This document shows positions 1 to 64,000 of a stretch of DNA of 64,000 nucleotides, piece by piece (the first letter of the stretch is position 1; every line of letters starts with the position of its first letter). The DNA comes from Alteromonas sp. CI.11.F.A3 (GTDB lineage: Bacteria; Pseudomonadota; Gammaproteobacteria; Enterobacterales; Alteromonadaceae). A program made the translations under genes and the position numbers. A model generated the notes under the pieces. The model had not been told where the DNA came from, ran no database searches, and saw only the letters and a program-made list of their open reading frames with translations. The stretch lies in assembly GCF_032925565.1 (NCBI RefSeq), contig NZ_CP136708.1, positions 682,001 to 746,000 on the forward strand, given 5' to 3'.

Positions 1-755
1 TTCGTCGCGAGAAATTAGACGGTGAATTGCAGCTGCCTGTCGCGTATCTAACTTGTAATTTTAATGCCCCAGTAGGAGATAAGCCTGCCTTATTCACGCA
101 CGATGAAGTGGTTACCCTTTTCCATGAATTCGGACACGGTATACACCACATGCTAACCAAAATGTCGGTGGCGGGTGTATCTGGAATTAATGGTGTGCCA
201 TGGGATGCCGTAGAACTGCCAAGTCAGTTTTTAGAAAACTGGTGCTGGGAAGAAGACGCGCTTAACTTTATTTCGGGTCACTTTGAGACGGGTGAGCCCT
301 TACCGGCAGATTTACTCGATAGAATGTTAGCTGCCAGAGATTACCAAGCTGCTATGCAAATGGTGCGTCAGTTGGAATTCAGCTTGTTTGATTTCTTACT
401 GCATAGTGAGTCTGGCGACAATGTGGATGTGCAAGCTATTCTTAACAGCGTGCGCGCTGAAGTAGCGGTTAATACACCTCCAGCATTCAACCGTTTTCAG
501 CATAGCTTTGGGCATATATTTGCTGGTGGTTACGCAGCAGGGTATTACAGCTATAAATGGGCGGAAGTGTTATCTGCTGATGCTTACAGTAAATTTGAAG
601 AAGACGGTATTTTTAACCAAGAGACGGGTAAAGCGTTTTTGGAAAATATACTTGAGATGGGTGGAAGCCGTGCGCCTATGGATTTATTCGTTGCCTTTAG
701 AGGCAGGGAGCCAAATGTAGATGCCTTACTACGCCATAGCGGCATTCGTGGCTAA
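1..755 (+). CDS. prlC: Oligopeptidase A (M3 metallopeptidase), C-terminal part
   Basis: The gene enters from the left edge; the reading frame is already open at base 3, so only about the last 250 residues are present. The zinc motif HEFGH lies at bases 123-137, followed by the third-ligand region with ELPSQF and ENW, as in M3 family thimet-type oligopeptidases. The C-terminal part with HIFAGGYAAGYYSYKW is typical of PrlC. In this family the enzyme is cytosolic and degrades short peptides, including cleaved signal peptides. The gene ends with TAA at 753-755, 31 bases before the next gene on the same strand. The call is from recognised motifs; Dcp is the main alternative but fits less well. Confidence 0.93.
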   Translation, partial: RREKLDGELQLPVAYLTCNFNAPVGDKPALFTHDEVVTLFHEFGHGIHHMLTKMSVAGVSGINGVPWDAVELPSQFLENWCWEEDALNFISGHFETGEPLPADLLDRMLAARDYQAAMQMVRQLEFSLFDFLLHSESGDNVDVQAILNSVRAEVAVNTPPAFNRFQHSFGHIFAGGYAAGYYSYKWAEVLSADAYSKFEEDGIFNQETGKAFLENILEMGGSRAPMDLFVAFRGREPNVDALLRHSGIRG

Positions 756-786
756 TTAGTATTAGGTAGTATTAGGATAGATAACC

Positions 787-1479
787 ATGGGAATAGAATC
801 TTTCTCCACTATTTATCAGCGGGCATGTAAGCGAAAAGGTGGTGAAAAGGCGCTTGAAAGCATGCTTTCGGCGCCACTTTCCTCCGAACACGTTGCCAAA
901 ATACCTGATGATCGGTTTTTGGCAGCCATGACGAAACAAGTATTTCAGTCTGGCTTTGTGTGGCGGGTTATTGAAAAAAAATGGCCCGAATTCGAAACCG
1001 TGTTTTTTGAATTTAAAATCGAAAAAGTGCTGCTCATGCCTGATGAAATGCTAGAGCAAAAAGCCTCGGATAAACGAATCGTGCGTAATTACAAAAAAGT
1101 AATGACCGTTCGCGACAATGCTATGTTCATTAAAGATATTGCCCGTGAACACGGCAGCTTCGGTCAGTTTGTGGCTAAATTCGACGCCAGTAATATTACC
1201 GATTTATGGACTACCATGAAAAAACGCGGCGCTCGCCTTGGGGGTAACACGGGCCCTTACATGCTGCGGGCGTTAGGCGTAGATACCTTCTTGTTTTCAC
1301 GAGATGTTGAGGACTACCTGAGAAAGAACGATATTATCGATGGTGGCCTGACTAGCAAGAAAAGCTTAACCGCTGCGAATGCGGCGTTTGCCCAGTGGCA
1401 TCAAGAAAGTGGCCGCTCGTTACAAGAAATAAGCGTTATTATTGCGTTCAGTTGGGGCACAAACCAGTATTTTGCGTAA
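787..1479 (+). CDS. DNA-3-methyladenine glycosylase I (Tag)-like protein
   Basis: The 230-residue product resembles the Tag family of helix-hairpin-helix base-excision glycosylases, which remove 3-methyladenine from DNA. The central part (about residues 45-110, with QSGFVWRVI, PDEMLEQ and RNYKKVMTVRDNA) matches the Tag core. The C-terminal part contains GNTGPYMLRALGVDTFLFS. Classical Tag has a zinc site made by an N-terminal Cys-x12-His and a C-terminal His-x3-Cys. I do not see these here: the N-terminus is a different, Lys/Arg-rich stretch. It may therefore be a zinc-free branch of the family. It follows prlC closely and may be cotranscribed with it. Confidence 0.75.
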   Translation: MGIESFSTIYQRACKRKGGEKALESMLSAPLSSEHVAKIPDDRFLAAMTKQVFQSGFVWRVIEKKWPEFETVFFEFKIEKVLLMPDEMLEQKASDKRIVRNYKKVMTVRDNAMFIKDIAREHGSFGQFVAKFDASNITDLWTTMKKRGARLGGNTGPYMLRALGVDTFLFSRDVEDYLRKNDIIDGGLTSKKSLTAANAAFAQWHQESGRSLQEISVIIAFSWGTNQYFA

Positions 1480-1553
1480 GGTAAATACTGTTGCTGGGCG
1501 CGACAATCCGATACACTTCAGCCTTTACTATGAATCACTAATGCAGGAATGCC

Positions 1554-2339
1554 ATGAGCGACAACCATAACAACACATCGCCCACTGAGGCATCGGATGC
1601 ACCTACTACTCATTTTGGCTTTAAGCAGGTAGAAAAAAACCAAAAAGCGTCGTTAGTAGCCAATGTATTCGATTCTGTTGCCGCTAAATACGATGTCATG
1701 AACGATTTAATGTCGATGGGTGTGCACCGTTTATGGAAGCGCTTTGCCATTGATTGTTCAGGGGTGCGTGCAGGGCAAAAAGTGCTTGATATCGCTGGTG
1801 GTACTGGCGATTTAACCGCAAAATTTTCTCGTCTTGTTGGCCCCACGGGCAACGTAACCTTGGCCGATATTAATTTGTCGATGCTAAAAGTTGGCCGCGA
1901 TAAACTAAGAGATCGCGGATTAGTCAGCAACATCGATTACGTTCAAGCAGATGCCGAGGCGTTACCTTTCCCTGATAACCACTTCGACGTAGTGACCATG
2001 GCTTTTGGCCTTAGAAACGTAACCGAAAAGCAAAATGCACTTAATTCAATTTACCGTGTATTAAAACCAGGCGGTCGACTGTTGGTGTTGGAATTCTCGA
2101 AGCCCACGTCAGAGCAATTAAGCAAACTTTACGATACGTATTCGTTCCATATATTGCCAAAAATGGGGCAGCTAGTGGCCAACGATGCTGAGAGCTACCA
2201 ATATTTGGCAGAAAGTATTCGTATGCACCCTGACCAAGAAACCTTGAAAGGTATGTTTGAGACCGCAGGTTTTGACCAGTGTGACTACCAAAATTTAACC
2301 GGTGGAATAGTCGCTTTGCACCGAGGCTATAAATTTTAA
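1554..2339 (+). CDS. ubiE: Ubiquinone/menaquinone C-methyltransferase UbiE
   Basis: The 261-residue product is a class I SAM-dependent methyltransferase. It carries the family signatures [18 protein letters not shown] (about residues 40-57) and the SAM-binding loop [11 protein letters not shown] (about residues 78-88), plus [11 protein letters not shown] and [16 protein letters not shown]. In the family it C-methylates the benzoquinol ring in ubiquinone synthesis and demethylmenaquinol in menaquinone synthesis. A purine-rich site (caggaa) lies shortly before the ATG. Its stop codon overlaps the start of ubiJ by one base (TAATG), which points to translational coupling in a ubiE-ubiJ-ubiB operon. 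Confidence 0.97.
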
Positions 2340-2974
2340 TGCCAGCATCAGCCTTGGTTAGTGCTGTTATTGAAACGGCAGCCAATAAAATTTTAGCGTT
2401 AGATTCAGACAGTGAAGCCAGAATGGCTTCGCTTAAAGGCGCTCGACTTATCGCTTATGTCGACCCCTTGCCCTTTGCTATTGTGCTTGTTTTTTCTGAG
2501 CAAGTAGATGTACTGACGTTACATGAACCATTCCAAGACACAGTTGCAACGCTAAATCATAAAGATTGCTGTATTAAAACATCGTTAGATACCCTGCCTG
2601 AACTAAAACACACCAATCAGCTAACGCGCCTTATTCAACAAAATAAATTACAGGTTGAAGGCGAGCTAGCTGTGGCGCAGCAGGTTAGCGGTCTATTTCA
2701 GCAGTTGGATATTGATGTAGAAGAATTACTGGCGGGTAAAACCAATGATGTTGTTGCCCACCAAGCTATGCAATGGCTCAGTGCTTTTAAGCGCAAGGCC
2801 ACGGGTGCCCTGTCGGAGTTTAATAAAGTCGCTAGCAATGCTTTGATCGAAGAAAAGCAAATAGCAGCGCCCAAATTAGCGGTATTACATTTTAGTGATG
2901 AAGTGAACGCACTACGTGATGATGTAGCGCGATTAGATGCCCGCTTACTTCAGCTAGAACAAAAATCAATTTAA
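2339..2974 (+). CDS. ubiJ: Ubiquinone biosynthesis accessory factor UbiJ (SCP2 domain)
   Basis: The 211-residue protein lies between ubiE and ubiB, the invariant position of ubiJ in gammaproteobacteria. It has an SCP2-like N-terminal half (about residues 20-110), which in the family binds the lipid tail of ubiquinone intermediates, and a C-terminal helical tail (VNALRDDVARLDARLLQLEQ) typical of UbiJ. UbiJ helps assemble the soluble Ubi complex. Its ATG overlaps the ubiE stop by one base; ubiB follows after nine bases. Sequence conservation in this family is low, so the call leans on context as well as on fold-level resemblance. Confidence 0.93.
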   Translation: MPASALVSAVIETAANKILALDSDSEARMASLKGARLIAYVDPLPFAIVLVFSEQVDVLTLHEPFQDTVATLNHKDCCIKTSLDTLPELKHTNQLTRLIQQNKLQVEGELAVAQQVSGLFQQLDIDVEELLAGKTNDVVAHQAMQWLSAFKRKATGALSEFNKVASNALIEEKQIAAPKLAVLHFSDEVNALRDDVARLDARLLQLEQKSI

Positions 2975-2983
2975 GAGACAAGC

Positions 2984-4612
2984 ATGCGCATTGTTAGGTT
3001 GTACAAGATAAATAAGGTGTTGTTAGAGCATGGGTTAGACGATCTTATCCCTGCTAAATGGCTACCATGGTACGCACGCCTTATGCGCCACAGTATCTTT
3101 TGGATTCGAAACAAACATAAAGACAAACTTGCCGGTGAGCGTATTACGCTTGCACTGCAAAGCCTTGGGCCTGTTTTTATCAAATTTGGGCAAATGCTCT
3201 CGACACGCCGCGACTTGCTTCATCCTGCTATTGCGAATGAACTAGCCCGGTTACAAGATAAAGTGCCCCCGTTTTCGTCAGATGCCGCACAAGAGATTAT
3301 TAAAACCTCTCTTGGTTTAACGCATTTGTCAGAATTGTTTAGCGAGTTTGATGAAGCACCATTGGCATCTGCTTCTATTGCTCAAGTGCATGCGGCAAAA
3401 TTAAAAGCGAATAATGAAGATGTAGTGGTTAAAGTGCTGCGCCCCGATATTCGTGAAACTATCGTAGCTGACATGGAGCTGCTATTTAGTTTGGCCTCGG
3501 TACTGCAAAAATGGCTTCCAGATGGTAAACGCCTTCGCCCCGTTGAAGTGGTGGTGGAGTACCGCAAAACCATTGTAGATGAATTAGATCTTCTGCGTGA
3601 ATCGGCAAGTGGTATTCAGCTAGGTCGAAACTTCGAAGGCTCAGACTCCCTATACATTCCCAAAATATACAGTGATTACTGCCACAGCAATGTGATGGTG
3701 ATGGAGCGCATATATGGGCTACCTATTTCAAATATAGATGCCTTACTTGCACAAAATACCAATATGAAGAAGCTGGCTGAGCGTGGGGTAGAGGTGTTCT
3801 TTACCCAAGTGTTCCGCGATAGCTTCTTTCATGCTGATATGCACCCAGGTAATATCTTTGTATCTACCGAACACCCTGAGAACCCTAAGTACATCGCGAT
3901 TGATTTTGGCATTGTGGGCACCTTGAACCGAGAAGATAAACGTTATTTAGCCGAAAACTTTATTGCGTTTTTCAACCGAGATTATCGCAAGGTAGCACAG
4001 CTTCATGCTGACTCTGGCTGGGTGCCAAACGACACCAATATTGATGAGTTTGAAATGGCGATACGCACGGTTTGTGAGCCCATTTTTCAAAAGCCTCTTG
4101 CTGAAATCTCGTTCGGTAATGTGCTACTACAGTTATTTAATACTGCCCGCCGGTTTAATATGGTGGTGCAGCCACAATTAGTTCTGCTTCAAAAAACGCT
4201 GCTTTATGTTGAAGGGTTGGGTCGTCAACTTTATCCCCAATTAGATTTGTGGAAAACCGCAAAGCCCTTTTTAGAAAATTGGATGCGCGAGCAAATTGGC
4301 GTAAAAGCTATGCTAGGAAAGGTAAAAGCAAACCTGCCGTTTTGGTCTGAAAAGCTACCTGAAATGCCAGATTTACTTTACGACAGCTTACAGCAAGTTA
4401 AGCGGCTTCCTTTGCAACAACAACGCGCACAAGTTGCTTTATTAGAGCAGCAGAAAAAGAGTGCACAATCCATTCAATGGGGTGTAACGGGCGCTACCTT
4501 TATTTTATTGTCTGCTATTTTGCCTATGTACGATTTAAATTGGTGCTTTCCAGCGCTTTCAGCTGGTGCAGGATTGCTCTGTTGGGTATTGGCATGGCGT
4601 AAGAACCGTTAG
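2984..4612 (+). CDS. ubiB: Ubiquinone biosynthesis kinase-like ATPase UbiB
   Basis: The 542-residue product belongs to the ABC1/ADCK/UbiB atypical kinase family. The KxGQ-type motif appears as [14 protein letters not shown] (about residues 65-78), the Ala-rich nucleotide loop as [11 protein letters not shown], and the catalytic-loop equivalent as [10 protein letters not shown] followed by IDFGIVG. Two hydrophobic segments at the C-terminus (about residues 500-540) give the membrane anchor typical of bacterial UbiB. The family supports coenzyme Q assembly through ATPase activity. In many gammaproteobacteria tatABC follows ubiB; here a cold-shock gene follows after 281 bases. Confidence 0.96.
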
Positions 4613-4689
4613 GTACTGTTACGTTGGGGTGAAATTTTTATGAAATGCATTATTTAGTGAATAAATTGTATATTAATCAGTTCGAAGAG

Positions 4690-4893
4690 TGTTATAGTTG
4701 CTTTGGCTTTAAGCCAAATGTCTTTGAATAGACGAGATATGAAATTATTTGCTATATGTAAAACCGCTCAAGTTACCTTGTGATTTGTAGTAAGTTGTTG
4801 CCCATTCGTAAGTAAGACCAACTCCGCCTATTAAAGACACTCGCTATACGCGCTTATTGCGCAATTTAATATGATATTTGAGGTCTATACGAC
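4690..4893 (+). promoter_or_regulatory. Probable promoter and long leader of the cold-shock gene
   Basis: An extended -10 element (TGT followed by TATAGT, 4690-4698) lies about 195 bases before the cold-shock start codon. It would give a leader of roughly 190 nt, similar in scale to the temperature-sensing leaders of enterobacterial cspA genes. I see no clear -35 box. The rest of the 281-base gap after ubiB contains no convincing gene. A weak ribosome-binding site (gaggt) sits near the ATG. Confidence 0.45.
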
Positions 4894-5103
4894 ATGTCTA
4901 AAGTTACAGGCACCGTTAAGTGGTTTAACGCTGATAAAGGTTATGGTTTTCTAACTCAAGATAACGGCGGTAAGGACGTATTCGTTCATTTCCGTGCTAT
5001 CGTTTCTGACGGTTACAAAACTCTTCCAGAAGGTCAGCGCGTGGAATTTGAAGTAGAAGAAGGTCAAAAAGGTCTTCAAGCTGCTAACGTGCACGCCATC
5101 TAA
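4894..5103 (+). CDS. Cold-shock protein, CspA family
   Basis: The 69-residue protein is a single cold-shock domain. It shows [15 protein letters not shown] with the RNP1-type motif KGYGFL and the RNP2-type motif DVFVHF. These aromatic residues bind single-stranded nucleic acid in the family, which acts as an RNA chaperone and, in some members, a transcription antiterminator. Length matches the family (65-75 residues). The gene stands alone between a long leader and a strong terminator. Which paralogue it corresponds to (CspA, CspC, CspD or others) cannot be decided from sequence alone. Confidence 0.96.
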
Positions 5104-5110
5104 GAAATTC

Positions 5111-5147
5111 AAAAACGGCGGTCTGAAAAGACCGCCGTTTTTCTTTC
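5111..5147 (+). terminator. Rho-independent terminator after the cold-shock gene
   Basis: A 14-bp perfect stem (aaaaacggcggtct, loop gaaa, and its complement) ends in a T-rich run. It begins eight bases after the stop codon. Confidence 0.95.
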
Positions 5148-5239
5148 TTTTATAAACACTACATTCGTTAATATAGTTGGTTTTCCCGCTATTAAGTGCT
5201 TTACTGTTTTAGTATTAAACTTAATGAAAGGATTTGCTA

Positions 5240-6007
5240 ATGTTAAGGATGAATAGTGTTTTTTTCGCTTTTGTTCTACTTTCCACTTTTATATCTTCTT
5301 CATCGTTCGCGCAATCATCCAGTAAAATACAAAATACTTCCCAAGACACCCCAAGTGCCAGCAGCGCCGTTAGCAAACAAGCCATTAGTAACCAAAGCAA
5401 TGCTATTGCCATGCTTTTCGGTGAACCAATTACCCTAGCTGACATTACTCCCGACCAAGACACAATGTCGAAAATTCGAAAGCAAGCGCCCGATAACGTC
5501 ACGCAGCTTATTACTCAGATGCGAGCTATCAATCTGGCGAACCAAATTATAGAAGCAGTGCTTAGCGACTATGCGAGTACACACGATATCGAGGTGGACT
5601 TGGCCCTAGTGGAAGCTTTTAAGCAAAAATTTGGATCAGAATATGAAAAGAACAACCAGAAAGTAGCCGCTAAGAACGATGCTCTGCAAAACGATAATGA
5701 GTTGGAGGAAAGTGCTAGTAATGAAGATATTACGAGTATTGACGAGATTGCATCAACGCAAGTAGAGCGTTGGCAAATAGAAAAACACCTGTATAAAACC
5801 TATGGTGGGGCAGTGATTTTCGAGCAGTCGAACCCTTCAATGCCGGTAGAAGCCTACTTAGCTCTGATGAAAGAATACGCGAACGAAGGTAAGTTCAAGG
5901 TGTTAGATGAAGCCTTAGCTGAACGCTTTTGGGAGGCTTTCGAACCACCATACGAATTCGTAATCGCGCCTGAAGACGTGAACTTTAACCAACCTTGGTG
6001 GCGTTAA
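5240..6007 (+). CDS. Secreted protein of unknown function with weak SurA-N-like resemblance
   Basis: The product has an N-terminal signal peptide (hydrophobic core VFFAFVLLSTFI, then SSSSFAQ as a likely signal peptidase I site). The start at 5240 is chosen because a GAAAGGA ribosome-binding site ends eight bases upstream; a TTG at 5234 is also open. After the leader comes a Ser/Asn-rich linker, then GEPITLADITP, a phrase that resembles the beginning of SurA/parvulin-chaperone N-terminal domains, followed by helical, charged sequence and an acidic stretch (about residues 140-165). The end is aromatic (NFNQPWWR). No catalytic PPIase domain is visible. I do not recognise a characterised family. 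It is monocistronic by appearance. Confidence 0.75.
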   Translation: MLRMNSVFFAFVLLSTFISSSSFAQSSSKIQNTSQDTPSASSAVSKQAISNQSNAIAMLFGEPITLADITPDQDTMSKIRKQAPDNVTQLITQMRAINLANQIIEAVLSDYASTHDIEVDLALVEAFKQKFGSEYEKNNQKVAAKNDALQNDNELEESASNEDITSIDEIASTQVERWQIEKHLYKTYGGAVIFEQSNPSMPVEAYLALMKEYANEGKFKVLDEALAERFWEAFEPPYEFVIAPEDVNFNQPWWR

Positions 6008-6099
6008 TGCATAAGTGGCAACCTTTGTAGGTTGCCAATAGCCACATCGTTATTCGCCTCTCTCTAACGTTAGTCGACACTATTTGACGTTAGACGGCA

Positions 6100-7056
6100 T
6101 TAATCGGCAAATAGCGGGGTAGAAAAGTAACGCTCGGCGCCATCGGCAAGAATGACAACGATGTTCTTGCCCTCATTAGAAGGTTGTTGGGCTAATTGAG
6201 CGGCAGCAAAGAGTGCGGCTCCCGAAGAAATTCCTACCGCTAAGCCTTCTACTCTCGCAACCTGCTGGGCGTAAGCTATGGCTTCGTTGTCTTCTACCGT
6301 AATTATCTGATTGATTTGGCTAACATCAAGCACGTCAGGAACATGGCCTGAACTCAATCCCTGAATATTGTGCACGCCACCATGCCCTTTGCTTAACACC
6401 GGACAACTAGCTGGTTCAACGGCCACTACTTCTAAATGAGGAATGTGGGCTCGCATGCTTGTGGCTAAGCCAGTAAGCGTGCCGCCAGTGCCTACACCGG
6501 CAACCACGATATCGACATTACCATTAGTATCGCGCAGTATTTCTTGGGCGGTAGATTTAGCATGCGCATCAGGGTTAGCTTGGTTTGAAAATTGAGACAG
6601 GCCCACCGCGGCTGGGTTTTGCTCAATAAGTGCTGTTGCTTTATCTATGGCGCCTTTGGTGCCAAGATGCTTTGGTGTAGTGACCACATGCGCCCCATAA
6701 TGACGTATCAGCTTTTGGCGCTCTACTGACATATGTTCTGGTATGCACACTGTCAGTTTAATACCGTAAATAGCGCAGAGCCAAGCACAGGCCACACCGT
6801 TGTTTCCTGACGACGCTTCAATTATTTCAGTTTTCTCATTAAAAGCAGAGCTCGCCATTAGCGCGTTGAGCATGGCTATTGCCGGTCTGTCTTTTATTGA
6901 ACCTGCAGGATTGAAAAATTCCACCTTGGCTAACAGTGTCGCCTCCACATGTTGGCTTGCCGCAAATTTACTTAAGCGTATTAGTGGTGTGTTTCCTATG
7001 GTTTGCGTTATATCGTCAACGACCCCAGGCATGGTATTTATCGCGTAATCAAGCAT
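6100..7056 (-). CDS. Cysteine synthase-family PLP enzyme (possibly a cysteine desulfhydrase)
   Basis: The 318-residue product is a fold-type II PLP enzyme of the CysK/CysM/CBS family. The PLP lysine lies in NPAGSIKDRPA (about residues 49-59). The substrate loop reads EASSGNNG where classical CysK has T-S-G-N-T-G. The phosphate-binding loop is GVGTGGTLTG (about residues 187-196). Family members make cysteine from O-acetylserine and sulfide or run the reverse type of elimination. Its divergent neighbour is a DecR-like cysteine-responsive regulator, which suggests a cysteine-detoxifying role rather than synthesis; this is inference from context. An AGAG-type site precedes the ATG at 7056. Confidence 0.88.
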   Translation of the reverse strand: MLDYAINTMPGVVDDITQTIGNTPLIRLSKFAASQHVEATLLAKVEFFNPAGSIKDRPAIAMLNALMASSAFNEKTEIIEASSGNNGVACAWLCAIYGIKLTVCIPEHMSVERQKLIRHYGAHVVTTPKHLGTKGAIDKATALIEQNPAAVGLSQFSNQANPDAHAKSTAQEILRDTNGNVDIVVAGVGTGGTLTGLATSMRAHIPHLEVVAVEPASCPVLSKGHGGVHNIQGLSSGHVPDVLDVSQINQIITVEDNEAIAYAQQVARVEGLAVGISSGAALFAAAQLAQQPSNEGKNIVVILADGAERYFSTPLFAD

Positions 7057-7164
7057 TTCAAAAATCTCTACAAGTCAGTCTTATTCAATAGTGACAGCTA
7101 GAAAAAGAGAAATTTACTCATTACTCCCTATTTGATAGGTTAGATGTAGTTAATAATTCTATTT

Positions 7165-7650
7165 ATGTGGTTTAAAGTGAAAAATATTGCTCTTGATGGT
7201 GTCGATAAGGCTATATTGTTGCTTCTTCAGCAAGACGCCAATGTGCCGGTTGCAGATATAGCGGAGAAAGTGGGCCTAACGGCTACGCCGTGTTGGCGAC
7301 GTATACAGCGCCTAGAAGCGCAAGGCGTCATTTCCCGTCGCGTAGCATTATTGCAGGCGCATAAATTAGGCTTGGCAATGACGGTGTTTGTGCAAATCAA
7401 AGCCGCTCGTCACGATGGGAAGTGGTTAACAGACTTTGCTAAGCACGCGTCATCGTTTGAAGAAGTGGTTGAATTTTATCGTATGTCTGGAGAATACGAT
7501 TACTTGCTTAAAGTTGTGGTAACCGATATGGCTGCTTTCGACCATTTCTATAAAAGACTCGTAAATGGCATTGATCTAAACGATGTCACCTCTAGTTTTG
7601 CCATGGAACAACTGAAATACACAACGGCGCTTCCACTTACTCATCTTTAA
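7165..7650 (+). CDS. Lrp/AsnC-family regulator, DecR-like
   Basis: The 161-residue protein has an N-terminal winged helix-turn-helix (about residues 10-60, with VADIAEKVGLTATPCWRRIQRLE) and a C-terminal RAM/AsnC ligand domain (about residues 70-150). The end of the protein (VTSSFAMEQLKYTT) closely recalls Escherichia coli DecR (YbaO), which activates cysteine detoxification in response to cysteine. The gene is transcribed away from the cysteine synthase-like gene with a 108-base shared intergenic region, the usual layout for a regulator and its target. The start could also be the in-frame GTG at 7177; neither has a strong ribosome-binding site. Confidence 0.9.
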   Translation: MWFKVKNIALDGVDKAILLLLQQDANVPVADIAEKVGLTATPCWRRIQRLEAQGVISRRVALLQAHKLGLAMTVFVQIKAARHDGKWLTDFAKHASSFEEVVEFYRMSGEYDYLLKVVVTDMAAFDHFYKRLVNGIDLNDVTSSFAMEQLKYTTALPLTHL

Positions 7651-7825
7651 CAAAAACCAAATAGATCGCTAATTATTTAAGGCGTGCGAAAGTAAAAAGG
7701 ACGAACTCGGGTCTAGGTTACTTATGGGTTACTAAAAACACTAATATAAGTATTTTATTGGATTATGCTTCAAAGTGTCTACAGTAATACTTTACGTTAA
7801 CTTTTTCTCCCGAAGGCAGTAAGCA

Positions 7826-9421
7826 ATGTTAAACACTATAAAAGTAAGAATTTTAACGGGTTATGCAGGAATATTACTCGCAACCTTGATTGCTGCCGTG
7901 GTACTAACATTGAACAACAAACAGGTGACGCACCAGGTCGACACCTTCGTGAGTGAAACCTTACCCGCCTTAAGTACCCTTGATAGTGTGCAAAGTAATA
8001 GTAAGCAACTTGTTTTAATTGGCTACTCACTTTATGGCACAACGTTATCGGGTAATGCTTTTGAAGAACAAAAACAAGTATTGGTGCAAAACGTAGATGC
8101 TGGATTTAACGCACTAGGCTACATGGCTGGTGATACCCTTAAATCCCAGTTCAATTCGCTGGTCTCAAGTATGGATTCACTTCAAGCTACTATGTCTGCA
8201 TCGCGGGTAGATTGGGATCGTGCCCGTGATGATTTGCAGTTATTGAATGAACTAGCCTCCGTTTTTGATAACGCGTTAATTGAAGTAAGAAATCAGGTGG
8301 CAAGCAAAGCGGGTGAGCGTTCGCAGGCGATAGGAAGTCAGTTACAAACCAGCCAATTCACTATTTATCTGCTAGTGGTCATTCTAGCTGCTGTTGCCAT
8401 GGCAGGTTTCTATAGTGCTAAAAAACAAATTGCGCAGCCTATAGAAGGCATGGCTGAGAAGCTAGATAGTTTAGCGAAAAGCAGAAATTTAGTGGTGCGT
8501 CTTCCAGAACAACGCACCCATGAGCTTTGCAGAATGACCAACAGTATTCATGGTTTGGTATCTGTGTTCCAGGCTGGCATGAAAGAAGTAAAAGGAGCGG
8601 TATCTGGGATAGAAGGAGCGGTGAACTCTTTATCTACATCTACAGAACAGTCAAGCTCGTCAGTTGATAGTTTACTTACCGATATTACTGACCTAGTGAA
8701 TATTATGGACTCGTTAGAGTCTGATATGGTTGAAAGCCTTCAGCGTTCACAAACAGCGGCAAACGCTGCGCAAGATAGCGCAAAACAGGTAGACGCAGGG
8801 CGTGTGCAAGTGAAGGAGACCGCAGTAGCTATTTCTGACTTAGCCAATGATATTGAACAAACGGCAAGTATGTTAGAAACCCTTCAGGTCGAAGGAAATA
8901 ATGTTTCAAGTGCAGTTAAAACTATTGCAGAAATTGCCGATCAGACAAACTTATTGGCATTGAACGCAGCGATTGAAGCGGCGAGAGCTGGCGATTCTGG
9001 GAGAGGTTTCGCGGTAGTCGCTGACGAGGTAAGAACGCTAGCAGTAAGAACACAACAGTCCACCGTTGAAATTAATACTATGCTAGAAAATATTGTAGCG
9101 TCAATTACGTCTGCAGTATCCACCATGAGCTCAAATCAAAATAAAGCACATGACTCTGTTGGTTTAGCTAATGATTTGGTATCAACGCTTGAAGCAGGAA
9201 CGCAAAGTATTTTGGCGTTAGTGAGCGTTAGTGAAGAAGCAGCCGTATTGGCGAAACATTCACAGTCGCAGGCGATTGAGGCTAAAAATGGCGTTAATCA
9301 ATTTAAAGGGTTGGGAGATAGGTTGTCTCAAAACAATAGGCAAGTTAACGATGCCGCTGAAGATTTGTCTGCACTTGCGAATGGATTAAGTGCTAATGTA
9401 AACCAATTTAAAATCAGCTAA
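7826..9421 (+). CDS. Methyl-accepting chemotaxis protein
   Basis: The 531-residue protein has two membrane segments (about residues 10-30 and 178-197) bracketing a helical four-helix-type periplasmic sensor domain, then a HAMP region (about residues 198-250) and a cytoplasmic signalling domain. The hairpin tip is recognisable as QTNLLALNAAIEAARAG followed by RGFAVVADEVRTLA. In the family the tip binds CheW and CheA. The ligand is unknown; the sensor resembles a generic 4HB_MCP helical bundle. I see no CheR-binding pentapeptide at the C-terminus. No chemotaxis genes adjoin it, so it is an orphan receptor. Confidence 0.95.
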   Translation: MLNTIKVRILTGYAGILLATLIAAVVLTLNNKQVTHQVDTFVSETLPALSTLDSVQSNSKQLVLIGYSLYGTTLSGNAFEEQKQVLVQNVDAGFNALGYMAGDTLKSQFNSLVSSMDSLQATMSASRVDWDRARDDLQLLNELASVFDNALIEVRNQVASKAGERSQAIGSQLQTSQFTIYLLVVILAAVAMAGFYSAKKQIAQPIEGMAEKLDSLAKSRNLVVRLPEQRTHELCRMTNSIHGLVSVFQAGMKEVKGAVSGIEGAVNSLSTSTEQSSSSVDSLLTDITDLVNIMDSLESDMVESLQRSQTAANAAQDSAKQVDAGRVQVKETAVAISDLANDIEQTASMLETLQVEGNNVSSAVKTIAEIADQTNLLALNAAIEAARAGDSGRGFAVVADEVRTLAVRTQQSTVEINTMLENIVASITSAVSTMSSNQNKAHDSVGLANDLVSTLEAGTQSILALVSVSEEAAVLAKHSQSQAIEAKNGVNQFKGLGDRLSQNNRQVNDAAEDLSALANGLSANVNQFKIS

Positions 9422-9426
9422 TGCAA

Positions 9427-9450
9427 GAAGGGCCCTGTTAGGGGCCCTTC
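9427..9450. terminator. Hairpin between convergent genes
   Basis: A 9-bp perfect stem (gaagggccc and gggcccttc) with a six-base loop lies just after the chemoreceptor stop codon and just beyond the end of the small leftward gene. The T-runs are weak on both sides, so it may act as a bidirectional terminator. Confidence 0.7.
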
Positions 9451-9454
9451 GTTA

Positions 9455-9619
9455 CTAATGCTGTTGTTCTTCAGTTTGCTTGCTAGCAAAAATCTTGGAT
9501 TTCTTTTGGATCTTACATCCTAAAATATTTTGAGCATTTTTCCGACCTATATAGTAAGCCACTGTATAGGGGTGAGCACGCCTGAAGAACCTTGAAAATG
9601 ATTTAACTACATTGTTCAT
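9455..9619 (-). CDS. Small basic protein of unknown function (54 residues)
   Basis: The start at 9619 is supported by a strong ribosome-binding site on the minus strand (AAAAGGAG, seven bases before ATG). The product begins MNNVVKSFSRFFRRAHPY and is rich in Lys/Arg, with YYIGRKNAQNILGC in the middle and a polar Gln/Glu/His end. There is no signal peptide or membrane segment. It ends next to a hairpin that could serve as its terminator, which also argues for a genuine gene. I recognise no family. It is too short for many gene callers. Confidence 0.6.
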   Translation of the reverse strand: MNNVVKSFSRFFRRAHPYTVAYYIGRKNAQNILGCKIQKKSKIFASKQTEEQQH

Positions 9620-9821
9620 AATGGTACTCCTTTTAATTCTGCCCAAAATAAGCATACGTATATTTAATAATTATGTCAACACTGTCACAAAAGAAACTTA
9701 GAAGAAATTATCTTCATTTTTAGTGTAATTATTTGTTTACGGTTGCGTATGATCTAATTTAAAAGTAAGTGATCTAATGAATGAGTAATGAAATTGCTAT
9801 GAAGTGAATTTGAGCGGGGCG

Positions 9822-9854
9822 AAAAAAAGGCTCCGTAACCAAGTGGTTAGGAGC
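9822..9854 (-). terminator. Terminator of the cytochrome bd operon
   Basis: On the minus strand the stem ggctcc-taacc pairs with ggtta-ggagcc (one bulged base) and is followed by a run of seven T residues. It lies about 60 bases after the cioB stop codon. Confidence 0.9.
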
Positions 9855-9913
9855 CCATCATCTTTCTCAATGGTGAACCGGTGCTAGAAAGTGCTAAAAG
9901 ATGCTATAAGAAG

Positions 9914-10924
9914 CTAATAGTAGCTAAGCTTTTCCGACTTACCTGAAAATATTTTGTATACCATCGCGGTGTAAGCAAGAATACAAGGCACTACAATAAC
10001 CACACCCACTAATAAGAAGCGCAGTGAGTTGGCGTCGCTTAGTGCATCTTGCACCGTAAGGTGCCCTGGGATGACAAACGGATAGTAACTTACCCCGAAA
10101 GCCGTAAAGCAAAGTACAAATACGGTTAATGCTATAGCAAAAGGCATCCATTCACCTTTACCGCCCGCATCAGGTAGTTTTTTCAATAACACACCACACA
10201 AGCTGAGCAATAAAAAGCAGGCAACGGGAATAGCCATCAATACATAGCCAATCGTGGATGATAACCACAAATCACGCACATCATCATGTAAGGTCAAGTT
10301 TGCGAGGCTTACCGCCACTATACCTATTGAAAGGGCAAACAACCCTCTGCGCGCCCAGTAATAGGCTTTGGCTTGTAAATCGTTTTCAGCCTTTAATATT
10401 AGCCAGCACGAGCCAATAAAAGCATAAGCAGCCGTTACCCCAATCGCCGACAGTAAGGCAAACCCTTGTGCCCATAAGTCGGTACGTAGGCCGGTAACAT
10501 AGATACCTAGCATGTAACCTTGTGCAAGCGTGGTAAGTAATGAACCGTACTTAAAGGTAAGATCCCACTTACGTTTATGTACTTGAACCACCTTTGCCCT
10601 AAAATCAAAAGAGACGCCACGCAAAATGAGCCCCAATAGCATGATGGTGGCTGGAATATATAGGCTTTGAAGTACCTCACTGTGTGCCTCGGGAAAGGCA
10701 ATCAGCAAAAGTCCCACGGCCAATACTAACCAGGTTTCATTGGCATCCCAATAGGGCCCAATAGACGCAATCATATCATCACGAAACTTCTCTTCTCGGG
10801 GCGGTATTAAAACACCCACCCCTAAGTCGTAACCATCTAAAATAGCGTAGAGCAATACTGCCAGCCCAAGCAAGCCAACGTAGATATTCCCTAAGGTTTC
10901 TGCTGATACATTTTCAAATAACAT
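9914..10924 (-). CDS. cioB: Cytochrome bd-type quinol oxidase subunit II (cyanide-insensitive type)
   Basis: The 336-residue product is a multi-span membrane protein of the CydB family. It has the conserved segments AILDGYDLGVG (about residues 27-37), GPYWDANETWLV (about residues 52-63) and LRGVSFDFR. It is shorter than the E. coli CydB (379 residues) and pairs with a short-Q-loop subunit I, so it matches the CIO/CydB of Pseudomonas-type oxidases. It lacks a following cydX-type small gene within the short space before the terminator. It lies nine bases after cioA in the same operon. The symbol cydB is also used. Confidence 0.95.
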   Translation of the reverse strand: MLFENVSAETLGNIYVGLLGLAVLLYAILDGYDLGVGVLIPPREEKFRDDMIASIGPYWDANETWLVLAVGLLLIAFPEAHSEVLQSLYIPATIMLLGLILRGVSFDFRAKVVQVHKRKWDLTFKYGSLLTTLAQGYMLGIYVTGLRTDLWAQGFALLSAIGVTAAYAFIGSCWLILKAENDLQAKAYYWARRGLFALSIGIVAVSLANLTLHDDVRDLWLSSTIGYVLMAIPVACFLLLSLCGVLLKKLPDAGGKGEWMPFAIALTVFVLCFTAFGVSYYPFVIPGHLTVQDALSDANSLRFLLVGVVIVVPCILAYTAMVYKIFSGKSEKLSYY

Positions 10925-10933
10925 AACTGCTCC

Positions 10934-12295
10934 TTACGTGTTGGCCGGCGACATTTTGCTGGCTTTGGCCATTTCACGCTCTTCTGTAGAAATCTCTTCA
11001 ATTTCAACAGCGCGGCGACACATCAGCATTAGCGTTCCCATATAAGCGAACAGCAAAATAGTATAAATCGTGGCGTACATAGTGAACGAGAAAGCGATAT
11101 TAGCAGGAGGTAGTGTTGTTACCGCTTCTTGTGTACGTAAAACACCACTAACAAGATAAGGCTGCCTGCCAATTTCAGTTACATACCAACCGGCTAAGGT
11201 TGCAATCCAGCCGCTGAATGCCATGCCAGCGAATACACGCTTAAGCCAAATTGGGAATGACTTTCCTCGTAATAGATAACTACTACCAAGCCATGAAACC
11301 GCCAACATTAAAAAGCCCATGCCTACCATCACCCGGAATCCGAAGAACACAGGTGCTACTGGGGGATGCTCGCCTTTAAAGTCGTTCAGGCCTTGAATTT
11401 TGCCATCCATTTTATGAGTTAAAATGAGACTGGCGCCGTTGGGTACCGGTATTTCAAAGTGATTTTCTCTGCTTTCTTCATCTGGAATGGCAAAAAGCAG
11501 TAAGGGCGCGCCCTCGGTGGTATCCCACAAGCCTTCCATTGCGGCAACTTTCTGCGGTTGATGCTCAAGGGTATTTAATCCATGCATATCGCCTGCAAAA
11601 ATCTGCAAAGGAATAAGTACTGCCGCGGTATAGGTGGCAGTTTTAAGGGCAAGCTTTGGCGCCAGTTTGTCATCGCCTTTCAGCATACGGTAGGCCGATA
11701 AGCCGGCTATTAAAAAGCTGGCCGTCAGGCCCGAGGCTAACATCATGTGTACAAAGCGATAAGGAAACGAAGGATTAAAAATAATTTCGCTCCAATCTAC
11801 GGCATATACAACGCCGTCGATAATTTCATGCCCTTGAGGCGTTTGCATCCAACTGTTGAGCGCTAGAATCCAAAAGGCTGACATGGTAGTGCCCACCGCC
11901 ACAATTAATGTTGAAAGGGTGTGCAACCAGTTAGGTACCCGACGAATACCAAACAACATAATACCTAGGAACGTGGCTTCTAAGAAAAACGCAGTAAGGA
12001 CTTCGTAACCTAGTAGTGGGCCCGCTACATTACCCACTCGCTCCATAAAGCCGGGCCAGTTAGTACCAAATTGGAAAGACATGGTCACGCCACTTACTAC
12101 ACCAAGTGCAAAGCTAAGTGCGAATACGCGCACCCAAAAGCGGTACATACGCATCCATACTGGATGACCGGTTACATTTGAGCGAAACTTGAAGTAAAAA
12201 AGGAACCATCCCATTGCCATGGTGATAGTTGGAAACAGGATATGAAAGCTAATATTTAATGCAAATTGTAAACGAGACAGCAAAAACGCATCCAC
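10934..12295 (-). CDS. cioA: Cytochrome bd-type quinol oxidase subunit I (cyanide-insensitive type)
   Basis: The 453-residue product is a CydA-family haem subunit with about nine membrane segments. It begins LSRLQFALNISFHILFP, with the axial His of haem b595 expected in this first helix. It also carries SFQFGTNWPGF and GYEVLTAFFLEA. The region between helices VI and VII (the quinol-binding Q-loop) is short compared with E. coli CydA (522 residues), the hallmark of the cyanide-insensitive oxidase CIO. The enzyme reduces oxygen with quinol without pumping protons through a haem-copper centre. It follows a GbsR/MarR-type regulator by 11 bases and is probably cotranscribed with it. Confidence 0.95.
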   Translation of the reverse strand: MDAFLLSRLQFALNISFHILFPTITMAMGWFLFYFKFRSNVTGHPVWMRMYRFWVRVFALSFALGVVSGVTMSFQFGTNWPGFMERVGNVAGPLLGYEVLTAFFLEATFLGIMLFGIRRVPNWLHTLSTLIVAVGTTMSAFWILALNSWMQTPQGHEIIDGVVYAVDWSEIIFNPSFPYRFVHMMLASGLTASFLIAGLSAYRMLKGDDKLAPKLALKTATYTAAVLIPLQIFAGDMHGLNTLEHQPQKVAAMEGLWDTTEGAPLLLFAIPDEESRENHFEIPVPNGASLILTHKMDGKIQGLNDFKGEHPPVAPVFFGFRVMVGMGFLMLAVSWLGSSYLLRGKSFPIWLKRVFAGMAFSGWIATLAGWYVTEIGRQPYLVSGVLRTQEAVTTLPPANIAFSFTMYATIYTILLFAYMGTLMLMCRRAVEIEEISTEEREMAKASKMSPANT

Positions 12296-12306
12296 AGATA
12301 GTCTCC

Positions 12307-12864
12307 TTAGTTAACGGAATTTTTTCCCGGTAGAATTTTGTCTTTCAGTTCTAACATACGGCCAACACCCGAGCCGAGTTTCATCAAGGTGTTAAGTTTA
12401 TCTGGCCCCAAATTCTGAAGCTCCTGTGACCACGCAGTAACCGACTCTAATAAGTCGTGAATTTCATTCAGCTTATCTTGAGCGTTTGCTTCAGTTTTGT
12501 TGGCGGGAGTGTCTAGTAATAAATCCCGCAATAAACTCATGGTAGGATCTATTTCGCGCTTGCGGCGCTCTTCAAATACGCGGTTGGCAAGCGTCCAAAT
12601 ATCTCCGCCAGCTATAAAGAACTCTTTTCGTTCACCAGGAACAAGGTGTTGTTTTACCAAGCGCCACGACTGTAGCTCCTTCAACCCCATGCTGGTGTTG
12701 CCGCGAGATATATTGAGCGCGTCGGCAATTTCTTGTGCTGAAATGGGCTCATCAGCAAGTACAATAAGCGCCAAAATTTGGCCCACAGTGCGATTAAAGC
12801 CCCAACGACTGCCCATTTCACCGAAGTGCATAACCGCAGAAGTAATAAGTGGTGTCATTTTCAT
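12307..12864 (-). CDS. GbsR/MarR-family transcriptional regulator
   Basis: The product (185 residues from the ATG at 12864) has a winged helix-turn-helix of the GbsR/MarR type, with LADEPISAQEIADALNIS and RGNTSMGLKELQSWRLV (about residues 35-75), followed by a long helical C-terminal part. A longer reading from 12930 is open, but it would place a promoter-like region, an FNR-type box and a palindrome inside the gene, so 12864 is preferred. It lies 11 bases upstream of cioA. By position it probably controls this oxidase operon and itself. Its ligand is unknown; known GbsR members sense choline, but nothing here supports that. Confidence 0.88.
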   Translation of the reverse strand: MKMTPLITSAVMHFGEMGSRWGFNRTVGQILALIVLADEPISAQEIADALNISRGNTSMGLKELQSWRLVKQHLVPGERKEFFIAGGDIWTLANRVFEERRKREIDPTMSLLRDLLLDTPANKTEANAQDKLNEIHDLLESVTAWSQELQNLGPDKLNTLMKLGSGVGRMLELKDKILPGKNSVN

Positions 12865-12878
12865 ATCTATACCTGCTG

Positions 12879-12902
12879 AACTTTCAGAAATTACTGAAAG
12901 TT
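12879..12902. promoter_or_regulatory. Palindromic operator candidate before the regulator-cioAB operon
   Basis: AACTTTCAG, a six-base spacer, then CTGAAAGTT form a perfect 9+9 bp inverted repeat 14 bases upstream of the regulator's start codon. It overlaps the proposed -10 element (TAAACT, 12904-12899 on the minus strand). A repressor bound here would block transcription, and autoregulation by the GbsR-type protein is the simplest reading. Confidence 0.65.
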
Positions 12903-12913
12903 TATGCCGAAGT

Positions 12914-12927
12914 TTGATTGAGATCAA
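12914..12927. promoter_or_regulatory. FNR/Anr-type binding site and -35 region
   Basis: TTGATTGAGATCAA is an exact match to the FNR consensus TTGAT-N4-ATCAA. On the minus strand its first six bases (TTGATC) also form a fair -35 box, 17 bases before TAAACT. An FNR-type protein bound over the -35 would repress; a class II activation arrangement using a different -10 cannot be excluded. Anr represses cioAB in Pseudomonas, which would agree with repression here. Confidence 0.75.
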
Positions 12928-13130
12928 CAAGTATCAGATGAAAATTATGTTAGGAGGAGTAAGAAAACACTTAAATGAGCAGTTGGATCTTATTTACATA
13001 ATATGAAGCTCATTGGTCTTTATCGGATTAATGACTTACCGCGAAAGATGCAACGCAAACTAACTGCAACACTATCCTAGCAATCGTAAAATTAAGAAGG
13101 AATTCAGTCTCAACTTTACGTTTCGATAGG

Positions 13131-13160
13131 TTGTTAAGTGTAAAATATAGATGCTATAAA
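13131..13160 (+). promoter_or_regulatory. Possible promoter for the downstream secreted-protein gene
   Basis: TTGTTA (13131-13136) and TATAAA (13155-13160) are spaced by 18 bases and lie about 70 bases upstream of the next gene. The rest of the 12928-13232 interval shows no gene or clear structure. Confidence 0.4.
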
Positions 13161-13232
13161 TAACCTAGAGTTAAATAGGAAATGCGATGTTGAGGCTTAT
13201 GGCTCTTCCTCGCTAAAAATTAGGGATAAATT

Positions 13233-14261
13233 TTGAAGGTATTTTCTGCGTTATTATGCGTGTCATTGATAATGGTAAGCGCTTCCTCTTTTGGCAGCAG
13301 CAAAAAAGTTAAAGCCGCCAAATTAATAAAAAATGCTAATACAGTGGAGGATGCCTTCACTTCTCGCGGTGGTATGGAAGGTTGGACAAGAGTTTCATTC
13401 ATAATAGATACAGACGGAACAACGAAAGATATCGTTGTTTTTGATTATTCAGGTAAAGACCGGTATGTGAAAAAAAGCACTAAACTAGTTCAAAACCTAC
13501 AGTATTCCCCCGCATCAATTAATGAAAAACCGGTAACCAGTGCTCAAATCTTGTTTGTTAAACACACTTACTCAGAAGCTGGTCATAGCGAAGGTAGTGT
13601 CACGCCTGCCTTTGCAAAAGAATACCAAGCTATAATAGACGCACTTACTAGCCCTTCCGCGAATATGTCTAGCATAAAAGTATCCATAGACGAGTTGGTA
13701 GAAGATCATACTAAGAATTTAAATGAGCATGCTTTAGCTGCGTGGTTAAAATCTATCTATTATTATAAGAATGAAGATTTTTTAGAATATATGCGCCAAT
13801 CTCAAATTACGGTAGATTTATACGAATACCTACCTGTCGCAATATTGGCTAAATCTACGGTGAACCTTTTTCAGTCACAGCTTTACTACGGTAATTTCAA
13901 TGGTGCCTCTGAAACCCTTGCGCGTATGGGAAGTGTTGATGGCCTCAATTTATCTCAACAAACCCATCAACAATTTGCCGACGCGCTTAAGGCTTCTAAG
14001 GCGACTGAATCATCAAATGTTACTAAAGGTCAGCTCAGTAGTTTAGGCGCGTGGTCTCAAGCTTATGAGTTCTCAACATTCAAAGTTGACGTTTCTCAAG
14101 GGAGTGTTGATTCAGTGGAACTTAGATGTAACGACTATCAACAAAAATATGTAGAAGGTTGGGAGAACCAAATAGATTTTCCGGCGCAAGCTTCTAATTG
14201 TATTTTGTTAATCAGAGGGGATGCGGGCGCAACATTTGATATTCTTGAAATTACGAGTTGA
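13233..14261 (+). CDS. Secreted protein with a TonB-C-like domain
   Basis: The start is a TTG at 13233 with an AGGGA site upstream. An N-terminal signal peptide (LLCVSLIMVSASSFGS) is followed by a domain at about residues 45-110 that recalls the C-terminal domain of TonB energy transducers: EGWTRVSFIIDTDGTTKDIVV and a later QYSPAS. There is no membrane anchor with a Pro-rich linker, so it is not a working TonB; free TonB-C-like domains of this kind occur in periplasmic proteins of marine gammaproteobacteria. The remaining 220 residues are unrecognised and may be helical repeats followed by a beta domain with two Cys. Monocistronic by appearance. Confidence 0.75.
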   Translation: MKVFSALLCVSLIMVSASSFGSSKKVKAAKLIKNANTVEDAFTSRGGMEGWTRVSFIIDTDGTTKDIVVFDYSGKDRYVKKSTKLVQNLQYSPASINEKPVTSAQILFVKHTYSEAGHSEGSVTPAFAKEYQAIIDALTSPSANMSSIKVSIDELVEDHTKNLNEHALAAWLKSIYYYKNEDFLEYMRQSQITVDLYEYLPVAILAKSTVNLFQSQLYYGNFNGASETLARMGSVDGLNLSQQTHQQFADALKASKATESSNVTKGQLSSLGAWSQAYEFSTFKVDVSQGSVDSVELRCNDYQQKYVEGWENQIDFPAQASNCILLIRGDAGATFDILEITS

Positions 14262-14354
14262 ATAATCACGAAAGCGAGCGCTGATACGCACATCGATTGA
14301 TTACAATGCCGCTCTTCTCAAGTGCGAGTTCAAGGTGCTGTCAAAGCGGCCACT

Positions 14355-14420
14355 GAGAGCGGCTAAAGAAAGCGCCCAATGAGAGCGGCTAAAGAGAGCA
14401 GCTAAATAGAGCAGCGAAGG
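14355..14420 (+). repeat. Short imperfect tandem repeat
   Basis: Four degenerate copies of a unit close to gagagcggctaaaga lie between two convergent genes (copies begin near 14355, 14381, 14394 and 14408). No function is evident. Confidence 0.5.
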
Positions 14421-14422
14421 AG

Positions 14423-15406
14423 CTACCAACGTCTAATCATGGTTTTATAAACATCAGGGTCGAGTAGGCTTTCTCGCTTGCTTTTTACGCCATCAAGCAT
14501 AGCCATTGCATCAGCTTTAGACTCATACGTGATGCCATCAATGACGTAAACACTGTTATCGCCAGGTAATGCTTTATCTAATGGGTAGGCAATAGGTGTA
14601 TCCAATGCCACAAGGCTCACGCTAGTTTCACCAATATAGTCAGCGATACCATCGTTATTTATATCTTTGGAAAGCCACGGTAGCCCTAGAATTTTATTAT
14701 AACTGCCGTCCTGCTGCATAACTTGAATCGTTTGTTCAAACGCGTCAATAGTGGCCTTAGCATTCGGTGTATTGTCGCCAAGCGCCAATGAAAAACCTGC
14801 GTTCATTAATGCTGCTGAAGACACGTGTAAAAGTTCTTCGCCGTCTTTTTCAAGCAGCAAATTGAATTCTTCAATAAGCAATCGTGTAGTAATTAAATAC
14901 GGGGCTCTATCGTCGGCTAGCTGCTTAAAAGCGTCGAATGTACTGGGATTACGCGACCATTTCACTTCTTTGAGCAAACGAAACTTCGGCGTATTAGCAA
15001 AACGGTTTTCTATTGCCACACGACTGTCTTTTAGATGCGGTATTAGCATTATTTCTTCAACATCGTATTTTTTGCCAGTGGCATATAAATAGATGGGCAA
15101 GTAGGGGGCGGATAGGGTAATGGCGTCTTTTCTTTCGCCTAAGTCTATATACGCGAACTCGCCATCCACCTTACCCGAGCGTACCGCGCTACCTAAGAAG
15201 GCGTCGCGCATAACTTGAAGCTCTAGGTCGGTTCGCATTCGCGAGAACGCCGTTTCGACGATAGACGTGAGTCTTGAAGGTTCGCCCTCATCGCTTACGT
15301 AAGTTTCAAATGGTGCTGCGGCAAGTGTGACACTATTTGCCTTTAACGGCGCCACAACTATGATAAAACTTAATAAAGCGATGACTCTCACCAACACGGG
15401 CGACAT
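14423..15406 (-). CDS. Periplasmic solute-binding-like protein (family 3 type)
   Basis: The 327-residue product has a signal peptide (VIALLSFIIVVAPLKANS) and a periplasmic binding-protein fold with VTLAAAPFETYVSDEGEPSRL at the start and DGSYNKILGLPWL near residue 240, features of family 3 extracellular solute-binding proteins. The C-terminal 75 residues, with DINNDGIADYIG, an EF-hand-like Asp-rich loop, are an addition not typical of amino-acid binding proteins. No ABC permease genes adjoin it, so it may be a sensor or orphan binding protein. An AGGAG site touches the ATG; the in-frame GTG at 15397 has better spacing and may be the true start. Confidence 0.8.
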   Translation of the reverse strand: MSPVLVRVIALLSFIIVVAPLKANSVTLAAAPFETYVSDEGEPSRLTSIVETAFSRMRTDLELQVMRDAFLGSAVRSGKVDGEFAYIDLGERKDAITLSAPYLPIYLYATGKKYDVEEIMLIPHLKDSRVAIENRFANTPKFRLLKEVKWSRNPSTFDAFKQLADDRAPYLITTRLLIEEFNLLLEKDGEELLHVSSAALMNAGFSLALGDNTPNAKATIDAFEQTIQVMQQDGSYNKILGLPWLSKDINNDGIADYIGETSVSLVALDTPIAYPLDKALPGDNSVYVIDGITYESKADAMAMLDGVKSKRESLLDPDVYKTMIRRW

Positions 15407-15464
15407 CTCCTAAACAACGTTATTATTATCTATTGGCGCTATTACTCTTTAACAAGTATAGCCG

Positions 15465-16847
15465 TTACTGGCCAAAACTGCCTGCAGCGCCTGGGAATAC
15501 AACGGGGCTTTCAATACCATCGTTGTTCACGCTGGCCACCCCGAAAAAGTAGTTATCAATCACTACGTTTTCTAGTGTAGCTTCGTTCACCTTACCAACA
15601 AACTTACTGAATTCCCATTGCGGTGCATCGGTATGACGCCAGTAAACTTTGTAGCCTGCCAGCTGAGGGTTTTGCGCTGCATCTGCCGCTTCCCACATTA
15701 GTGTAGTAGAGGGCTGAACGGCGCCTTTAATGGTGACCTTGGCAGGCGGGTTCGGTGCCCAAGCCATAGCCGCTAGCGATACGGCGTTTAAGCCAGTAAG
15801 CTTGGCTGCGTAGTCAAAATTCACACCATCTAAGGTATCGCCGTATTTGATACCGTCTTCTTCTCTAAGGTCTTGATGCTGGCGAGTGTAGTTTTCATTG
15901 GTTTCCATAATACGAATACCGGGAAAACCTAAATCGTTGAAAGGGCGATGATGTCCACCACGACCAAAGCGATCTAGTCGATAAATAACCATGGTGTCTA
16001 GATTCTCGATGTATTGGTCGGCAATGTTATCGATGTATCTTGCTAAGTTTCTGCTTGGTGAATCTACTTCGCCACCGGTGAAGCGGCGGGTGCGTGCTTC
16101 ATCTGGGGTTTCGGTTACTCGCGTGCCTTCTGCAAATATACGCGCGGTGGTGTTGTTGATAACGCCGTTAACGCCTTCAATGTTGCCAATCATGTCATTG
16201 TTCAATACGGCTTTTAATCGCCAGCCGTCTTTTTGTGCTTGGTTTGCCATAATACGCCCACCAAACAAGCCTTGTTCTTCCCCTGCTAGCGCGGCGTACA
16301 CAATGCTGCCGTTAAATGTATATTTCGATAATATGCGTGCGGCTTCCAGTGTGCCAGCTACCCCAGACGCATTGTCGTTTGCGCCAGGTGAATCTGATGT
16401 GAAATCCATCACATCAGATACGCGAGAATCGATATCACCCGACATCATGACGTAGCGTTCTGGATCGGTACTGCCGCGTTGAATAGCAATAACACTTACC
16501 ACGTCGACAGGGTCAGGAATGCGCTTCTCACCGCTAATGGTTTCAGACTGAAAGTATACTTCTAAGCAACCGCCACACTCAGCTGATATTTTTTCAAACT
16601 CAGCCTTAATCCACCGCCTTGCTGCCCCAATGCCGCGGGAGTCTGATTCAGTTTCAGATAAGGTGTGTCGCGTACCAAAATTCACCAGTGTGGTGATATC
16701 GCTTTCAATGCGCTTAGGGGAAATGTCTTCGGCAATGTTATACAAGGATTGCTGCTGCGCACTTTGCGCCTGCGCGTTAAATGCAAAAGTAAGAGGGAGT
16801 GCAGCTAACGCTGAAATTTTTACGAATGTAGGAATGCTTTTTATCAT
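15465..16847 (-). CDS. Secreted M28-family metallopeptidase with a fibronectin type III-like tail
   Basis: From the ATG at 16847 (GGAG six to seven bases upstream) the product has 460 residues. A signal peptide ends in AFNAQAQ. The M28 zinc peptidase core shows GANDNASG (bridging Asp), AGEEQGLFGG (catalytic Glu pair) and NNDMIG (Asp ligand). The first ligand, normally the His of a G-H-x-D-S motif, reads SGDIDSR, with Asp where His is expected. A C-terminal domain of about 90 residues (PAKVTIKGAVQPSTTLMWEA onward, with YKVYWRH) resembles a fibronectin type III fold. In the family these are aminopeptidases. Secreted, presumably for peptide scavenging. Confidence 0.88.
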   Translation of the reverse strand: MIKSIPTFVKISALAALPLTFAFNAQAQSAQQQSLYNIAEDISPKRIESDITTLVNFGTRHTLSETESDSRGIGAARRWIKAEFEKISAECGGCLEVYFQSETISGEKRIPDPVDVVSVIAIQRGSTDPERYVMMSGDIDSRVSDVMDFTSDSPGANDNASGVAGTLEAARILSKYTFNGSIVYAALAGEEQGLFGGRIMANQAQKDGWRLKAVLNNDMIGNIEGVNGVINNTTARIFAEGTRVTETPDEARTRRFTGGEVDSPSRNLARYIDNIADQYIENLDTMVIYRLDRFGRGGHHRPFNDLGFPGIRIMETNENYTRQHQDLREEDGIKYGDTLDGVNFDYAAKLTGLNAVSLAAMAWAPNPPAKVTIKGAVQPSTTLMWEAADAAQNPQLAGYKVYWRHTDAPQWEFSKFVGKVNEATLENVVIDNYFFGVASVNNDGIESPVVFPGAAGSFGQ

Positions 16848-16948
16848 TGTTTTCTCCATATTTTTTACCACCATACTGGATACGAGAGAAAGCAACAAAT
16901 GGGGTTAACGTGTGGAGAAGTTAATGGTCGAATTAAAAGGTGTATTAA

Positions 16949-16976
16949 GAATAGCCTCTTTAAAAAGAGGCTATTC
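16949..16976 (-). terminator. Hairpin after the lipoprotein gene
   Basis: A 12-bp perfect stem (gaatagcctctt with its complement) and a four-base loop lie 25 bases after the lipoprotein stop codon. The following T-run is weak on the minus strand. Confidence 0.65.
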
Positions 16977-17000
16977 GCAAAGGTGAAAGTAAGTAGCTAA

Positions 17001-18359
17001 CTATCTGGCTATATAAAGTGCACCAAATGAAGAATTACTCCAATCAGATAAAGACTCAAGATAATCTGTTGTATCTAGTACGTCCTCTGCTCGCAAATAC
17101 AGGAAGCCAGACTCTATTTCCTGTGTTACGTCTAAATCTAGTTCGAAAGGTAAAACAACATCATCAAAATTTAGCGTTTCAAGAATGCTCATTGAGCCTT
17201 GAGCGGGAGTGGTTAAACTGAAAGTGAACTCTTCATATGAGGCGAAATAAAAGTAAATATTGTCGGCTCCGGTATTTGAGAAATCATAATCGTCGCCTGA
17301 AAGCATATCTTGAGCGGCTTCAAGGAATGGGGTTGGTTCCATCACGGTAAAATCGACGACGCCTGCATAATCTGAATCGACCGAAACACCAGACACCATG
17401 TCCATCCAAACGTAACCTTCTATGCCATCAAAAAGCATCTCATCATCGGTTGTTTCTACAAATGTAAGATAAGTTTCTAAGTTTTCGCTTTCACTGTAAA
17501 TGGGTAGACCCGGCGGTAAAAAGGCGAGTGAGTCAGCGCCTGTGTAAAAATCGTAAGAGTATAAATCTTCAATTTGGCTAGAACTTGATACACGGTAATC
17601 GCTTTCAGTAAATACAGGTGTATTGGTGACTAGGTAGGGAACGTTGGTATTAAGGTGTGCATCTGATAGTGAAATATCATTGGTAGTATCAAAGTCATAA
17701 TCGGATATCTGAGCACTATACACCTCTATTTCTTGGTACGGCTGGCCGTTGGAGGCAGTTGAAATAACTAATGCTAAACTAGGCCATTCGCCATCAACAG
17801 CTCTACATACTTCGGCTTCAGCTACTTCGTCAATGCCATAAGAATACGTTTGCTCATTGCTATTAGCCGCAGACGCACGCACACTTACATTACCTGATAC
17901 CGTAAATTCACCGATATCAAAAGTGACATTTTCGCATTCACATTCAGTCACATTATCTTCGGCACCTGGAAAGGAGGTCATATTAAGAATTTTATCGGCG
18001 GTAACCGACACGTAGGTTTTTACTTCAGGAAAGCGGCCACTGTCGCCGATTGAGAAAGTAATTGAGCTGAAAGTGGCTACATCACCATAGTCTATCGCAA
18101 TATCGCCATTTTCATCGGCTTCATAGACTTCTACAGCGTCGCCTGATGCATCGTGTCGTACGATAACAGCTTCAGGTTGAGGGGTAATAGTGCCGCACTT
18201 CGATGTGTAAGATGCGTTAACAATATATTCAAATGATGAGTTTCCGCCACCAGAGCCGCCAGATGGAGGCGTTTGAGTGTCAGGGGTGCTATCGCTGCCA
18301 CCGCATCCAATTAAGCTCAAGGCTATTGAAGTAGCAAGAACATTTTTGGTGTTAAGCAT
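17001..18359 (-). CDS. Acidic surface lipoprotein of unknown function
   Basis: The 452-residue product begins with a lipoprotein signal peptide; the lipobox is LIGC, followed by GGSDS and a Gly/Ser/Pro-rich linker. The mature protein is very rich in Asp, Glu, Ser and Tyr and poor in Lys, which fits an outer-membrane or extracellular protein of a marine bacterium. Two closely spaced Cys (CECEN at about residues 138-142) may form a disulfide. An AGGAG site lies six bases before the ATG. No known domain is recognised. It follows its own hairpin-bounded unit. Confidence 0.82.
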   Translation of the reverse strand: MLNTKNVLATSIALSLIGCGGSDSTPDTQTPPSGGSGGGNSSFEYIVNASYTSKCGTITPQPEAVIVRHDASGDAVEVYEADENGDIAIDYGDVATFSSITFSIGDSGRFPEVKTYVSVTADKILNMTSFPGAEDNVTECECENVTFDIGEFTVSGNVSVRASAANSNEQTYSYGIDEVAEAEVCRAVDGEWPSLALVISTASNGQPYQEIEVYSAQISDYDFDTTNDISLSDAHLNTNVPYLVTNTPVFTESDYRVSSSSQIEDLYSYDFYTGADSLAFLPPGLPIYSESENLETYLTFVETTDDEMLFDGIEGYVWMDMVSGVSVDSDYAGVVDFTVMEPTPFLEAAQDMLSGDDYDFSNTGADNIYFYFASYEEFTFSLTTPAQGSMSILETLNFDDVVLPFELDLDVTQEIESGFLYLRAEDVLDTTDYLESLSDWSNSSFGALYIAR

Positions 18360-18490
18360 GGTTTACTCCTACATACGTCAAGAAAGGCGCAAGCAAAAGC
18401 AAAGACAAATAACGCAAGTAACTCAAATAACTAAAGCGCCAATGCTTCCTGCTAGGCCAAAAGGGCTATCCCGCCCTTAAGATTACCAAT

Positions 18491-18534
18491 AATAACAAAG
18501 CAGCCATTGGGGAGGCTCTCAACACTTTGTTATT
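18491..18534 (-). terminator. Inverted repeat downstream of fre
   Basis: AATAACAAAG (18491-18500) pairs perfectly with CTTTGTTATT (18525-18534); an inner agcc/ggct pair can extend the fold. It lies 70 bases beyond the fre stop codon. The T-run is poor, so termination is likely but not certain. Confidence 0.5.
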
Positions 18535-18604
18535 TGAAGAATTAACACTCTAGCTATTTAGAAGTAGAATCACCATTTTCAAATGTAACAACATGTACGT
18601 TTAT

Positions 18605-19300
18605 TTAAATAAACGCGAAGGCATCGCCAAATAGGTTTTCTACCTTTAAGCCGCGAACGGTAAAGTCTTCACGCACAGTCTTGGCCATTTCAAAACGCCC
18701 AGCGACATACACTTGCATGTGTTCGAAATCCGTATGGTCGGCCAATACAGCATGGTGAACCCATCCTGTTCTACCTTTCCAGTCATCTTCGGCAAATTCA
18801 ACCACAGGAACAAAAGTAAAATGCTCGTGCTCTGCGGCTAGTGCATTTAGCGCTTCTGATAAATATAAATCACCGGCATGACGGCCACCCCAATAAAGAG
18901 TAATAGGCGTTTTATCGCCACTGTGCAGGTGCTGCTGTAATATAGAATAGGTGTAGGAAAAGCCTGTGCCTCCAGCGATTAATACCATCGGCAAGCCATT
19001 TGATTGCAAAAAGGCTTGACCGTTATTTACGCTAAGGCTAATTTCGCCTTCTTCTTTCATACGACTCAATACTTCACCGGCAAAGGTGTTGCCAGGCTCT
19101 GCGCCAATGTGAAGTTCAATGCGTGAACTATCAAAAGCGGCATTGGCGATAGAAAAGGGCCGTTTATCTTTTTCGCCCATATCAATAAGCGCATACTGAC
19201 CAGCTTGGAAGGCAACTGGCGCAGGCGGAGTCAATTCAACTTTGTATACTACGTCGGTTAACGGCGTGATGCTGGCAACCTTACATTTAATCTGTGACAT
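18605..19300 (-). CDS. fre: NAD(P)H-flavin reductase Fre
   Basis: The 231-residue product belongs to the ferredoxin-NADP reductase-like family. It has the flavin-binding motif RPFSIANA (about residues 47-54) and the NAD-binding glycine motif IAGGTGFSYTYSIL (about residues 107-120). It matches E. coli Fre in length (233) and architecture, including the aromatic C-terminal end. The family reduces free FMN, FAD or riboflavin with NAD(P)H. It lies 23 bases downstream of ubiD in the same operon, an arrangement common in gammaproteobacteria. Confidence 0.95.
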   Translation of the reverse strand: MSQIKCKVASITPLTDVVYKVELTPPAPVAFQAGQYALIDMGEKDKRPFSIANAAFDSSRIELHIGAEPGNTFAGEVLSRMKEEGEISLSVNNGQAFLQSNGLPMVLIAGGTGFSYTYSILQQHLHSGDKTPITLYWGGRHAGDLYLSEALNALAAEHEHFTFVPVVEFAEDDWKGRTGWVHHAVLADHTDFEHMQVYVAGRFEMAKTVREDFTVRGLKVENLFGDAFAFI

Positions 19301-19323
19301 GTAATCTCTTCTTACGTTTGCTG

Positions 19324-20811
19324 TTAGCGTTTCGCCGTTGGTAAGTCCATGATACCAAGTTCATCCCAGATATCATCCACCCGTTTTTTCACGTCTTCGT
19401 CCATCACAATGGGCTCGCCCCATTCACGGTCTGTTTCGCCGGGCATTTTATTGGTGGCATCCATCCCCATCTTCGATCCAAGGCCAGATACTGGCGAAGC
19501 AAAATCTAAATAGTCGATAGGGGTATTTTCAATCATAACCGTATCGCGAGCTGGATCCATACGTGTGGTGATAGCCCAAATTACGTCGTTCCAGTCACGG
19601 GCGTTTACGTCGTCATCGCACACTATCACAAACTTGGTGTACATGAACTGTCTTAAAAACGACCATACACCCATCATCACGCGTTTGGCATGCCCTGGAT
19701 ATTGCTTTTTCATCGTAACTACAGCCATGCGGTAAGAACACCCTTCTGGCGGTAGGTAAAAGTCTACAATTTCTGGAAACTGCTTTTGCAAAATAGGCAC
19801 GAAAACTTCGTTTAATGCTACCCCTAAAATAGCCGGCTCATCAGGCGGGCGACCGGTATAAGTAGAATGATAAATGGGATCTTTACGGTGAGTAATATGG
19901 GTTACCGTAAACACTGGGAAGTCATCTACTTCATTGTAGTAACCGGTATGGTCGCCATAAGGCCCTTCAGGTGCAACTTCGTCTTGCGCAATATAGCCTT
20001 CCAGTACAATTTCAGCACTCGCGGGCACTTGTAGATCGTTACTTATCGATTTAACCACTTCGGTTTTATCGCCTCGTAACAACCCTGCAAAGGCATATTC
20101 GGAAAGGGTATCTGGAACAGGCGTAACGGCACCTAAAATGGTTGCCGGGTCGGCACCTAGCGCAACGCTTACCGGGTACGGTTTACCTGGGTGAGTTTGG
20201 CACCACTCACGAAAATCGAGAGCGCCCCCACGGTGAGATAACCAGCGCATAATAAGTTTATTTTTGCCGATAACCTGCTGGCGATAAATACCTAGGTTCT
20301 GGCGGTTTTTGTGCGGGCCTTTGGTAACGCTTAATCCCCACGTAATAAGTGGCGCAGCATCACCTGGCCAACAACGCTGAATAGGCAGTTTACCTAAATC
20401 GACATCATCACCGGTTAGCACGATTTCTTGGCAAGGCGCTTTTTTAACGACCTTGGCTGGCATATTCAGTACCTGTTTAAAAACAGGCAATTTCTGCCAC
20501 AAATCCTTTAGCCCTTTTGGCGGTTCAGGTTCTTTTAAATAGGCCAGCAATTCGCCCACTTCTCGAAGTGCCGCAACCGACTCTTGCCCCATTCCCATCG
20601 CCACACGTTCTGGTGTGCCAAACAAGTTAGCTAATACCGGCATGCTATGGTTTTTAGGGTTTTCAAATAATAGCGCAGGGCCACCGGCACGTAATGTACG
20701 GTCGGCTATTTCTGTCATTTCTAAATCGGTATCGATTGGCTGGCTTATGCGAACCAATTCACCTTTGGCTTCCAACTGGTGAATAAAGTCACGTAAATCT
20801 TTGTACTTCAT
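19324..20811 (-). CDS. ubiD: 4-hydroxy-3-polyprenylbenzoate decarboxylase UbiD
   Basis: The 495-residue product is a UbiD-family decarboxylase that uses prenylated FMN. It begins [25 protein letters not shown] and contains [26 protein letters not shown] (about residues 175-191), and the E-x-P-x-G region [15 protein letters not shown] with the active-site Glu and Asp. The enzyme removes the carboxyl group from octaprenyl-4-hydroxybenzoate in ubiquinone synthesis. Length agrees with E. coli UbiD (497). It is the first gene of a ubiD-fre operon; its cofactor supplier ubiX is not in the window. Confidence 0.97.
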
Positions 20812-21058
20812 TTGAACAGGGGGTATCCGCAGACTAAAGTTAGGAACAAGAATATACTATTTCGACACAAAGTCCGATCAGTTCAGTGGGCTAAAAGGGT
20901 GGCTTATCAGGTTTTAGCGGCGTATGTTGATAAAATAATCTGGACACCCTACGTAAATGGTAGTCTGATAGCGTTAGTGCGGTTGAACTTCAAGTAGTTG
21001 AACTGTCTATACAAAAGAGTGAATAACAATAATACCCTTTTTTGCCTAAGGTGAGTGT

Positions 21059-21310
21059 ATGACAATATTTGACCAGGACATGCTCGACGAACTTAACTTA
21101 TTAGTTAAGTTTCCTACAGACAGTTTATTACAAGGCCTAAAGATACATCACGATGCCAGCCAATCAATGGTGAATGCCGCATCAAGACTTTATACAAAAG
21201 GTCTGATTACTCAGCCCGATGGCGGTTACCTTACCGATTTAGGAATCGATTTGGCCGATCATTCCCGTCATCTACAATCAGCGCTGTGTAATCGGAAAAG
21301 TAGTCACTAA
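21059..21310 (+). CDS. Small TIGR02647-type protein
   Basis: The 83-residue product resembles the conserved TIGR02647 family of small gammaproteobacterial proteins. The matching parts are DELNLLVKF, GLKIHHDAS and the well-conserved YTKGLITQPDGGYLTDLG. The phrase looks like a winged-helix wing, so DNA binding is plausible but unproven. An AAGGTGAG site lies just upstream. It stands alone between ubiD and motX. Confidence 0.85.
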   Translation: MTIFDQDMLDELNLLVKFPTDSLLQGLKIHHDASQSMVNAASRLYTKGLITQPDGGYLTDLGIDLADHSRHLQSALCNRKSSH

Positions 21311-21373
21311 CGAATACGCGCCTGCAGCGGGGCTGTTATTGAGCCTAGTTAAATAAGCCCCGCTAAATTCCCA

Positions 21374-21400
21374 TTAAGTATTCGTGATAATGGCCGATAA
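21374..21400 (+). promoter_or_regulatory. Sigma-28 (FliA) promoter upstream of motX
   Basis: TTAAGTAT (six of eight matches to the TAAAGTTT -35 consensus), exactly 11 bases, then GCCGATAA (perfect -10 consensus). The spacing is that of flagellar sigma-28 promoters. It lies about 170 bases before motX, a gene that belongs to the late flagellar class. Confidence 0.75.
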
Positions 21401-21573
21401 TTAAATATAGCCAAAAAGGCTTAGAGGCAAATATCGTTATATAGATACCTTTTATTTGTTATCCTGCCTTTATACCTAAACGCTTTAGAAACACGATTTT
21501 TATATATTAATTTTAGACATTAACTTAAAGCATAACTTTCAGACATTAACGTCTAAATAAAGAAGCCATTGAT

Positions 21574-22218
21574 ATGAAACTGTATTCACTGCCCACAATT
21601 TGTTTATTGCTTTCTACACTTTTCAGCGCCGCGGTGTTGGCTGAAGGGGAAACCATTGATGAAATTCGTGCGGTACAGTTGTACGATCAAAATGCGCTTA
21701 TCGATATGATCAACGCCAATACCCATTTAGATAAAGTGGTCGCCGACCGTTGTCAGCTGGTACAAGACATAGAAGCTCGTGCCGATATATTGAAAGTGCC
21801 TGCCTACCAGTTTTTATGGGGCGACATGTTAGCGTGGGGGGTATGCGTGGATGCTGAACCTGCGAGAGGCATGACCCATATTGAAGATGCGGCGAACCAA
21901 GGTTTTCCAGCTGCGTTGGAACAGTTGGGCCGTTACTATGCTAACGGTACATTAGTGCAAGAGAACAAAGAAAGGGCGGTGGTGTATTTACGAGAAGCCG
22001 CGGCGCTTAAAAGTTTAAAGGCGCAATTGCAGTTAGTTAAGCTGTTTCTCGATGGGTACGGTAGCCCTTACGACTATCAAGATGCCTACCATTGGTTACA
22101 TAACTCAGTCACTAACGACAAAGCGCAACATCAAAAAATAGCCAGTTACTTAACCAAGCTTGAAAAGCTAATGCACCCTAAAGCAGTACGCGCAGCGAAA
22201 CGCCCATTAGACAGCTAG
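21574..22218 (+). CDS. motX: Sodium-driven flagellar motor protein MotX
   Basis: The 214-residue product has a signal peptide (LLLSTLFSAAVLA) and the MotX pattern: VQLYDQNALIDMIN, DRCQLVQDIEARA and FLWGDMLAWGVC near the start, then two or more Sel1-type alpha-alpha repeats (AANQGFPAALEQLGRYYANG, REAAALKSLKAQLQLVKL). In Vibrio MotX forms the periplasmic T-ring with MotY and helps seat the PomA/PomB stator. The three Cys include the pair known to form a disulfide in MotX. It is monocistronic with a sigma-28 promoter, as in Vibrio. Its presence implies a sodium-driven polar flagellum. Confidence 0.93.
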   Translation: MKLYSLPTICLLLSTLFSAAVLAEGETIDEIRAVQLYDQNALIDMINANTHLDKVVADRCQLVQDIEARADILKVPAYQFLWGDMLAWGVCVDAEPARGMTHIEDAANQGFPAALEQLGRYYANGTLVQENKERAVVYLREAAALKSLKAQLQLVKLFLDGYGSPYDYQDAYHWLHNSVTNDKAQHQKIASYLTKLEKLMHPKAVRAAKRPLDS

Positions 22219-22365
22219 TTTCATACATTAGACAGGCTAGCTCCGTAAGTTAGCTCCATAGCTTAGCGATTACTGCTACTTCGTTCGCTCAACCTTACAG
22301 CGTGCTTGCAAAACTTTCCCCACCGCAACACACCTCGATTAAACTACGACAGCAATAAACTAGTA

Positions 22366-22413
22366 CCTCAGTATACTAACGCCTCAGTAAGCTAGCTCCT
22401 CAGCAAATAATGA
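22366..22413 (+). repeat. Three-copy 16-base imperfect repeat in an intergenic stretch
   Basis: The string cctcag recurs at 22366, 22382 and 22398, spaced exactly 16 bases within longer similar units. The rest of the 22219-22535 gap holds more tagctcc-like short repeats but no gene that I can support. Confidence 0.45.
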
Positions 22414-22535
22414 CTGCCATAGATAACGACTTCAAAAACACCCGCCAGCAGGTGATGAATAGCACCTTACTGCAACTCAATACGTTAATTGTGTATTTCT
22501 GTACATGTATGATAATTATTGGTTTTTGAAACATG

Positions 22536-22564
22536 TTGTCATAAAACTGCCTCTTATCTGTCAC
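22536..22564 (+). promoter_or_regulatory. Tandem Pho box upstream of the TonB-dependent receptor
   Basis: Three 7-bp direct repeats with 4-bp spacers read TTGTCAT-AAAA-CTGCCTC-TTAT-CTGTCAC. The consensus PhoB repeat is CTGTCAT with 11-bp periodicity; the outer repeats match six of seven positions and the middle one five of seven or close to it. It lies about 150 bases before the receptor gene, so phosphate starvation control is likely. Confidence 0.72.
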
Positions 22565-22715
22565 CCATGCTTCATCATTTCGTCTTATTTCAGGGCTAGA
22601 TTCTTCTGCTTTGCAGCGCGCTGACGATTACTGCAACTCAATATGAAAAAAGCATATGAACACGTACACAACACACTAACAAAACGCTAATTGAAGTAAA
22701 TTAAGGGACAGACAC

Positions 22716-25049
22716 ATGTTTTCAAAAACGCTACTAGCCACCGCTATTTTCAGCGCATTGGCCGCTCCAACGTTTGCTAACACAGACTCACCAGCAGATG
22801 AAAAAGATTACATTGAAGAAATTACCGTTACTGCGCAAATGCGTGAGCAGTCAATTATGGATGTTCCAGTCACCATGGATGTTATTTCAGGCGACTTTTT
22901 AGAGCGCACTAACATTATGGAACTTGATGAGCTTTCCCGCGTTTTGCCAAACGTTCAAATTCAGGAACAAGCAGTAAGCTTGCCTTCATTTAATATTCGT
23001 GGTGTTACCGACGATGGCTCTTCGGTTTCAGCCACGCCACGTATCTCTGTCTATCAGGATGGCTTCGATATTAGTAAGAAAACCGTATCAAGTGTGGCGC
23101 TTTACGATATTAGCCGTGTTGAAGTACTAAAAGGCCCTCAGCCCACACTATTTGGTGTTGCCGCGGCTAACGGTGCTATCAGTATTCACTCTCACTTGCC
23201 TACCAATGAAAAAGAGGCGACGGTTCAGCTAGGTTACGACACTGAGTCGGGCAAAGAAGCTGAGTTCATGTTCAATACACCTATTAATGACAATCATAGC
23301 GTGCGTATTGCCGGTCTATACCGCGAGATGGACGGTATTATAGAAAACAATGCCTGTTCTGAAGACAGTTACTATGGCAATGCCGACATGATTGATCATT
23401 TAGGCAATGCAGTGCCCTGTAATAGCGAAGACTTACAAGGCATTTCAGTGCAAGCACTGCGTGGTACATGGAAAGCCAGTTACGACAACTTTGAAGTAAT
23501 CGCTCGTGCTTCCATGGAATACAACGATCAACCAGGTATTGCGTTTAAGTCAGGCTCGATTGCGCCTAATGGCGGCGACACTAGCCCTTTTACGGCTGCT
23601 GAGTTCAGTATGGGTAGCGAGTTAGGTATTGAGCGTACGCTGCAGGCCTACGATATTTCACTTGATTACGATATCAGCAACAGCCTAATGTTCCATGGTG
23701 ATGCGTATTATAAAGACGTAGAAGTGAGTGAAGGGTTTGATGCCGATGGTACCGCGCTTAGAATTCAAGATGCTTACTTCGATAACGATGCAACACTAAG
23801 CGGTGGCTCAATGCGCTTAGTGTATGACGCGGGTGATAAATTGGTTGCTTTCGTAGGCGCCTCAGTTAGCCAAGATGATTCCATACTTCCATATTACGTC
23901 ATGGTAGACCCGTTCATACGTGGTACGTTCGATGCGGTAAAAGCGCAATTAGAAGCCTCTTCTAATATTCCGCTAAATCAAAATATTGCTACTGACGCCT
24001 CTTTAGAAGAAATTGAAGCTCTGCGAGCCATGCTAGTGTCTTCGTTATTTAACGCCGACGGCACACCCATTTCTAACGCGGACTTTCCTTCGTCATTAAT
24101 TCAGGGCCCGTACATCTTCGAAGCAGAGTTAGACATTACTTCTTACGTGGCAGAGGTTTCTTACTTTGTAACAGATAATATTAACGTCACCGCTGGTGTG
24201 CGTTATATTGATGAATCACGTTTTACAAAAAATACTTATACGCTGCCAGATGGCACATTTACTTTTGAAGCAGAAGGCGACTTTGACGATACGCTACCTC
24301 GTTTTGCCGTTAGCTACGACATGAACGATAGTTGGAATTTTTACGCAAACTACGCCCGCGGCCGTCGCTCACCTGTGGTTAATGCTGATTTCTCTGGTGT
24401 ATCTACCACTAAAGCTGAAATTGTCGATAGCTACGATTTAGGTGTTAAATATCAAAGCAACAACTTCACCTTCTCGGGTGCGGTGTTTACGTATGAATAT
24501 AGCGATTACCAACAGTCTTATACTGACCCTGAAACCCTTCAATCCATTACCGTAACCGTTGGTGATTCAACTATGTCGGGCATTGAAGGCATGGGTACCT
24601 ATCACTACAGCGATACTTTATCGATAACCGGTAGTATTGGTTTCTTAGACGCAGAGTTTGCTGATGAAACAGCCGATGGAAGCCCATTCCAGTATGCTGG
24701 CAATAAATTCCGCTTAGCCCCAGAGGTGAGCGGTGCGATAAACATCAACAAGGAATTTGAAGTTCAGAACTGGTTAGTAAATGTGAATTGGCTAACGAGC
24801 TTCCAGTCTGAAGTATTCTTTGAGAGCAGCAACTACCCTGGTTTGTCGCAAGATACTCATTCATTGACAGATATTTCTGTACAACTTTCGCAAGAAGCGA
24901 GCAGCTTTGCGTATGAAGTGTATTTAGAAAATGCCTTTGATAAAGAGTATGTAATTGATGCTGGTAATACGGGTGGTGGTTTAGGTATTCCTACCTATGT
25001 TCGCGGTATGCCGCGCATTGCAGGCGTGCGCTTCTACTACAGCTACTAA
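22716..25049 (+). CDS. TonB-dependent outer-membrane receptor, probably phosphate-regulated
   Basis: The 777-residue product has a signal peptide (LLATAIFSALAAPTFA), a TonB-box-like EEITVTAQ (about residues 33-40), a plug domain (about residues 45-165, with RVEVLKGPQPTLFG) and a beta-barrel ending in RFYYSY, the aromatic C-terminal signal for barrel insertion. The FecA/FhuA-like family imports bulky nutrients with energy from TonB. The substrate is unknown. A tandem Pho box upstream and an adjoining phoD remnant suggest uptake of a phosphorus-containing or phosphate-linked compound; this is inference. It ends at a strong terminator. Confidence 0.93.
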   Translation: MFSKTLLATAIFSALAAPTFANTDSPADEKDYIEEITVTAQMREQSIMDVPVTMDVISGDFLERTNIMELDELSRVLPNVQIQEQAVSLPSFNIRGVTDDGSSVSATPRISVYQDGFDISKKTVSSVALYDISRVEVLKGPQPTLFGVAAANGAISIHSHLPTNEKEATVQLGYDTESGKEAEFMFNTPINDNHSVRIAGLYREMDGIIENNACSEDSYYGNADMIDHLGNAVPCNSEDLQGISVQALRGTWKASYDNFEVIARASMEYNDQPGIAFKSGSIAPNGGDTSPFTAAEFSMGSELGIERTLQAYDISLDYDISNSLMFHGDAYYKDVEVSEGFDADGTALRIQDAYFDNDATLSGGSMRLVYDAGDKLVAFVGASVSQDDSILPYYVMVDPFIRGTFDAVKAQLEASSNIPLNQNIATDASLEEIEALRAMLVSSLFNADGTPISNADFPSSLIQGPYIFEAELDITSYVAEVSYFVTDNINVTAGVRYIDESRFTKNTYTLPDGTFTFEAEGDFDDTLPRFAVSYDMNDSWNFYANYARGRRSPVVNADFSGVSTTKAEIVDSYDLGVKYQSNNFTFSGAVFTYEYSDYQQSYTDPETLQSITVTVGDSTMSGIEGMGTYHYSDTLSITGSIGFLDAEFADETADGSPFQYAGNKFRLAPEVSGAININKEFEVQNWLVNVNWLTSFQSEVFFESSNYPGLSQDTHSLTDISVQLSQEASSFAYEVYLENAFDKEYVIDAGNTGGGLGIPTYVRGMPRIAGVRFYYSY

Positions 25050-25061
25050 TATCTTTTAGTG

Positions 25062-25328
25062 CTAAAAAAATCCCGTTTCGCTTTGAGCGATAACGGGATT
25101 TTTTGTTATTACTTCCCATAAAATATAAGCACTTGGGATACGCGTTTCGGGCAAAGCACGGGTCCAAAGAATTACGCTATTATGTAGAGGATCGCCGCTA
25201 GCAACACCATGAGTAAAGCTAGCATTATCTTGTGGTTTTTTAGTGGAAACACAGCCTGCTAAACCTGTTGCAATGGCAACACTGGCACCGGCGATTGAAC
25301 CTAATTTAATAAAAGAACGTCTGTCCAT
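25062..25328 (-). pseudogene. phoD: Truncated alkaline phosphatase D (PhoD) remnant
   Basis: Only 88 codons are open. They start with a twin-arginine signal (MDRRSFIKLGSIAG) with a lipobox-like LAGC, then the first part of the mature PhoD domain: FTHGVASGDPLHNSVILWTR, a clear PhoD signature. A full PhoD has about 450-600 residues including the metal ligands, so all catalytic parts are missing. The frame runs directly into the terminator of the facing TonB receptor gene and stops there, which points to a deletion that removed the rest. It still has a Pho box upstream. It is unlikely to make an active enzyme. Confidence 0.85.
25064..25106 (+). terminator. Strong terminator after the TonB receptor
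   Basis: A stem formed by aaaaaatcccgtt and aacgggatttttt, with an inner tcgc/gcga extension, is followed by a T-run. It begins 15 bases after the receptor stop codon and is symmetrical enough to act on both strands. Confidence 0.92.
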
Positions 25329-25389
25329 AAAGCATGTCAGTAAGAGATATTTTTTTAGTGATTGAGAACTAAAGATATATCTAAAGTGT

Positions 25390-25418
25390 ATGACAGTGGC
25401 ATGGCAGTTTTATAACGT
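25390..25418 (-). promoter_or_regulatory. Pho box upstream of the phoD remnant
   Basis: On the minus strand the order is ACGTTAT-AAAA-CTGCCAT-GCCA-CTGTCAT. The two downstream repeats match the PhoB 7-mer at six and seven of seven positions, with the correct 4-bp spacer; the first is weak. It lies about 60-90 bases before the phoD start. Confidence 0.7.
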
Positions 25419-25437
25419 AATGTTTTGTGCAGATTGC

Positions 25438-25446
25438 TGTTATACT
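25438..25446 (+). promoter_or_regulatory. Extended -10 promoter for rnr
   Basis: TGT followed by TATACT forms an extended -10 element about 60 bases before the rnr start. No good -35 is seen, which is acceptable for extended -10 promoters. Confidence 0.5.
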
Positions 25447-25507
25447 GTGCGTAAATCGAACGCTTTAAAATTGCTATGCGTAGAACATAGGCAACAGTGT
25501 TTGAAAA

Positions 25508-27853
25508 ATGAATAAACTAACGAGGCGACAGAACAACTCTATGAGTGATGATCCGCATTATCAGCGCGAGAAAGAAAAGTACGAAAACCCGGTAGCAAGC
25601 CGGGAGTTTTTGATGAGTCTATTGAAAGAAGAAGACAAGCCACTGTCTTTTCTTGAAATATGTACGGCAGTCAATGCCGAAGAAGAAGATGCCCGTATAG
25701 GCATTCAGCGCCGCCTTCGCGCCATGGAGCGAGAAGGGCAAGTGCAGTTCACCCGTCAAAAGAAGTACATTCTTCAAGATCAAGATGAGTTGTTCCGCGG
25801 TAAAGTGATTGGCCACCGAGATGGCTTCGGCTTTTTACGCCCCGAAGATAAAAGCGGTGACCTTTTCATTAGCGCAGGCCAAATGAAACTGTTTTTGCAT
25901 GACGATATTGTAGAAGCGCGCGTAAGCGGTACTGACCGCCGTGGTCGTAAAGAAGCCTTTATTACGCAAGTGGTAGAACCTCGTTCAGAGCCAATTGTTG
26001 GCCGCTACTTTGTAGAGCAAGGATTTGGCATGGTTGTGCCGGACGACAGTCGCCTACAGTATGAAATTGTTATTCCGCCAGAACATGTGCACGGCGCCCG
26101 CATGGGGCAAATAGTAGTGGTTGAGCTTACACAGCGCCCACGCCGTAAAATGAGCCCAGTGGGTAAAATTGTTGAAGTACTAGGTGAACATATGGCACCT
26201 GGTATGGAAATAGAAATGGCGCTTCGCACCTTTGATATTCCGCATCAATGGCCTAAAGGCGTTACTAAGCAAGTTAAAAGCCTTACCGAACAAGTGCCCG
26301 ATGAAGCAAAAGAAGGGCGAATCGATTTACGTCAGCTTCCTCTTGTAACCATTGATGGTGAAGATGCGCGTGATTTTGATGATGCCGTATATTGTGAACC
26401 GCTAGACGATGGTGGTTGGCAACTTTGGGTAGCCATTGCCGATGTCAGTTACTACGTACGAAATGGCACAGCACTAGATGATGAAGCCCAACAGCGAGGC
26501 AACTCGGTGTATTTCCCCGAGCAAGTTATACCTATGCTGCCGGAAGTGCTTTCTAACGGCTTGTGTTCACTGAACCCAGAAGTTGATCGCTTGTGTATGG
26601 TGTGCGAGATGACCATTACTGCGCAAGGTAAGTTAGATACTTACCAATTCTATGAAGCCGTAATGAATTCACACGCTCGCCTAACGTACACTAAGGTATG
26701 GCAAATATTGCAAGGCGACAAAGACTTGCATCAACGATATGAAGCACAGGTGCCGCATTTGCGACATCTTCACGATTTATATCGTTCATTGAAAAAAGCC
26801 CGTCAGCACCGCGGTGCTATCGAGTTTGAAACCCAAGAAAGTAAGTTTGTATTTAACGCACAGCGTAAAATTGAAAACATCGTGCCGCTTATCCGTAACG
26901 ATGCTCACAAACTTATTGAAGAGTGCATGATTTTAGCGAACGTGAGTGCTGCACTTACATTGTCGGAAAATGAAGCACCTACATTATATCGAGTACACGA
27001 CAAACCAGACGCCGATAGGCTTACAGCCTTCACCAGCTACTTAGCTGAAATAGGTGTGCCGCACAAGATCACCGATGAAGCCTTACCGGCAGATTTCACC
27101 GACGTGGTATTAAAAACCCGTGGTCGCCCTGACGAAGAGCTTATTCAAACCATGTTGCTTCGTTCAATGAAGCAGGCTATTTATGATGGTGACAACCTAG
27201 GCCACTTTGGGCTAGCGCTTGAAGCTTACGCGCACTTTACGTCGCCTATTCGTCGTTACCCTGATTTGGTAGTTCACCGCGCATTAAAAGGGATTATTGC
27301 CAAGCAAAAGGGCAAAAATACGGTTTCAGGTGCAAAGAATTACACGGTTGAAGAAATTGAACAGCTAGGCGAACAATGCTCTATGACCGAACGTCGTGCC
27401 GACGATGCTACCCGTGATGTTGCAGACTGGCTTAAGTGTGAATTCATGCTTGACCACGTGGGTGACACTTTTGAAGGCGTAGTGAGTTCAGTAACCAACT
27501 TTGGTTTGTTTGTTCGCTTAACTGAATATCACATTGACGGCCTAGTACATATTACTTCACTTGATGACGATTTCTATCACTACGACCAAGTTAAACAAAT
27601 ACTGGCGGGTGAGTCGGGACATCGTCAATTTAGACTAGGCGATACAGTAGAAGTGAAAGTGGCTGCGGTTAACCTAGATGAAAGAAAGATTGATTTATTA
27701 CTGGATAAGTCTATGCTGCGCGGCCCCGGCGGCAAGAAGGTTAAAGTAGCCAGTGCGAAAAAGCCGCCTAGAAATGCCAAGCGAGGCCCTAAAAAAGCTG
27801 CGCCTAAAGGCAAGGGGGCACCATCGCGTTCGAAGAAAGGGGGTAAGCGTTAA
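25508..27853 (+). CDS. rnr: Ribonuclease R
   Basis: The 781-residue product has an N-terminal helix-turn-helix, two cold-shock domains ([17 protein letters not shown] around residues 100-120), the RNB catalytic domain and an S1 domain ([15 protein letters not shown]), ending in a Lys-rich tail. The RNB active site is seen in [14 protein letters not shown] (about residues 277-290) with its conserved Asp residues. It degrades structured RNA from the 3' end. The ATG at 25508 gives 11 extra residues compared with the usual start MSDDPHYQ at 25541; neither has a good ribosome-binding site. The stop overlaps rlmB by one base. Confidence 0.97.
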
Positions 27854-28590
27854 TGGCACAGCAAGAATGGTTATATGGTTTACATGCAATGCAGTCGGTT
27901 CTAGAACAAGAACCAGAGCGTGTAATGGAAGTGATGGTATTAAAAGGCCGTAATGATGAGCGTTTAACTAATATTGTTAATCAAGCACGTCGTTTTGGTA
28001 TATCAGTACAGTTTTGTCAGCGTAAAGCACTAGACGACAAAGTTAACGGCGAACAGCATCAAGGCGTCGTAGCCAGAGCGAAGCCCGCTCGTGTTATGGA
28101 TGAAGCTGACCTAGATAGAATTCTAGATAAAGAAAGTAAGCCTTTATTGTTAGTACTTGACGGTATAACCGACCCGCATAACCTAGGCGCCTGTTTGCGT
28201 ACTGCTGATGGTGCTGGTGTGCATGCGGTGGTAGTACCAAAAGATAAATCGGCTAGCCTTAATGGCACCGTGCGCAAAGTTGCATGTGGAGCCGCGGAAG
28301 TTATTCCACTTATTCAAGTCACTAACTTGGCCCGCACGTTAAAGCACCTACAAGACAAAGGTTTATGGATTGTGGGTACGGCGGGTGAAACCGACAAAAC
28401 CCTTTACGATATAAAACTAGATGGCCCAACTGCATTAGTGATGGGCGCTGAAGGTAAAGGCATGCGCAGGTTAACGAAAGAAACCTGCGATGAATTAGTG
28501 AAGTTGCCTATGGCAGGTAGTGTAAGTAGCCTGAATGTATCGGTAGCCACTGGTGTTTGCTTGTACGAGATAGTGCGACAACGTGGCTAA
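27853..28590 (+). CDS. rlmB: 23S rRNA (guanosine-2'-O-)-methyltransferase RlmB
   Basis: The 245-residue product is a SpoU-family (SPOUT) methyltransferase. The three motifs are seen as [19 protein letters not shown] (about residues 100-118), [14 protein letters not shown] (about residues 194-207) and [15 protein letters not shown] (about residues 217-231), which form the knotted SAM site. RlmB methylates G2251 in the peptidyl-transferase loop. It overlaps rnr by one base (TAATG), the usual rnr-rlmB operon of gammaproteobacteria. Confidence 0.97.
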
Positions 28591-28664
28591 CGAGCCTTAA
28601 TTTAGTAGGTATACAACTCGTCGCTATATAAGTATTCGCTACAGACTTATTCGCAAAACACAGA

Positions 28665-28699
28665 AGCCGTTAACGTATTCGTTAGCGGCTTTTTCGTTT
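28665..28699 (+). terminator. Terminator of the rnr-rlmB operon
   Basis: A 10-bp stem (agccgttaac with gttagcggct, one G-T pair), a six-base loop, then ttttcgttt. Confidence 0.88.
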
Positions 28700-28751
28700 C
28701 TGAAAAACACTAAGTAGAAAGTAAAATTAGTTAGTTAATATTTAAGCTTTA

Positions 28752-28979
28752 TTAATTACTTAATTCATATTTACTTACAAATTGAGGCTTTACGCCCGAA
28801 CCACACGCCACGCCTGCATTTACTAAAATTCCAACATTACTTAAGCACAATCCATTCTGCAACTTACGTATATATTTTGAACGTGAGGAACATTTCGTAA
28901 TACTTAACTCATTGATTCTATGTTTAATAGTTAAACGGTGCGCATTTGATGTTTTACTGAATGCCACAACAAAAGGCAT
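28752..28979 (-). other. Doubtful open frame in an intergenic region
   Basis: The 28700-29116 gap has no clear gene. One minus-strand frame is free of stops from about 29043 to 28752; from its only ATG (28979) it would encode 75 residues with four Cys and ending CGSGVKPQFVSKYELSN. There is no ribosome-binding site, signal peptide or recognisable family. It contains a small atgcc/ggcat hairpin (28961-28979). It could be a remnant of a lost gene or gene cassette. Confidence 0.25.
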
Positions 28980-29116
28980 GTGGGCCGTTTGCGAATTTGA
29001 GCATGGAGTGCTTTCGTAGGAAGTAGCGTTTGCCCTGAATGTCTATTAATAACAACGAAGTTTCAAAAACGCTGTAAAGCGTTGAAACACGACAAGACAG
29101 ATAACAGGAAATAATA

Positions 29117-30811
29117 GTGAATATGAAACACACAAGTATATCAGCCATCGCCCTTGCAGTATCTGTAGGGTTGGTAAGTCACGCTGCAACAGCAGCAATA
29201 ACGAAAAATACGACAGCGACAAACACAACCAATGCACCAGTAAAAGTTGAAGAGAAAAAGGCGTCGCTTCAATCTTTACTTGGTAAACGACTTGTTCTAA
29301 AGGGCGAGTCTGCACAAGAAAAACAGCGCTATATTATTAAATTCAAAGAAACATTAACGACAGATGTTATTAGCAATGCCAGTAGCAGTAAATCTGGCTC
29401 ATCTGAGCTAGTTCAAGCCACTAAGTCTACCGTAAAGCGACCTTTTGAAGTGCAATCTGCCCGCAGTGAAATACAAAAGGTGGGAGGAGATGTTCGTAAA
29501 GAGCTTGGAAAGCATCGCATGATGGCGGCGTCTTTAAGCCGCAGTGCCCTTAATAAATTGCGTAACAATGCAAATGTAGAAAGTATTGAAGTAGATGTAA
29601 AACGTACAACTATGGCGCAAACTACTCCTTATGGTTACACCATGGTTCAAGCCAATCAGCTTTCGCAAGCAGATACTACCGCTCGCCGTGTATGTGTTAT
29701 CGACACAGGGTACAACCTAGGGCATCCGGATTTACCTGGCACCAATGATGGTGTTACCGGTCAGGCGAATAATAGTGCTGTTGGGAATTGGTATAACGAT
29801 GGCAACGGTCATGGTACCCATGTTGCTGGCACTATTGCCGCCTATGACAATAGTGAAGGAGTTATTGGTGTTTACCCTGGCGTGAATCTGCATATTGTTA
29901 AAATATTCAATGACAATGGCGATTGGACCTACGCCTCTGATCTTATTGATGCCATTTCACAGTGTCAAAGTGCGGGGGCTAACGTGGTAAACATGAGCTT
30001 AGGTGGCGGCAGCGCTTCTACAACCGAGCAAAACGCAATGCAAAGCTTTACCGATGATGGCTTGTTACTCGTCGCTGCGGCAGGTAACGCAGGTACGAGT
30101 GCGAAATCATATCCTGCCTCTTATGACGCAGTAATGTCGGTTGCCGCTGTAGATTCAAATGAAAATAGAGCAAGCTACAGTCAGTACAATGATCAGGTTG
30201 AAATAGCCGCACCCGGTAGTGCCGTTTATTCAACATACCCCACAGACACCTATGCTTCTTTAAGTGGAACGTCAATGGCTACCCCTCACGTTGCAGGTGG
30301 CGCGGCCTTGGTGTGGAGTTACTTCCCACAGTGCTCAAATACGCAGATACGTAATGCATTAACATCGGCGGCCGAAGATAAGGGCGCAAATGGACGTGAT
30401 AACTTGTACGGTTTTGGGCTTATGCAACTTGAGGATGCCTACAGCTACCTGAACACTAATGGGTGCGGCGGCGGTGGCGGTTCAGATCCAGGTACCGACC
30501 CAACCGTTGAGCCTGTATCAGGTCAGCTTACCGGACTATCTGCATCACAAAGCAATTGGAATCGCTATACATGGACCATTCCTGAAGGCGTGACTACCAT
30601 GACAGTGCAAACATCTGGCGGTAGCGGTGATGCAGACTTGTACATGAAGTTTGGTTCTCAGCCAGAAACCAATGACTTTGACTGCCGTCCTTACGAGAAT
30701 GGTAATAATGAAGTGTGTACGTTCCAAGCACCTGCTGCAGGCACGTGGCATATCGGAATTCGTGCTTACACGACATACAGTGGCGTAACGTTATCGTATT
30801 CGTATGAATAG
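29117..30811 (+). CDS. Secreted subtilisin-like serine protease (S8) with PPC domain
   Basis: The 564-residue protein starts at a GTG (29117) seven bases after an AGGAA site. A signal peptide (SAIALAVSVGLVSHAATA) is followed by an inhibitor-type propeptide (about residues 60-165, with RYIIKFKET), then the S8 catalytic domain with Asp196 (CVIDTGYN), His232 (GNGHGTHVAGT) and Ser386 (SGTSMATPHVAGG). After a Gly-rich linker the C-terminal 100 residues (SASQSNWNRYTWTIPEG, GSGDADLYMKFG) are a bacterial pre-peptidase C-terminal (PPC) domain, usually removed on maturation. It is likely an extracellular protease, secreted by type II secretion. Flanked by terminators on both sides. Confidence 0.96.
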   Translation: MNMKHTSISAIALAVSVGLVSHAATAAITKNTTATNTTNAPVKVEEKKASLQSLLGKRLVLKGESAQEKQRYIIKFKETLTTDVISNASSSKSGSSELVQATKSTVKRPFEVQSARSEIQKVGGDVRKELGKHRMMAASLSRSALNKLRNNANVESIEVDVKRTTMAQTTPYGYTMVQANQLSQADTTARRVCVIDTGYNLGHPDLPGTNDGVTGQANNSAVGNWYNDGNGHGTHVAGTIAAYDNSEGVIGVYPGVNLHIVKIFNDNGDWTYASDLIDAISQCQSAGANVVNMSLGGGSASTTEQNAMQSFTDDGLLLVAAAGNAGTSAKSYPASYDAVMSVAAVDSNENRASYSQYNDQVEIAAPGSAVYSTYPTDTYASLSGTSMATPHVAGGAALVWSYFPQCSNTQIRNALTSAAEDKGANGRDNLYGFGLMQLEDAYSYLNTNGCGGGGGSDPGTDPTVEPVSGQLTGLSASQSNWNRYTWTIPEGVTTMTVQTSGGSGDADLYMKFGSQPETNDFDCRPYENGNNEVCTFQAPAAGTWHIGIRAYTTYSGVTLSYSYE

Positions 30812-30837
30812 ATAGTTAGCCCACAAATACAATGCTC

Positions 30838-30876
30838 GCCCCTATTACCTGATGAGCAGGTAATAGGGGCTTTTCT
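30838..30876 (+). terminator. Terminator after the subtilase gene
   Basis: A 14-bp perfect stem (gcccctattacctg with its complement) and a five-base loop, followed by ttttct. Confidence 0.94.
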
Positions 30877-31044
30877 GTATAGAAAGACAAAATACTTTTG
30901 TCGTGAATTGTCAGCTTTGTAAAGGCAGCGTAAAGGTGTGAACTATAACAAGCTTTGTAGTGCCATACGGCAGTATAGTTCACGCCTTTCTGGGCAGTGT
31001 AACTCCCTTCAAACAATCACGAATTTAGTAAGGACGTTCAGTAT

Positions 31045-32421
31045 ATGCAATTTCAATTTCCGGCTTGGTTACGAAACGTAGCTATCGGTCTGGTGGCAAT
31101 TTCAGGGCTAGCTGCTTGTGGCGGCTCTGACAGCAGCTCCGATTACTCGTATGCTTATATACAATTCTATAATGCTTCACCAAATGGTGCGAATGTAGAA
31201 ATGCGAGAAGTCGATGGAGATAGCTTTGGCTCTGCGCAATTCGGTGATACTACCGCGATGTACTCAATGGACAACGGTGAAATTGAACTCGAGTTCATTC
31301 GTACCGACTCCGATGACCAAGAAGTGCTTATCGATACTTACACCGTTAATCTAAAAAATGGTGACAAGCGTCTTATCGTAATGAGTGGCGATTTTGCATC
31401 ACCTATTATTAGCGATTACAGCTATACCCGTGAAACGCTAGAAGACCATTTCAGGTTATTCGCATTGTCTGTAACTATTGATGAAGGTTCTTACGACTTT
31501 TATTTAGCTGAATCAGGCGACCCATTTGAAGCTGCAAACTTCTTAGGCACAGTAACTGCGTCTGAAATGATTGAGTTTGATTACTGGGATCCAGATGATG
31601 ACAGCGATTACTTCGACGAAGATGAGTACACTATTTACTTAACAGAGCCGGGTAGCACTGAAGTTATATTTGAATCTCAGACACTAGACTTTGCTTACGA
31701 GACTGAATACCTTCTCACTATGCGTGATGTAAGTGGTGCAATCCAATCAGGTTTGGTTGTAGATACTATCTTGAACTCATCTTCAGTGACGGCGTTAACC
31801 GACGTTGAAGCAGATTCACAGTACCGTATTTATAACTCAACCAATATTACTACAGCACTTGATGTGACCTTTGGTGGTAACACAGATGAAGAAGATGTTG
31901 CTTTTTCTCTTGATGCGGGTGAGTTATCTGAATTCACTGAAATTGGATACGGTGATTACCGCGTAACGGTAACCGATACATCTGGTGAAGCTACTACGCT
32001 TAGCAATAAGCTTATCACCTTAAACCAAGGTGAAAGTAAAGCGATTCTAATCTATGAAAAAGCTGGCGCACTTGGCGCGGTTACATTCGTAGAAAGTGGT
32101 CTGCCTCAAGCGTACGATAAAACTGTGAACTTCATTAACTTGGTTGAAGACTTTGATGATGTGGATTTTTATCTTGTGCGTAACGATGAAACTATCGATA
32201 CCGCAGAATACGATCTTCAAAACCTTGAATTTGGCGAAACAGACAGTGAAGTATTACCGTCTGATTACTACGAAATCATTGCTGTTTACGAAGATGATAA
32301 CGAAGAGCAGATTCTATTAGATAGAACAGCATTGTTCGGATTTAACGAAGAAGAAAACTATATTGTTACAGTAGAGCCAGCAGATACAGCAACAGGCTAT
32401 GAAATTAACATTTTGTATTAA
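31045..32421 (+). CDS. Acidic lipoprotein with four DUF4397-like modules
   Basis: The 458-residue product carries a lipoprotein signal (lipobox LAAC followed by GGSDS). The mature chain contains four related beta modules starting near residues 36 (YIQFYNASPNGANVEM), 134 (FRLFALSV, then SYDFYLAESG), 258 (YRIYNSTNITTALDVTFGG) and 360 (VNFINLVEDFDDVDFYLVRN). The first resembles the opening of DUF4397 domains (x-F-x-N-A-S-P-x). The protein is very acidic (many Asp, Glu and Tyr). Probably on the outer surface; function unknown. An aaggac site lies well upstream of the ATG. Confidence 0.82.
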   Translation: MQFQFPAWLRNVAIGLVAISGLAACGGSDSSSDYSYAYIQFYNASPNGANVEMREVDGDSFGSAQFGDTTAMYSMDNGEIELEFIRTDSDDQEVLIDTYTVNLKNGDKRLIVMSGDFASPIISDYSYTRETLEDHFRLFALSVTIDEGSYDFYLAESGDPFEAANFLGTVTASEMIEFDYWDPDDDSDYFDEDEYTIYLTEPGSTEVIFESQTLDFAYETEYLLTMRDVSGAIQSGLVVDTILNSSSVTALTDVEADSQYRIYNSTNITTALDVTFGGNTDEEDVAFSLDAGELSEFTEIGYGDYRVTVTDTSGEATTLSNKLITLNQGESKAILIYEKAGALGAVTFVESGLPQAYDKTVNFINLVEDFDDVDFYLVRNDETIDTAEYDLQNLEFGETDSEVLPSDYYEIIAVYEDDNEEQILLDRTALFGFNEEENYIVTVEPADTATGYEINILY

Positions 32422-32492
32422 TCACTTATGTGAAAACTATACTAATTGCTAATGCTGGTATGCTTTCAATACCGAGAGTTTAAGTTACCTTT

Positions 32493-32527
32493 AAAAAGAC
32501 TATTACTTTTCCGTAATGGTCTTTTTT
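32493..32527 (+). terminator. Terminator after the modular lipoprotein
   Basis: A 14-bp stem (aaaaagactattac with gtaatggtcttttt, one G-T pair), a six-base loop and a T-run. Confidence 0.92.
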
Positions 32528-32563
32528 GCCTTTAGGGCTTTTAAAAGGAGGGCTTAAATCCTC

Positions 32564-34651
32564 ATGAGTGTAATTAAAGATCTTCACCAAATTACCACAG
32601 ATGGCGCATTGTCCTTCAGTGAAAAAGTGGCCCGTTTACTCGAAATTGGCACAGAAGTATTAGGCCTTGAAACCGGTATTGTTAGCTATGTGCATAATGG
32701 CACCTACACGGTGGTGCAGGCCATTTCTCCGTTGAATGAAATTGTCAGTGGCGCTGAATTTTCCCTCTCTGACACGTATTGCGCTGATACCGTCAATGCA
32801 AATGGCATTGTGGCTTACAACGACGTAGACTTTTTGCCAGGCAATAGCCACCCTTGCTATGCGCTTTACACATTAAAAAGCTATTTAGCGACCCCTATAC
32901 ATGTGAATGCGGCCTTATATGGCACACTAAACTTCTCTTCTACTACGTCGAAGGGCGACGGATTCACAGCCTTAGATTATGACTATTTACTGCTACTTGC
33001 CGATTGGATAGGAGCGGAAGTGGCTCGTGAACAAGCGTTAAGCGAAATCATTTCTCAGAAAAATGCTTTAGAAGAACAAAACGCGCTGTTAAACCAGATT
33101 ACCGAATTGGCGGGCGTAGGCACGTGGGAACTCGATTTAGAGATGAGTTCGCTTACGTGGTCTGCGTCTTTGAAACGCATGTTACAAATAAACGAAAAGC
33201 AAGAGATCACCCCGTCCCATGCACTTAAGTTTATGGCTAACAAAAAAGTGCGAAGTGTATACGAATCTAAAATGGAAGAAATTGCCATAACCGGTAGTGA
33301 TTGGGCTTATGAGTTCGAGGTAATTACCGATGGGGGAGAAAAACGGTGGTTAGAAAGCCGTGCACATCCCATTATGAAGAATGGAACATGCCAAAAAATC
33401 ATCGGTGCAACACGGGATATAACCGAGCGATTCAACACCACACAATCGTTGAAGCAAAAAACCGCGATTGCAGAGCAAGCCCTTAAAGCACGTAGTGAGT
33501 TCCTTGCGAACATGAGCCATGAAATACGAACCCCCATTCATGGTGTACAAGGCATGCTCGAAACCCTTTGTGGTACATCGCTTAACGAAAAGCAGAAAGA
33601 GTATACCCATGTTGCTATGCGCAGCTCAGAATCGTTGCTCAACATAGTGAATGATATTTTAGATTTCTCAAAAATCGATTCAGGGCATATGACCTACGAT
33701 GTAGAGCCGATAAATTTGAAAGAATTAATTGAGCAACAAGTGCCTATGTTTAGGCGTTTGGCCGATAAAAAGGGAATTGAATTTATCACAGAAACGGCGG
33801 CAGTTTCAGATACGTTATTCCTTGCTGATTCGTTAAGGTTAAGCCAGATTCTAGTGAACCTTATCAATAACGCGGTGAAGTTTACCGAAGAAGGTTCCAT
33901 TAAAATTAGTACGCGATGTACGAAATATGGTGCGGGTCGCTATAGGGTTAAGTTGATAATAACGGATACGGGTATTGGGATTAGTGAAGAGCAGCAAAAA
34001 GTCATTTTTTCGCCATTCCTTCAGGCTGAAGAGTCAACACAACGACGTTTTGGCGGCACAGGTTTAGGGTTAGCCATAGTAAACAATATTGTTGAGCATT
34101 ATGAAGGCAGTGTTGAAGTATCAAGCGCGATTGGGGAAGGCGCGCGATTTATCGTTACCATGACCCTAGACTGTGCAAATGCCGGATCGTTGAAAGAAAA
34201 AACTGTCGCAGCCAATAAGACCACGGCACTTTGTAAAAGAGTGTTGTCGGAATCTCGGGTATTAGTGGTTGAAGATAACGAAATAAATCAGATAGTCATT
34301 AAAGAGCAACTAAAAGAAATTGGCGTGTCGGTAGAGCTAGCTAACAACGGTGCATTAGGTCTCGCAAAGGTGAAAAGTGCTATTGCAAGGAAAAAGCCAT
34401 ACGATCTTATCTTTATGGATTGCCACATGCCGGTGATGGATGGGTTAGCTGCCACGAAAGAAATTAGAGCGCTAGGTGAAACAATACCTATCATTGCACT
34501 CACTGCAAACGCGCTGAGTGGAGAAAAGGAAAAGTGTTTACGAGCAGGAATGGATGACTTTATATCAAAACCTGTAGGCGTTTCGCGGTTAGGTGACTGT
34601 ATTAACTATCACTTGTCTTATAAACAGGAGAGGTTTAAAGATCCTGCTTGA
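32564..34651 (+). CDS. Hybrid sensor histidine kinase (GAF-PAS-HisKA-HATPase-REC)
   Basis: The 695-residue protein has no membrane segment, so it senses in the cytosol. Domains in order: GAF (about residues 18-160, with SDTYCADTV and HPCYALYTLKSYLATPI), a short coiled-coil, PAS/PAC (about residues 178-300, ending GATRDITERF), HisKA with His319 (LANMSHEIRTPIHGVQGML), HATPase_c (about residues 425-545, with NLINNAVKFTEEGSI and GGTGLGLAIVNNIVE), and a receiver with Asp619 (DLIFMDCHMPVMDG). There is no Hpt domain and no partner gene nearby, so the output is unknown. AGGAGG lies well upstream, about 12 bases before the ATG. Confidence 0.95.
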   Translation: MSVIKDLHQITTDGALSFSEKVARLLEIGTEVLGLETGIVSYVHNGTYTVVQAISPLNEIVSGAEFSLSDTYCADTVNANGIVAYNDVDFLPGNSHPCYALYTLKSYLATPIHVNAALYGTLNFSSTTSKGDGFTALDYDYLLLLADWIGAEVAREQALSEIISQKNALEEQNALLNQITELAGVGTWELDLEMSSLTWSASLKRMLQINEKQEITPSHALKFMANKKVRSVYESKMEEIAITGSDWAYEFEVITDGGEKRWLESRAHPIMKNGTCQKIIGATRDITERFNTTQSLKQKTAIAEQALKARSEFLANMSHEIRTPIHGVQGMLETLCGTSLNEKQKEYTHVAMRSSESLLNIVNDILDFSKIDSGHMTYDVEPINLKELIEQQVPMFRRLADKKGIEFITETAAVSDTLFLADSLRLSQILVNLINNAVKFTEEGSIKISTRCTKYGAGRYRVKLIITDTGIGISEEQQKVIFSPFLQAEESTQRRFGGTGLGLAIVNNIVEHYEGSVEVSSAIGEGARFIVTMTLDCANAGSLKEKTVAANKTTALCKRVLSESRVLVVEDNEINQIVIKEQLKEIGVSVELANNGALGLAKVKSAIARKKPYDLIFMDCHMPVMDGLAATKEIRALGETIPIIALTANALSGEKEKCLRAGMDDFISKPVGVSRLGDCINYHLSYKQERFKDPA

Positions 34652-34697
34652 TAACCAAAATTTGGTTATCTGCCCCGGCTATGCTGGGGCTTTTTTA
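34651..34697 (+). terminator. Terminator after the hybrid kinase, with a second palindrome
   Basis: The main stem gccccggc/gctggggc with loop tat (34672-34690) is followed by a long T-run. Immediately before it, ATAACCAAA and TTTGGTTAT (34651-34669) form a 9-bp inverted repeat around a single base, overlapping the stop codon. Confidence 0.9.
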
Positions 34698-34884
34698 TTG
34701 GTGTGTTATGGATGTACATTAAATCACAAGACAAATTATAAATTCTTGCGTATGATTCACATCAGTTTCTGACACTATTCATGTCATGTGTCATGCGACC
34801 CCCCCGCATTTCAGAAACGATTTACTTAATTTCCCTATCGATTAAAAATAATCCAATTTAACGCTATCTCTATCCCAAAATTTC

Positions 34885-34893
34885 TGTTATAGT
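34885..34893 (+). promoter_or_regulatory. Extended -10 promoter of the spc operon
   Basis: TGT followed by TATAGT forms an extended -10 about 100 bases before rplN, and GC-rich gcgccc follows near the expected start site. The 34698-34997 gap also contains a loose inverted repeat TGACAC (34770) and GTGTCA (34788) of unknown role, and no gene. Confidence 0.5.
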
Positions 34894-34997
34894 TTCGCGC
34901 CCTTTTTATGGGGGTATGTATATAAATTCAACAATGTTTGTTGGGTTTAGCAGCAATAACGACTCGGCAGAGTCTCATAATAGAGCGGAGCACTAAC

Positions 34998-35366
34998 ATG
35001 ATCCAAATGCAAACTAACCTGGACGTTGCAGACAACAGCGGCGCTCGCAGGGTTCAGTGTATTAAGGTTCTTGGTGGCTCGCATCGCCGTTATGCAGGTA
35101 TCGGTGACATCATCAAAGTTACTGTGAAGGAAGCAATTCCTCGCGGTAAAGTTAAAAAAGGTGACGTACTGAATGCAGTGGTGGTGCGTACTAGAAAAGG
35201 CGTTCGTCGCGCAGATGGTTCATCCATTCGTTTTGACGGCAACGCAGCTGTTTTGCTTAACGCAAACAAGCAACCAATTGGTACGCGTATCTTTGGACCG
35301 GTAACCCGTGAGTTGAGAAGTGAAAACTTCATGAAAATCATCTCATTGGCCCCAGAGGTACTATAA
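34998..35366 (+). CDS. rplN: 50S ribosomal protein L14
   Basis: The 122-residue product reads [17 protein letters not shown] at the start and REAxxL-type EVL at the end, a near-match to E. coli L14 (123 residues). L14 sits at the subunit interface and contacts 16S helix 14. The ATG at 34998 follows a cggagc site; a longer in-frame reading from 34938 is not needed. It opens the spc operon here, whereas in most gammaproteobacteria it directly follows rpsQ of the S10 operon. Here a histidine kinase gene and a terminator precede it. Confidence 0.98.
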
Positions 35367-35378
35367 GGAGTCACGATA

Positions 35379-35693
35379 ATGGCTAATAAAATTCGTCGTG
35401 ATGATGAAGTAGTCGTATTAGCGGGTAAAGACAAAGGCAAACAAGGCAAAGTCCTTAAAGTGCTTATTGCTGATAACCGTGTAATTATAGAAGGTGTTAA
35501 TCTTATCAAGAAGCACACTAAGCCAAACCCTCAATTGGGTGTAGCTGGTGGGATTGTTGAGAAAGAAGCTTCTATTCACGTTTCTAATGTTGCGATTGTT
35601 AACCCGGCAACGGGCAAAGCAGATCGCGTTGGTTTCCGTTTCGAAGATGAGAAGAAAGTTCGTTTCTTCAAATCTAACGGCGAACTTGTTTAA
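35379..35693 (+). CDS. rplX: 50S ribosomal protein L24
   Basis: The 104-residue product has the KOW motif near the N-terminus ([20 protein letters not shown]) and ends in [11 protein letters not shown]24 is an assembly initiator that binds the 5' domain of 23S rRNA. It lies 12 bases after rplN with an aaggag site, in the conserved spc order. Confidence 0.98.
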
Positions 35694-35710
35694 TTATATT
35701 GGAGAGTACG

Positions 35711-36250
35711 ATGGCGAAACTGCATGATTTCTATAAAGAAACAGTAGTAGCTGAACTTGCTAAGCAGTTCGGGTACAAAAGCGTCATGCAAGTCCCTCGG
35801 ATTGAAAAAATCACTCTAAACATGGGTTTAGGTGAAGCAATTGCTGACAAGAAGGTGCTTGAGAATGCTCAAGCTGACATGGCGGCTATCGCCGGTCAGA
35901 AGCCGATTGTTACAGTTGCTAGAAGATCAGTAGCGGGCTTTAAAATCCGTGAAGGTTATCCGATTGGCTGTAAAGTAACCTTACGCGGCGAGCGTATGTG
36001 GGAATTCCTTGAGCGTTTGATTTCAATCGCTATCCCACGAGTTCGCGACTTCCGTGGTTTGAACCCTAAGTCATTCGACGGTCGTGGTAACTACAGCATG
36101 GGCGTGCGTGAGCAAATCATTTTCCCTGAAATCGATTTCGATAAAGTGGATAAAGTTCGTGGTATGGATATTACTATCACTACCAGTGCGGACTCAAATG
36201 AAGAAGCACGTGCTCTGCTGGACGCGTTCAACTTCCCATTTAAAAAGTAG
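35711..36250 (+). CDS. rplE: 50S ribosomal protein L5
   Basis: The 179-residue product starts [16 protein letters not shown] and contains [15 protein letters not shown] and the signature [19 protein letters not shown], as in bacterial L5, which binds 5S rRNA. The ATG at 35711 is preceded by ggagag; an upstream in-frame start at 35699 is not supported. In E. coli the S8 translational repression site lies at the start of this gene; a similar fold was not checked here. Confidence 0.98.
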
Positions 36251-36261
36251 GGTGTAGGGTT

Positions 36262-36567
36262 ATGGCAAAAGAATCAATGAAGGCCCGTGAAGTAAAGCGC
36301 GCTAAGCTAGTAGCTAAGTACGCAGAAAAACGTGCCGCACTTAAAGCGACTATCAGCGATGTTAACGTATCTGAAGAAGAGCGTTGGGACGCTGTTCTTA
36401 AGCTACAACAACTGCCACGTGACTCAAGTTCTTCACGTCAGCGTAACCGCTGCCGCGTAACTGGTCGTCCACATGGTTACCTTCGCAAATTCGGTCTTAG
36501 CCGTATCAAACTGCGTGAAGCAGCGATGCGCGGCGAAGTCCCTGGCCTTAAAAAAGCCAGCTGGTAA
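36262..36567 (+). CDS. rpsN: 30S ribosomal protein S14
   Basis: The 101-residue product is the long, zinc-free type of S14: it lacks the paired Cys of the short form and has [21 protein letters not shown] near the end with a single Cys. It binds the 3' major domain of 16S rRNA. Twelve bases follow rplE. Confidence 0.98.
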
Positions 36568-36580
36568 GGAGTAGCTGATA

Positions 36581-36973
36581 ATGAGCATGCAAGATCCTAT
36601 CGCGGATATGTTTACCCGCATCCGTAACGGCCAAATGGCAGAGAAAGTTTCTGTAGTTATGCCTTCTTCTAAACTTCGCGTAGCAATTTGTGAAGTATTA
36701 AAGTCTGAAGGTTATATTACTGACTTCGCTGCATCTGGTGACGTTAAGCCTGTTTTAGAAGTTACGCTTAAGTACTTCGAAGGCAAGCAAGTAATTGACA
36801 CTATTGAGCGTGTAAGCCGCCCAGGTCTGCGCATCTATAAGAAAAAAGATGAGCTTCCTAAAGTAATGGGTGGATTGGGTGTCGCGATCGTGTCGACTTC
36901 TAAAGGTGTGATGACTGACCGTGCAGCGCGTAACGCTGGCATGGGCGGTGAGATCATCGGTTATGTAGCATAA
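36581..36973 (+). CDS. rpsH: 30S ribosomal protein S8
   Basis: The 130-residue product begins [18 protein letters not shown] and has the C-terminal signature [17 protein letters not shown] in the variant [17 protein letters not shown]. In E. coli S8 binds 16S helix 21 and represses translation of the spc operon. Length matches the family (130). Confidence 0.98.
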
Positions 36974-36986
36974 CGGAGGAGTTGAA

Positions 36987-37520
36987 ATGTCACGAGTAGC
37001 AAAAGCCCCAGTAGACTTGGTTTCAGGTGTAGATATTTCTATCGCTGGCCAAGAAATTACCGCAAAAGGTAGTAAAGGCACTTTGACCCGCGTTTTTAAC
37101 GACGCTGTAGAAGTTGTACAAGAAGAAAACCAACTGAAAGCACTTCCTCGTGAAGGTTTCGCTGACAGCTGGGCGCAAGCAGGTACTGCTCGCTCTCTTC
37201 TTAATGCAATGGTTCAAGGTGTTTCACAAGGTTTTGAGAAAAAGCTTCAGTTAAATGGTGTTGGTTACCGTGCGCAAGCACAAGGTAGCAAACTAAACCT
37301 GACGCTTGGTTTCTCTCACCCAGTAGTATACGAGATGCCTGAAGGCATTACCGTTGAAACGCCTACGCAAACTGAAATCGTCGTGAAAGGCGCCGATAAG
37401 CAGGTTGTAGGACAGGTTGCGGCGAACATTCGCGCTTACCGTCCACCAGAGCCTTACAAAGGTAAAGGTGTACGTTACGCTGACGAACATGTACGTCGTA
37501 AAGAAGCTAAGAAAAAGTAG
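36987..37520 (+). CDS. rplF: 50S ribosomal protein L6
   Basis: The 177-residue product has two related beta-alpha domains and the conserved tail [17 protein letters not shown] followed by RRKEAKKK. L6 binds near the sarcin-ricin loop. It has a cggagg ribosome-binding site and lies 13 bases after rpsH. Confidence 0.98.
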
Positions 37521-37532
37521 GTGGGTGATACG

Positions 37533-37886
37533 ATGGATAAGAAAACAGCTCGCATTCGTCGCGCTACACGCGCACGAGCAAAAATTCGTGAACTGGCCGC
37601 GCATCGCTTGGTAATTAACCGTACACCTCGCCACATCTATGCTCAGTTAATCGCTCCTAGCGGTTCTGAAGTATTAGCAGCGGCTTCTACTGTAGATAAA
37701 GAACTTGCAAAAGATCTTAAGTCAACAGGTAACGCTGAAGCAGCGGCGATAGTCGGTAAAGCAATTGCAGAACGCGCTAAAGAGAAAGGCATTGAAAAAG
37801 TGGCTTTCGATCGTAGTGGTTTTAAATACCACGGTCGCGTTAAGGCATTAGCTGATGCAGCTCGCGAAGCTGGCCTTCAGTTCTAG
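37533..37886 (+). CDS. rplR: 50S ribosomal protein L18
   Basis: The 117-residue product begins [18 protein letters not shown] and ends [19 protein letters not shown], as in E. coli L18 (117 residues), a 5S rRNA-binding protein. The ATG at 37533 follows aggtgggtgat; the GTG at 37521 is open in frame but adds residues the family lacks. Confidence 0.98.
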
Positions 37887-37895
37887 GAGTTTATA

Positions 37896-38396
37896 ATGGC
37901 TAAACAAGAAGTTCAGAACGGTGAACTATTAGAGAAATTGATTGCTGTAAACCGCGTATCTAAAGTGGTTAAAGGTGGTCGTATCTTTAGTTTCACTGCA
38001 TTGACAGTAGTGGGTGACGGTAATGGTCGCGTAGGTTTCGGTTACGGTAAAGCACGTGAAGTGCCTGCTGCAATCCAGAAAGCTATGGAAAAGGCACGTC
38101 GCAACATGGTTGACGTTGACCTTAACGGCCACACGTTACAGCACCCAATTAAAGGTCGTCACTCTGGCTCTAAAGTCTACATGCAGCCTGCATCAGAAGG
38201 TACCGGTATTATTGCCGGCGGTGCAATGCGTGCAGTACTTGAAGTAGCTGGTGTACAGAACGTACTTTCAAAATGTTACGGTTCTACGAACCCAATCAAC
38301 GTTGTTCGTGCAACAATCAACGCGCTGACAGAGATGAATTCTCCAGCGAAAGTTGCTGCGAAGCGTGGATTGTCTGTATCAGAAATTTTGGGGTAA
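37896..38396 (+). CDS. rpsE: 30S ribosomal protein S5
   Basis: The 166-residue product has the S5 N-terminal dsRNA-binding-like domain ([20 protein letters not shown], then [17 protein letters not shown]) and the C-terminal domain with [17 protein letters not shown]5 takes part in decoding accuracy. Length matches E. coli (167). Confidence 0.98.
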
Positions 38397-38402
38397 TCAG
38401 AC

Positions 38403-38582
38403 ATGGCAACGATTAAAGTAAAGCAAACTAAAAGTGCGATTGGCCGTTTGCCAAAGCACAGAGCTACGCTTAAAGGTTTAGGCCTTCGTAAAATCAACCA
38501 TGTTCGTGAACTGGAAGATACGCCAAGTGTACGCGGCATGATTCACCGTGTTAATTACATGGTCGAAATAGTCGAGGAGTAA
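38403..38582 (+). CDS. rpmD: 50S ribosomal protein L30
   Basis: A 59-residue gene between rpsE and rplO, in the conserved place of rpmD. The product begins [19 protein letters not shown] and contains [20 protein letters not shown], the L30 signature. It starts six bases after the rpsE stop and ends three bases before rplO. Confidence 0.97.
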
Positions 38583-38585
38583 GTT

Positions 38586-39020
38586 ATGCGTTTAAATACT
38601 ATTGCTCCTGCTCCAGGAGCTAAACATTCTGGTAAGCGTACTGGTCGTGGTATCGGTTCAGGTCTAGGTAAAACAGGTGGCGCAGGTCACAAAGGTCAAA
38701 AAAGCCGTTCAGGTGGCCGTGTTAAGCCAGGATTTGAAGGTGGTCAGATGCCACTTCAGCGTCGTCTTCCTAAATTCGGTTTCACTTCACGCAAGAGCTT
38801 CGTTACTGATGAAGTAACGCTTGCAGAAATCGCAAAGGTTGATGGTGATACAGCATCTCTAGAAACTTTAAAAGCAGCTGGTCTTGTGAAAAAAGAGATC
38901 CAGTTCGTTAAAGTTATCAAGAGCGGCGAAGTATCACGCGCTGTTACAGTAAGCGGTTTAAAGGTTACTAAAGGCGCTAAAGAAGCGATTGAAGCTGCTG
39001 GCGGTAAAGTAGAGGAATAA
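38586..39020 (+). CDS. rplO: 50S ribosomal protein L15
   Basis: The 144-residue product starts [18 protein letters not shown], followed by a Gly/Lys/Arg-rich extension ([19 protein letters not shown]) that threads into 23S rRNA, and then a globular domain. Length matches E. coli (144). It lies directly before secY, as in the conserved order. Confidence 0.98.
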
Positions 39021-39025
39021 GCTAG

Positions 39026-40345
39026 ATGGCTAAACCAGGATTGGATTCAGGCGCGAAAAGCGGCTTGAGTGAGCTTAAAGCAAGATTGTTGTTCGTACTC
39101 GGTGCGATTGTTGTGTTCAGATTAGGTTCTTACGTTCCTATTCCGGGCATCGATCCAGCTGTACTTGCTGACTTGTTCGAGCAACAGAAAGGTACCATTG
39201 TAGAAATGTTTAACATGTTCTCCGGTGGTGCGCTTGAGCGTGCATCCGTTCTGGCTTTGGGCATCATGCCATACATTACTGCATCAATTATTATGCAGTT
39301 GCTCTCGGTGGTTCATCCTCCGATGATAGAGCTTAAAAAAGAAGGCGAAGCAGGTCGTCGTAAAATTAGCCAGTACACACGTTATTTAACGTTGGTGTTG
39401 GCTATCTTCCAATCAATTGGAATTTCGACGGGTCTGCCTAACCTAATTAATGGACTGGTATTGAACCCTGGCTTCGGATTCTACTTTACGGCAGTAGTGA
39501 GCTTGGTCACAGGAACTATGTTCCTAATGTGGTTAGGTGAGCAAATTACTGAACGAGGTATCGGTAACGGTATTTCTATATTGATATTTGCTGGTATTGT
39601 TGCCGGTCTACCAACAGCGATAGGTCAGACGGCAGAACAAGCAAGACAAGGCGACATTAACTTGTTGTTCTTGTTGTTGATGGCTGTGATTGTTATTGCG
39701 CTTACATACCTAGTGGTATTTGTAGAGCGCGGACAGCGCAGAATTGTGGTAAACTATGCAAAGCGTCAGCAAGGCCGTCAGGTTTTTGCCGCGCAAAGCA
39801 CGCATTTACCACTGAAAGTCAACATGGCTGGTGTTATTCCACCCATCTTTGCTTCCAGCATCATTTTGTTTCCGGGTACTATCGCAGGATGGTTCGGACA
39901 GAATGAATCTACAGCGTGGTTGCAGGACGTAGCACTTATGCTATCTCCAGGTCAGCCTCTGTATGTGATGTTATATGCAACAGCGATAATCTTCTTCTGC
40001 TTCTTCTACACGGCGTTGGTTTTCAACCCGCGTGAAACTGCGGATAACTTGAAGAAGTCTGGTGCGTTTGTACCAGGTATTCGTCCTGGTGAGCAAACAT
40101 CACGTTATATCGATAAGGTAATGACTCGTCTGACTCTGGCAGGCGCACTATACATAACCTTTATTTGTTTGGTGCCTGAATTCATGCTGATTGCCTGGAA
40201 TGTGCCGTTCTACTTCGGTGGTACGTCGCTTCTAATTATCGTGGTGGTTATCATGGACTTTATGGCACAGGTGCAGACGCATTTGATGAGTAGTCAATAT
40301 GAGTCTGTTCTGAAGAAAGCTAATCTTAAAGGCTACGGCCGTTAA
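39026..40345 (+). CDS. secY: Protein translocase subunit SecY
   Basis: The 439-residue product has ten predicted membrane segments and forms the SecYEG channel in the inner membrane. Recognisable parts are [14 protein letters not shown] in the first helix region, [22 protein letters not shown] (plug region, read in two blocks), [13 protein letters not shown], the cytoplasmic loop with YAKRQQGRQ, and [20 protein letters not shown]. It follows rplO by five bases and precedes rpmJ, as in E. coli. Confidence 0.98.
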
Positions 40346-40382
40346 GTTAGCCCCTTAATATATAAGATAGGGGAGTGATGTA

Positions 40383-40496
40383 ATGAAAGTTCGTGCATCA
40401 GTTAAAAAGATTTGCCGTAACTGTAAAGTTATCAAACGCAACGGTGTTGTGCGCGTAATTTGTACAGAGCCGAAGCATAAGCAAAGGCAAGGTTAA
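40383..40496 (+). CDS. rpmJ: 50S ribosomal protein L36
   Basis: A 37-residue gene, too short for many callers. The product [18 protein letters not shown] continues to a C-terminal [11 protein letters not shown]; Cys11, Cys14, Cys27 and His32 form the zinc site, so this is the zinc-binding type. A ggggag site lies before the ATG. It is the last gene of the spc operon. Confidence 0.97.
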
Positions 40497-40507
40497 TCTA
40501 CGCGGTA

Positions 40508-40584
40508 CTGAATACTCGCAAAGCCAATAAGCAGGGCCTGACTTATACTTATCAGGTTCTGCTGGTTTTGTTTAAAGTATTCAG
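40508..40584 (+). terminator. Nested hairpins between the spc and alpha operons
   Basis: An inner 12-bp stem (agcagggcctga, 40530-40541, with tcaggttctgct, 40552-40563, two G-T pairs) is followed by a T-rich run (ggttttgttt). An outer 9-bp perfect repeat (ctgaatact, 40508-40516, with agtattcag, 40576-40584) encloses it. The inner part looks like a terminator or attenuator. Confidence 0.7.
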
Positions 40585-40599
40585 AACCTAAATATTTGC

Positions 40600-40673
40600 A
40601 ATTTAGTTGACGGGTAAGTATCCTATCGGGCTTTTTAGGTCGTCAACAATAAATTAGAGGAGTGCTGTTAATG
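40600..40673 (+). promoter_or_regulatory. Alpha-operon leader (S4-binding pseudoknot candidate)
   Basis: Just before rpsM, gttgacg (40606-40612) pairs with cgtcaac (40641-40647), and the loop holds gtatcct and cgggcttttt, the phrases conserved in the E. coli alpha-operon mRNA leader. There S4 binds the leader and represses translation of rpsM-rpsK-rpsD-rplQ. An aggag site follows, seven bases before the rpsM ATG. Confidence 0.75.
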
Positions 40674-41027
40674 GCCCGTATCGCTGGCATTAACATTCCT
40701 GAGCACAAGCATGCTGTAATCGCTATCCAAGCGATCTATGGCGTTGGTCCTACACGTGCTAAAAGCATTTGTGTAGGTGCTGGTGTTGCAGAAGATACAA
40801 AGATCAAAGAGCTAGACGAAGCGACTATTGATAAGCTTCGTGACGAAGTGGCTAAATTTACCGTTGAAGGTGATTTACGCCGTGAAGTCTCTATGAGCAT
40901 CAAACGTTTGATGGACCTGGGTTGCTTCCGTGGTATTCGCCACCGTCGTAGCTTGCCTCTACGTGGTCAGCGCACTAAAACTAATGCGCGTACCCGTAAA
41001 GGTCCTCGTAAGCCAATTAAGAAGTAA
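40671..41027 (+). CDS. rpsM: 30S ribosomal protein S13
   Basis: The 118-residue product begins [18 protein letters not shown] and ends in the Arg/Lys-rich tail [11 protein letters not shown], with [19 protein letters not shown] before it. S13 is in the head of the small subunit and contacts P-site tRNA. The ATG at 40671 follows ggagtgctgtta. First gene of the alpha operon. Confidence 0.98.
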
Positions 41028-41041
41028 ACGGGGAATAAGTT

Positions 41042-41434
41042 ATGGCTAAAGCACCAGCTCGTAGTACGCGTAAGCGCGCTAAACGTCAGGTTGCAGACGG
41101 TATGGCTCATATCCATGCGTCTTTCAACAACACAATTGTGACTATTACAGACCGTCAAGGCAATGCATTAGCATGGGCGACATCTGGTGGTTCAGGTTTC
41201 CGTGGTTCACGTAAATCTACCCCATTTGCTGCACAGGTTGCTGCAGAGCGTGCAGGTGTTGCTGCACAAGAATACGGTCTTAAAAACCTAGAAGTGTTTG
41301 TAAAAGGTCCAGGTCCAGGCCGTGAGTCTGCGATCCGTGCTCTTAACGCTACTGGTTATAAGATCACAAATATTACCGATGTGACACCAATTCCTCACAA
41401 CGGTTGTCGTCCACCGAAAAAACGTCGCGTTTAA
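41042..41434 (+). CDS. rpsK: 30S ribosomal protein S11
   Basis: The 130-residue product contains [19 protein letters not shown] and ends [15 protein letters not shown], the S11 signature. It lies on the platform of the small subunit. It follows rpsM by 14 bases. Confidence 0.98.
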
Positions 41435-41458
41435 TCGACGGACAGTTGGAGAAAGATC

Positions 41459-42079
41459 ATGGCAAGATATTTGGGTCCAAAACTCAAACTTAGCCGTCGC
41501 GAAGGAACTGATTTGTTCCTTAAAAGCGGCGTTCGCGCAATCGATTCTAAATGTAAAATCGATACAGCGCCTGGTCAGCATGGAGCCCGTCGTGGCCGTT
41601 TGTCTGACTACGGTGTTCAGCTGCGTGAAAAACAAAAAGTTCGTCGTATGTATGGCGTTCTTGAAAAGCAATTCCGCAACTACTATAAAGAAGCTGCACG
41701 TCTAAAAGGGAACACAGGTGAAAACTTGTTACAACTTTTAGAAAAGCGTCTTGATAACGTAGTTTACCGTATGGGATTTGCTAGCACACGTGCTGAAGCA
41801 CGTCAGCTAGTTAGCCACAAGGCGATCATGGTAAATGGTCAAGTTGTGAACATTCCATCATTCAACGTTTCTGCCGAAGACGTGGTTTCTGTTCGTGAAA
41901 AAGCTAAGAAGCAAGCTCGTATCGTAGCTGCTTTGGAACTGGCTGACCAACGCGAGAAGCCAACTTGGATTGAAGTAGACAGCACGAAAATGGAAGGTAC
42001 TTTTAAGCGCCTACCAGAAAGAACTGATTTGTCTGCGGAAATTAACGAACAGTTGATCGTTGAACTTTACTCTAAGTAA
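41459..42079 (+). CDS. rpsD: 30S ribosomal protein S4
   Basis: The 206-residue product begins [19 protein letters not shown] and has an S4 RNA-binding domain (about residues 95-155, with [19 protein letters not shown]). S4 starts 16S rRNA assembly and, in E. coli, represses the alpha operon through the leader; the matching leader is present upstream here. A ggagaaag site precedes the ATG. Confidence 0.98.
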
Positions 42080-42101
42080 AGCTAACTAAAGAGGAAGCAT
42101 T

Positions 42102-43088
42102 GTGGGTTCTGTGACTGAATTCCTTAAACCGAGACTAGTTGAGATCGAAAACGTTTCTCCTACTCGTGCCAAAGTAACTTTGGAACCACTAGAGCGCGGC
42201 TTTGGCCACACTCTAGGTAACGCCCTACGTCGTATCTTGTTGTCATCCATGCCAGGATGCGCAGTTACTGAAGTAGAAATTGATGGCGTTCTTCACGAGT
42301 ACAGCACCAAAGAAGGTGTGCAAGAAGACGTAATTGAAATCTTGCTAAATCTTAAAGGTTTAGCGGTTCGCCTTGAAGGTAAAACTGAGGCAACCCTAAC
42401 TCTAGTGAAATCTGGCGCTGGCCCTGTTGTTGCTGGTGACATTCAGCATGATGGCGACGTAGAAATTGTTAACCCTGACCACTTAGTTTGTACTTTAACT
42501 GGCGAAGCTGAAATCAGCATGCGTATTAAAGTAGAAATGGGTCGCGGTTATGTACCAGCTTCTACCCGTCGCTCCTCTGAAGAAGATGATCGTCCAATTG
42601 GTCGTTTGTTAGTTGATGCTTCATACAGCCCAGTAGAGCGTATAGCTTACAGTGTAGAGTCTGCCCGTGTTGAACAACGCACAGACCTAGACAAATTGAT
42701 TATCGATATGGAAACGAACGGTACTTTAGATCCTGAAGAAGCGATCCGCCGTTCTGCGACTATCCTAGCTGAACAGCTTGATGCATTCGTAGATTTACGT
42801 GATGTATCTGAGCCAGAAGCGAAAGAAGAGAAGCCGGAATTTGATCCGATTCTACTTCGCCCAGTTGATGACCTAGAGCTAACTGTACGTTCTGCTAACT
42901 GTTTAAAAGCAGAAGCTATCCAGTACATTGGTGACCTGGTTCAGCGTACTGAGGTTGAGCTACTTAAAACGCCAAACCTTGGTAAAAAATCGCTAACTGA
43001 AATCAAAGATGTTCTAGCATCTCGTGGACTTTCTCTAGGTATGCGCCTAGAAAACTGGCCGCCTGAGAGCATCGCTGAAAAAGATTAA
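42102..43088 (+). CDS. rpoA: RNA polymerase subunit alpha
   Basis: The 328-residue product starts at a GTG (42102) after a GAGGAAG site. The N-terminal assembly domain shows [19 protein letters not shown] (about residues 35-53), and the C-terminal domain with [14 protein letters not shown] [19 protein letters not shown] and [19 protein letters not shown] binds UP elements and activators. Length is close to E. coli (329). Confidence 0.98.
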
Positions 43089-43129
43089 TCAGGTTTTTAA
43101 TAAACTGATTTGTAGAGAAGGATAAAACT

Positions 43130-43531
43130 ATGCGCCATCGTAAGAGTGGTCGTCAGTTGAATCGCAACAGCAGCCATCGTCAAGCTATGTTTAAGAACAT
43201 GGCCGGCTCTTTGGTCAAGCACGAAGTGATCAAAACGACGTTACCAAAAGCGAAAGAATTACGTCGCGTTATTGAGCCTCTTATCACTATGGCTAAGCAA
43301 GACAGCGTTGCAAACCGCCGTTTAGCTTTCGCCCGCACTGGTGATAAAGAAGTTGTTGGTAAACTATTCAACGAGCTTGGTCCTCGTTACGAAGCTCGCC
43401 CAGGCGGATACACTCGCATTCTTAAATGCGGACTCCGTGCTGGCGACAATGCCCCTATGGCATACGTTGAACTAGTAGACCGTCCAGTTGTTGAAGCTGA
43501 AGAAGAAGCAGTAGAAGCAACTGAAGAGTAA
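43130..43531 (+). CDS. rplQ: 50S ribosomal protein L17
   Basis: The 133-residue product begins [19 protein letters not shown] and contains [20 protein letters not shown], with a Glu-rich C-terminal tail. L17 lies near the tunnel exit. It is the last gene of the alpha operon and is followed by a strong terminator. Confidence 0.98.
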
Positions 43532-43566
43532 TTAATACTCTCAATTCTGAGTTATCAGAATTATTA

Positions 43567-43598
43567 AAAAACCCGGCTTAGGCCGGGTTTTTTGTTTT
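43567..43598 (+). terminator. Terminator of the alpha operon
   Basis: A 12-bp stem (aaaaaacccggc with gccgggtttttt) with loop ttag, then more T residues. Confidence 0.96.
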
Positions 43599-43711
43599 TT
43601 GAAATTTAATATTTGTGCTAACTGATAATTAATCAAGTTAATTGCTGGAAGCGCCGTTTCATACAACAAAGATTCTTTGTATACTTTAATAAATAATAGA
43701 AGTATCAGGAT

Positions 43712-43727
43712 GTGAGAGTTCTCTCAC
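43712..43727. promoter_or_regulatory. Short palindrome upstream of manC
   Basis: GTGAGAG and CTCTCAC form a perfect 7-bp inverted repeat around TT, 19 bases before the manC ATG. It could be an operator or an mRNA hairpin in the leader. No polysaccharide-operon ops/JUMPstart element was seen in the 43600-43746 gap. Confidence 0.4.
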
Positions 43728-43746
43728 CTCATTAAGGAATAGAAGC

Positions 43747-45153
43747 ATGAAACCAGTAGTACTTGCAGGCGGCACCGGAAGCCGCTTATGGCCAAAATCA
43801 CGAGCGGCGTTACCTAAACAGTTTTTGTCGCTCACATCCGATAACACCATGTTGCAAGACACTATTGTTCGTTTGAATGGTACTAAAGCCCAAAGCCCCA
43901 TTTTCATATGTAATGATGCACACCGATTTCTAGTTGCAGAGCAACTACGTCAAAAAGACATTCAGCATGGCGGTATTTTACTGGAGCCAGTTGGCCGAAA
44001 TACTGCACCAGCTATTGCACTAGCAGCGTTGCATGCAACGATGAATGGTGAAGATCCTGTTTTACTCGTACTAGCAGCCGACCATTTAATCAAAGACGAA
44101 CCCGCATTTCATTCTGCAATTGAAAAAGCAGAAAAATTAGCAGGGCAAGGTAAGTTGGTGACGTTTGGTATAGTGCCAGATCAACCACACACAGGCTATG
44201 GCTACATTAAAGCAGGAAGTGGATTGGCAGACGGGTTTGAAGTTGCTGAGTTTGTTGAGAAACCTGCGCTTGAAACTGCAAAAGGGTATGTCGATTCTGG
44301 TGACTATTACTGGAATAGTGGCATGTTTATGTTTAAAGCTAGCAGATATTTACAAGAGCTTGAGAAATACAGCCCTGAAATGCTAGATGTCTGTAAACGC
44401 GCCATTGACACTGAAATCCCAGACCTAGATTTTATTCGCGTCGATCATGATATTTTTGCTACCTGCCCAGATGACTCTATCGATTATGCTGTAATGGAAA
44501 AAACTGATAGTGCTGCCATGGTTCCACTTGATGCCCAGTGGAGTGATGTAGGTAGCTGGACTTCGTTGTGGGAAACAGCGGAAAAAGACGAAAATGGCAA
44601 CGTTTCTGTTGGTGATACTATTTTAGAAAATACTAAAAATAGCTATGTGAACGCAGAGCAACGTCTTGTATCTGTCATTGGTCTGGAAGACGTTATTGTG
44701 GTTGAAACCAAAGATGCGGTGATGGTCGCTCATAAAGACGATGCTCAGAGTATCAAGAACGTGGTAAACAAACTAAAAGCTGAAAAACGCCCTGAATTTC
44801 AGTTCCATCGTGAAGTATTTCGCCCTTGGGGCAGTTACGATTCAATTGATAATGGGGCTCGTTTCCAAGTTAAGCGAATTACTGTTAAGCCTGGCGAAAA
44901 ACTGTCGGTTCAAATGCACCATCACCGCGCTGAACACTGGATCGTGGTATCGGGCAGTGCCAATGTAACCATAGATGACAAAACTACATTAGTCACCGAG
45001 AACCAATCGGTTTACATTCCTATAGGGGCTGTTCACGCTCTAGAAAATCCGGGTAAAATCCAACTGGAGCTTATTGAAGTGCAGTCAGGCGCCTATTTAG
45101 GCGAAGATGACATAGTACGCTTTTCTGATAGATATGGGCGTGTTGCTAAATAA
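43747..45153 (+). CDS. manC: Mannose-1-phosphate guanylyltransferase / mannose-6-phosphate isomerase
   Basis: The 468-residue product is bifunctional. The N-terminal nucleotidyltransferase shows [16 protein letters not shown] and LPKQFL (about residues 4-27) and [10 protein letters not shown]. The C-terminal type II phosphomannose isomerase cupin (about residues 355-468) shows [34 protein letters not shown] and [13 protein letters not shown]. It makes GDP-mannose, the precursor used by the gmd product at the far end of this locus. It opens the polysaccharide region and is followed by its own terminator, so it is probably expressed separately. The symbol cpsB or algA is also used. Confidence 0.96.
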
Positions 45154-45261
45154 TTGTTAAGCAAATTAGTTGCCGGGTAAGTGAAATAAGAGTAATTTGT
45201 TTAAAACTGATAAAAAATAAAAATCATCCAAACAGTTTTTACCCACTATGCAATATCTTTC

Positions 45262-45287
45262 GACCGGCCTTTGCCGGTCTTTTATTT
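45262..45287 (+). terminator. Terminator after manC
   Basis: A 7-bp stem (gaccggc with gccggtc) with loop cttt, then ttttattt. Confidence 0.88.
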
Positions 45288-45335
45288 ACTAGAGTATGTA
45301 TGGATTAGTTCTTTCTGTTCAAAAGGATTTGATTT

Positions 45336-47192
45336 ATGAAAAATAGATTGTTCTTGTTCTCCATTGTTATCAGCATTTTACAATTAACTGCTTGCAGCAG
45401 TGAAGATAAAACATATGACTTAGACTTAAGCATATCGGGGTTAGACTCTGGCTCACTTACTGTCGAATCTAGTTTAGGCGAACGAGTAAGTATAAACTCT
45501 AGCGGAGTGTATAGATTTAAAAATGGTTTTAAATCACTGGACGAAGCAAATGTAAGTATAATCTCACAACCAGTTGGTTTGTTATGTGAAAATACACAAA
45601 ACTCAACCCAAGATAATATTAAATTAGTAAATATCGAGTGTCATGGCGCACCAGCCCCATCAATATTATCTATAAACTATGATGTCAAAAAAATTAATCT
45701 AGAATGGGTTAACAATTCGTCAAAAAATATGTCCCACTCTATTCTTCTTCGCCAACGTGAAAGCGATACGTTTGTCCCAATCAAACGCGGGATTTCAAGT
45801 ACCTCTTTTGAACTCATTGTGAATAGCTATGAGTACGCGAGTGCGGAAATCATCATTGAAACTTGTAATTCGCTGGGATGCGCACAGTCAGAAGTTTCGA
45901 GCGTTAGCGAAAATTTAATAGAAATAATAGGGTTTACTGAGTTAGACAGTGTGGATGAGAACTTCTATTACGGTCGTGAAGTGTCGGTTTCCAGTGAAGC
46001 TAATTTGTTATTAGTAAGTGCAAGTAAGAAGTCTTCAGAAGTGGAAAGTGGACTTGAATACCGTTTTGGCTCTGTCTACCTATACTCCTTAACCACTGGA
46101 TCGCCCGCAGAAGTTGAAAAGTTTGAGCTACCGAACGCTGAGCTTGATTTTGGAGAAGGAGTCGGGGTTTCTGATAACGGTCATGTTTTAGTTATTCTAG
46201 GAGAGGTTGTTTCACAAACAGATTCATCGGAAAAGCTAAATGGAATTTATATCTATGAGAAAGAATCAGGAGGTTCATGGCTCTTAAGTCAAACAATCGC
46301 TCTAGATGGCTTAAACGATTGGCATTTTGGCAATGCTATTGATTTAACGTATTCGGGGAATTTGATTGTACTTACAAACTTTAAATATGGAGACTCTCTA
46401 GGGCGAACGGTTGTTTTAGAAAGAGGCCAAGATGACAGTTACCATTTTTCTGTTATCGAAGACCCAACTTCTGGCCATATGTCAACAGGTTACGGTAGTT
46501 CCATATCAGTATCTAGAGACGGTAGCTTCTTTATTGTAGGTTCTCCGCGAGAAGATGAAAAAGTTATAGAAATCGATGATGACGAATTTCCTACGTTTAC
46601 TTATACCGAAGGAGCAGCTTTTGTGTATGAGAAATTAGATGGCGAATGGTCAGTTACTTCTAAACTGAAATCGAGCTCTCCAAGAATTGACGAAGCATTT
46701 GGCACTGGATTAAATATATCAGATGACGGCCAATTAATTGCGGTAGGTTCTCCGGGGGGAGAGGGCTCTTCAGGTAAAGTAGAAATTTTTGTTATAAAAG
46801 ACGGATTGTGGAGCCAAGCTCATTTATTAAACTCACCTTCTCCTTCACCCTATTTAGAAGACCGTTTCGGTTACTCCTTGTCATTCAATCATGGTGCCGA
46901 TGGTTTATTCATTGGCGCACCGGGCGAAAAAAGCGACTTAGTTGGTATAACAAAGGTATCTTCTCAGAACGTAGGCTCGAATGATTCAGGAGCTATATAT
47001 CACTACAGTATTAACTCCACCGAACATTGGGAAAATAAAACTCTTATTAAATCTAAAGTTAATTTCAGATATGAAGGATTTGGTAAAGAGGTTCTTTTAA
47101 CAGAATCTGGCACTTTAATTGCCGCGGGATTTAACTACCCAGCGATAGTAGGTGAAAGGAAAGAGTCACCTGGCGGCTTCTATATTTACTAG
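45336..47192 (+). CDS. Lipoprotein with a FG-GAP-like beta-propeller
   Basis: The 618-residue product has a lipoprotein signal (lipobox LTAC, then SSED). Residues 25-200 form two or three beta domains, the second with a fibronectin-like pattern (SINYDVKKINLEWVN). From about residue 205 a repeating unit appears: YGREVSVSSEANLLLVSAS, FGEGVGVSDNGHVLVILG, FGNAIDLTYSGNLIVL, YGSSISVSRDGSFFIVGSP, FGTGLNISDDGQLIAVGSP and FGYSLSF with FIGAPGE, alternating with YLYSL- or VYEKL-type strands. This is the pattern of FG-GAP/integrin-alpha-like propellers. An aaggat site precedes the ATG. Function unknown; it sits between manC and the glycosyltransferase genes, which is unusual for such a protein. Confidence 0.82.
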   Translation: MKNRLFLFSIVISILQLTACSSEDKTYDLDLSISGLDSGSLTVESSLGERVSINSSGVYRFKNGFKSLDEANVSIISQPVGLLCENTQNSTQDNIKLVNIECHGAPAPSILSINYDVKKINLEWVNNSSKNMSHSILLRQRESDTFVPIKRGISSTSFELIVNSYEYASAEIIIETCNSLGCAQSEVSSVSENLIEIIGFTELDSVDENFYYGREVSVSSEANLLLVSASKKSSEVESGLEYRFGSVYLYSLTTGSPAEVEKFELPNAELDFGEGVGVSDNGHVLVILGEVVSQTDSSEKLNGIYIYEKESGGSWLLSQTIALDGLNDWHFGNAIDLTYSGNLIVLTNFKYGDSLGRTVVLERGQDDSYHFSVIEDPTSGHMSTGYGSSISVSRDGSFFIVGSPREDEKVIEIDDDEFPTFTYTEGAAFVYEKLDGEWSVTSKLKSSSPRIDEAFGTGLNISDDGQLIAVGSPGGEGSSGKVEIFVIKDGLWSQAHLLNSPSPSPYLEDRFGYSLSFNHGADGLFIGAPGEKSDLVGITKVSSQNVGSNDSGAIYHYSINSTEHWENKTLIKSKVNFRYEGFGKEVLLTESGTLIAAGFNYPAIVGERKESPGGFYIY

Positions 47193-47202
47193 TAAGCCTA
47201 TA

Positions 47203-47240
47203 GCTCGCTTGTTGAAATGAGTAGTTTTGCGCAAGCGAGC
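47203..47240. terminator. Hairpin between convergent genes
   Basis: gctcgcttg (47203-47211) and caagcgagc (47232-47240) form a 9-bp stem with a 20-base loop, placed between the ends of two convergent genes. The T-run is poor. Confidence 0.5.
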
Positions 47241-47258
47241 AATCAGTTAAAGCTCTAC

Positions 47259-48016
47259 TCAATCAAACACTTCATGAAACTTAACCATTGAAGGCTCATA
47301 GCGCTCTATGCTACCAGATTCTATTTTTTCTCTTAATTTATCACATAATTCTTTAGGCTCAGCATCAGCTTTAATTTCCTTAAAATCCGTGTAGGCATAG
47401 TTCCACCATTGAATTTCCGTCAAATTTTCTATTTCTGTTTCTGAAAACCGATACTTAACAACTTTAGCCGGAACACCAGCGACAACAGCGTAAGGAGGAA
47501 CGTCTTTTGTAACTACGGCTCTCGTGGCGATTACTGCGCCATTGCCGATAGATATTCCGGTAGCTAAAGTTACGTTATTACCTATCCAAACATCGTGGCC
47601 AATAGTAATGGAGAGGTCTTGCTTCTGATGTGGATTAGCAATTTGATAAGGTCTATCTAGTTCAGCATCTTGCGCTGACGATGTAGATAGTATAAATGTT
47701 GGATTGTAGGTAACTGCAGAGCTGGAAAAGCGTTCTATAGGATGCTTTTCTCCCATCACACTAGCACCGCTAGCTATGGAGCAGTATCTTCCAACAACAG
47801 TATGCTCTGGTAGCTCGCTCCATGAATACGAGAAAGAGCCCATAGTATGCAACTTATTACCTTCAAAAAGCCAGTATAGGGCTCTGCAAATGAACTAGAA
47901 AAGAAGCTAACTCGTTCATTCTCTCTAAACCTTCCACGTCCCTTTTGCGTGAAAAACATTCGCTTTTTCTGAAAAAAAGAATTTAGCGATGCATTAAAAA
48001 ACCTTTTATGAATCAT
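47259..48016 (-). pseudogene. Hexapeptide-repeat O-acetyltransferase (CatB-related), single-base frameshift
   Basis: The 5' part reads from 48016 as MIHKRFFNASLNSFF and runs to FAEPYTGF; the 3' part continues one frame over as FEGNKLHTMGSFSYSW and GRYCSIASGASVMGEKHP, then DVWIGNNVTLATGISIG, GNGAVIATRAVVTKDV and PYAVVAGVPAKVV, the left-handed beta-helix of xenobiotic/CatB-type acetyltransferases. The shift falls at a run of five A (47865-47869, plus strand); six would restore one frame of about 250 residues. It may be a real null mutation, a phase-variable tract or a sequencing error. The 3' part alone (from 47852, 197 residues) could be translated but would lack the N-terminus. Last gene of a leftward three-gene set. 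Confidence 0.82.
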
Positions 48017-48036
48017 GTGATGAACTTTTTATTGTT

Positions 48037-49389
48037 TTAAATTTTATCTAATGAATTTTGGTCATTTTGAGTTACGAACTTGATAATACCCGTTAATTTA
48101 TCATTTTGCGATGTTGTGAAAAGCTCTTGGTTTAATAAGGGGGAGGAGGGAAATGCTGAGTCTAGCTTTTCTTCTATATAGGTAAAGTAGTTTTCATCTA
48201 CACTTGGTGGCCTAATGATAAAGCGCGCATTGCTTTGGGTTAGAACGTGATCTGGAGAAATTGCTTTAACAAAACTTATATCTATGTTGCCGGCGCAATG
48301 GACAAAAACAACAATCTTATAGACTCTACATAGGTAGTTGAACAAGGTATAGCTAGAAGACGAACCAAGGATTAGAAGTACTTCATCATAAATTGCATTA
48401 TCATAATAAATAACACGCATTCGCCCGAAGTTTGGAAGTTTATTGTCAAAAACGACATATCTTTGATGATTAAATGAAGCTAGAAATTCCTCGTCGTGTT
48501 TTTTATTAGGGTAGATTTTGTTGCCTAAGTCGCCTGTTACATATTTGGTCTTGTAATGGTCATTTTTAAATAACTCTACAAGCTCACTAATATCAGTTTT
48601 TTGGCGCGATGCTACTTCAATGCTCGCCTTCATTGAACCATAGTGACTCCAATGTGTATCACACATTCGATAGCTTCGCTTTTCTGATTCCTGAAGTACC
48701 CTAACCGGAAATATTACATCCAATTTTTCCGGTACTAGGTTTAGAACCTGATCAATAGCGGTATTCTTCCCTCTTTCAAATGGATAGTACTGTGGAAAAA
48801 CCATCTCTTTTGAAGGGGCTATGAGCATACATACATGGAAACCACAAGTCTCTTGCAAATCTAATAGAGTTCTAAAGTAATTTTTCCACTCAGCTCTATC
48901 TGGCCTAGAAAGTTTTAACTTTCCGGTAAATTGCTCAACACTATTGTTGGTGTCGTTATCCAAGAATAGCCAATTACCTTGTCCTTCTATGATTTCAAGT
49001 GCGCCTTTCAGTTCAAATTCAATCAGAGTGTTAAAATGACCTTTTCTAATATAGCCAATTTGAAAAAACTGGGATGAAACATCTAAGATCGTTTTGAATC
49101 CACACATTAATAAAGGGTGGCTAGTAGAGCACTCATTGAGTACTACTTCGATTACATCGTGCCTCTCAATGTTCAACTCTATTGGTGTGACTCGACTACC
49201 TTCGAGTGCAACCAACTGAATATCTTTGCCTATTTCAGAAAGAAACCAACCGCTTAGCTCAATCCCATTACTTTCGATATTATCACTATCTATTGGTTCG
49301 TCATTTTTGGGAGAATCAACACACCACTTAATAACTCCATCGATTGTCGGCGGGGCAATTATTTTGTTCTTTATTGTAAACGCTGACAA
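48037..49389 (-). CDS. AlgX/AlgJ-like SGNH-fold polysaccharide O-acetylation protein
   Basis: The 450-residue product has an N-terminal region of about 130 residues that is unrecognised, then a domain like the AlgX/AlgJ SGNH hydrolase family. NWLFLDNDTNNSVEQFTGK (about residues 138-156) matches the W-L-F-L-x-x-D start of that domain. CDTHWSHYGS (about residues 242-251) is the D-x-H-W motif, giving the catalytic Asp-His pair. LILGSSSSYTLFNYL (about residues 336-350) offers the Ser. Family members acetylate alginate and other polysaccharides. There is no signal peptide, unlike AlgX, so its site of action is uncertain. Flanked by a sulfotransferase and an acetyltransferase on the same strand. 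Confidence 0.8.
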   Translation of the reverse strand: MSAFTIKNKIIAPPTIDGVIKWCVDSPKNDEPIDSDNIESNGIELSGWFLSEIGKDIQLVALEGSRVTPIELNIERHDVIEVVLNECSTSHPLLMCGFKTILDVSSQFFQIGYIRKGHFNTLIEFELKGALEIIEGQGNWLFLDNDTNNSVEQFTGKLKLSRPDRAEWKNYFRTLLDLQETCGFHVCMLIAPSKEMVFPQYYPFERGKNTAIDQVLNLVPEKLDVIFPVRVLQESEKRSYRMCDTHWSHYGSMKASIEVASRQKTDISELVELFKNDHYKTKYVTGDLGNKIYPNKKHDEEFLASFNHQRYVVFDNKLPNFGRMRVIYYDNAIYDEVLLILGSSSSYTLFNYLCRVYKIVVFVHCAGNIDISFVKAISPDHVLTQSNARFIIRPPSVDENYFTYIEEKLDSAFPSSPLLNQELFTTSQNDKLTGIIKFVTQNDQNSLDKI

Positions 49390-49415
49390 TTTTCTCTCCT
49401 TTGAAACCTTCAGGA

Positions 49416-50184
49416 CTATATATAACGCTCTACGATATCGTACTCATCCCTCAAATAACGTTTGAGGGTTTCATAATTTGGAACGTTTTGACTGACGTTA
49501 CGAATGTTTTTGTGGCTTTCAGATAAAGGAACTCCCATATCTTTTCCTAATCTTTCTAAGTCTTTTTGGTATCTGTGGACGGAGCCAATAAATTCAATGT
49601 TATCTATACTTACACGCTCAAAAAATCGGACGTAAGCTTTAGTAAATTGAGGTAATGTGTTGTTAGTTATCATATCAAAAACAATATCCTCAATTTTTGA
49701 GACTCCATTCATAAGGTATATTTTTTTTAGTTGTAGGTATTGTGGGTGCTCTCCGCCTGTTTGTAATAGGTGTCTCACTAAGCTGTAAACTCGAGCGACA
49801 GGATTCTCTTACCCAAACCATCCTCTTTGAATTAGGGAAAACTTCAAGGTGACTCTCGTGAGGCTTGAAGTGGCCATGGATGATTCTACAATGTTTAGGA
49901 AGCCACAGAGGCTCCCCCCTAGAAATTTCTTTTGCTCCGGTAGATGCATATGCACCGAAAACCTGAGATGGATAATTCTGCTCAAGACTTGCTCTCAAAG
50001 AGCTTCCAGCTGTTTTAGGTATGTGATAAGAAACCCATCTAATGTTGGTGTGAGGGTGACCCTTCGAGTACTTAGAAGGATTGACGAGCTTTTCTAAAGC
50101 CCATGCTATTTTTCTATATTTCATTGAGTCTTTAATCGGATAAAACTGAAAAAGAATGTGCGGTAAAGGATTTTCTTTAAACAA
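49416..50184 (-). pseudogene. Sulfotransferase-family gene, single-base frameshift
   Basis: The 5' part (from about 50184; an ATG at 50124 is also possible) contains VSYHIPKTAGSSLRASLEQ, the 5'-phosphosulfate loop with K-T-A-G-S-S, and RIIHGHFKPHE, ending MVWVRE. One extra base near 49802-49805 throws the frame; the next frame resumes PVARVYSLVRHLLQTGGEH and runs to a stop at 49416, giving the expected V-R-x-P-V-x-R-x-x-S 3'-phosphate motif. Together about 256 residues. The family transfers sulfate from PAPS to carbohydrates. With the frameshift the product would lose its C-terminal half. It is the first gene of a leftward set with the SGNH protein and the acetyltransferase. Confidence 0.85.
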
Positions 50185-50259
50185 GGAAAATGAATTACCC
50201 TAGACGATTGCGTAAATCATCAATACCATTGCCCACAATGTTATTTTCAGGATATTACC

Positions 50260-53031
50260 ATGCCTAAGACGCCGTCCCAATTAGTAATCAATCATTTTGA
50301 TGCAACTTGGTATCTTAAAGCCTACCTTGACGTAGCAAATGCTAGCATTGCACCTGAAAAGCACTTTGTTATGTTTGGTTGGAAAGAGGGACGATGGCCT
50401 TGCGACTTTAACGCTGTTCGCGCAGACCAGGACTTGTGGGACGATACGAAAAGTGGCAGCGCGCTAAGCCAACTCAAGAGCTTGTTTAAGGCTGATTGCC
50501 GTGCCGAAAAAAGTTTAGCAGCGTGGTTTTTGGGGCGTTGGTATGCAAGTTTTAATGAATGGCAAGAAGCACACTATTATTCTAGGCATTTTGCAGAAGA
50601 TGACTTCATACTGGAGTTAATACCTCATGACGGTCCTGTAACTTTGTTTGCAATGTCTTGCTTGAAAGTGGGGGAGTTGGAGAAGGCTAAATCTATAATT
50701 TCGACATCAGCTTGGAAAAGCCTCAGTGAGCGAACAATTGTTTCGAGTTTAGCAGCATTAGGTCGAGAGAAAATCGCGATACTCAACAAAATATATACCG
50801 AAAACAACCTACTCCAGCTAGCGGAAAAAGGTGTTGGTTTAGATGGTCTTAATTGTACACCAGGTACTAGTCACAAAAGCTCATGGCTAAAGCCCTTAGT
50901 AACAATCATCATCCCTTGTTTCAATGCTGAGAGCGCTATTCAAACGGCTCTTAAAAGTCTACTTGCCCAAACTTATAACAAAATTGAGATTATTGTCGTT
51001 AATGATGCTTCTACTGATAATACAGAGAAGGCTATCAAAGAAATTGCATCAACAGACAAGCGTGTTCGTTATATAAAGTTAGAAAAAAACGGTGGTGCAT
51101 ATAATGCTAGAAATATAGGGCTCAAAGCGGCGAGAGGGAAATTTATAACAACACATGACTCTGACGACTGGTCACACCCCCAAAAGATTGAAATACAGGT
51201 AAATGCTATCAAAGCAAACAAGAATGCTAAAGCGAGTGTAAGTTCATGGGTGAGAACCGATAACAATCTGCTATTTCAGCGTTGGAGAATTGATGATGGC
51301 TTAATACACAGAAATGTATCTAGCTTAATGTTCAAGAGAAATGTTTTGCGGAAGCTGGGATATTGGGATGCAGTTTCAATAAATGCTGATACCGAATTTT
51401 ACTATCGAATTCTCGCCAAATACGGGCAATCTTCAATAGTCGAGGCTTATCCTTGGGTTCCGCTCGCTTTTGGTAGAGTTGAATCATCATCTCTGACCAA
51501 TAGCGGGCCAACACACATTCGAACGCAATTTTCTGGTATCAGAAAGGAATATTTGGATAAAGCGCTCAACTGGCATAAAACTGCAAAAAGTTTATATATG
51601 CCATTAAGAGGTAAAAGAAAGTTTGTCGCTCCGCCCTTCATATGCAGAGGAACAGAGATAAGTAATAAGGATAACCTTAAGAATTACATAACTGATACGG
51701 AAGCGTTTGATGAGTGTTGGTATTTAGCCAAATACAAAGATATTGCTAGCGCAAACATAGAGCCCATTGACCACTATGTAAAATATGGGATTCACGAGGG
51801 GAGAGAACCCAATCCTATTTTTAGCCCTTCAGCATACGCTTGGGTTAATAACGTACCTCTACCCGAAGCATTCACTTTATGGCTATCGGACAGAAGAAAC
51901 CTTTCAAATGTACTATATCTTGATGGAAAGCCTAAAAAGCATACTGCAAAAAGCGTGATGATGTTTGCACATCTCGCAGGCCCAGAACTGTTCGGTGCTG
52001 AGAAAAGCTTTTTAGATTGTGTGCAAATGTTAGCTGAAAATGATGTGAATATTTATGTTGTCTTACCAAGCGCACTCAACGAAGAGTATGTTAATGAGGT
52101 CTTAAAATACGCTATAAAGGTATTCTTTCTCCCCATATGTTGGTGGAACGGCAAAAGAGAGATTATAAATACACTAGTAGCGGTTATTGAGAAACTAATA
52201 ACATCTCAGAACATTGATATTGTATACGTAAATACGATTACAGTATGGGAGCCGCTAGTCGCGTGTCGCAACTTAGGCGTTCAATCAATAATGCATATCA
52301 GGGAGCTTCCTGAAAATGATAAATCGCTATGCGAAGCCCTTACAGCCTCCCCTGAAATGATAAGAAAACATGTAGCCAAAGTAGCAGATCTATATATTGC
52401 GAATTCAAAATTCACACAAAGCTACTATGATTTGGGAAAGGTATGTGAAGTCGTTCCCAATGCAGTCAGTATCAACAACGCTTTAAATACTGCAAATAAA
52501 GAAAGCTCCCCTTTCGTAGTAGCTATGATGAGCAGCAATATTGAGAAGAAAGGCATTAGAGATTTCTTTGAGATAGCTTTTAATTGCAGTGCAAGAAAGT
52601 TACCAGTGTTGTTTGAAGTACACGGCCCTCGTACTGATATATTAACTTTTTTACTCAACAATTATTCTGAAGAAAATGTTGTTTTTAAAGGCTACTCTAA
52701 AGATACCGCCAATACCCTAAAGACTGTCAATGTAATTCTTAACCTCTCAAATTTCGATGAATCTTTTGGTCGAACTGTAATAGAAGGGATGGCATGTGGA
52801 TGTGTGCCTATTGCCTACAACAAAGGGGCACTAACTGAAGTTGTATCTGAAGATTGCGGCTTTTTAGTTCCATTTAAGATGCCTAGTGAAATTGTTTCGC
52901 AAATAGAAAAACTTTCGCAAAATCATGAGGAGTTTGAAAAATTGTCAAAACAGGCGCTTAAGGCAGTTGAAAATAGTTACTCAAAACAGAAAGTGAAAGT
53001 TAAGTTTTCCGAGGCAATACTGACTCGGTAA
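50260..53031 (+). CDS. Two-domain glycosyltransferase (GT2 plus GT4) with WYL-YPDV-type modules
   Basis: The 923-residue protein begins with a module HFDATWYLKAYLDVANAS then HFVMFGWKEGRWP (about residues 10-45). A GT-A domain follows at about residues 212-400 (VTIIIPCFNAESAIQTAL, VVNDASTDNTEKAI, THDSDDW as the metal-binding D-x-D). A second module (FDECWYLAKYKDIASANIEP, HYVKYGIHEGREP) lies at about 480-516. A GT-B GT4 domain follows at about 560-920 (MFAHLAGPELFGAEKSF; ESFGRTVIEGMACGCVPIAY with the GT4 E-x7-E motif). Two transferase domains in one chain suggest it adds two sugars in sequence, as in capsule polymerases. No membrane segment. Confidence 0.9.
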   Translation: MPKTPSQLVINHFDATWYLKAYLDVANASIAPEKHFVMFGWKEGRWPCDFNAVRADQDLWDDTKSGSALSQLKSLFKADCRAEKSLAAWFLGRWYASFNEWQEAHYYSRHFAEDDFILELIPHDGPVTLFAMSCLKVGELEKAKSIISTSAWKSLSERTIVSSLAALGREKIAILNKIYTENNLLQLAEKGVGLDGLNCTPGTSHKSSWLKPLVTIIIPCFNAESAIQTALKSLLAQTYNKIEIIVVNDASTDNTEKAIKEIASTDKRVRYIKLEKNGGAYNARNIGLKAARGKFITTHDSDDWSHPQKIEIQVNAIKANKNAKASVSSWVRTDNNLLFQRWRIDDGLIHRNVSSLMFKRNVLRKLGYWDAVSINADTEFYYRILAKYGQSSIVEAYPWVPLAFGRVESSSLTNSGPTHIRTQFSGIRKEYLDKALNWHKTAKSLYMPLRGKRKFVAPPFICRGTEISNKDNLKNYITDTEAFDECWYLAKYKDIASANIEPIDHYVKYGIHEGREPNPIFSPSAYAWVNNVPLPEAFTLWLSDRRNLSNVLYLDGKPKKHTAKSVMMFAHLAGPELFGAEKSFLDCVQMLAENDVNIYVVLPSALNEEYVNEVLKYAIKVFFLPICWWNGKREIINTLVAVIEKLITSQNIDIVYVNTITVWEPLVACRNLGVQSIMHIRELPENDKSLCEALTASPEMIRKHVAKVADLYIANSKFTQSYYDLGKVCEVVPNAVSINNALNTANKESSPFVVAMMSSNIEKKGIRDFFEIAFNCSARKLPVLFEVHGPRTDILTFLLNNYSEENVVFKGYSKDTANTLKTVNVILNLSNFDESFGRTVIEGMACGCVPIAYNKGALTEVVSEDCGFLVPFKMPSEIVSQIEKLSQNHEEFEKLSKQALKAVENSYSKQKVKVKFSEAILTR

Positions 53032-53133
53032 CATTTCTCTCAAGTTGGTGTTAGAATTATCTCCGCTGAACATGTAGTACCAAGATGGTGCTTTTTTGGC
53101 TCGCACATTAAATTGGCTGTATAAGAATAGTTT

Positions 53134-54588
53134 ATGGAAAACAACGTTAGTATCCTGTCCTCCTCCTGGTGTATTCAGTACGACAAAACCTTGCAAACAA
53201 TGCAAAGTAGAGGTGAGATCTGCTCGTTTGGCAATTTCGACGAATTAGATGAATTTGTAGATAAAAAAGGCAAATTGGTTTTAATTTATACGCCTTTTTA
53301 TGGCTTCGTTGAAAATTTAACCGCGAGAGAAACATCATTCACTAAATTTTTGGAAAATTGGGTGGTCCACTTTACACAATTAGTCAACTTTGCTCGCACA
53401 AATAGAAGCAAAATTATACTTGTTAGTTCAAGGGATACTGCGACCAATAGAACATTTTTCGAGAGTATGTCTGGCGCCAATTTGAGCAAGTTTGAAGTGC
53501 CAAACCTCTCGTCCCGCACTAAGCTTCTTGCAAATTACTCTTCACTGGTCAATTCAGATGTAAAAAAACTCCTAGATTTGTTAGAAGCGTTAACAACTCC
53601 TCTAAATGAGAATGTTTTGCTTAGCGAAACTTCAACATATGATGTCGATGTATTTTTAAAAGAGCAAGAAAAACAGTCTGCAGAACTTTTTTCCAAAATA
53701 ATTGAGCTAACTGAAGCGTTAACTTCCACTCGTGAAGCATTAGTTGCTGAGAAGCAAGCAGCTAAAAAGTTGGAAACTATGATGCTTGATTTAAATAACA
53801 ACCTGTTAGAAGAGGAAAGTTGCAATAAGTACACGCTTAGTCTTTTATCCGAATTTGACTCGAAAATAGCGATGCTTAAAAATGCACTGGAGGAGTCTGA
53901 GTTCGACAAAAGGCGTTATAGAAGACAAAGAGACCGAGTAGAAAAGAAAAAACAGAAAATTGAAGATGAGTTGTCATTTCTTAAGGTAATCCTATCTACT
54001 AAAGAAAATGAGTTAAAACGTCATTCTGAATTATTAGGTGAGTATGAAGCAAACACCTTAGTCGCTAAAAAATCAGCGATAGCTTCGACCAAAATAAACG
54101 AGCGACAAAAAAAGTCGTTAGAAGCAAAGGTAAATGAGCTTCAAAAAAGTAATAATAAATTATTCGCTGAGTTAACATTAATAAGAAAAGAAAATGACAA
54201 TATTAAGCGCAGCAAACTCTATTCTGCAGGTCAGGTTATCAAAAGAGCAAAAAACAAGCTTAACCGTGGAGATGAACTCAGATTAGATGACCAAGAGATT
54301 TCATTAGTTGCTACCAGTGAATACTTTAACATTAAATGGTATTTAGAAACTTACCCTGATGTGGCCGAAGCGGGAATTCACCCTGTTGAGCATTACCTGT
54401 TGTACGGTGCTGCCGAAGGTCGCCTGCCGAGCCCAAACTTTGATGGTAAATGGTATTTGGCTCGTTACCCCGATGTTGAAAGTGCAGGGTTAAACCCACT
54501 GGTGCACTTTGAAACTTATGGTCGAGGCGAAGGGCGTGTCGTTTCCCCGAAGATGCTCGAATCTGAATCATCGTCAAAGAAAAAGTAG
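53134..54588 (+). CDS. Coiled-coil protein with two C-terminal WYL-YPDV modules
   Basis: The 484-residue product has an N-terminal globular part (about residues 1-150, VLIYTPFYGFVENL, SKIILVSSRDTATNR) of unknown fold, a long coiled-coil (about residues 175-375, Lys/Glu/Leu-rich), then two tandem modules: FNIKWYLETYPDVAEAGIHP with HYLLYGAAEGRLP, and FDGKWYLARYPDVESAGLNP with HFETYGRGEGRV (about residues 395-471). The same module occurs twice in the upstream glycosyltransferase, so the two proteins may act together or share a partner. No catalytic motif is seen. It may be a scaffold or chain-length organiser; this is inference. Confidence 0.78.
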   Translation: MENNVSILSSSWCIQYDKTLQTMQSRGEICSFGNFDELDEFVDKKGKLVLIYTPFYGFVENLTARETSFTKFLENWVVHFTQLVNFARTNRSKIILVSSRDTATNRTFFESMSGANLSKFEVPNLSSRTKLLANYSSLVNSDVKKLLDLLEALTTPLNENVLLSETSTYDVDVFLKEQEKQSAELFSKIIELTEALTSTREALVAEKQAAKKLETMMLDLNNNLLEEESCNKYTLSLLSEFDSKIAMLKNALEESEFDKRRYRRQRDRVEKKKQKIEDELSFLKVILSTKENELKRHSELLGEYEANTLVAKKSAIASTKINERQKKSLEAKVNELQKSNNKLFAELTLIRKENDNIKRSKLYSAGQVIKRAKNKLNRGDELRLDDQEISLVATSEYFNIKWYLETYPDVAEAGIHPVEHYLLYGAAEGRLPSPNFDGKWYLARYPDVESAGLNPLVHFETYGRGEGRVVSPKMLESESSSKKK

Positions 54589-54600
54589 TGGCACCACGAC

Positions 54601-55959
54601 ATGAGTGATAAGGAATATATGAGTTCAATAGCTAAAAGAAACTTAGTTTGGTTGGGTGCTGGGAATGTCGAAGGAATTGATGTTGACTTGCAAGGATTTT
54701 CCAATTGTTACTTAGTTGAAGCCAATCAAGATGTTTGCCAAGTACTTCAGCAACGCTATTCAAATGTTAGTAACATTCATGTTTTAAATAGTTTGATTGA
54801 TGATTCTTCAGAATTGGTCCCTTTTAACATCGCTAATCTAAACGCACTTTCCTCGAGTTCAAAGTGTAAAGACGTGAAAAGGCATTATCCTGGCTATAGG
54901 GTAGTAAATGCAGAAAACTTGAAACCGTCGACCCTCAGTGACTTGCTTACTTCCGTAATGCTAGAACAAGACAATAACATGCTGATTATAGATCTCTACG
55001 CAGGAGTTGGAGGAATACTTAAGCAACTGTTTAGCTCTGACTTCGCTAAAACTTTCGGTAACGTTGCAATTTTGGGGGCTGAAGTTCGTTATTTTGAGGA
55101 TAGTTTACTTCCTGATGAAATCACGCGTTTAATGCAGGCGAATAGTTATATTCCAACGCAGCAAACTGCTACGGCAGAAGGTGTGCAATACCAGCATTAC
55201 TTATTAAACCCCTTGGTAAAAGAGTTGGAATGTACAAAGAACACAGCTTCGGTTTTAGAGAGTGAGCTTTCATCTGCGCGGCAAAAGCTTTTATTAGAGG
55301 AGCAACAATCTACTCGCTTCGCTGCAGAAATAGAAGCATATTCGAACCTAGCAGAATCACTAGAAAATCAAGTTAACCATGCCGAGCAGAGAAACCAAGA
55401 ATTACTAAAGGAACTAGACCGAATCAATCAAGACAATGAATCAATCTTATTGGAGTTAGCGCAAACTCGTAGCGAGTACGAAGAAACGAAAGCTAGTTCG
55501 GCATCGCAGTTGAAAGAGATTGAAGAACTTCGTGAGTCTATTGATTCGAAAAAATTGACGTTGGACTCTTTAGAGGCAAAGTCGGCGAGTGATGACAAAG
55601 CGTTATCGGAATTAACTACACGTTTGGCTAATGTTGAAGGCGAATTGGATGAAAATAAGCAGAAGAACGCATCATTACTGGATGAAAAGCTTAAAATAGA
55701 AGAAGCTTTTAAGGAAAAAGAGAAGTGGTTATCAGAGCACGAGAAATGGAATGCTTCACTGCAACACGAGTTGGAAAAATTAAAAGCTGATTTAATAACA
55801 GCTAACGAAGATGTAGATATTCAAAAGCAGAAAGTTGAAGTGTTACTTACAAAAGAGCAAGCGTTACAAGAACAAACGTTCAGAAATGACAAACTAACAC
55901 TCGAACTTGAAAAGTTTGATGCTCAGCTTCAAATGCTAGCTAGATTTGTCAAGGTTTAG
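54601..55959 (+). CDS. Methyltransferase-like N-terminus fused to a coiled-coil
   Basis: The 452-residue product has a Rossmann-like N-terminal domain: LVWLGAGNVEGID, then CYLVEANQDVCQVLQQRY, as in FkbM-type SAM methyltransferases, and later NNMLIIDLYAGVGGILKQL and NVAILGAEVRYF (about residues 120-165). Residues 205-445 form an almost unbroken coiled-coil (Glu, Lys, Leu, Gln). A clear glycine-rich SAM loop with all usual acidic residues is not evident, so catalysis is uncertain. It starts 12 bases after the previous coiled-coil gene. An in-frame ATG at 54619 has an AAGGA close by and may be the start. Stop and next start are two bases apart. Confidence 0.78.
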   Translation: MSDKEYMSSIAKRNLVWLGAGNVEGIDVDLQGFSNCYLVEANQDVCQVLQQRYSNVSNIHVLNSLIDDSSELVPFNIANLNALSSSSKCKDVKRHYPGYRVVNAENLKPSTLSDLLTSVMLEQDNNMLIIDLYAGVGGILKQLFSSDFAKTFGNVAILGAEVRYFEDSLLPDEITRLMQANSYIPTQQTATAEGVQYQHYLLNPLVKELECTKNTASVLESELSSARQKLLLEEQQSTRFAAEIEAYSNLAESLENQVNHAEQRNQELLKELDRINQDNESILLELAQTRSEYEETKASSASQLKEIEELRESIDSKKLTLDSLEAKSASDDKALSELTTRLANVEGELDENKQKNASLLDEKLKIEEAFKEKEKWLSEHEKWNASLQHELEKLKADLITANEDVDIQKQKVEVLLTKEQALQEQTFRNDKLTLELEKFDAQLQMLARFVKV

Positions 55960-55961
55960 CT

Positions 55962-57245
55962 ATGTCTTTAGAGCACTCGAACTTTTTGATGTCCCAGTTA
56001 GACGCAAACAATTTGTCTTCATCACAACTTATGCATGTAACGGAGCTACATGATGCATGGGCCGAATACTCCCTAGAGCTTGAAACCGACAAGTTAGAAA
56101 AAACGATACGCTCTGAAGAGCAGTTAAGCTGTTTACTTGTATTCCTAGGTGTAATTTTAATTCATCAAGGAAAACTGTCTGAAGGCGAGCGTTTGCTTCA
56201 AGAAATTGCTGAACTCAACTACAACAATCCGCTTTGCCGAGCAGTATTAATGTCGAGTGCATTAAGGACGTTAGCGAATGGGCAATTATTAAACAAAAGT
56301 GAAATTAAGGCGAAGCAACTATTTCGCCAAGCCAATGCTTGTTTAAAAATTGCGGGAAGCGACATTCTTGGGAAAAATATAATAAATGCTAAAATTCGTT
56401 TGGGGTTGCTTGATGACGCATGCGTAGACATTGAAAAAGCTTTTTTAAACACGCTTAATGGCGCTGGTGTTAGTGAAGACATCGAGGATAAGTTAACAAT
56501 ACTGCATAGTGAAGTTGAGCTCATTCGTCATGAAATGACAATAGCACAGCAAAAGCAGCAGTTATACATGCTCTCAGGCAATGAAGATAGTTCATTGGAT
56601 TTAGCAGATACAGAAGCGTTTAAGAAAGCATTAGTAGCACAGTCCCCTTCTCAACTCGGCCAAGATATTTGGGCGCTGGAGCAGCATAGTTATAAAAGAA
56701 ACGGCTTTTTTGTCGAATTCGGAGCGACAGATGGGGTATTATTAAGTAATACTTATTTATTAGAAAAGCTTTTCGGATGGAAGGGCCTATGTGCGGAACC
56801 AAACCCGAAATACTTCGAGAAGTTGCAAACAAATAGACAGTGTGTCGTTTCTAACAGTTGTATTTCTGCAACAACGGGGGAGGAAGTGGAGTTTATCTTC
56901 GCAGATGAATATGGTGGGATTGCTAGTTACGCCACAGCAGACTCCCACGCGAATAAACGAAATGCTTATGCAAATGAATTTGGTAAAGCCACCCTACAAA
57001 CAATAAGTCTTCATGATTTTTTAGTTAAGCAAAATGCACCGCGAAAAATAGACTTTGTAAGCATTGATACCGAGGGGAGCGAGTTTGATATTTTAAACAC
57101 ATTTCCTTTCGACCAATGGGATATCAAGTGTATTACGGTAGAACATAATTATTCTGAAGCCAGAGAAAAAATATACAAATTGCTTGCAAGCAATGGTTAT
57201 GAACGAAAAACAGTTCAATTTGATGATTGGTATTATAGGGATTAA
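55962..57245 (+). CDS. FkbM-family methyltransferase with helical N-terminal region
   Basis: The 427-residue product has a helical N-terminal half (about residues 1-210), possibly TPR-like (LLVFLGVILIHQGKLSEGERLLQ split in two helices), and a C-terminal FkbM domain: SQLGQDIWALEQ, GFFVEFGATDGVLLSNT (SAM loop, about residues 246-262), GLCAEPNPKYF and DFVSIDTEGSEFDIL. FkbM enzymes O-methylate sugars and antibiotics; here a surface sugar is the probable target. It is tightly packed with its neighbours (two bases upstream, 11 downstream), so it is part of one operon. Confidence 0.88.
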   Translation: MSLEHSNFLMSQLDANNLSSSQLMHVTELHDAWAEYSLELETDKLEKTIRSEEQLSCLLVFLGVILIHQGKLSEGERLLQEIAELNYNNPLCRAVLMSSALRTLANGQLLNKSEIKAKQLFRQANACLKIAGSDILGKNIINAKIRLGLLDDACVDIEKAFLNTLNGAGVSEDIEDKLTILHSEVELIRHEMTIAQQKQQLYMLSGNEDSSLDLADTEAFKKALVAQSPSQLGQDIWALEQHSYKRNGFFVEFGATDGVLLSNTYLLEKLFGWKGLCAEPNPKYFEKLQTNRQCVVSNSCISATTGEEVEFIFADEYGGIASYATADSHANKRNAYANEFGKATLQTISLHDFLVKQNAPRKIDFVSIDTEGSEFDILNTFPFDQWDIKCITVEHNYSEAREKIYKLLASNGYERKTVQFDDWYYRD

Positions 57246-57256
57246 TAGGGAAGAAA

Positions 57257-59653
57257 ATGCAGTTTTGGCAATCAATTGATGAGGCAAGAGCGCTAGTTAA
57301 AGATGGTGACATCGAAGCAGCAAAGCAAACAGTTCTAAAGGCCTCAGAACTCGCAGAAGCTTGCACAATAAACAAAGCAAAAAAGCTAGCGTTTCTAGAG
57401 CATTTTCGTTTTTTGTATGATTTAAAAACAGAAATCGCTTTAGAGGAATACAGAGAGAGCAAAGTTAAAGCTGAAGCGGGCATCGACCTCGACCAATACG
57501 TTACGCAAGTAGGGGGGGGAACCTCTCTTGTTACATGTTGCATGAATAGAAATGAGAATCTTGTAAAAGCGTTGCCTTCTTGGATTGCTTGTACCGATAT
57601 AAACGAAATAATTATTGTTGACTGGTCTAGTGATGAACCAGTATTTGATTATCTGAAATCTCACGGAATTGAAGATAGCAGAATTAAAGTTATTCGCGTA
57701 AACAATCAACCTCGTTGGATATTATCTTACGCTTTCAATATTGGTTTTAGGGCTGCGTCGTACAACAAGATATTAAAAACTGACGCTGATATTGTTGTTT
57801 ACCCAGAATTTTTTGCAAACAATGTATTGAGCGAAAATACCTTCACCGCGGGAGATTGGCGTATTGCTGAACCTGGACAAGAGCACATAAATGGTTTTTT
57901 CTACGTTCATCGCGATGACCTGATGAAAATTAAGGGGTTCAACGAATACATTACAACATATGGCTGGGATGATGATGACATCTATCACCGCTTATCGGAA
58001 TCAGGAACACGCAGAAAAGCCGTAGACGTAAAAACGATATACCATATTCCCCACGATGACAGTTTGAGAGTTGGCGGCAGTGGACCAACGGAAAATCGAG
58101 ACTTCTTGGCGGAACTTCATTCAACACCGCGTTTTAAAATTCACACAAACAGGCACATCGCTAACATAATGCCGGTGTGGAACAAAGACCGGATTTTCTT
58201 GCCCTTTAAAATTCAATATATTGAAAATGGCCTTATGACGCTTCAGCAGACGGGCGAAAGCATTCACTATGTCCCTGCCCATATTCGCAATCAAGCTGAG
58301 TATTTAGCCGAATTGGAGTTAACCTCGTGGGTAGCAGGCTTACGTACTTTTGACTTAACACCACAAAAACTGAGTAAGGTACTTAAGAGCAAACCACAAC
58401 ACCTTGTTAACATATTAGATGTTGAAATTGCTTTATACAATGATGAAAACGTATACGAATACATGAGCAATTATGTAGCGTTATACATTCATCCAGATAG
58501 GGTAAAGAAAGAGCCAAAAAATATAAGAGTATTTTTAAAAGCACTGGCTGATAAGCTGCAAGCACTTAACTGTGGCTTTGTTGTGCAATCTGATGCACCT
58601 AGAGATGTGTCTTCAGCTCTTCCAAAAACGAGTAACACGTATTTTGTGCCTGGGTGGCGAAATATAGGACAGAAAGTAGAGATCTCCTTTGCTGATTTAT
58701 CTATAGAGACGGTACTTGAACACAAAGGTTGTATTGCTATTCAACCTAGCAGTATTGATTTTTCTGATTTATCAAGCCAGATATTTGGCGCTAAGGGGTT
58801 ACACCCTGATTGCAATAAGTTTTTTGTAGACGCACAGCACGGATTAGGAAATAGACTGCGCGCTATTGGTAGTGCCGCAGCCATAGCAAAAGCGACAGGA
58901 AAAGAGCTTGTGATAGTTTGGGAGCCAGACCATCACTGCGAATGTAGATTTTCTGATTTGTTCGATTATGAGGGCGAAGTAATTGAAAAGTCGTTTTTAG
59001 AACAAGCTAAGAAAGATGGTGTTGTTTTCAACTATATGGAAATTGAAGAAGGCGCAGAAAAAGATAAGCCTATAGTTGTTAAGCCAACCAAGTACGTTTA
59101 CGCCCGTGCTGCTTATACATTTGTACACGAAGCCAGCCATTGGGAAGCTGAAAACGAGTTTATAAAGGCATTGAAACCGTCTAAACAGGTGTTAGATTTA
59201 ATCGCACCTTTCAACGTAGACGGCCATATAGCAGCGCACATTAGGATGGAAGCGGGGGCAGGCCTTGACCACAATACTTACGATTCTGTAGAGAACTGGA
59301 CACAGGAAGGCCACGACCAATTGCATTTTTGGCGCGAAAAAAGCCACTATTCGGCTTTTATAAAACGAATAGACAAATTAATTGAAGAAGATAGCAGTTT
59401 GAAGCTATTTGTAGCGACCGATCTACAAGAAACCTACGATATTTTTGAGCAATATTATGGTGACCGATTGGTTTATTTAAAGAGAAATGTATTTGATCGC
59501 TCAAAAGAGCAAATAATTTATGCGCTTGCCGACGTGCTGTTACTTAGCAAATGTAAAAAGTTGCTAGGCAGTACGTGGAGTTCCTTCAGTGAAGCGGCAA
59601 TGCGGTTGTCAAATACATATTCAGAAATAGAAATGAGTGGAAGGGATTTTTAA
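57257..59653 (+). CDS. Fusion of a GT2-type glycosyltransferase and a fucosyltransferase (NodZ/FUT8)-like domain
   Basis: The 798-residue product has a short helical start, then a GT-A domain at about residues 88-300 (LVTCCMNRNENLVKALPSW, IIIVDWSSDEPVFDYL, ILKTDADIVVYPEFF with D-x-D, and YGWDDDDIYHRLSESG, a galactosyltransferase-like motif). A middle part (300-515) is unrecognised. From about residue 522 the C-terminal domain (FFVDAQHGLGNRLRAIGSA, HIAAHIRMEAGAG, LFVATDLQETYDIF) resembles the NodZ/alpha-1,6-fucosyltransferase and O-fucosyltransferase fold. GDP-fucose could come from the manC-gmd route whose genes flank the locus. A gggaag site precedes the ATG. Confidence 0.83.
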   Translation: MQFWQSIDEARALVKDGDIEAAKQTVLKASELAEACTINKAKKLAFLEHFRFLYDLKTEIALEEYRESKVKAEAGIDLDQYVTQVGGGTSLVTCCMNRNENLVKALPSWIACTDINEIIIVDWSSDEPVFDYLKSHGIEDSRIKVIRVNNQPRWILSYAFNIGFRAASYNKILKTDADIVVYPEFFANNVLSENTFTAGDWRIAEPGQEHINGFFYVHRDDLMKIKGFNEYITTYGWDDDDIYHRLSESGTRRKAVDVKTIYHIPHDDSLRVGGSGPTENRDFLAELHSTPRFKIHTNRHIANIMPVWNKDRIFLPFKIQYIENGLMTLQQTGESIHYVPAHIRNQAEYLAELELTSWVAGLRTFDLTPQKLSKVLKSKPQHLVNILDVEIALYNDENVYEYMSNYVALYIHPDRVKKEPKNIRVFLKALADKLQALNCGFVVQSDAPRDVSSALPKTSNTYFVPGWRNIGQKVEISFADLSIETVLEHKGCIAIQPSSIDFSDLSSQIFGAKGLHPDCNKFFVDAQHGLGNRLRAIGSAAAIAKATGKELVIVWEPDHHCECRFSDLFDYEGEVIEKSFLEQAKKDGVVFNYMEIEEGAEKDKPIVVKPTKYVYARAAYTFVHEASHWEAENEFIKALKPSKQVLDLIAPFNVDGHIAAHIRMEAGAGLDHNTYDSVENWTQEGHDQLHFWREKSHYSAFIKRIDKLIEEDSSLKLFVATDLQETYDIFEQYYGDRLVYLKRNVFDRSKEQIIYALADVLLLSKCKKLLGSTWSSFSEAAMRLSNTYSEIEMSGRDF

Positions 59654-60391
59654 ATGTCACTTGAATTTAAAGCTATCACACCTGTAATAAGTCTTTCAGG
59701 AAGTGTCGCCGTAGTGGGCAACTCTCCTAAAATTCTTGGAAAAGGTCTTGGGCAAGAAATAGATACGCATGATGATGTAATCCGATTTAATGGTGCTGTT
59801 ATTTCCAATTATGTAAATGATGTCGGCTCAAAAACGACTATCGTTTTTGTTGGAATAGATCTCGCCTATTTATTTACTGACCCTTACAAACGACCGAAAC
59901 AATCTGATGAGGAAAATCAGGAGATAAGAGTTTTTAATGCACGAAAAGTTGTTGAACTTTTTCCAAGTGTAAAGTTTGTAAGCTTTGATCCTAGTAACGA
60001 AGAAAGAAATAATGCAAATAAGCAATATTTGTCAGCAATGCATCTCAAAAATGGTGGAGCTAAATACATACACTATTTTGCAGAAGAAGGCCCCGCGTCT
60101 GCGATGTATTATCATACTGCAAATAAAGATCTTGAGGGATTAGGGTTAGAGTCGCGCCTTAGCTTTGGTGGACCGAGAACTGGATTTAAAACAATTTTAC
60201 GTCTTGTCTTGAGTGGGGTTAAGCCTAAGTTGTATGGTTTTGATATAGATACATCATTGGAGTTCGCTAACCACTATTATGATGATGTCACTAATGAGAA
60301 AATTAGCGAGTATAAGCCGCATGATATTCAGGGAGAGATGAGAGCTCTTGTTGAAATGCATTCAAAATCATTAATTAATATAGTGTGTTAA
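59654..60391 (+). CDS. GT29 sialyltransferase-like protein with all four sialylmotifs
   Basis: The 245-residue product shows the four motifs that define the mostly eukaryotic GT29 family. Sialylmotif L spans residues 18-46 (VAVVGNSPKILGKG, EIDTHDDVIRFN). Motif S spans about residues 170-199 (GGPRTGFKTILRLVLSG, then KLYGFD). Motif III is HYYD (residues 207-210), and motif VS is His223-x4-Glu228. In the family these bind CMP-sialic acid and the acceptor. There is no signal peptide or membrane anchor, as expected for a cytosolic bacterial enzyme. The next genes encode an aldolase, a cytidylyltransferase and a phosphatase, so the donor may be a CMP-ulosonic acid made by them. The gene starts directly after the upstream stop. 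Confidence 0.85.
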   Translation: MSLEFKAITPVISLSGSVAVVGNSPKILGKGLGQEIDTHDDVIRFNGAVISNYVNDVGSKTTIVFVGIDLAYLFTDPYKRPKQSDEENQEIRVFNARKVVELFPSVKFVSFDPSNEERNNANKQYLSAMHLKNGGAKYIHYFAEEGPASAMYYHTANKDLEGLGLESRLSFGGPRTGFKTILRLVLSGVKPKLYGFDIDTSLEFANHYYDDVTNEKISEYKPHDIQGEMRALVEMHSKSLINIVC

Positions 60392-60396
60392 GTGTT

Positions 60397-61995
60397 ATGA
60401 AAATTTTAGATTGTACATTAAGAGACGGCGGTTATTACAACAGCTGGGATTTTGCAACCGACAAGGTCAATGAATACCTTGTAGCGATGGATGCTGCTGG
60501 TGTTGATATTGTAGAGCTGGGGTTACGGTCAACAATTAATAAGGGCTTCAAAGGCGCAGCAGCGTACAGCACAGATACATATATAAATTCTCTAGAAATT
60601 CCCGATAGTCTTGCAGTTGGTGTAATGATAAATGCGGCCGAACTAGTTACAGAAAATGGTATTGATACGGTGTTAGCTGAATTATTTCCGCTAAGTAAAG
60701 AAAAGTCCCGTGTAGATGTTGTTAGAATTGCCTGCCATACACATGAGTTTGTAAAAGCTCTCCCTGCGGCAAAATGGCTTAAATCTAAGGGCTATGTTGT
60801 GGGCTTTAATTTGATGCAGATAGCAGACCGCTCTCGCGAAGAGGTAGAAGCGCTTGCCGCAGAAGCAAGTAAATACGATATTGATGCTTTGTACTTCGCT
60901 GACTCGATGGGAAGTATGGATCCCGCACATTGCATGAAAATTATTGAGTGGTTAAGAAGCAGTTGGAAAGGTGAACTAGGGATTCATACTCATGACAACA
61001 TGGGTAAGGCTCTTCAAAATACATTATCGGCTTTGGATAATGGAGTTACATGGTTGGACGCAACCGTTACAGGAATGGGCCGTGGGCCCGGAAACGCAAG
61101 GACTGAAGAGTTGGTCATAGAGGTTGCTGCACGTCGGAACTCTGCCATTAACATGGTTCCGCTTATGAGCATAATTCGTAGCTACTTTCAGCCATTAAAG
61201 AACTTGTGTGGTTGGGGATCGAATCCTTATTACTACTTATCGGGTAAATATGGTATCCATCCTACATACGTACAGGAGATGATGAGCGATAACAGGTTTA
61301 GTGAAGAAGATATTCTCTCTGTGATTGCATTGCTAAAAGAACAAGGCGGTAAAAAATTTAATGCAGATACATTGCTTATGGCAAGGGATTCTGTAAAGGG
61401 CGCAATGACGGGCGATTGGAATCCGACCACATTGTTCGAAGGTAAAGACGTTTTATTATTAGGCACTGGGAGTGGGGTTGGAGAGCACAAGGAAGCTATA
61501 GAAACATTTATTAGAGAAAAAAAACCTGTTGTTGCAGCGCTTAATACGCAGTCTGCGATTGATAGTGATTTAATCGATGTTAGGTTCGCGTGTCACCCAG
61601 TTAGAATGCTCGCGGATTCTTCTCGCCATGCAAAACTTCCTCAGCCTTTAATAGCGCCTACCGCGAGCCTATCACCAGCTATTTTAGAAACACTTTCGCA
61701 TAAAGCTATACATAATTTTGGTTTGGAAATTGATAAAAACGGTTTCGAGTTTGGCGAGTATGGATGTAAATCACCGACCTCTCTTGTTATGGCTTATGCT
61801 TTTGCTGCTTTAGCAAGTGGTCGAGCAAACCGCATTCTTTTAGCAGGATTTGACGGTTACGAAAGTGGTGACCCGCGAAATGAAGAGATGAACAATGTTG
61901 TTAAGACATTCCAAAGTGCAAACGGAGCGGTTGACCTAATAGCCGTTACACCAACACGCTATGATGTTGAAAAATTAAGCATATACGGAATGTAA
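60397..61995 (+). CDS. DRE-TIM pyruvate aldolase-like protein with a DUF115/GT29-like C-terminal domain
   Basis: From the ATG at 60397 the product has 532 residues; a longer in-frame reading begins at 60385 and overlaps the previous gene. The N-terminal 280 residues resemble 4-hydroxy-2-oxovalerate aldolases of the DRE-TIM family: MKILDCTLRDGGYYN with the metal-binding Asp and the catalytic Arg, VELGLRS, YFADSMGSM, GIHTHDNMGKAL with the two metal His, and ATVTGMGRGPGNAR. The C-terminal part (about residues 350-532) shows VLLLGTGSGVGEHKEAI and SLVMAYAFAALASGRANRI followed by LLAGFDGY, similar in layout to DUF115/sialyltransferase-type folds. It could make a keto-sugar acid by aldol addition of pyruvate; this is inference. 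Confidence 0.82.
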   Translation: MKILDCTLRDGGYYNSWDFATDKVNEYLVAMDAAGVDIVELGLRSTINKGFKGAAAYSTDTYINSLEIPDSLAVGVMINAAELVTENGIDTVLAELFPLSKEKSRVDVVRIACHTHEFVKALPAAKWLKSKGYVVGFNLMQIADRSREEVEALAAEASKYDIDALYFADSMGSMDPAHCMKIIEWLRSSWKGELGIHTHDNMGKALQNTLSALDNGVTWLDATVTGMGRGPGNARTEELVIEVAARRNSAINMVPLMSIIRSYFQPLKNLCGWGSNPYYYLSGKYGIHPTYVQEMMSDNRFSEEDILSVIALLKEQGGKKFNADTLLMARDSVKGAMTGDWNPTTLFEGKDVLLLGTGSGVGEHKEAIETFIREKKPVVAALNTQSAIDSDLIDVRFACHPVRMLADSSRHAKLPQPLIAPTASLSPAILETLSHKAIHNFGLEIDKNGFEFGEYGCKSPTSLVMAYAFAALASGRANRILLAGFDGYESGDPRNEEMNNVVKTFQSANGAVDLIAVTPTRYDVEKLSIYGM

Positions 61996-61997
61996 TA

Positions 61998-62690
61998 ATG
62001 ATGAATAAGGTTACGTGTTTTCTGCCCTGTCGACGCGGAAGTCAGCGGGTAGCAAAAAAGAACATCAAACCATTCGCGGGGTTTAATTTCGGGCTAATAG
62101 AAGTAAAGCTCAAACAACTTTTAGAAACGCCCAATATTGATGAGGTAGTGCTCTCTACAAATGATGCTGAAATTTTAGCTTATGTAGAAAGGTTTAATAC
62201 TAAAAATCTTCGCATTCATTGCCGCGCGGATGAACTTTCAAGTAGTGATACGAGCACTGATGAACTAGTTGCTCATGCTCTGGATCTTATTCCAGATGGC
62301 CACATTTTATGGACCCATGTCACTTCTCCATTTATTAATTCTGAGATTTATAGTGACATCATTGAAAAATATAAAATGGTATTAGAGTCAGGTAATGACT
62401 CCCTCATGACTACAACAAAAATCCACGGATTTTTATGGAAAAATGGTGAGCCCTTAAATTACTGTCGTGAGACAGAAAAGTGGCCGAGGACGCAAACAAT
62501 AGACCCTGTTGATGAAGTGAATAGCGGCGCTTTTCTTGCCTCTAGTAGAATCTATAAAGAACTTGGAGATCGTATAGGTAATAAGCCCTATCTCTACAAT
62601 CTAGACCGGTTGACTTCTCATGATATAGATTGGCCAGAAGACTTTGTCATTGCAGAGTGTATGGTTAAAGAGGGAATACTCCCACTATGA
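61998..62690 (+). CDS. Acylneuraminate/Kdo-type cytidylyltransferase
   Basis: The 230-residue product belongs to the NeuA/KdsB-like CMP-sugar synthetases. The CTP-binding loop is seen as LPCRRGSQRVAKKNI (about residues 9-23). Further parts are VVLSTNDAEILAY, CRADELSSSDTSTDE and WTHVTSPFI. It would activate a nonulosonic or octulosonic acid as its CMP form. It lies two bases after the aldolase stop and overlaps the phosphatase gene by four bases (ATGA), so the three are translationally linked. Which sugar is used cannot be told from sequence; the family includes enzymes for Kdo, Neu5Ac, legionaminic and pseudaminic acid. An alternative start is the second ATG at 62001. Confidence 0.9.
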   Translation: MMNKVTCFLPCRRGSQRVAKKNIKPFAGFNFGLIEVKLKQLLETPNIDEVVLSTNDAEILAYVERFNTKNLRIHCRADELSSSDTSTDELVAHALDLIPDGHILWTHVTSPFINSEIYSDIIEKYKMVLESGNDSLMTTTKIHGFLWKNGEPLNYCRETEKWPRTQTIDPVDEVNSGAFLASSRIYKELGDRIGNKPYLYNLDRLTSHDIDWPEDFVIAECMVKEGILPL

Positions 62691-63343
62691 AAAATCGGCT
62701 GAGCGAATATAAAACACTAATCTTTGATTGTGATGGGGTTATCCTTAATTCTAATAGGGTTAAAACACAAGCATTTTTTGCAGCGTCAAAAAAATATGGC
62801 GATAAACCAGCTCAGGCCTTGGTTGACTATCACATAGAGAATGGTGGTATCTCACGATTCAAGAAGTTCGAATATCTTTTTACCAATATTTTAGAGCGGA
62901 CTTTTACGGAGTTTGAACTTAATAGTGTTTTAACGGACTATGCTGAAAGAGTTAAAAATGCACTTTTAGAATGCGAAATAGCACAAGGTCTCAAGCAATT
63001 AAGGCAACTGACTCATTCAAGCAAATGGTTAATTGCATCTGGTGGCGCGCAAGCTGAGTTGAGAGAAGTTTTCCAAAAACGTAATATTGACGGTTATTTT
63101 GATGCGGGCATTTTTGGAAGCCCAACAGCTAAGGACGACATAGTTCAAGAACAACTAGCTAATAACAATATCGAAGCGCCAGTGTTATTTTTGGGCGATA
63201 GCAAATATGATCACGTTGTTGCTGACAAATTTAACTTTGACTTTGTTTTTATTACGAAGTGGAGTGAATTTGCAGATTTAAATAGTTATGCAGATGAGCA
63301 TGGTCTAGAAAAAGTCGAAACTTTGGGAGACTTGGCAATCTGA
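62687..63343 (+). CDS. HAD-family phosphatase
   Basis: The 218-residue product has the HAD catalytic motif LIFDCDGVILNSN (Asp-x-Asp), motif II as LIASGGAQAEL, and motif IV as FLGDSKYDHVVA. The helical cap between residues 20 and 85 makes it a beta-phosphoglucomutase/phosphoglycolate phosphatase-like member. By position with the cytidylyltransferase and the aldolase it may remove phosphate from a sugar-acid phosphate, the role KdsC and NeuD-type phosphatases play in other pathways. This is inference. It ends about 100 bases before gmd. Confidence 0.88.
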   Translation: MKNRLSEYKTLIFDCDGVILNSNRVKTQAFFAASKKYGDKPAQALVDYHIENGGISRFKKFEYLFTNILERTFTEFELNSVLTDYAERVKNALLECEIAQGLKQLRQLTHSSKWLIASGGAQAELREVFQKRNIDGYFDAGIFGSPTAKDDIVQEQLANNNIEAPVLFLGDSKYDHVVADKFNFDFVFITKWSEFADLNSYADEHGLEKVETLGDLAI

Positions 63344-63446
63344 TGAGCACCAAGTCTAGATAAGCATCATTTGATTAATCGTCATGATTTAAAGTGAATT
63401 CTCTGGTGGATTCGCATTAATATTGTACTAAATTATAGGAATGCTA

Positions 63447-64000
63447 GTGAAAAAAGCACTTATTACCGGGGTCACCGGCCAGGATGGCTCTTATTTAGCC
63501 GAGTTTTTGTTAGAAAAGGGATACGAAGTTCACGGTATCAAGCGTCGTGCTTCACTGTTTAACACAGAGCGTGTTGATCACATTTATGAAGATCCACACG
63601 TAGAAAACGCTAACTTTATCCTTCACTATGGCGACTTAACAGATTCTTCGAACTTAATTCGCATTATGCAAGAAGTGCAGCCAGACGAGGTATATAATCT
63701 AGGCGCACAATCGCACGTAGCGGTATCTTTCGAAGCACCCGAATATACAGCCGATGTAGATGCAATGGGCACGCTACGTTTGTTGGAAGCTATTCGTTTC
63801 CTAGGCCTTGAAAAGAAAACGAAATTCTATCAAGCATCAACGTCTGAACTTTACGGTGAAGTGCAGGAAATTCCGCAAAAAGAAACCACGCCATTTCACC
63901 CTCGCTCGCCATATGCAGTAGCTAAAATGTACGCTTACTGGATTGCGGTTAATTACCGCGAGTCCTACGGTATTTATGCATGTAACGGTATTTTGTTTAA
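63447..64000 (+). CDS. gmd: GDP-mannose 4,6-dehydratase, N-terminal part
   Basis: The gene leaves the right edge; 184 codons are present. The start is taken as GTG at 63447 because AGGA lies six bases before it; an in-frame ATG at 63441 is also possible but overlaps that site. The NADP-binding motif is [18 protein letters not shown], and [33 protein letters not shown] and [12 protein letters not shown] (with the catalytic Tyr-x3-Lys) follow. It converts GDP-mannose to GDP-4-keto-6-deoxymannose, the precursor of GDP-fucose, GDP-rhamnose and others. The 97 bases before it hold no evident gene; a promoter may lie there. The GDP-mannose made by the manC product would supply it. Confidence 0.97.

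What the first reader, a model, noticed from the sequence alone, without database searches (positions are those of the whole stretch)
59654..63343. Candidate new CMP-ulosonic acid cassette: GT29 sialyltransferase-like protein, aldolase fusion, cytidylyltransferase and HAD phosphatase
Four tightly spaced genes (overlaps of one to four bases or gaps of a few bases) encode a GT29-like protein with all four sialylmotifs, a DRE-TIM aldolase-like protein, a NeuA/KdsB-type cytidylyltransferase and a HAD phosphatase. Classical pathways use a PEP-dependent synthase (NeuB/KdsA type) for the C-C bond; here an aldolase that would use pyruvate stands in that place. Bacterial sialyltransferases usually belong to other families (GT42, GT52, GT80 and so on). 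The order fits synthesis (aldolase), dephosphorylation (HAD), activation (cytidylyltransferase) and transfer (GT29) of a sugar acid. Substrates are inferred only.
Basis: partly seen in the sequence, partly recalled or inferred. Interest (0 to 1): 0.82.

Follow-up and report, generated by a model that had tools for sequence, protein, structure and literature searches.

The report
Aldolase-based CMP-sugar-acid cassette with sialyltransferase
A marine bacterium, probably an Alteromonas, carries a compact gene set that most likely builds, activates and attaches a sialic-acid-like sugar acid using an aldolase in place of the usual synthase; three of the four genes form a widespread, apparently undescribed cassette, and the fourth is a rare bacterial relative of animal sialyltransferases.

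Summary
In detail: a GT29 protein, a two-domain aldolase, a cytidylyltransferase and a HAD phosphatase lie head to tail at 59654-63343 in a surface-polysaccharide island. The 'four-gene cassette' reading needs correcting. In 91 loci examined the aldolase lies with a HAD (85) and a cytidylyltransferase (87; both in 84), in several phyla. A GT29-like neighbour is rare (5 of 91), but adjoins the aldolase each time, in 5 separate places of its tree. The cytidylyltransferase is NeuA/PseF-like or KdsB-like and has switched repeatedly; the one KdsB-like member tested passes two of NCBI's five Kdo-cytidylyltransferase cut-offs, so a 3-deoxy-2-ulosonic acid is the likely product. New here: the aldolase's last 190 residues have the MptE/Maf/GT42 sialyltransferase fold. 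NeuB and KdsA exist elsewhere in the genome; the NeuB genes lie 2.9 Mb away, near a Maf-type gene. Bacterial GT29 itself is published, also from Alteromonas. No activity, substrate or sugar was measured. Verdict: a real, interesting variant of CMP-ulosonate biosynthesis; the pyruvate chemistry and the sugar remain inferred.

The parts
59654..60391 (+). GT29 sialyltransferase-family protein, 245 aa (motif L about 59705-59797, S about 60167-60250, III at 60272-60283, VS at 60320-60337; motif names by recall)
   Evidence: PF00777 E=4.1e-24; motif residues invariant in 31 sequences; 10 relatives (two named, both bacteria) plus 1 mammalian protein; 30 plus the mammalian one
60385..61995 (+). two-domain aldolase (likely true start ATG 60397, 532 aa)
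   Evidence: PF00682 E=1.8e-29; 4364 proteins at E<=0.001 among 7993 scored, best 120 listed; AlphaFold2 model mean pLDDT 89.8, pTM 0.66
60397..61401 (+). N-terminal DRE-TIM aldolase domain; R13/D14 at 60421-60426, H201-H203 at 60985-60993, H292 at 61258-61260 (residue numbers from GTG 60385)
61417..61995 (+). C-terminal MptE/Maf/GT42-fold domain
61998..62690 (+). CMP-sugar cytidylyltransferase (NeuA/PseF-like, PF02348)
   Evidence: 46.7 bits against a cut-off of 22.6; best NCBIfam model PseF 56.2 bits, below its 205.7 cut-off
62687..63343 (+). HAD-IA phosphatase
   Evidence: PF13419 E=2.7e-10; TIGR01549 26.8 bits over its 23.3 cut-off; relatives within 6 kb of the aldolase in 85 of 91 loci
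57257..59653 (+). GT2/Glyco_transf_7C glycosyltransferase, 798 aa, directly upstream, likely same operon; very weak NodZ-like stretch in the C-terminal half
   Evidence: PF02709 E=9.1e-9, PF00535 E=4.9e-7, NodZ E=0.13; first two again
63441..63998 (+). start of gmd (GDP-mannose 4,6-dehydratase), next gene; runs past the window end
   Evidence: TIGR01472 E=1.9e-103 on the 186 residues in the window (346.3 bits, cut-off 415 for the whole protein)

Best explanation
The locus makes and transfers a CMP-activated 3-deoxy-2-ulosonic acid for a surface polysaccharide. The metal-dependent aldolase domain joins pyruvate to an aldose phosphate, giving a phosphorylated 3-deoxyulosonic acid. The HAD removes the phosphate, the cytidylyltransferase makes the CMP-sugar, and the GT29 protein transfers it, perhaps to a galactose- and fucose-containing glycan (a guess from the neighbouring genes). 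This parallels KdsA-KdsC-KdsB with the PEP-dependent synthase replaced by an aldolase. The C-terminal sialyltransferase-fold domain of the aldolase most likely binds the CMP-sugar, as a feedback sensor or as a second transferase. Shown by computation: domain assignments, folds of both aldolase domains, conserved metal-site residues, co-occurrence. Inferred: every substrate, the order of steps, the role of the C-terminal domain.
Against: No enzyme was assayed; no sugar from these organisms was identified. The aldolase misses the 4-hydroxy-2-oxovalerate aldolase cut-offs (109.3 of 229; 98.6 of 286). The His that acts in DmpG (recalled) aligns with Tyr17, and its Tyr with His292 (4lrs alignment), so the chemistry may differ; 3dxi has Pro at the His292 place. 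The tested KdsB-like member misses three Kdo models (TIGR00466 130.5 of 155.2; NF003948 140.4 of 281; NF003950 187.5 of 234), and the window's own cytidylyltransferase misses the PseF cut-off (56.2 of 205.7). An HpcH/HpaI-type aldolase, recalled as another pyruvate-aldolase family, stands in 6 of 91 loci, unexplained if the fused aldolase already does that step. The GT29-like matches in L077, L114 and L060 rest almost wholly on the motif-L stretch of long proteins; L060 is below the PF00777 cut-off (19.7 of 23). 5 of the 11 GT29-bearing genomes have neither NeuB nor the aldolase in the stretch fetched (two of them on contigs under 10 kb).
Confidence: 0.6

Rival explanations
1. GT29 uses CMP-pseudaminic or legionaminic-type acid made by the NeuB genes elsewhere in the genome, and the aldolase, cytidylyltransferase and HAD make something else used by a neighbouring transferase.
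For: Two NeuB genes with cytidylyltransferase-like ORFs are present at 3.64-3.65 Mb. The closest named aldolase relative (L061, Alteromonas profundi, 79% identity) has no GT29 match beside its cassette but a 366-aa ORF without Pfam match at E<=0.01.
Against: The NeuB loci lie beside a flagellin-like ORF (by eye) and near a Maf-type ORF, a ready consumer. GT29-like neighbours of the aldolase recur in Halomonas, Amphritea, a Planctomycetota MAG and G347, three of them weak matches.
Confidence: 0.2
2. The C-terminal sialyltransferase-fold domain of the aldolase is itself the transferase for the cassette's product, and GT29 is an accessory transferase.
Against: It has about 190 residues; the CstII and Maf chains have 248 and 632. 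No profile-profile support against GT29 (E=0.08). The cassette occurs beside many different ORF families, unexpected if it carried its own transferase.
Confidence: 0.25
3. The aldolase makes or modifies a non-ulosonic acid (a branched sugar or a phosphonate-like acid) and the cytidylyltransferase makes a different CMP or CDP conjugate.
For: DRE-TIM enzymes with cytidylyltransferases are known in phosphonate pathways (recalled). A single-domain relative sits with a HAD but no cytidylyltransferase match in a different setting (L055).
Against: No PEP mutase family match near the locus; the two own-genome PF13714 matches are at 1.19 and 1.63 Mb. The KdsB-like partner tested passes two Kdo subfamily cut-offs. 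GT29-like neighbours recur.
Confidence: 0.12

Closest known systems
KdsA-KdsC-KdsB route to CMP-Kdo
   Same: C-C bond formation, phosphatase, cytidylyltransferase; about half of the related cassettes hold a KdsB-like enzyme
   Different: a DRE-TIM aldolase with an extra domain stands in for the PEP-dependent KdsA; the phosphatase is HAD-IA; an ordinary KdsA exists separately in the genome
NeuB-type nonulosonic acid pathways (Neu, Leg, Pse)
   Same: NeuA/PseF-like cytidylyltransferase; sialyltransferase-family transferase
   Different: no NeuB at the locus; NeuB on the stretch held around the aldolase in 3 of 91 loci
4-hydroxy-2-oxovalerate aldolases (DmpG/AmnG) and 3dxi (BVU_2661 N-terminal domain)
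   Different: below the family cut-offs; RDGGYY motif, Tyr17 and His292 in place of His and Tyr of the known family by the 4lrs alignment
Bacterial GT29 proteins (PMC5811610; a GT29-GT107 protein in E. coli K6, PMC13171606; passages seen)
   Same: sialylmotifs L, S, III, VS; no motif cysteines (the window protein has one Cys, its last residue)
   Different: here next to an aldolase cassette; the word aldolase is in neither paper's main text
Maf/MptE-like and GT42 transferases
   Same: fold of the aldolase's C-terminal domain
   Different: fused to an aldolase; no PF01973 match for the window protein

Membership tests
GT29 (PF00777) | family score above the curated cut-off | tested here: met
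   85.9 bits against 23
GT29 (PF00777) | sialylmotifs L, S, III, VS with the VS His and Glu | tested here: met
   invariant residues in 31 aligned sequences; motif names and places recalled
GT29 (PF00777) | GT-A variant sialyltransferase fold | not tested
GT29 (PF00777) | transfer from a CMP-ulosonic acid | not testable with these tools
   needs an assay
4-hydroxy-2-oxovalerate aldolase | curated family cut-off | tested here: not met
   98.6 of 286 and 109.3 of 229 bits
HMGL-like / DRE-TIM superfamily | PF00682 match and conserved metal ligands | tested here: met
   103.4 bits against 29; D14, H201, H203 in 89 of 89; ligand role recalled
NeuB/KdsA-type ulosonate pathway | PEP-dependent synthase at the locus | tested here: not met
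   whole-genome matches only at 3.10 Mb (KdsA) and 3.64-3.65 Mb (NeuB); none in 735000-754900
CMP-sugar cytidylyltransferase (PF02348) | curated cut-off | tested here: met
   46.7 bits against 22.6
PseF (TIGR03584) | equivalog cut-off | tested here: not met
   56.2 of 205.7 bits
MptE-like (PF01973), aldolase C-terminal domain | curated cut-off | tested here: not met
   no PF01973 row for the window protein at E<=1; 5 of 13 relatives match at E<=1, best 1.3e-4; the own-genome search gave one other ORF only
Maf / GT42, aldolase C-terminal domain | fold | tested here: met
Maf / GT42, aldolase C-terminal domain | catalytic residues | tested here: inconclusive
   no residue-level alignment to GT42 or Maf was obtained; only residues conserved within the family are known

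The most novel reading that the evidence does not exclude
A widespread, PEP-independent route to CMP-3-deoxyulosonic acids, in which the committing aldolase is fused to a sialyltransferase-fold domain that senses or uses the CMP-sugar, feeds rare bacterial GT29 sialyltransferases. If so, the sugar acids in many marine glycans come from neither NeuB nor KdsA.
Probability: 0.45. Interest if true: 0.82.

Novelty: new variant of a known kind. Interest (0 to 1): 0.62.

Why it matters
CMP-activated ulosonic acids are, by common knowledge, made with PEP-dependent synthases (NeuB, KdsA), and surveys of sialic-acid-like sugars look for those genes. A cassette found in Gammaproteobacteria (most of the loci listed), Alphaproteobacteria, Cyanobacteria, Bacilli and Actinomycetes that uses an aldolase instead would be invisible to such surveys, would add a new source of sugar acids, and would give a defined donor pathway for bacterial GT29 enzymes, a group from which eukaryotic sialyltransferases have been proposed to descend (PMC5811610, passages).

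Tried and rejected
Four-gene unit: rejected, GT29-like genes are next to the aldolase in 5 of 91 loci. C-terminal domain as a GT29 relative by sequence: not supported by profile comparison (E=0.08). Structural search with the whole fusion said nothing on the C-terminus because aldolase-type folds filled the list, so that domain was folded alone. A GT29 search of the eight genomes behind L061, L063, L064, L075, L090, L107, L113 and L117 gave nothing. The Neptunomonas and Rheinheimera UJ51 strains named were not reached; searches of 31 genomes of the genus of the Rheinheimera baltica genome and 116 of the family of the Neptuniibacter genome gave 2 and 3 GT29-like matches. Rows P0122 (GT29) and P0084 (aldolase), both named Neptunomonas sp., give the same longest-contig length 39476; likely one contig, not verified. 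Promoter and terminator scan: 25 found against 27.1 expected, and 11 against 9.0.

Literature: 10 searches listed no paper that I recognised as describing this aldolase cassette. Only open-licence papers are held, and I saw search listings only, except passages of PMC5811610, PMC9676051 and PMC13171606.

Limits and corrections. The first NeuB profile held one wrong seed, a PseG-like ORF; it was rebuilt from two own-genome NeuB proteins and the search repeated, with the same three near-aldolase and three near-GT29 loci. The aldolase, HAD and cytidylyltransferase profiles were built from ORFs of the same loci, so the counts describe these loci and are no independent test. The 80 named loci were found by the patterns DGGYYNxW and D[AV]LYFADS, so the invariance of Y17, Y18 and N19 is partly selected. 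The window and L060 entered because of their GT29; without them GT29-like neighbours are 3 of 89. L097 has a weak GT29-like ORF three genes after the aldolase (E=1.2e-5) that misses the threshold. One of the six class genomes with GT29 (G347) is below the family cut-off. L068 is in the 91 but not in the tree of 90.
Full report
What is there. The window lies at 682001-746000 of a 4.66-Mb single-contig genome. G129 and G244, listed as the same genus, have matches on contigs with the lengths of named Alteromonas profundi and A. lipolytica records, so the host is probably an Alteromonas; this is inferred. The finding lies in what looks like a polysaccharide island after the ribosomal-protein genes: GC is mostly 41-47% up to 44 kb and 37-41% beyond. 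The island starts with a mannose-1-phosphate guanylyltransferase-like ORF at 43747 (recognised by eye) and holds FkbM and GT2 genes, then the four genes, then gmd. The ORF after gmd looks like a GDP-fucose synthase (by eye).

GT29. The 245-aa protein scores 85.9 bits on PF00777 and matches solved beta-galactoside alpha-2,6-sialyltransferase 1 chains over motif L (E 2.6e-8 to 3.4e-8). A protein search found 10 relatives (two named, both bacteria) and one mammalian protein; a profile search 31 rows in all. Motif residues are invariant in the 31-sequence alignment. The family is rare: 6 of 369 genomes drawn from the class have a match, 5 over the cut-off. Bacterial GT29, also from Alteromonas and Idiomarina, was reported in 2018 (PMC5811610, passages).

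What travels together. A scan of genome contigs found 364 relatives among 418 candidate stretches; the best 80 were kept. With ten further loci and the window, 91 loci were examined: a HAD within 6 kb in 85, a cytidylyltransferase in 87, both in 84. Of the 73 with at least 3 kb on each side, 70 have both; the other three are L115 (no HAD), L123 (HAD 9 kb away) and L055 (no cytidylyltransferase; single-domain aldolase). NeuB is on the stretch held, up to 10 kb each side, in 3 of 91 (L051, L123, L129). The two cytidylyltransferase kinds switch 17 times on a quick aldolase tree (39 NeuA/PseF-like and 40 KdsB-like rows, 11 unlabelled), more clustered than in any of 200 shuffles (mean 26, lowest 20) but far from one origin each. 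The one KdsB-like member tested passes two Kdo subfamily cut-offs and misses three other Kdo models, TIGR00466 among them. I read this as one class of product, a 3-deoxy-2-ulosonic acid, that either enzyme can activate. An alternative is that the sugar differs between loci.

GT29 and the cassette. GT29-like ORFs occur in 5 of 91 loci, each immediately beside the aldolase (0 to 31 bases): the window, Halomonas urumqiensis (225 aa), Amphritea atlantica (1559 aa), a Planctomycetota MAG (909 aa) and G347 (887 aa). The last three match almost only over motif L, and G347's is below the PF00777 cut-off. They need 5 changes on the tree. Leaving out the window and G347, which entered because of GT29, it is 3 of 89. 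With 6 of 369 genomes carrying GT29 and about 20 kb per locus in about 4 Mb, chance would give about 0.007 (own arithmetic); allowing for both genes preferring polysaccharide islands raises this, perhaps to a few tenths (a guess). In the other direction, 11 genomes with GT29-like genes were found (6 of 369, 2 of 31, 3 of 116): 3 have the aldolase cassette adjacent (G000, G347, and G699, judged the same contig as L077 by its length of 232965 and the match position), 3 have NeuB within 6 kb (L057, L059, L149), 5 have neither in the stretch fetched, two of these on contigs under 10 kb.

Other sources in this genome. Two NeuB genes at 3.64-3.65 Mb lie beside a flagellin-like ORF (by eye) and cytidylyltransferase-like ORFs, with a 1125-aa Maf-type ORF nearby at 3.66 Mb. 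KdsA is at 3.10 Mb. The host thus has ordinary routes; the cassette is extra.

Mechanism, graded. Shown by computation: families, folds, conserved metal-site residues, co-occurrence. Likely: a CMP-ulosonate product. Inferred: pyruvate as donor, a phosphorylated aldose as acceptor, transfer by GT29, CMP-sugar binding by the C-terminal domain. An HpcH/HpaI-type aldolase in 6 of 91 loci is unexplained.

Novelty. The searches named in Tried and rejected listed no paper that I recognised as describing this cassette, within a library of open-licence papers only. I class it as a new variant of CMP-ulosonate biosynthesis.

Noticed in passing
L070:8365-9966 and 17 further ORFs, in 17 loci: A protein family (437-1227 aa) directly upstream of the aldolase in 14 of these 17 loci, with recurring RPYHYFYD, DGxT and PGV/I-x-H stretches in 12 aligned members. 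Of two members scanned, L070 has no Pfam or NCBIfam match and L084 an N-terminal DUF6270; possibly an unclassified glycosyltransferase.
   Followed up: partly
L060, L067, L078, L136, L137, L049: An HpcH/HpaI-type aldolase stands in the same cassette beside the fused aldolase in 6 of 91 loci; the L136 one was scanned.
   Followed up: partly
L089, L098, L099, L101, L102 (Marinobacter): The cassette is interleaved with two ORF families whose scanned members (L098, L099) match the lipopolysaccharide kinase family PF06293, suggesting that the sugar belongs to the LPS core there.
   Followed up: partly
window 57257-59653: A 798-aa GT2/Glyco_transf_7C protein with a very weak NodZ-like stretch (E=0.13) lies just before GT29, with gmd after the cassette: possibly galactosyl-, fucosyl- and sialyltransferase-like genes in one bacterial run.
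   Followed up: partly
L151 (own genome, 3636000-3655900) and L153: Two NeuB gene sets in opposite orientation beside a flagellin-like ORF (by eye), and a 1125-aa Maf-type ORF close by: probably a flagellin glycosylation island.
   Followed up: partly
L055 (G082): A single-domain relative of the aldolase with a HAD but no cytidylyltransferase match, near a dihydrodipicolinate-synthase-like ORF (by eye); another pathway may use the same aldolase type.
   Followed up: no
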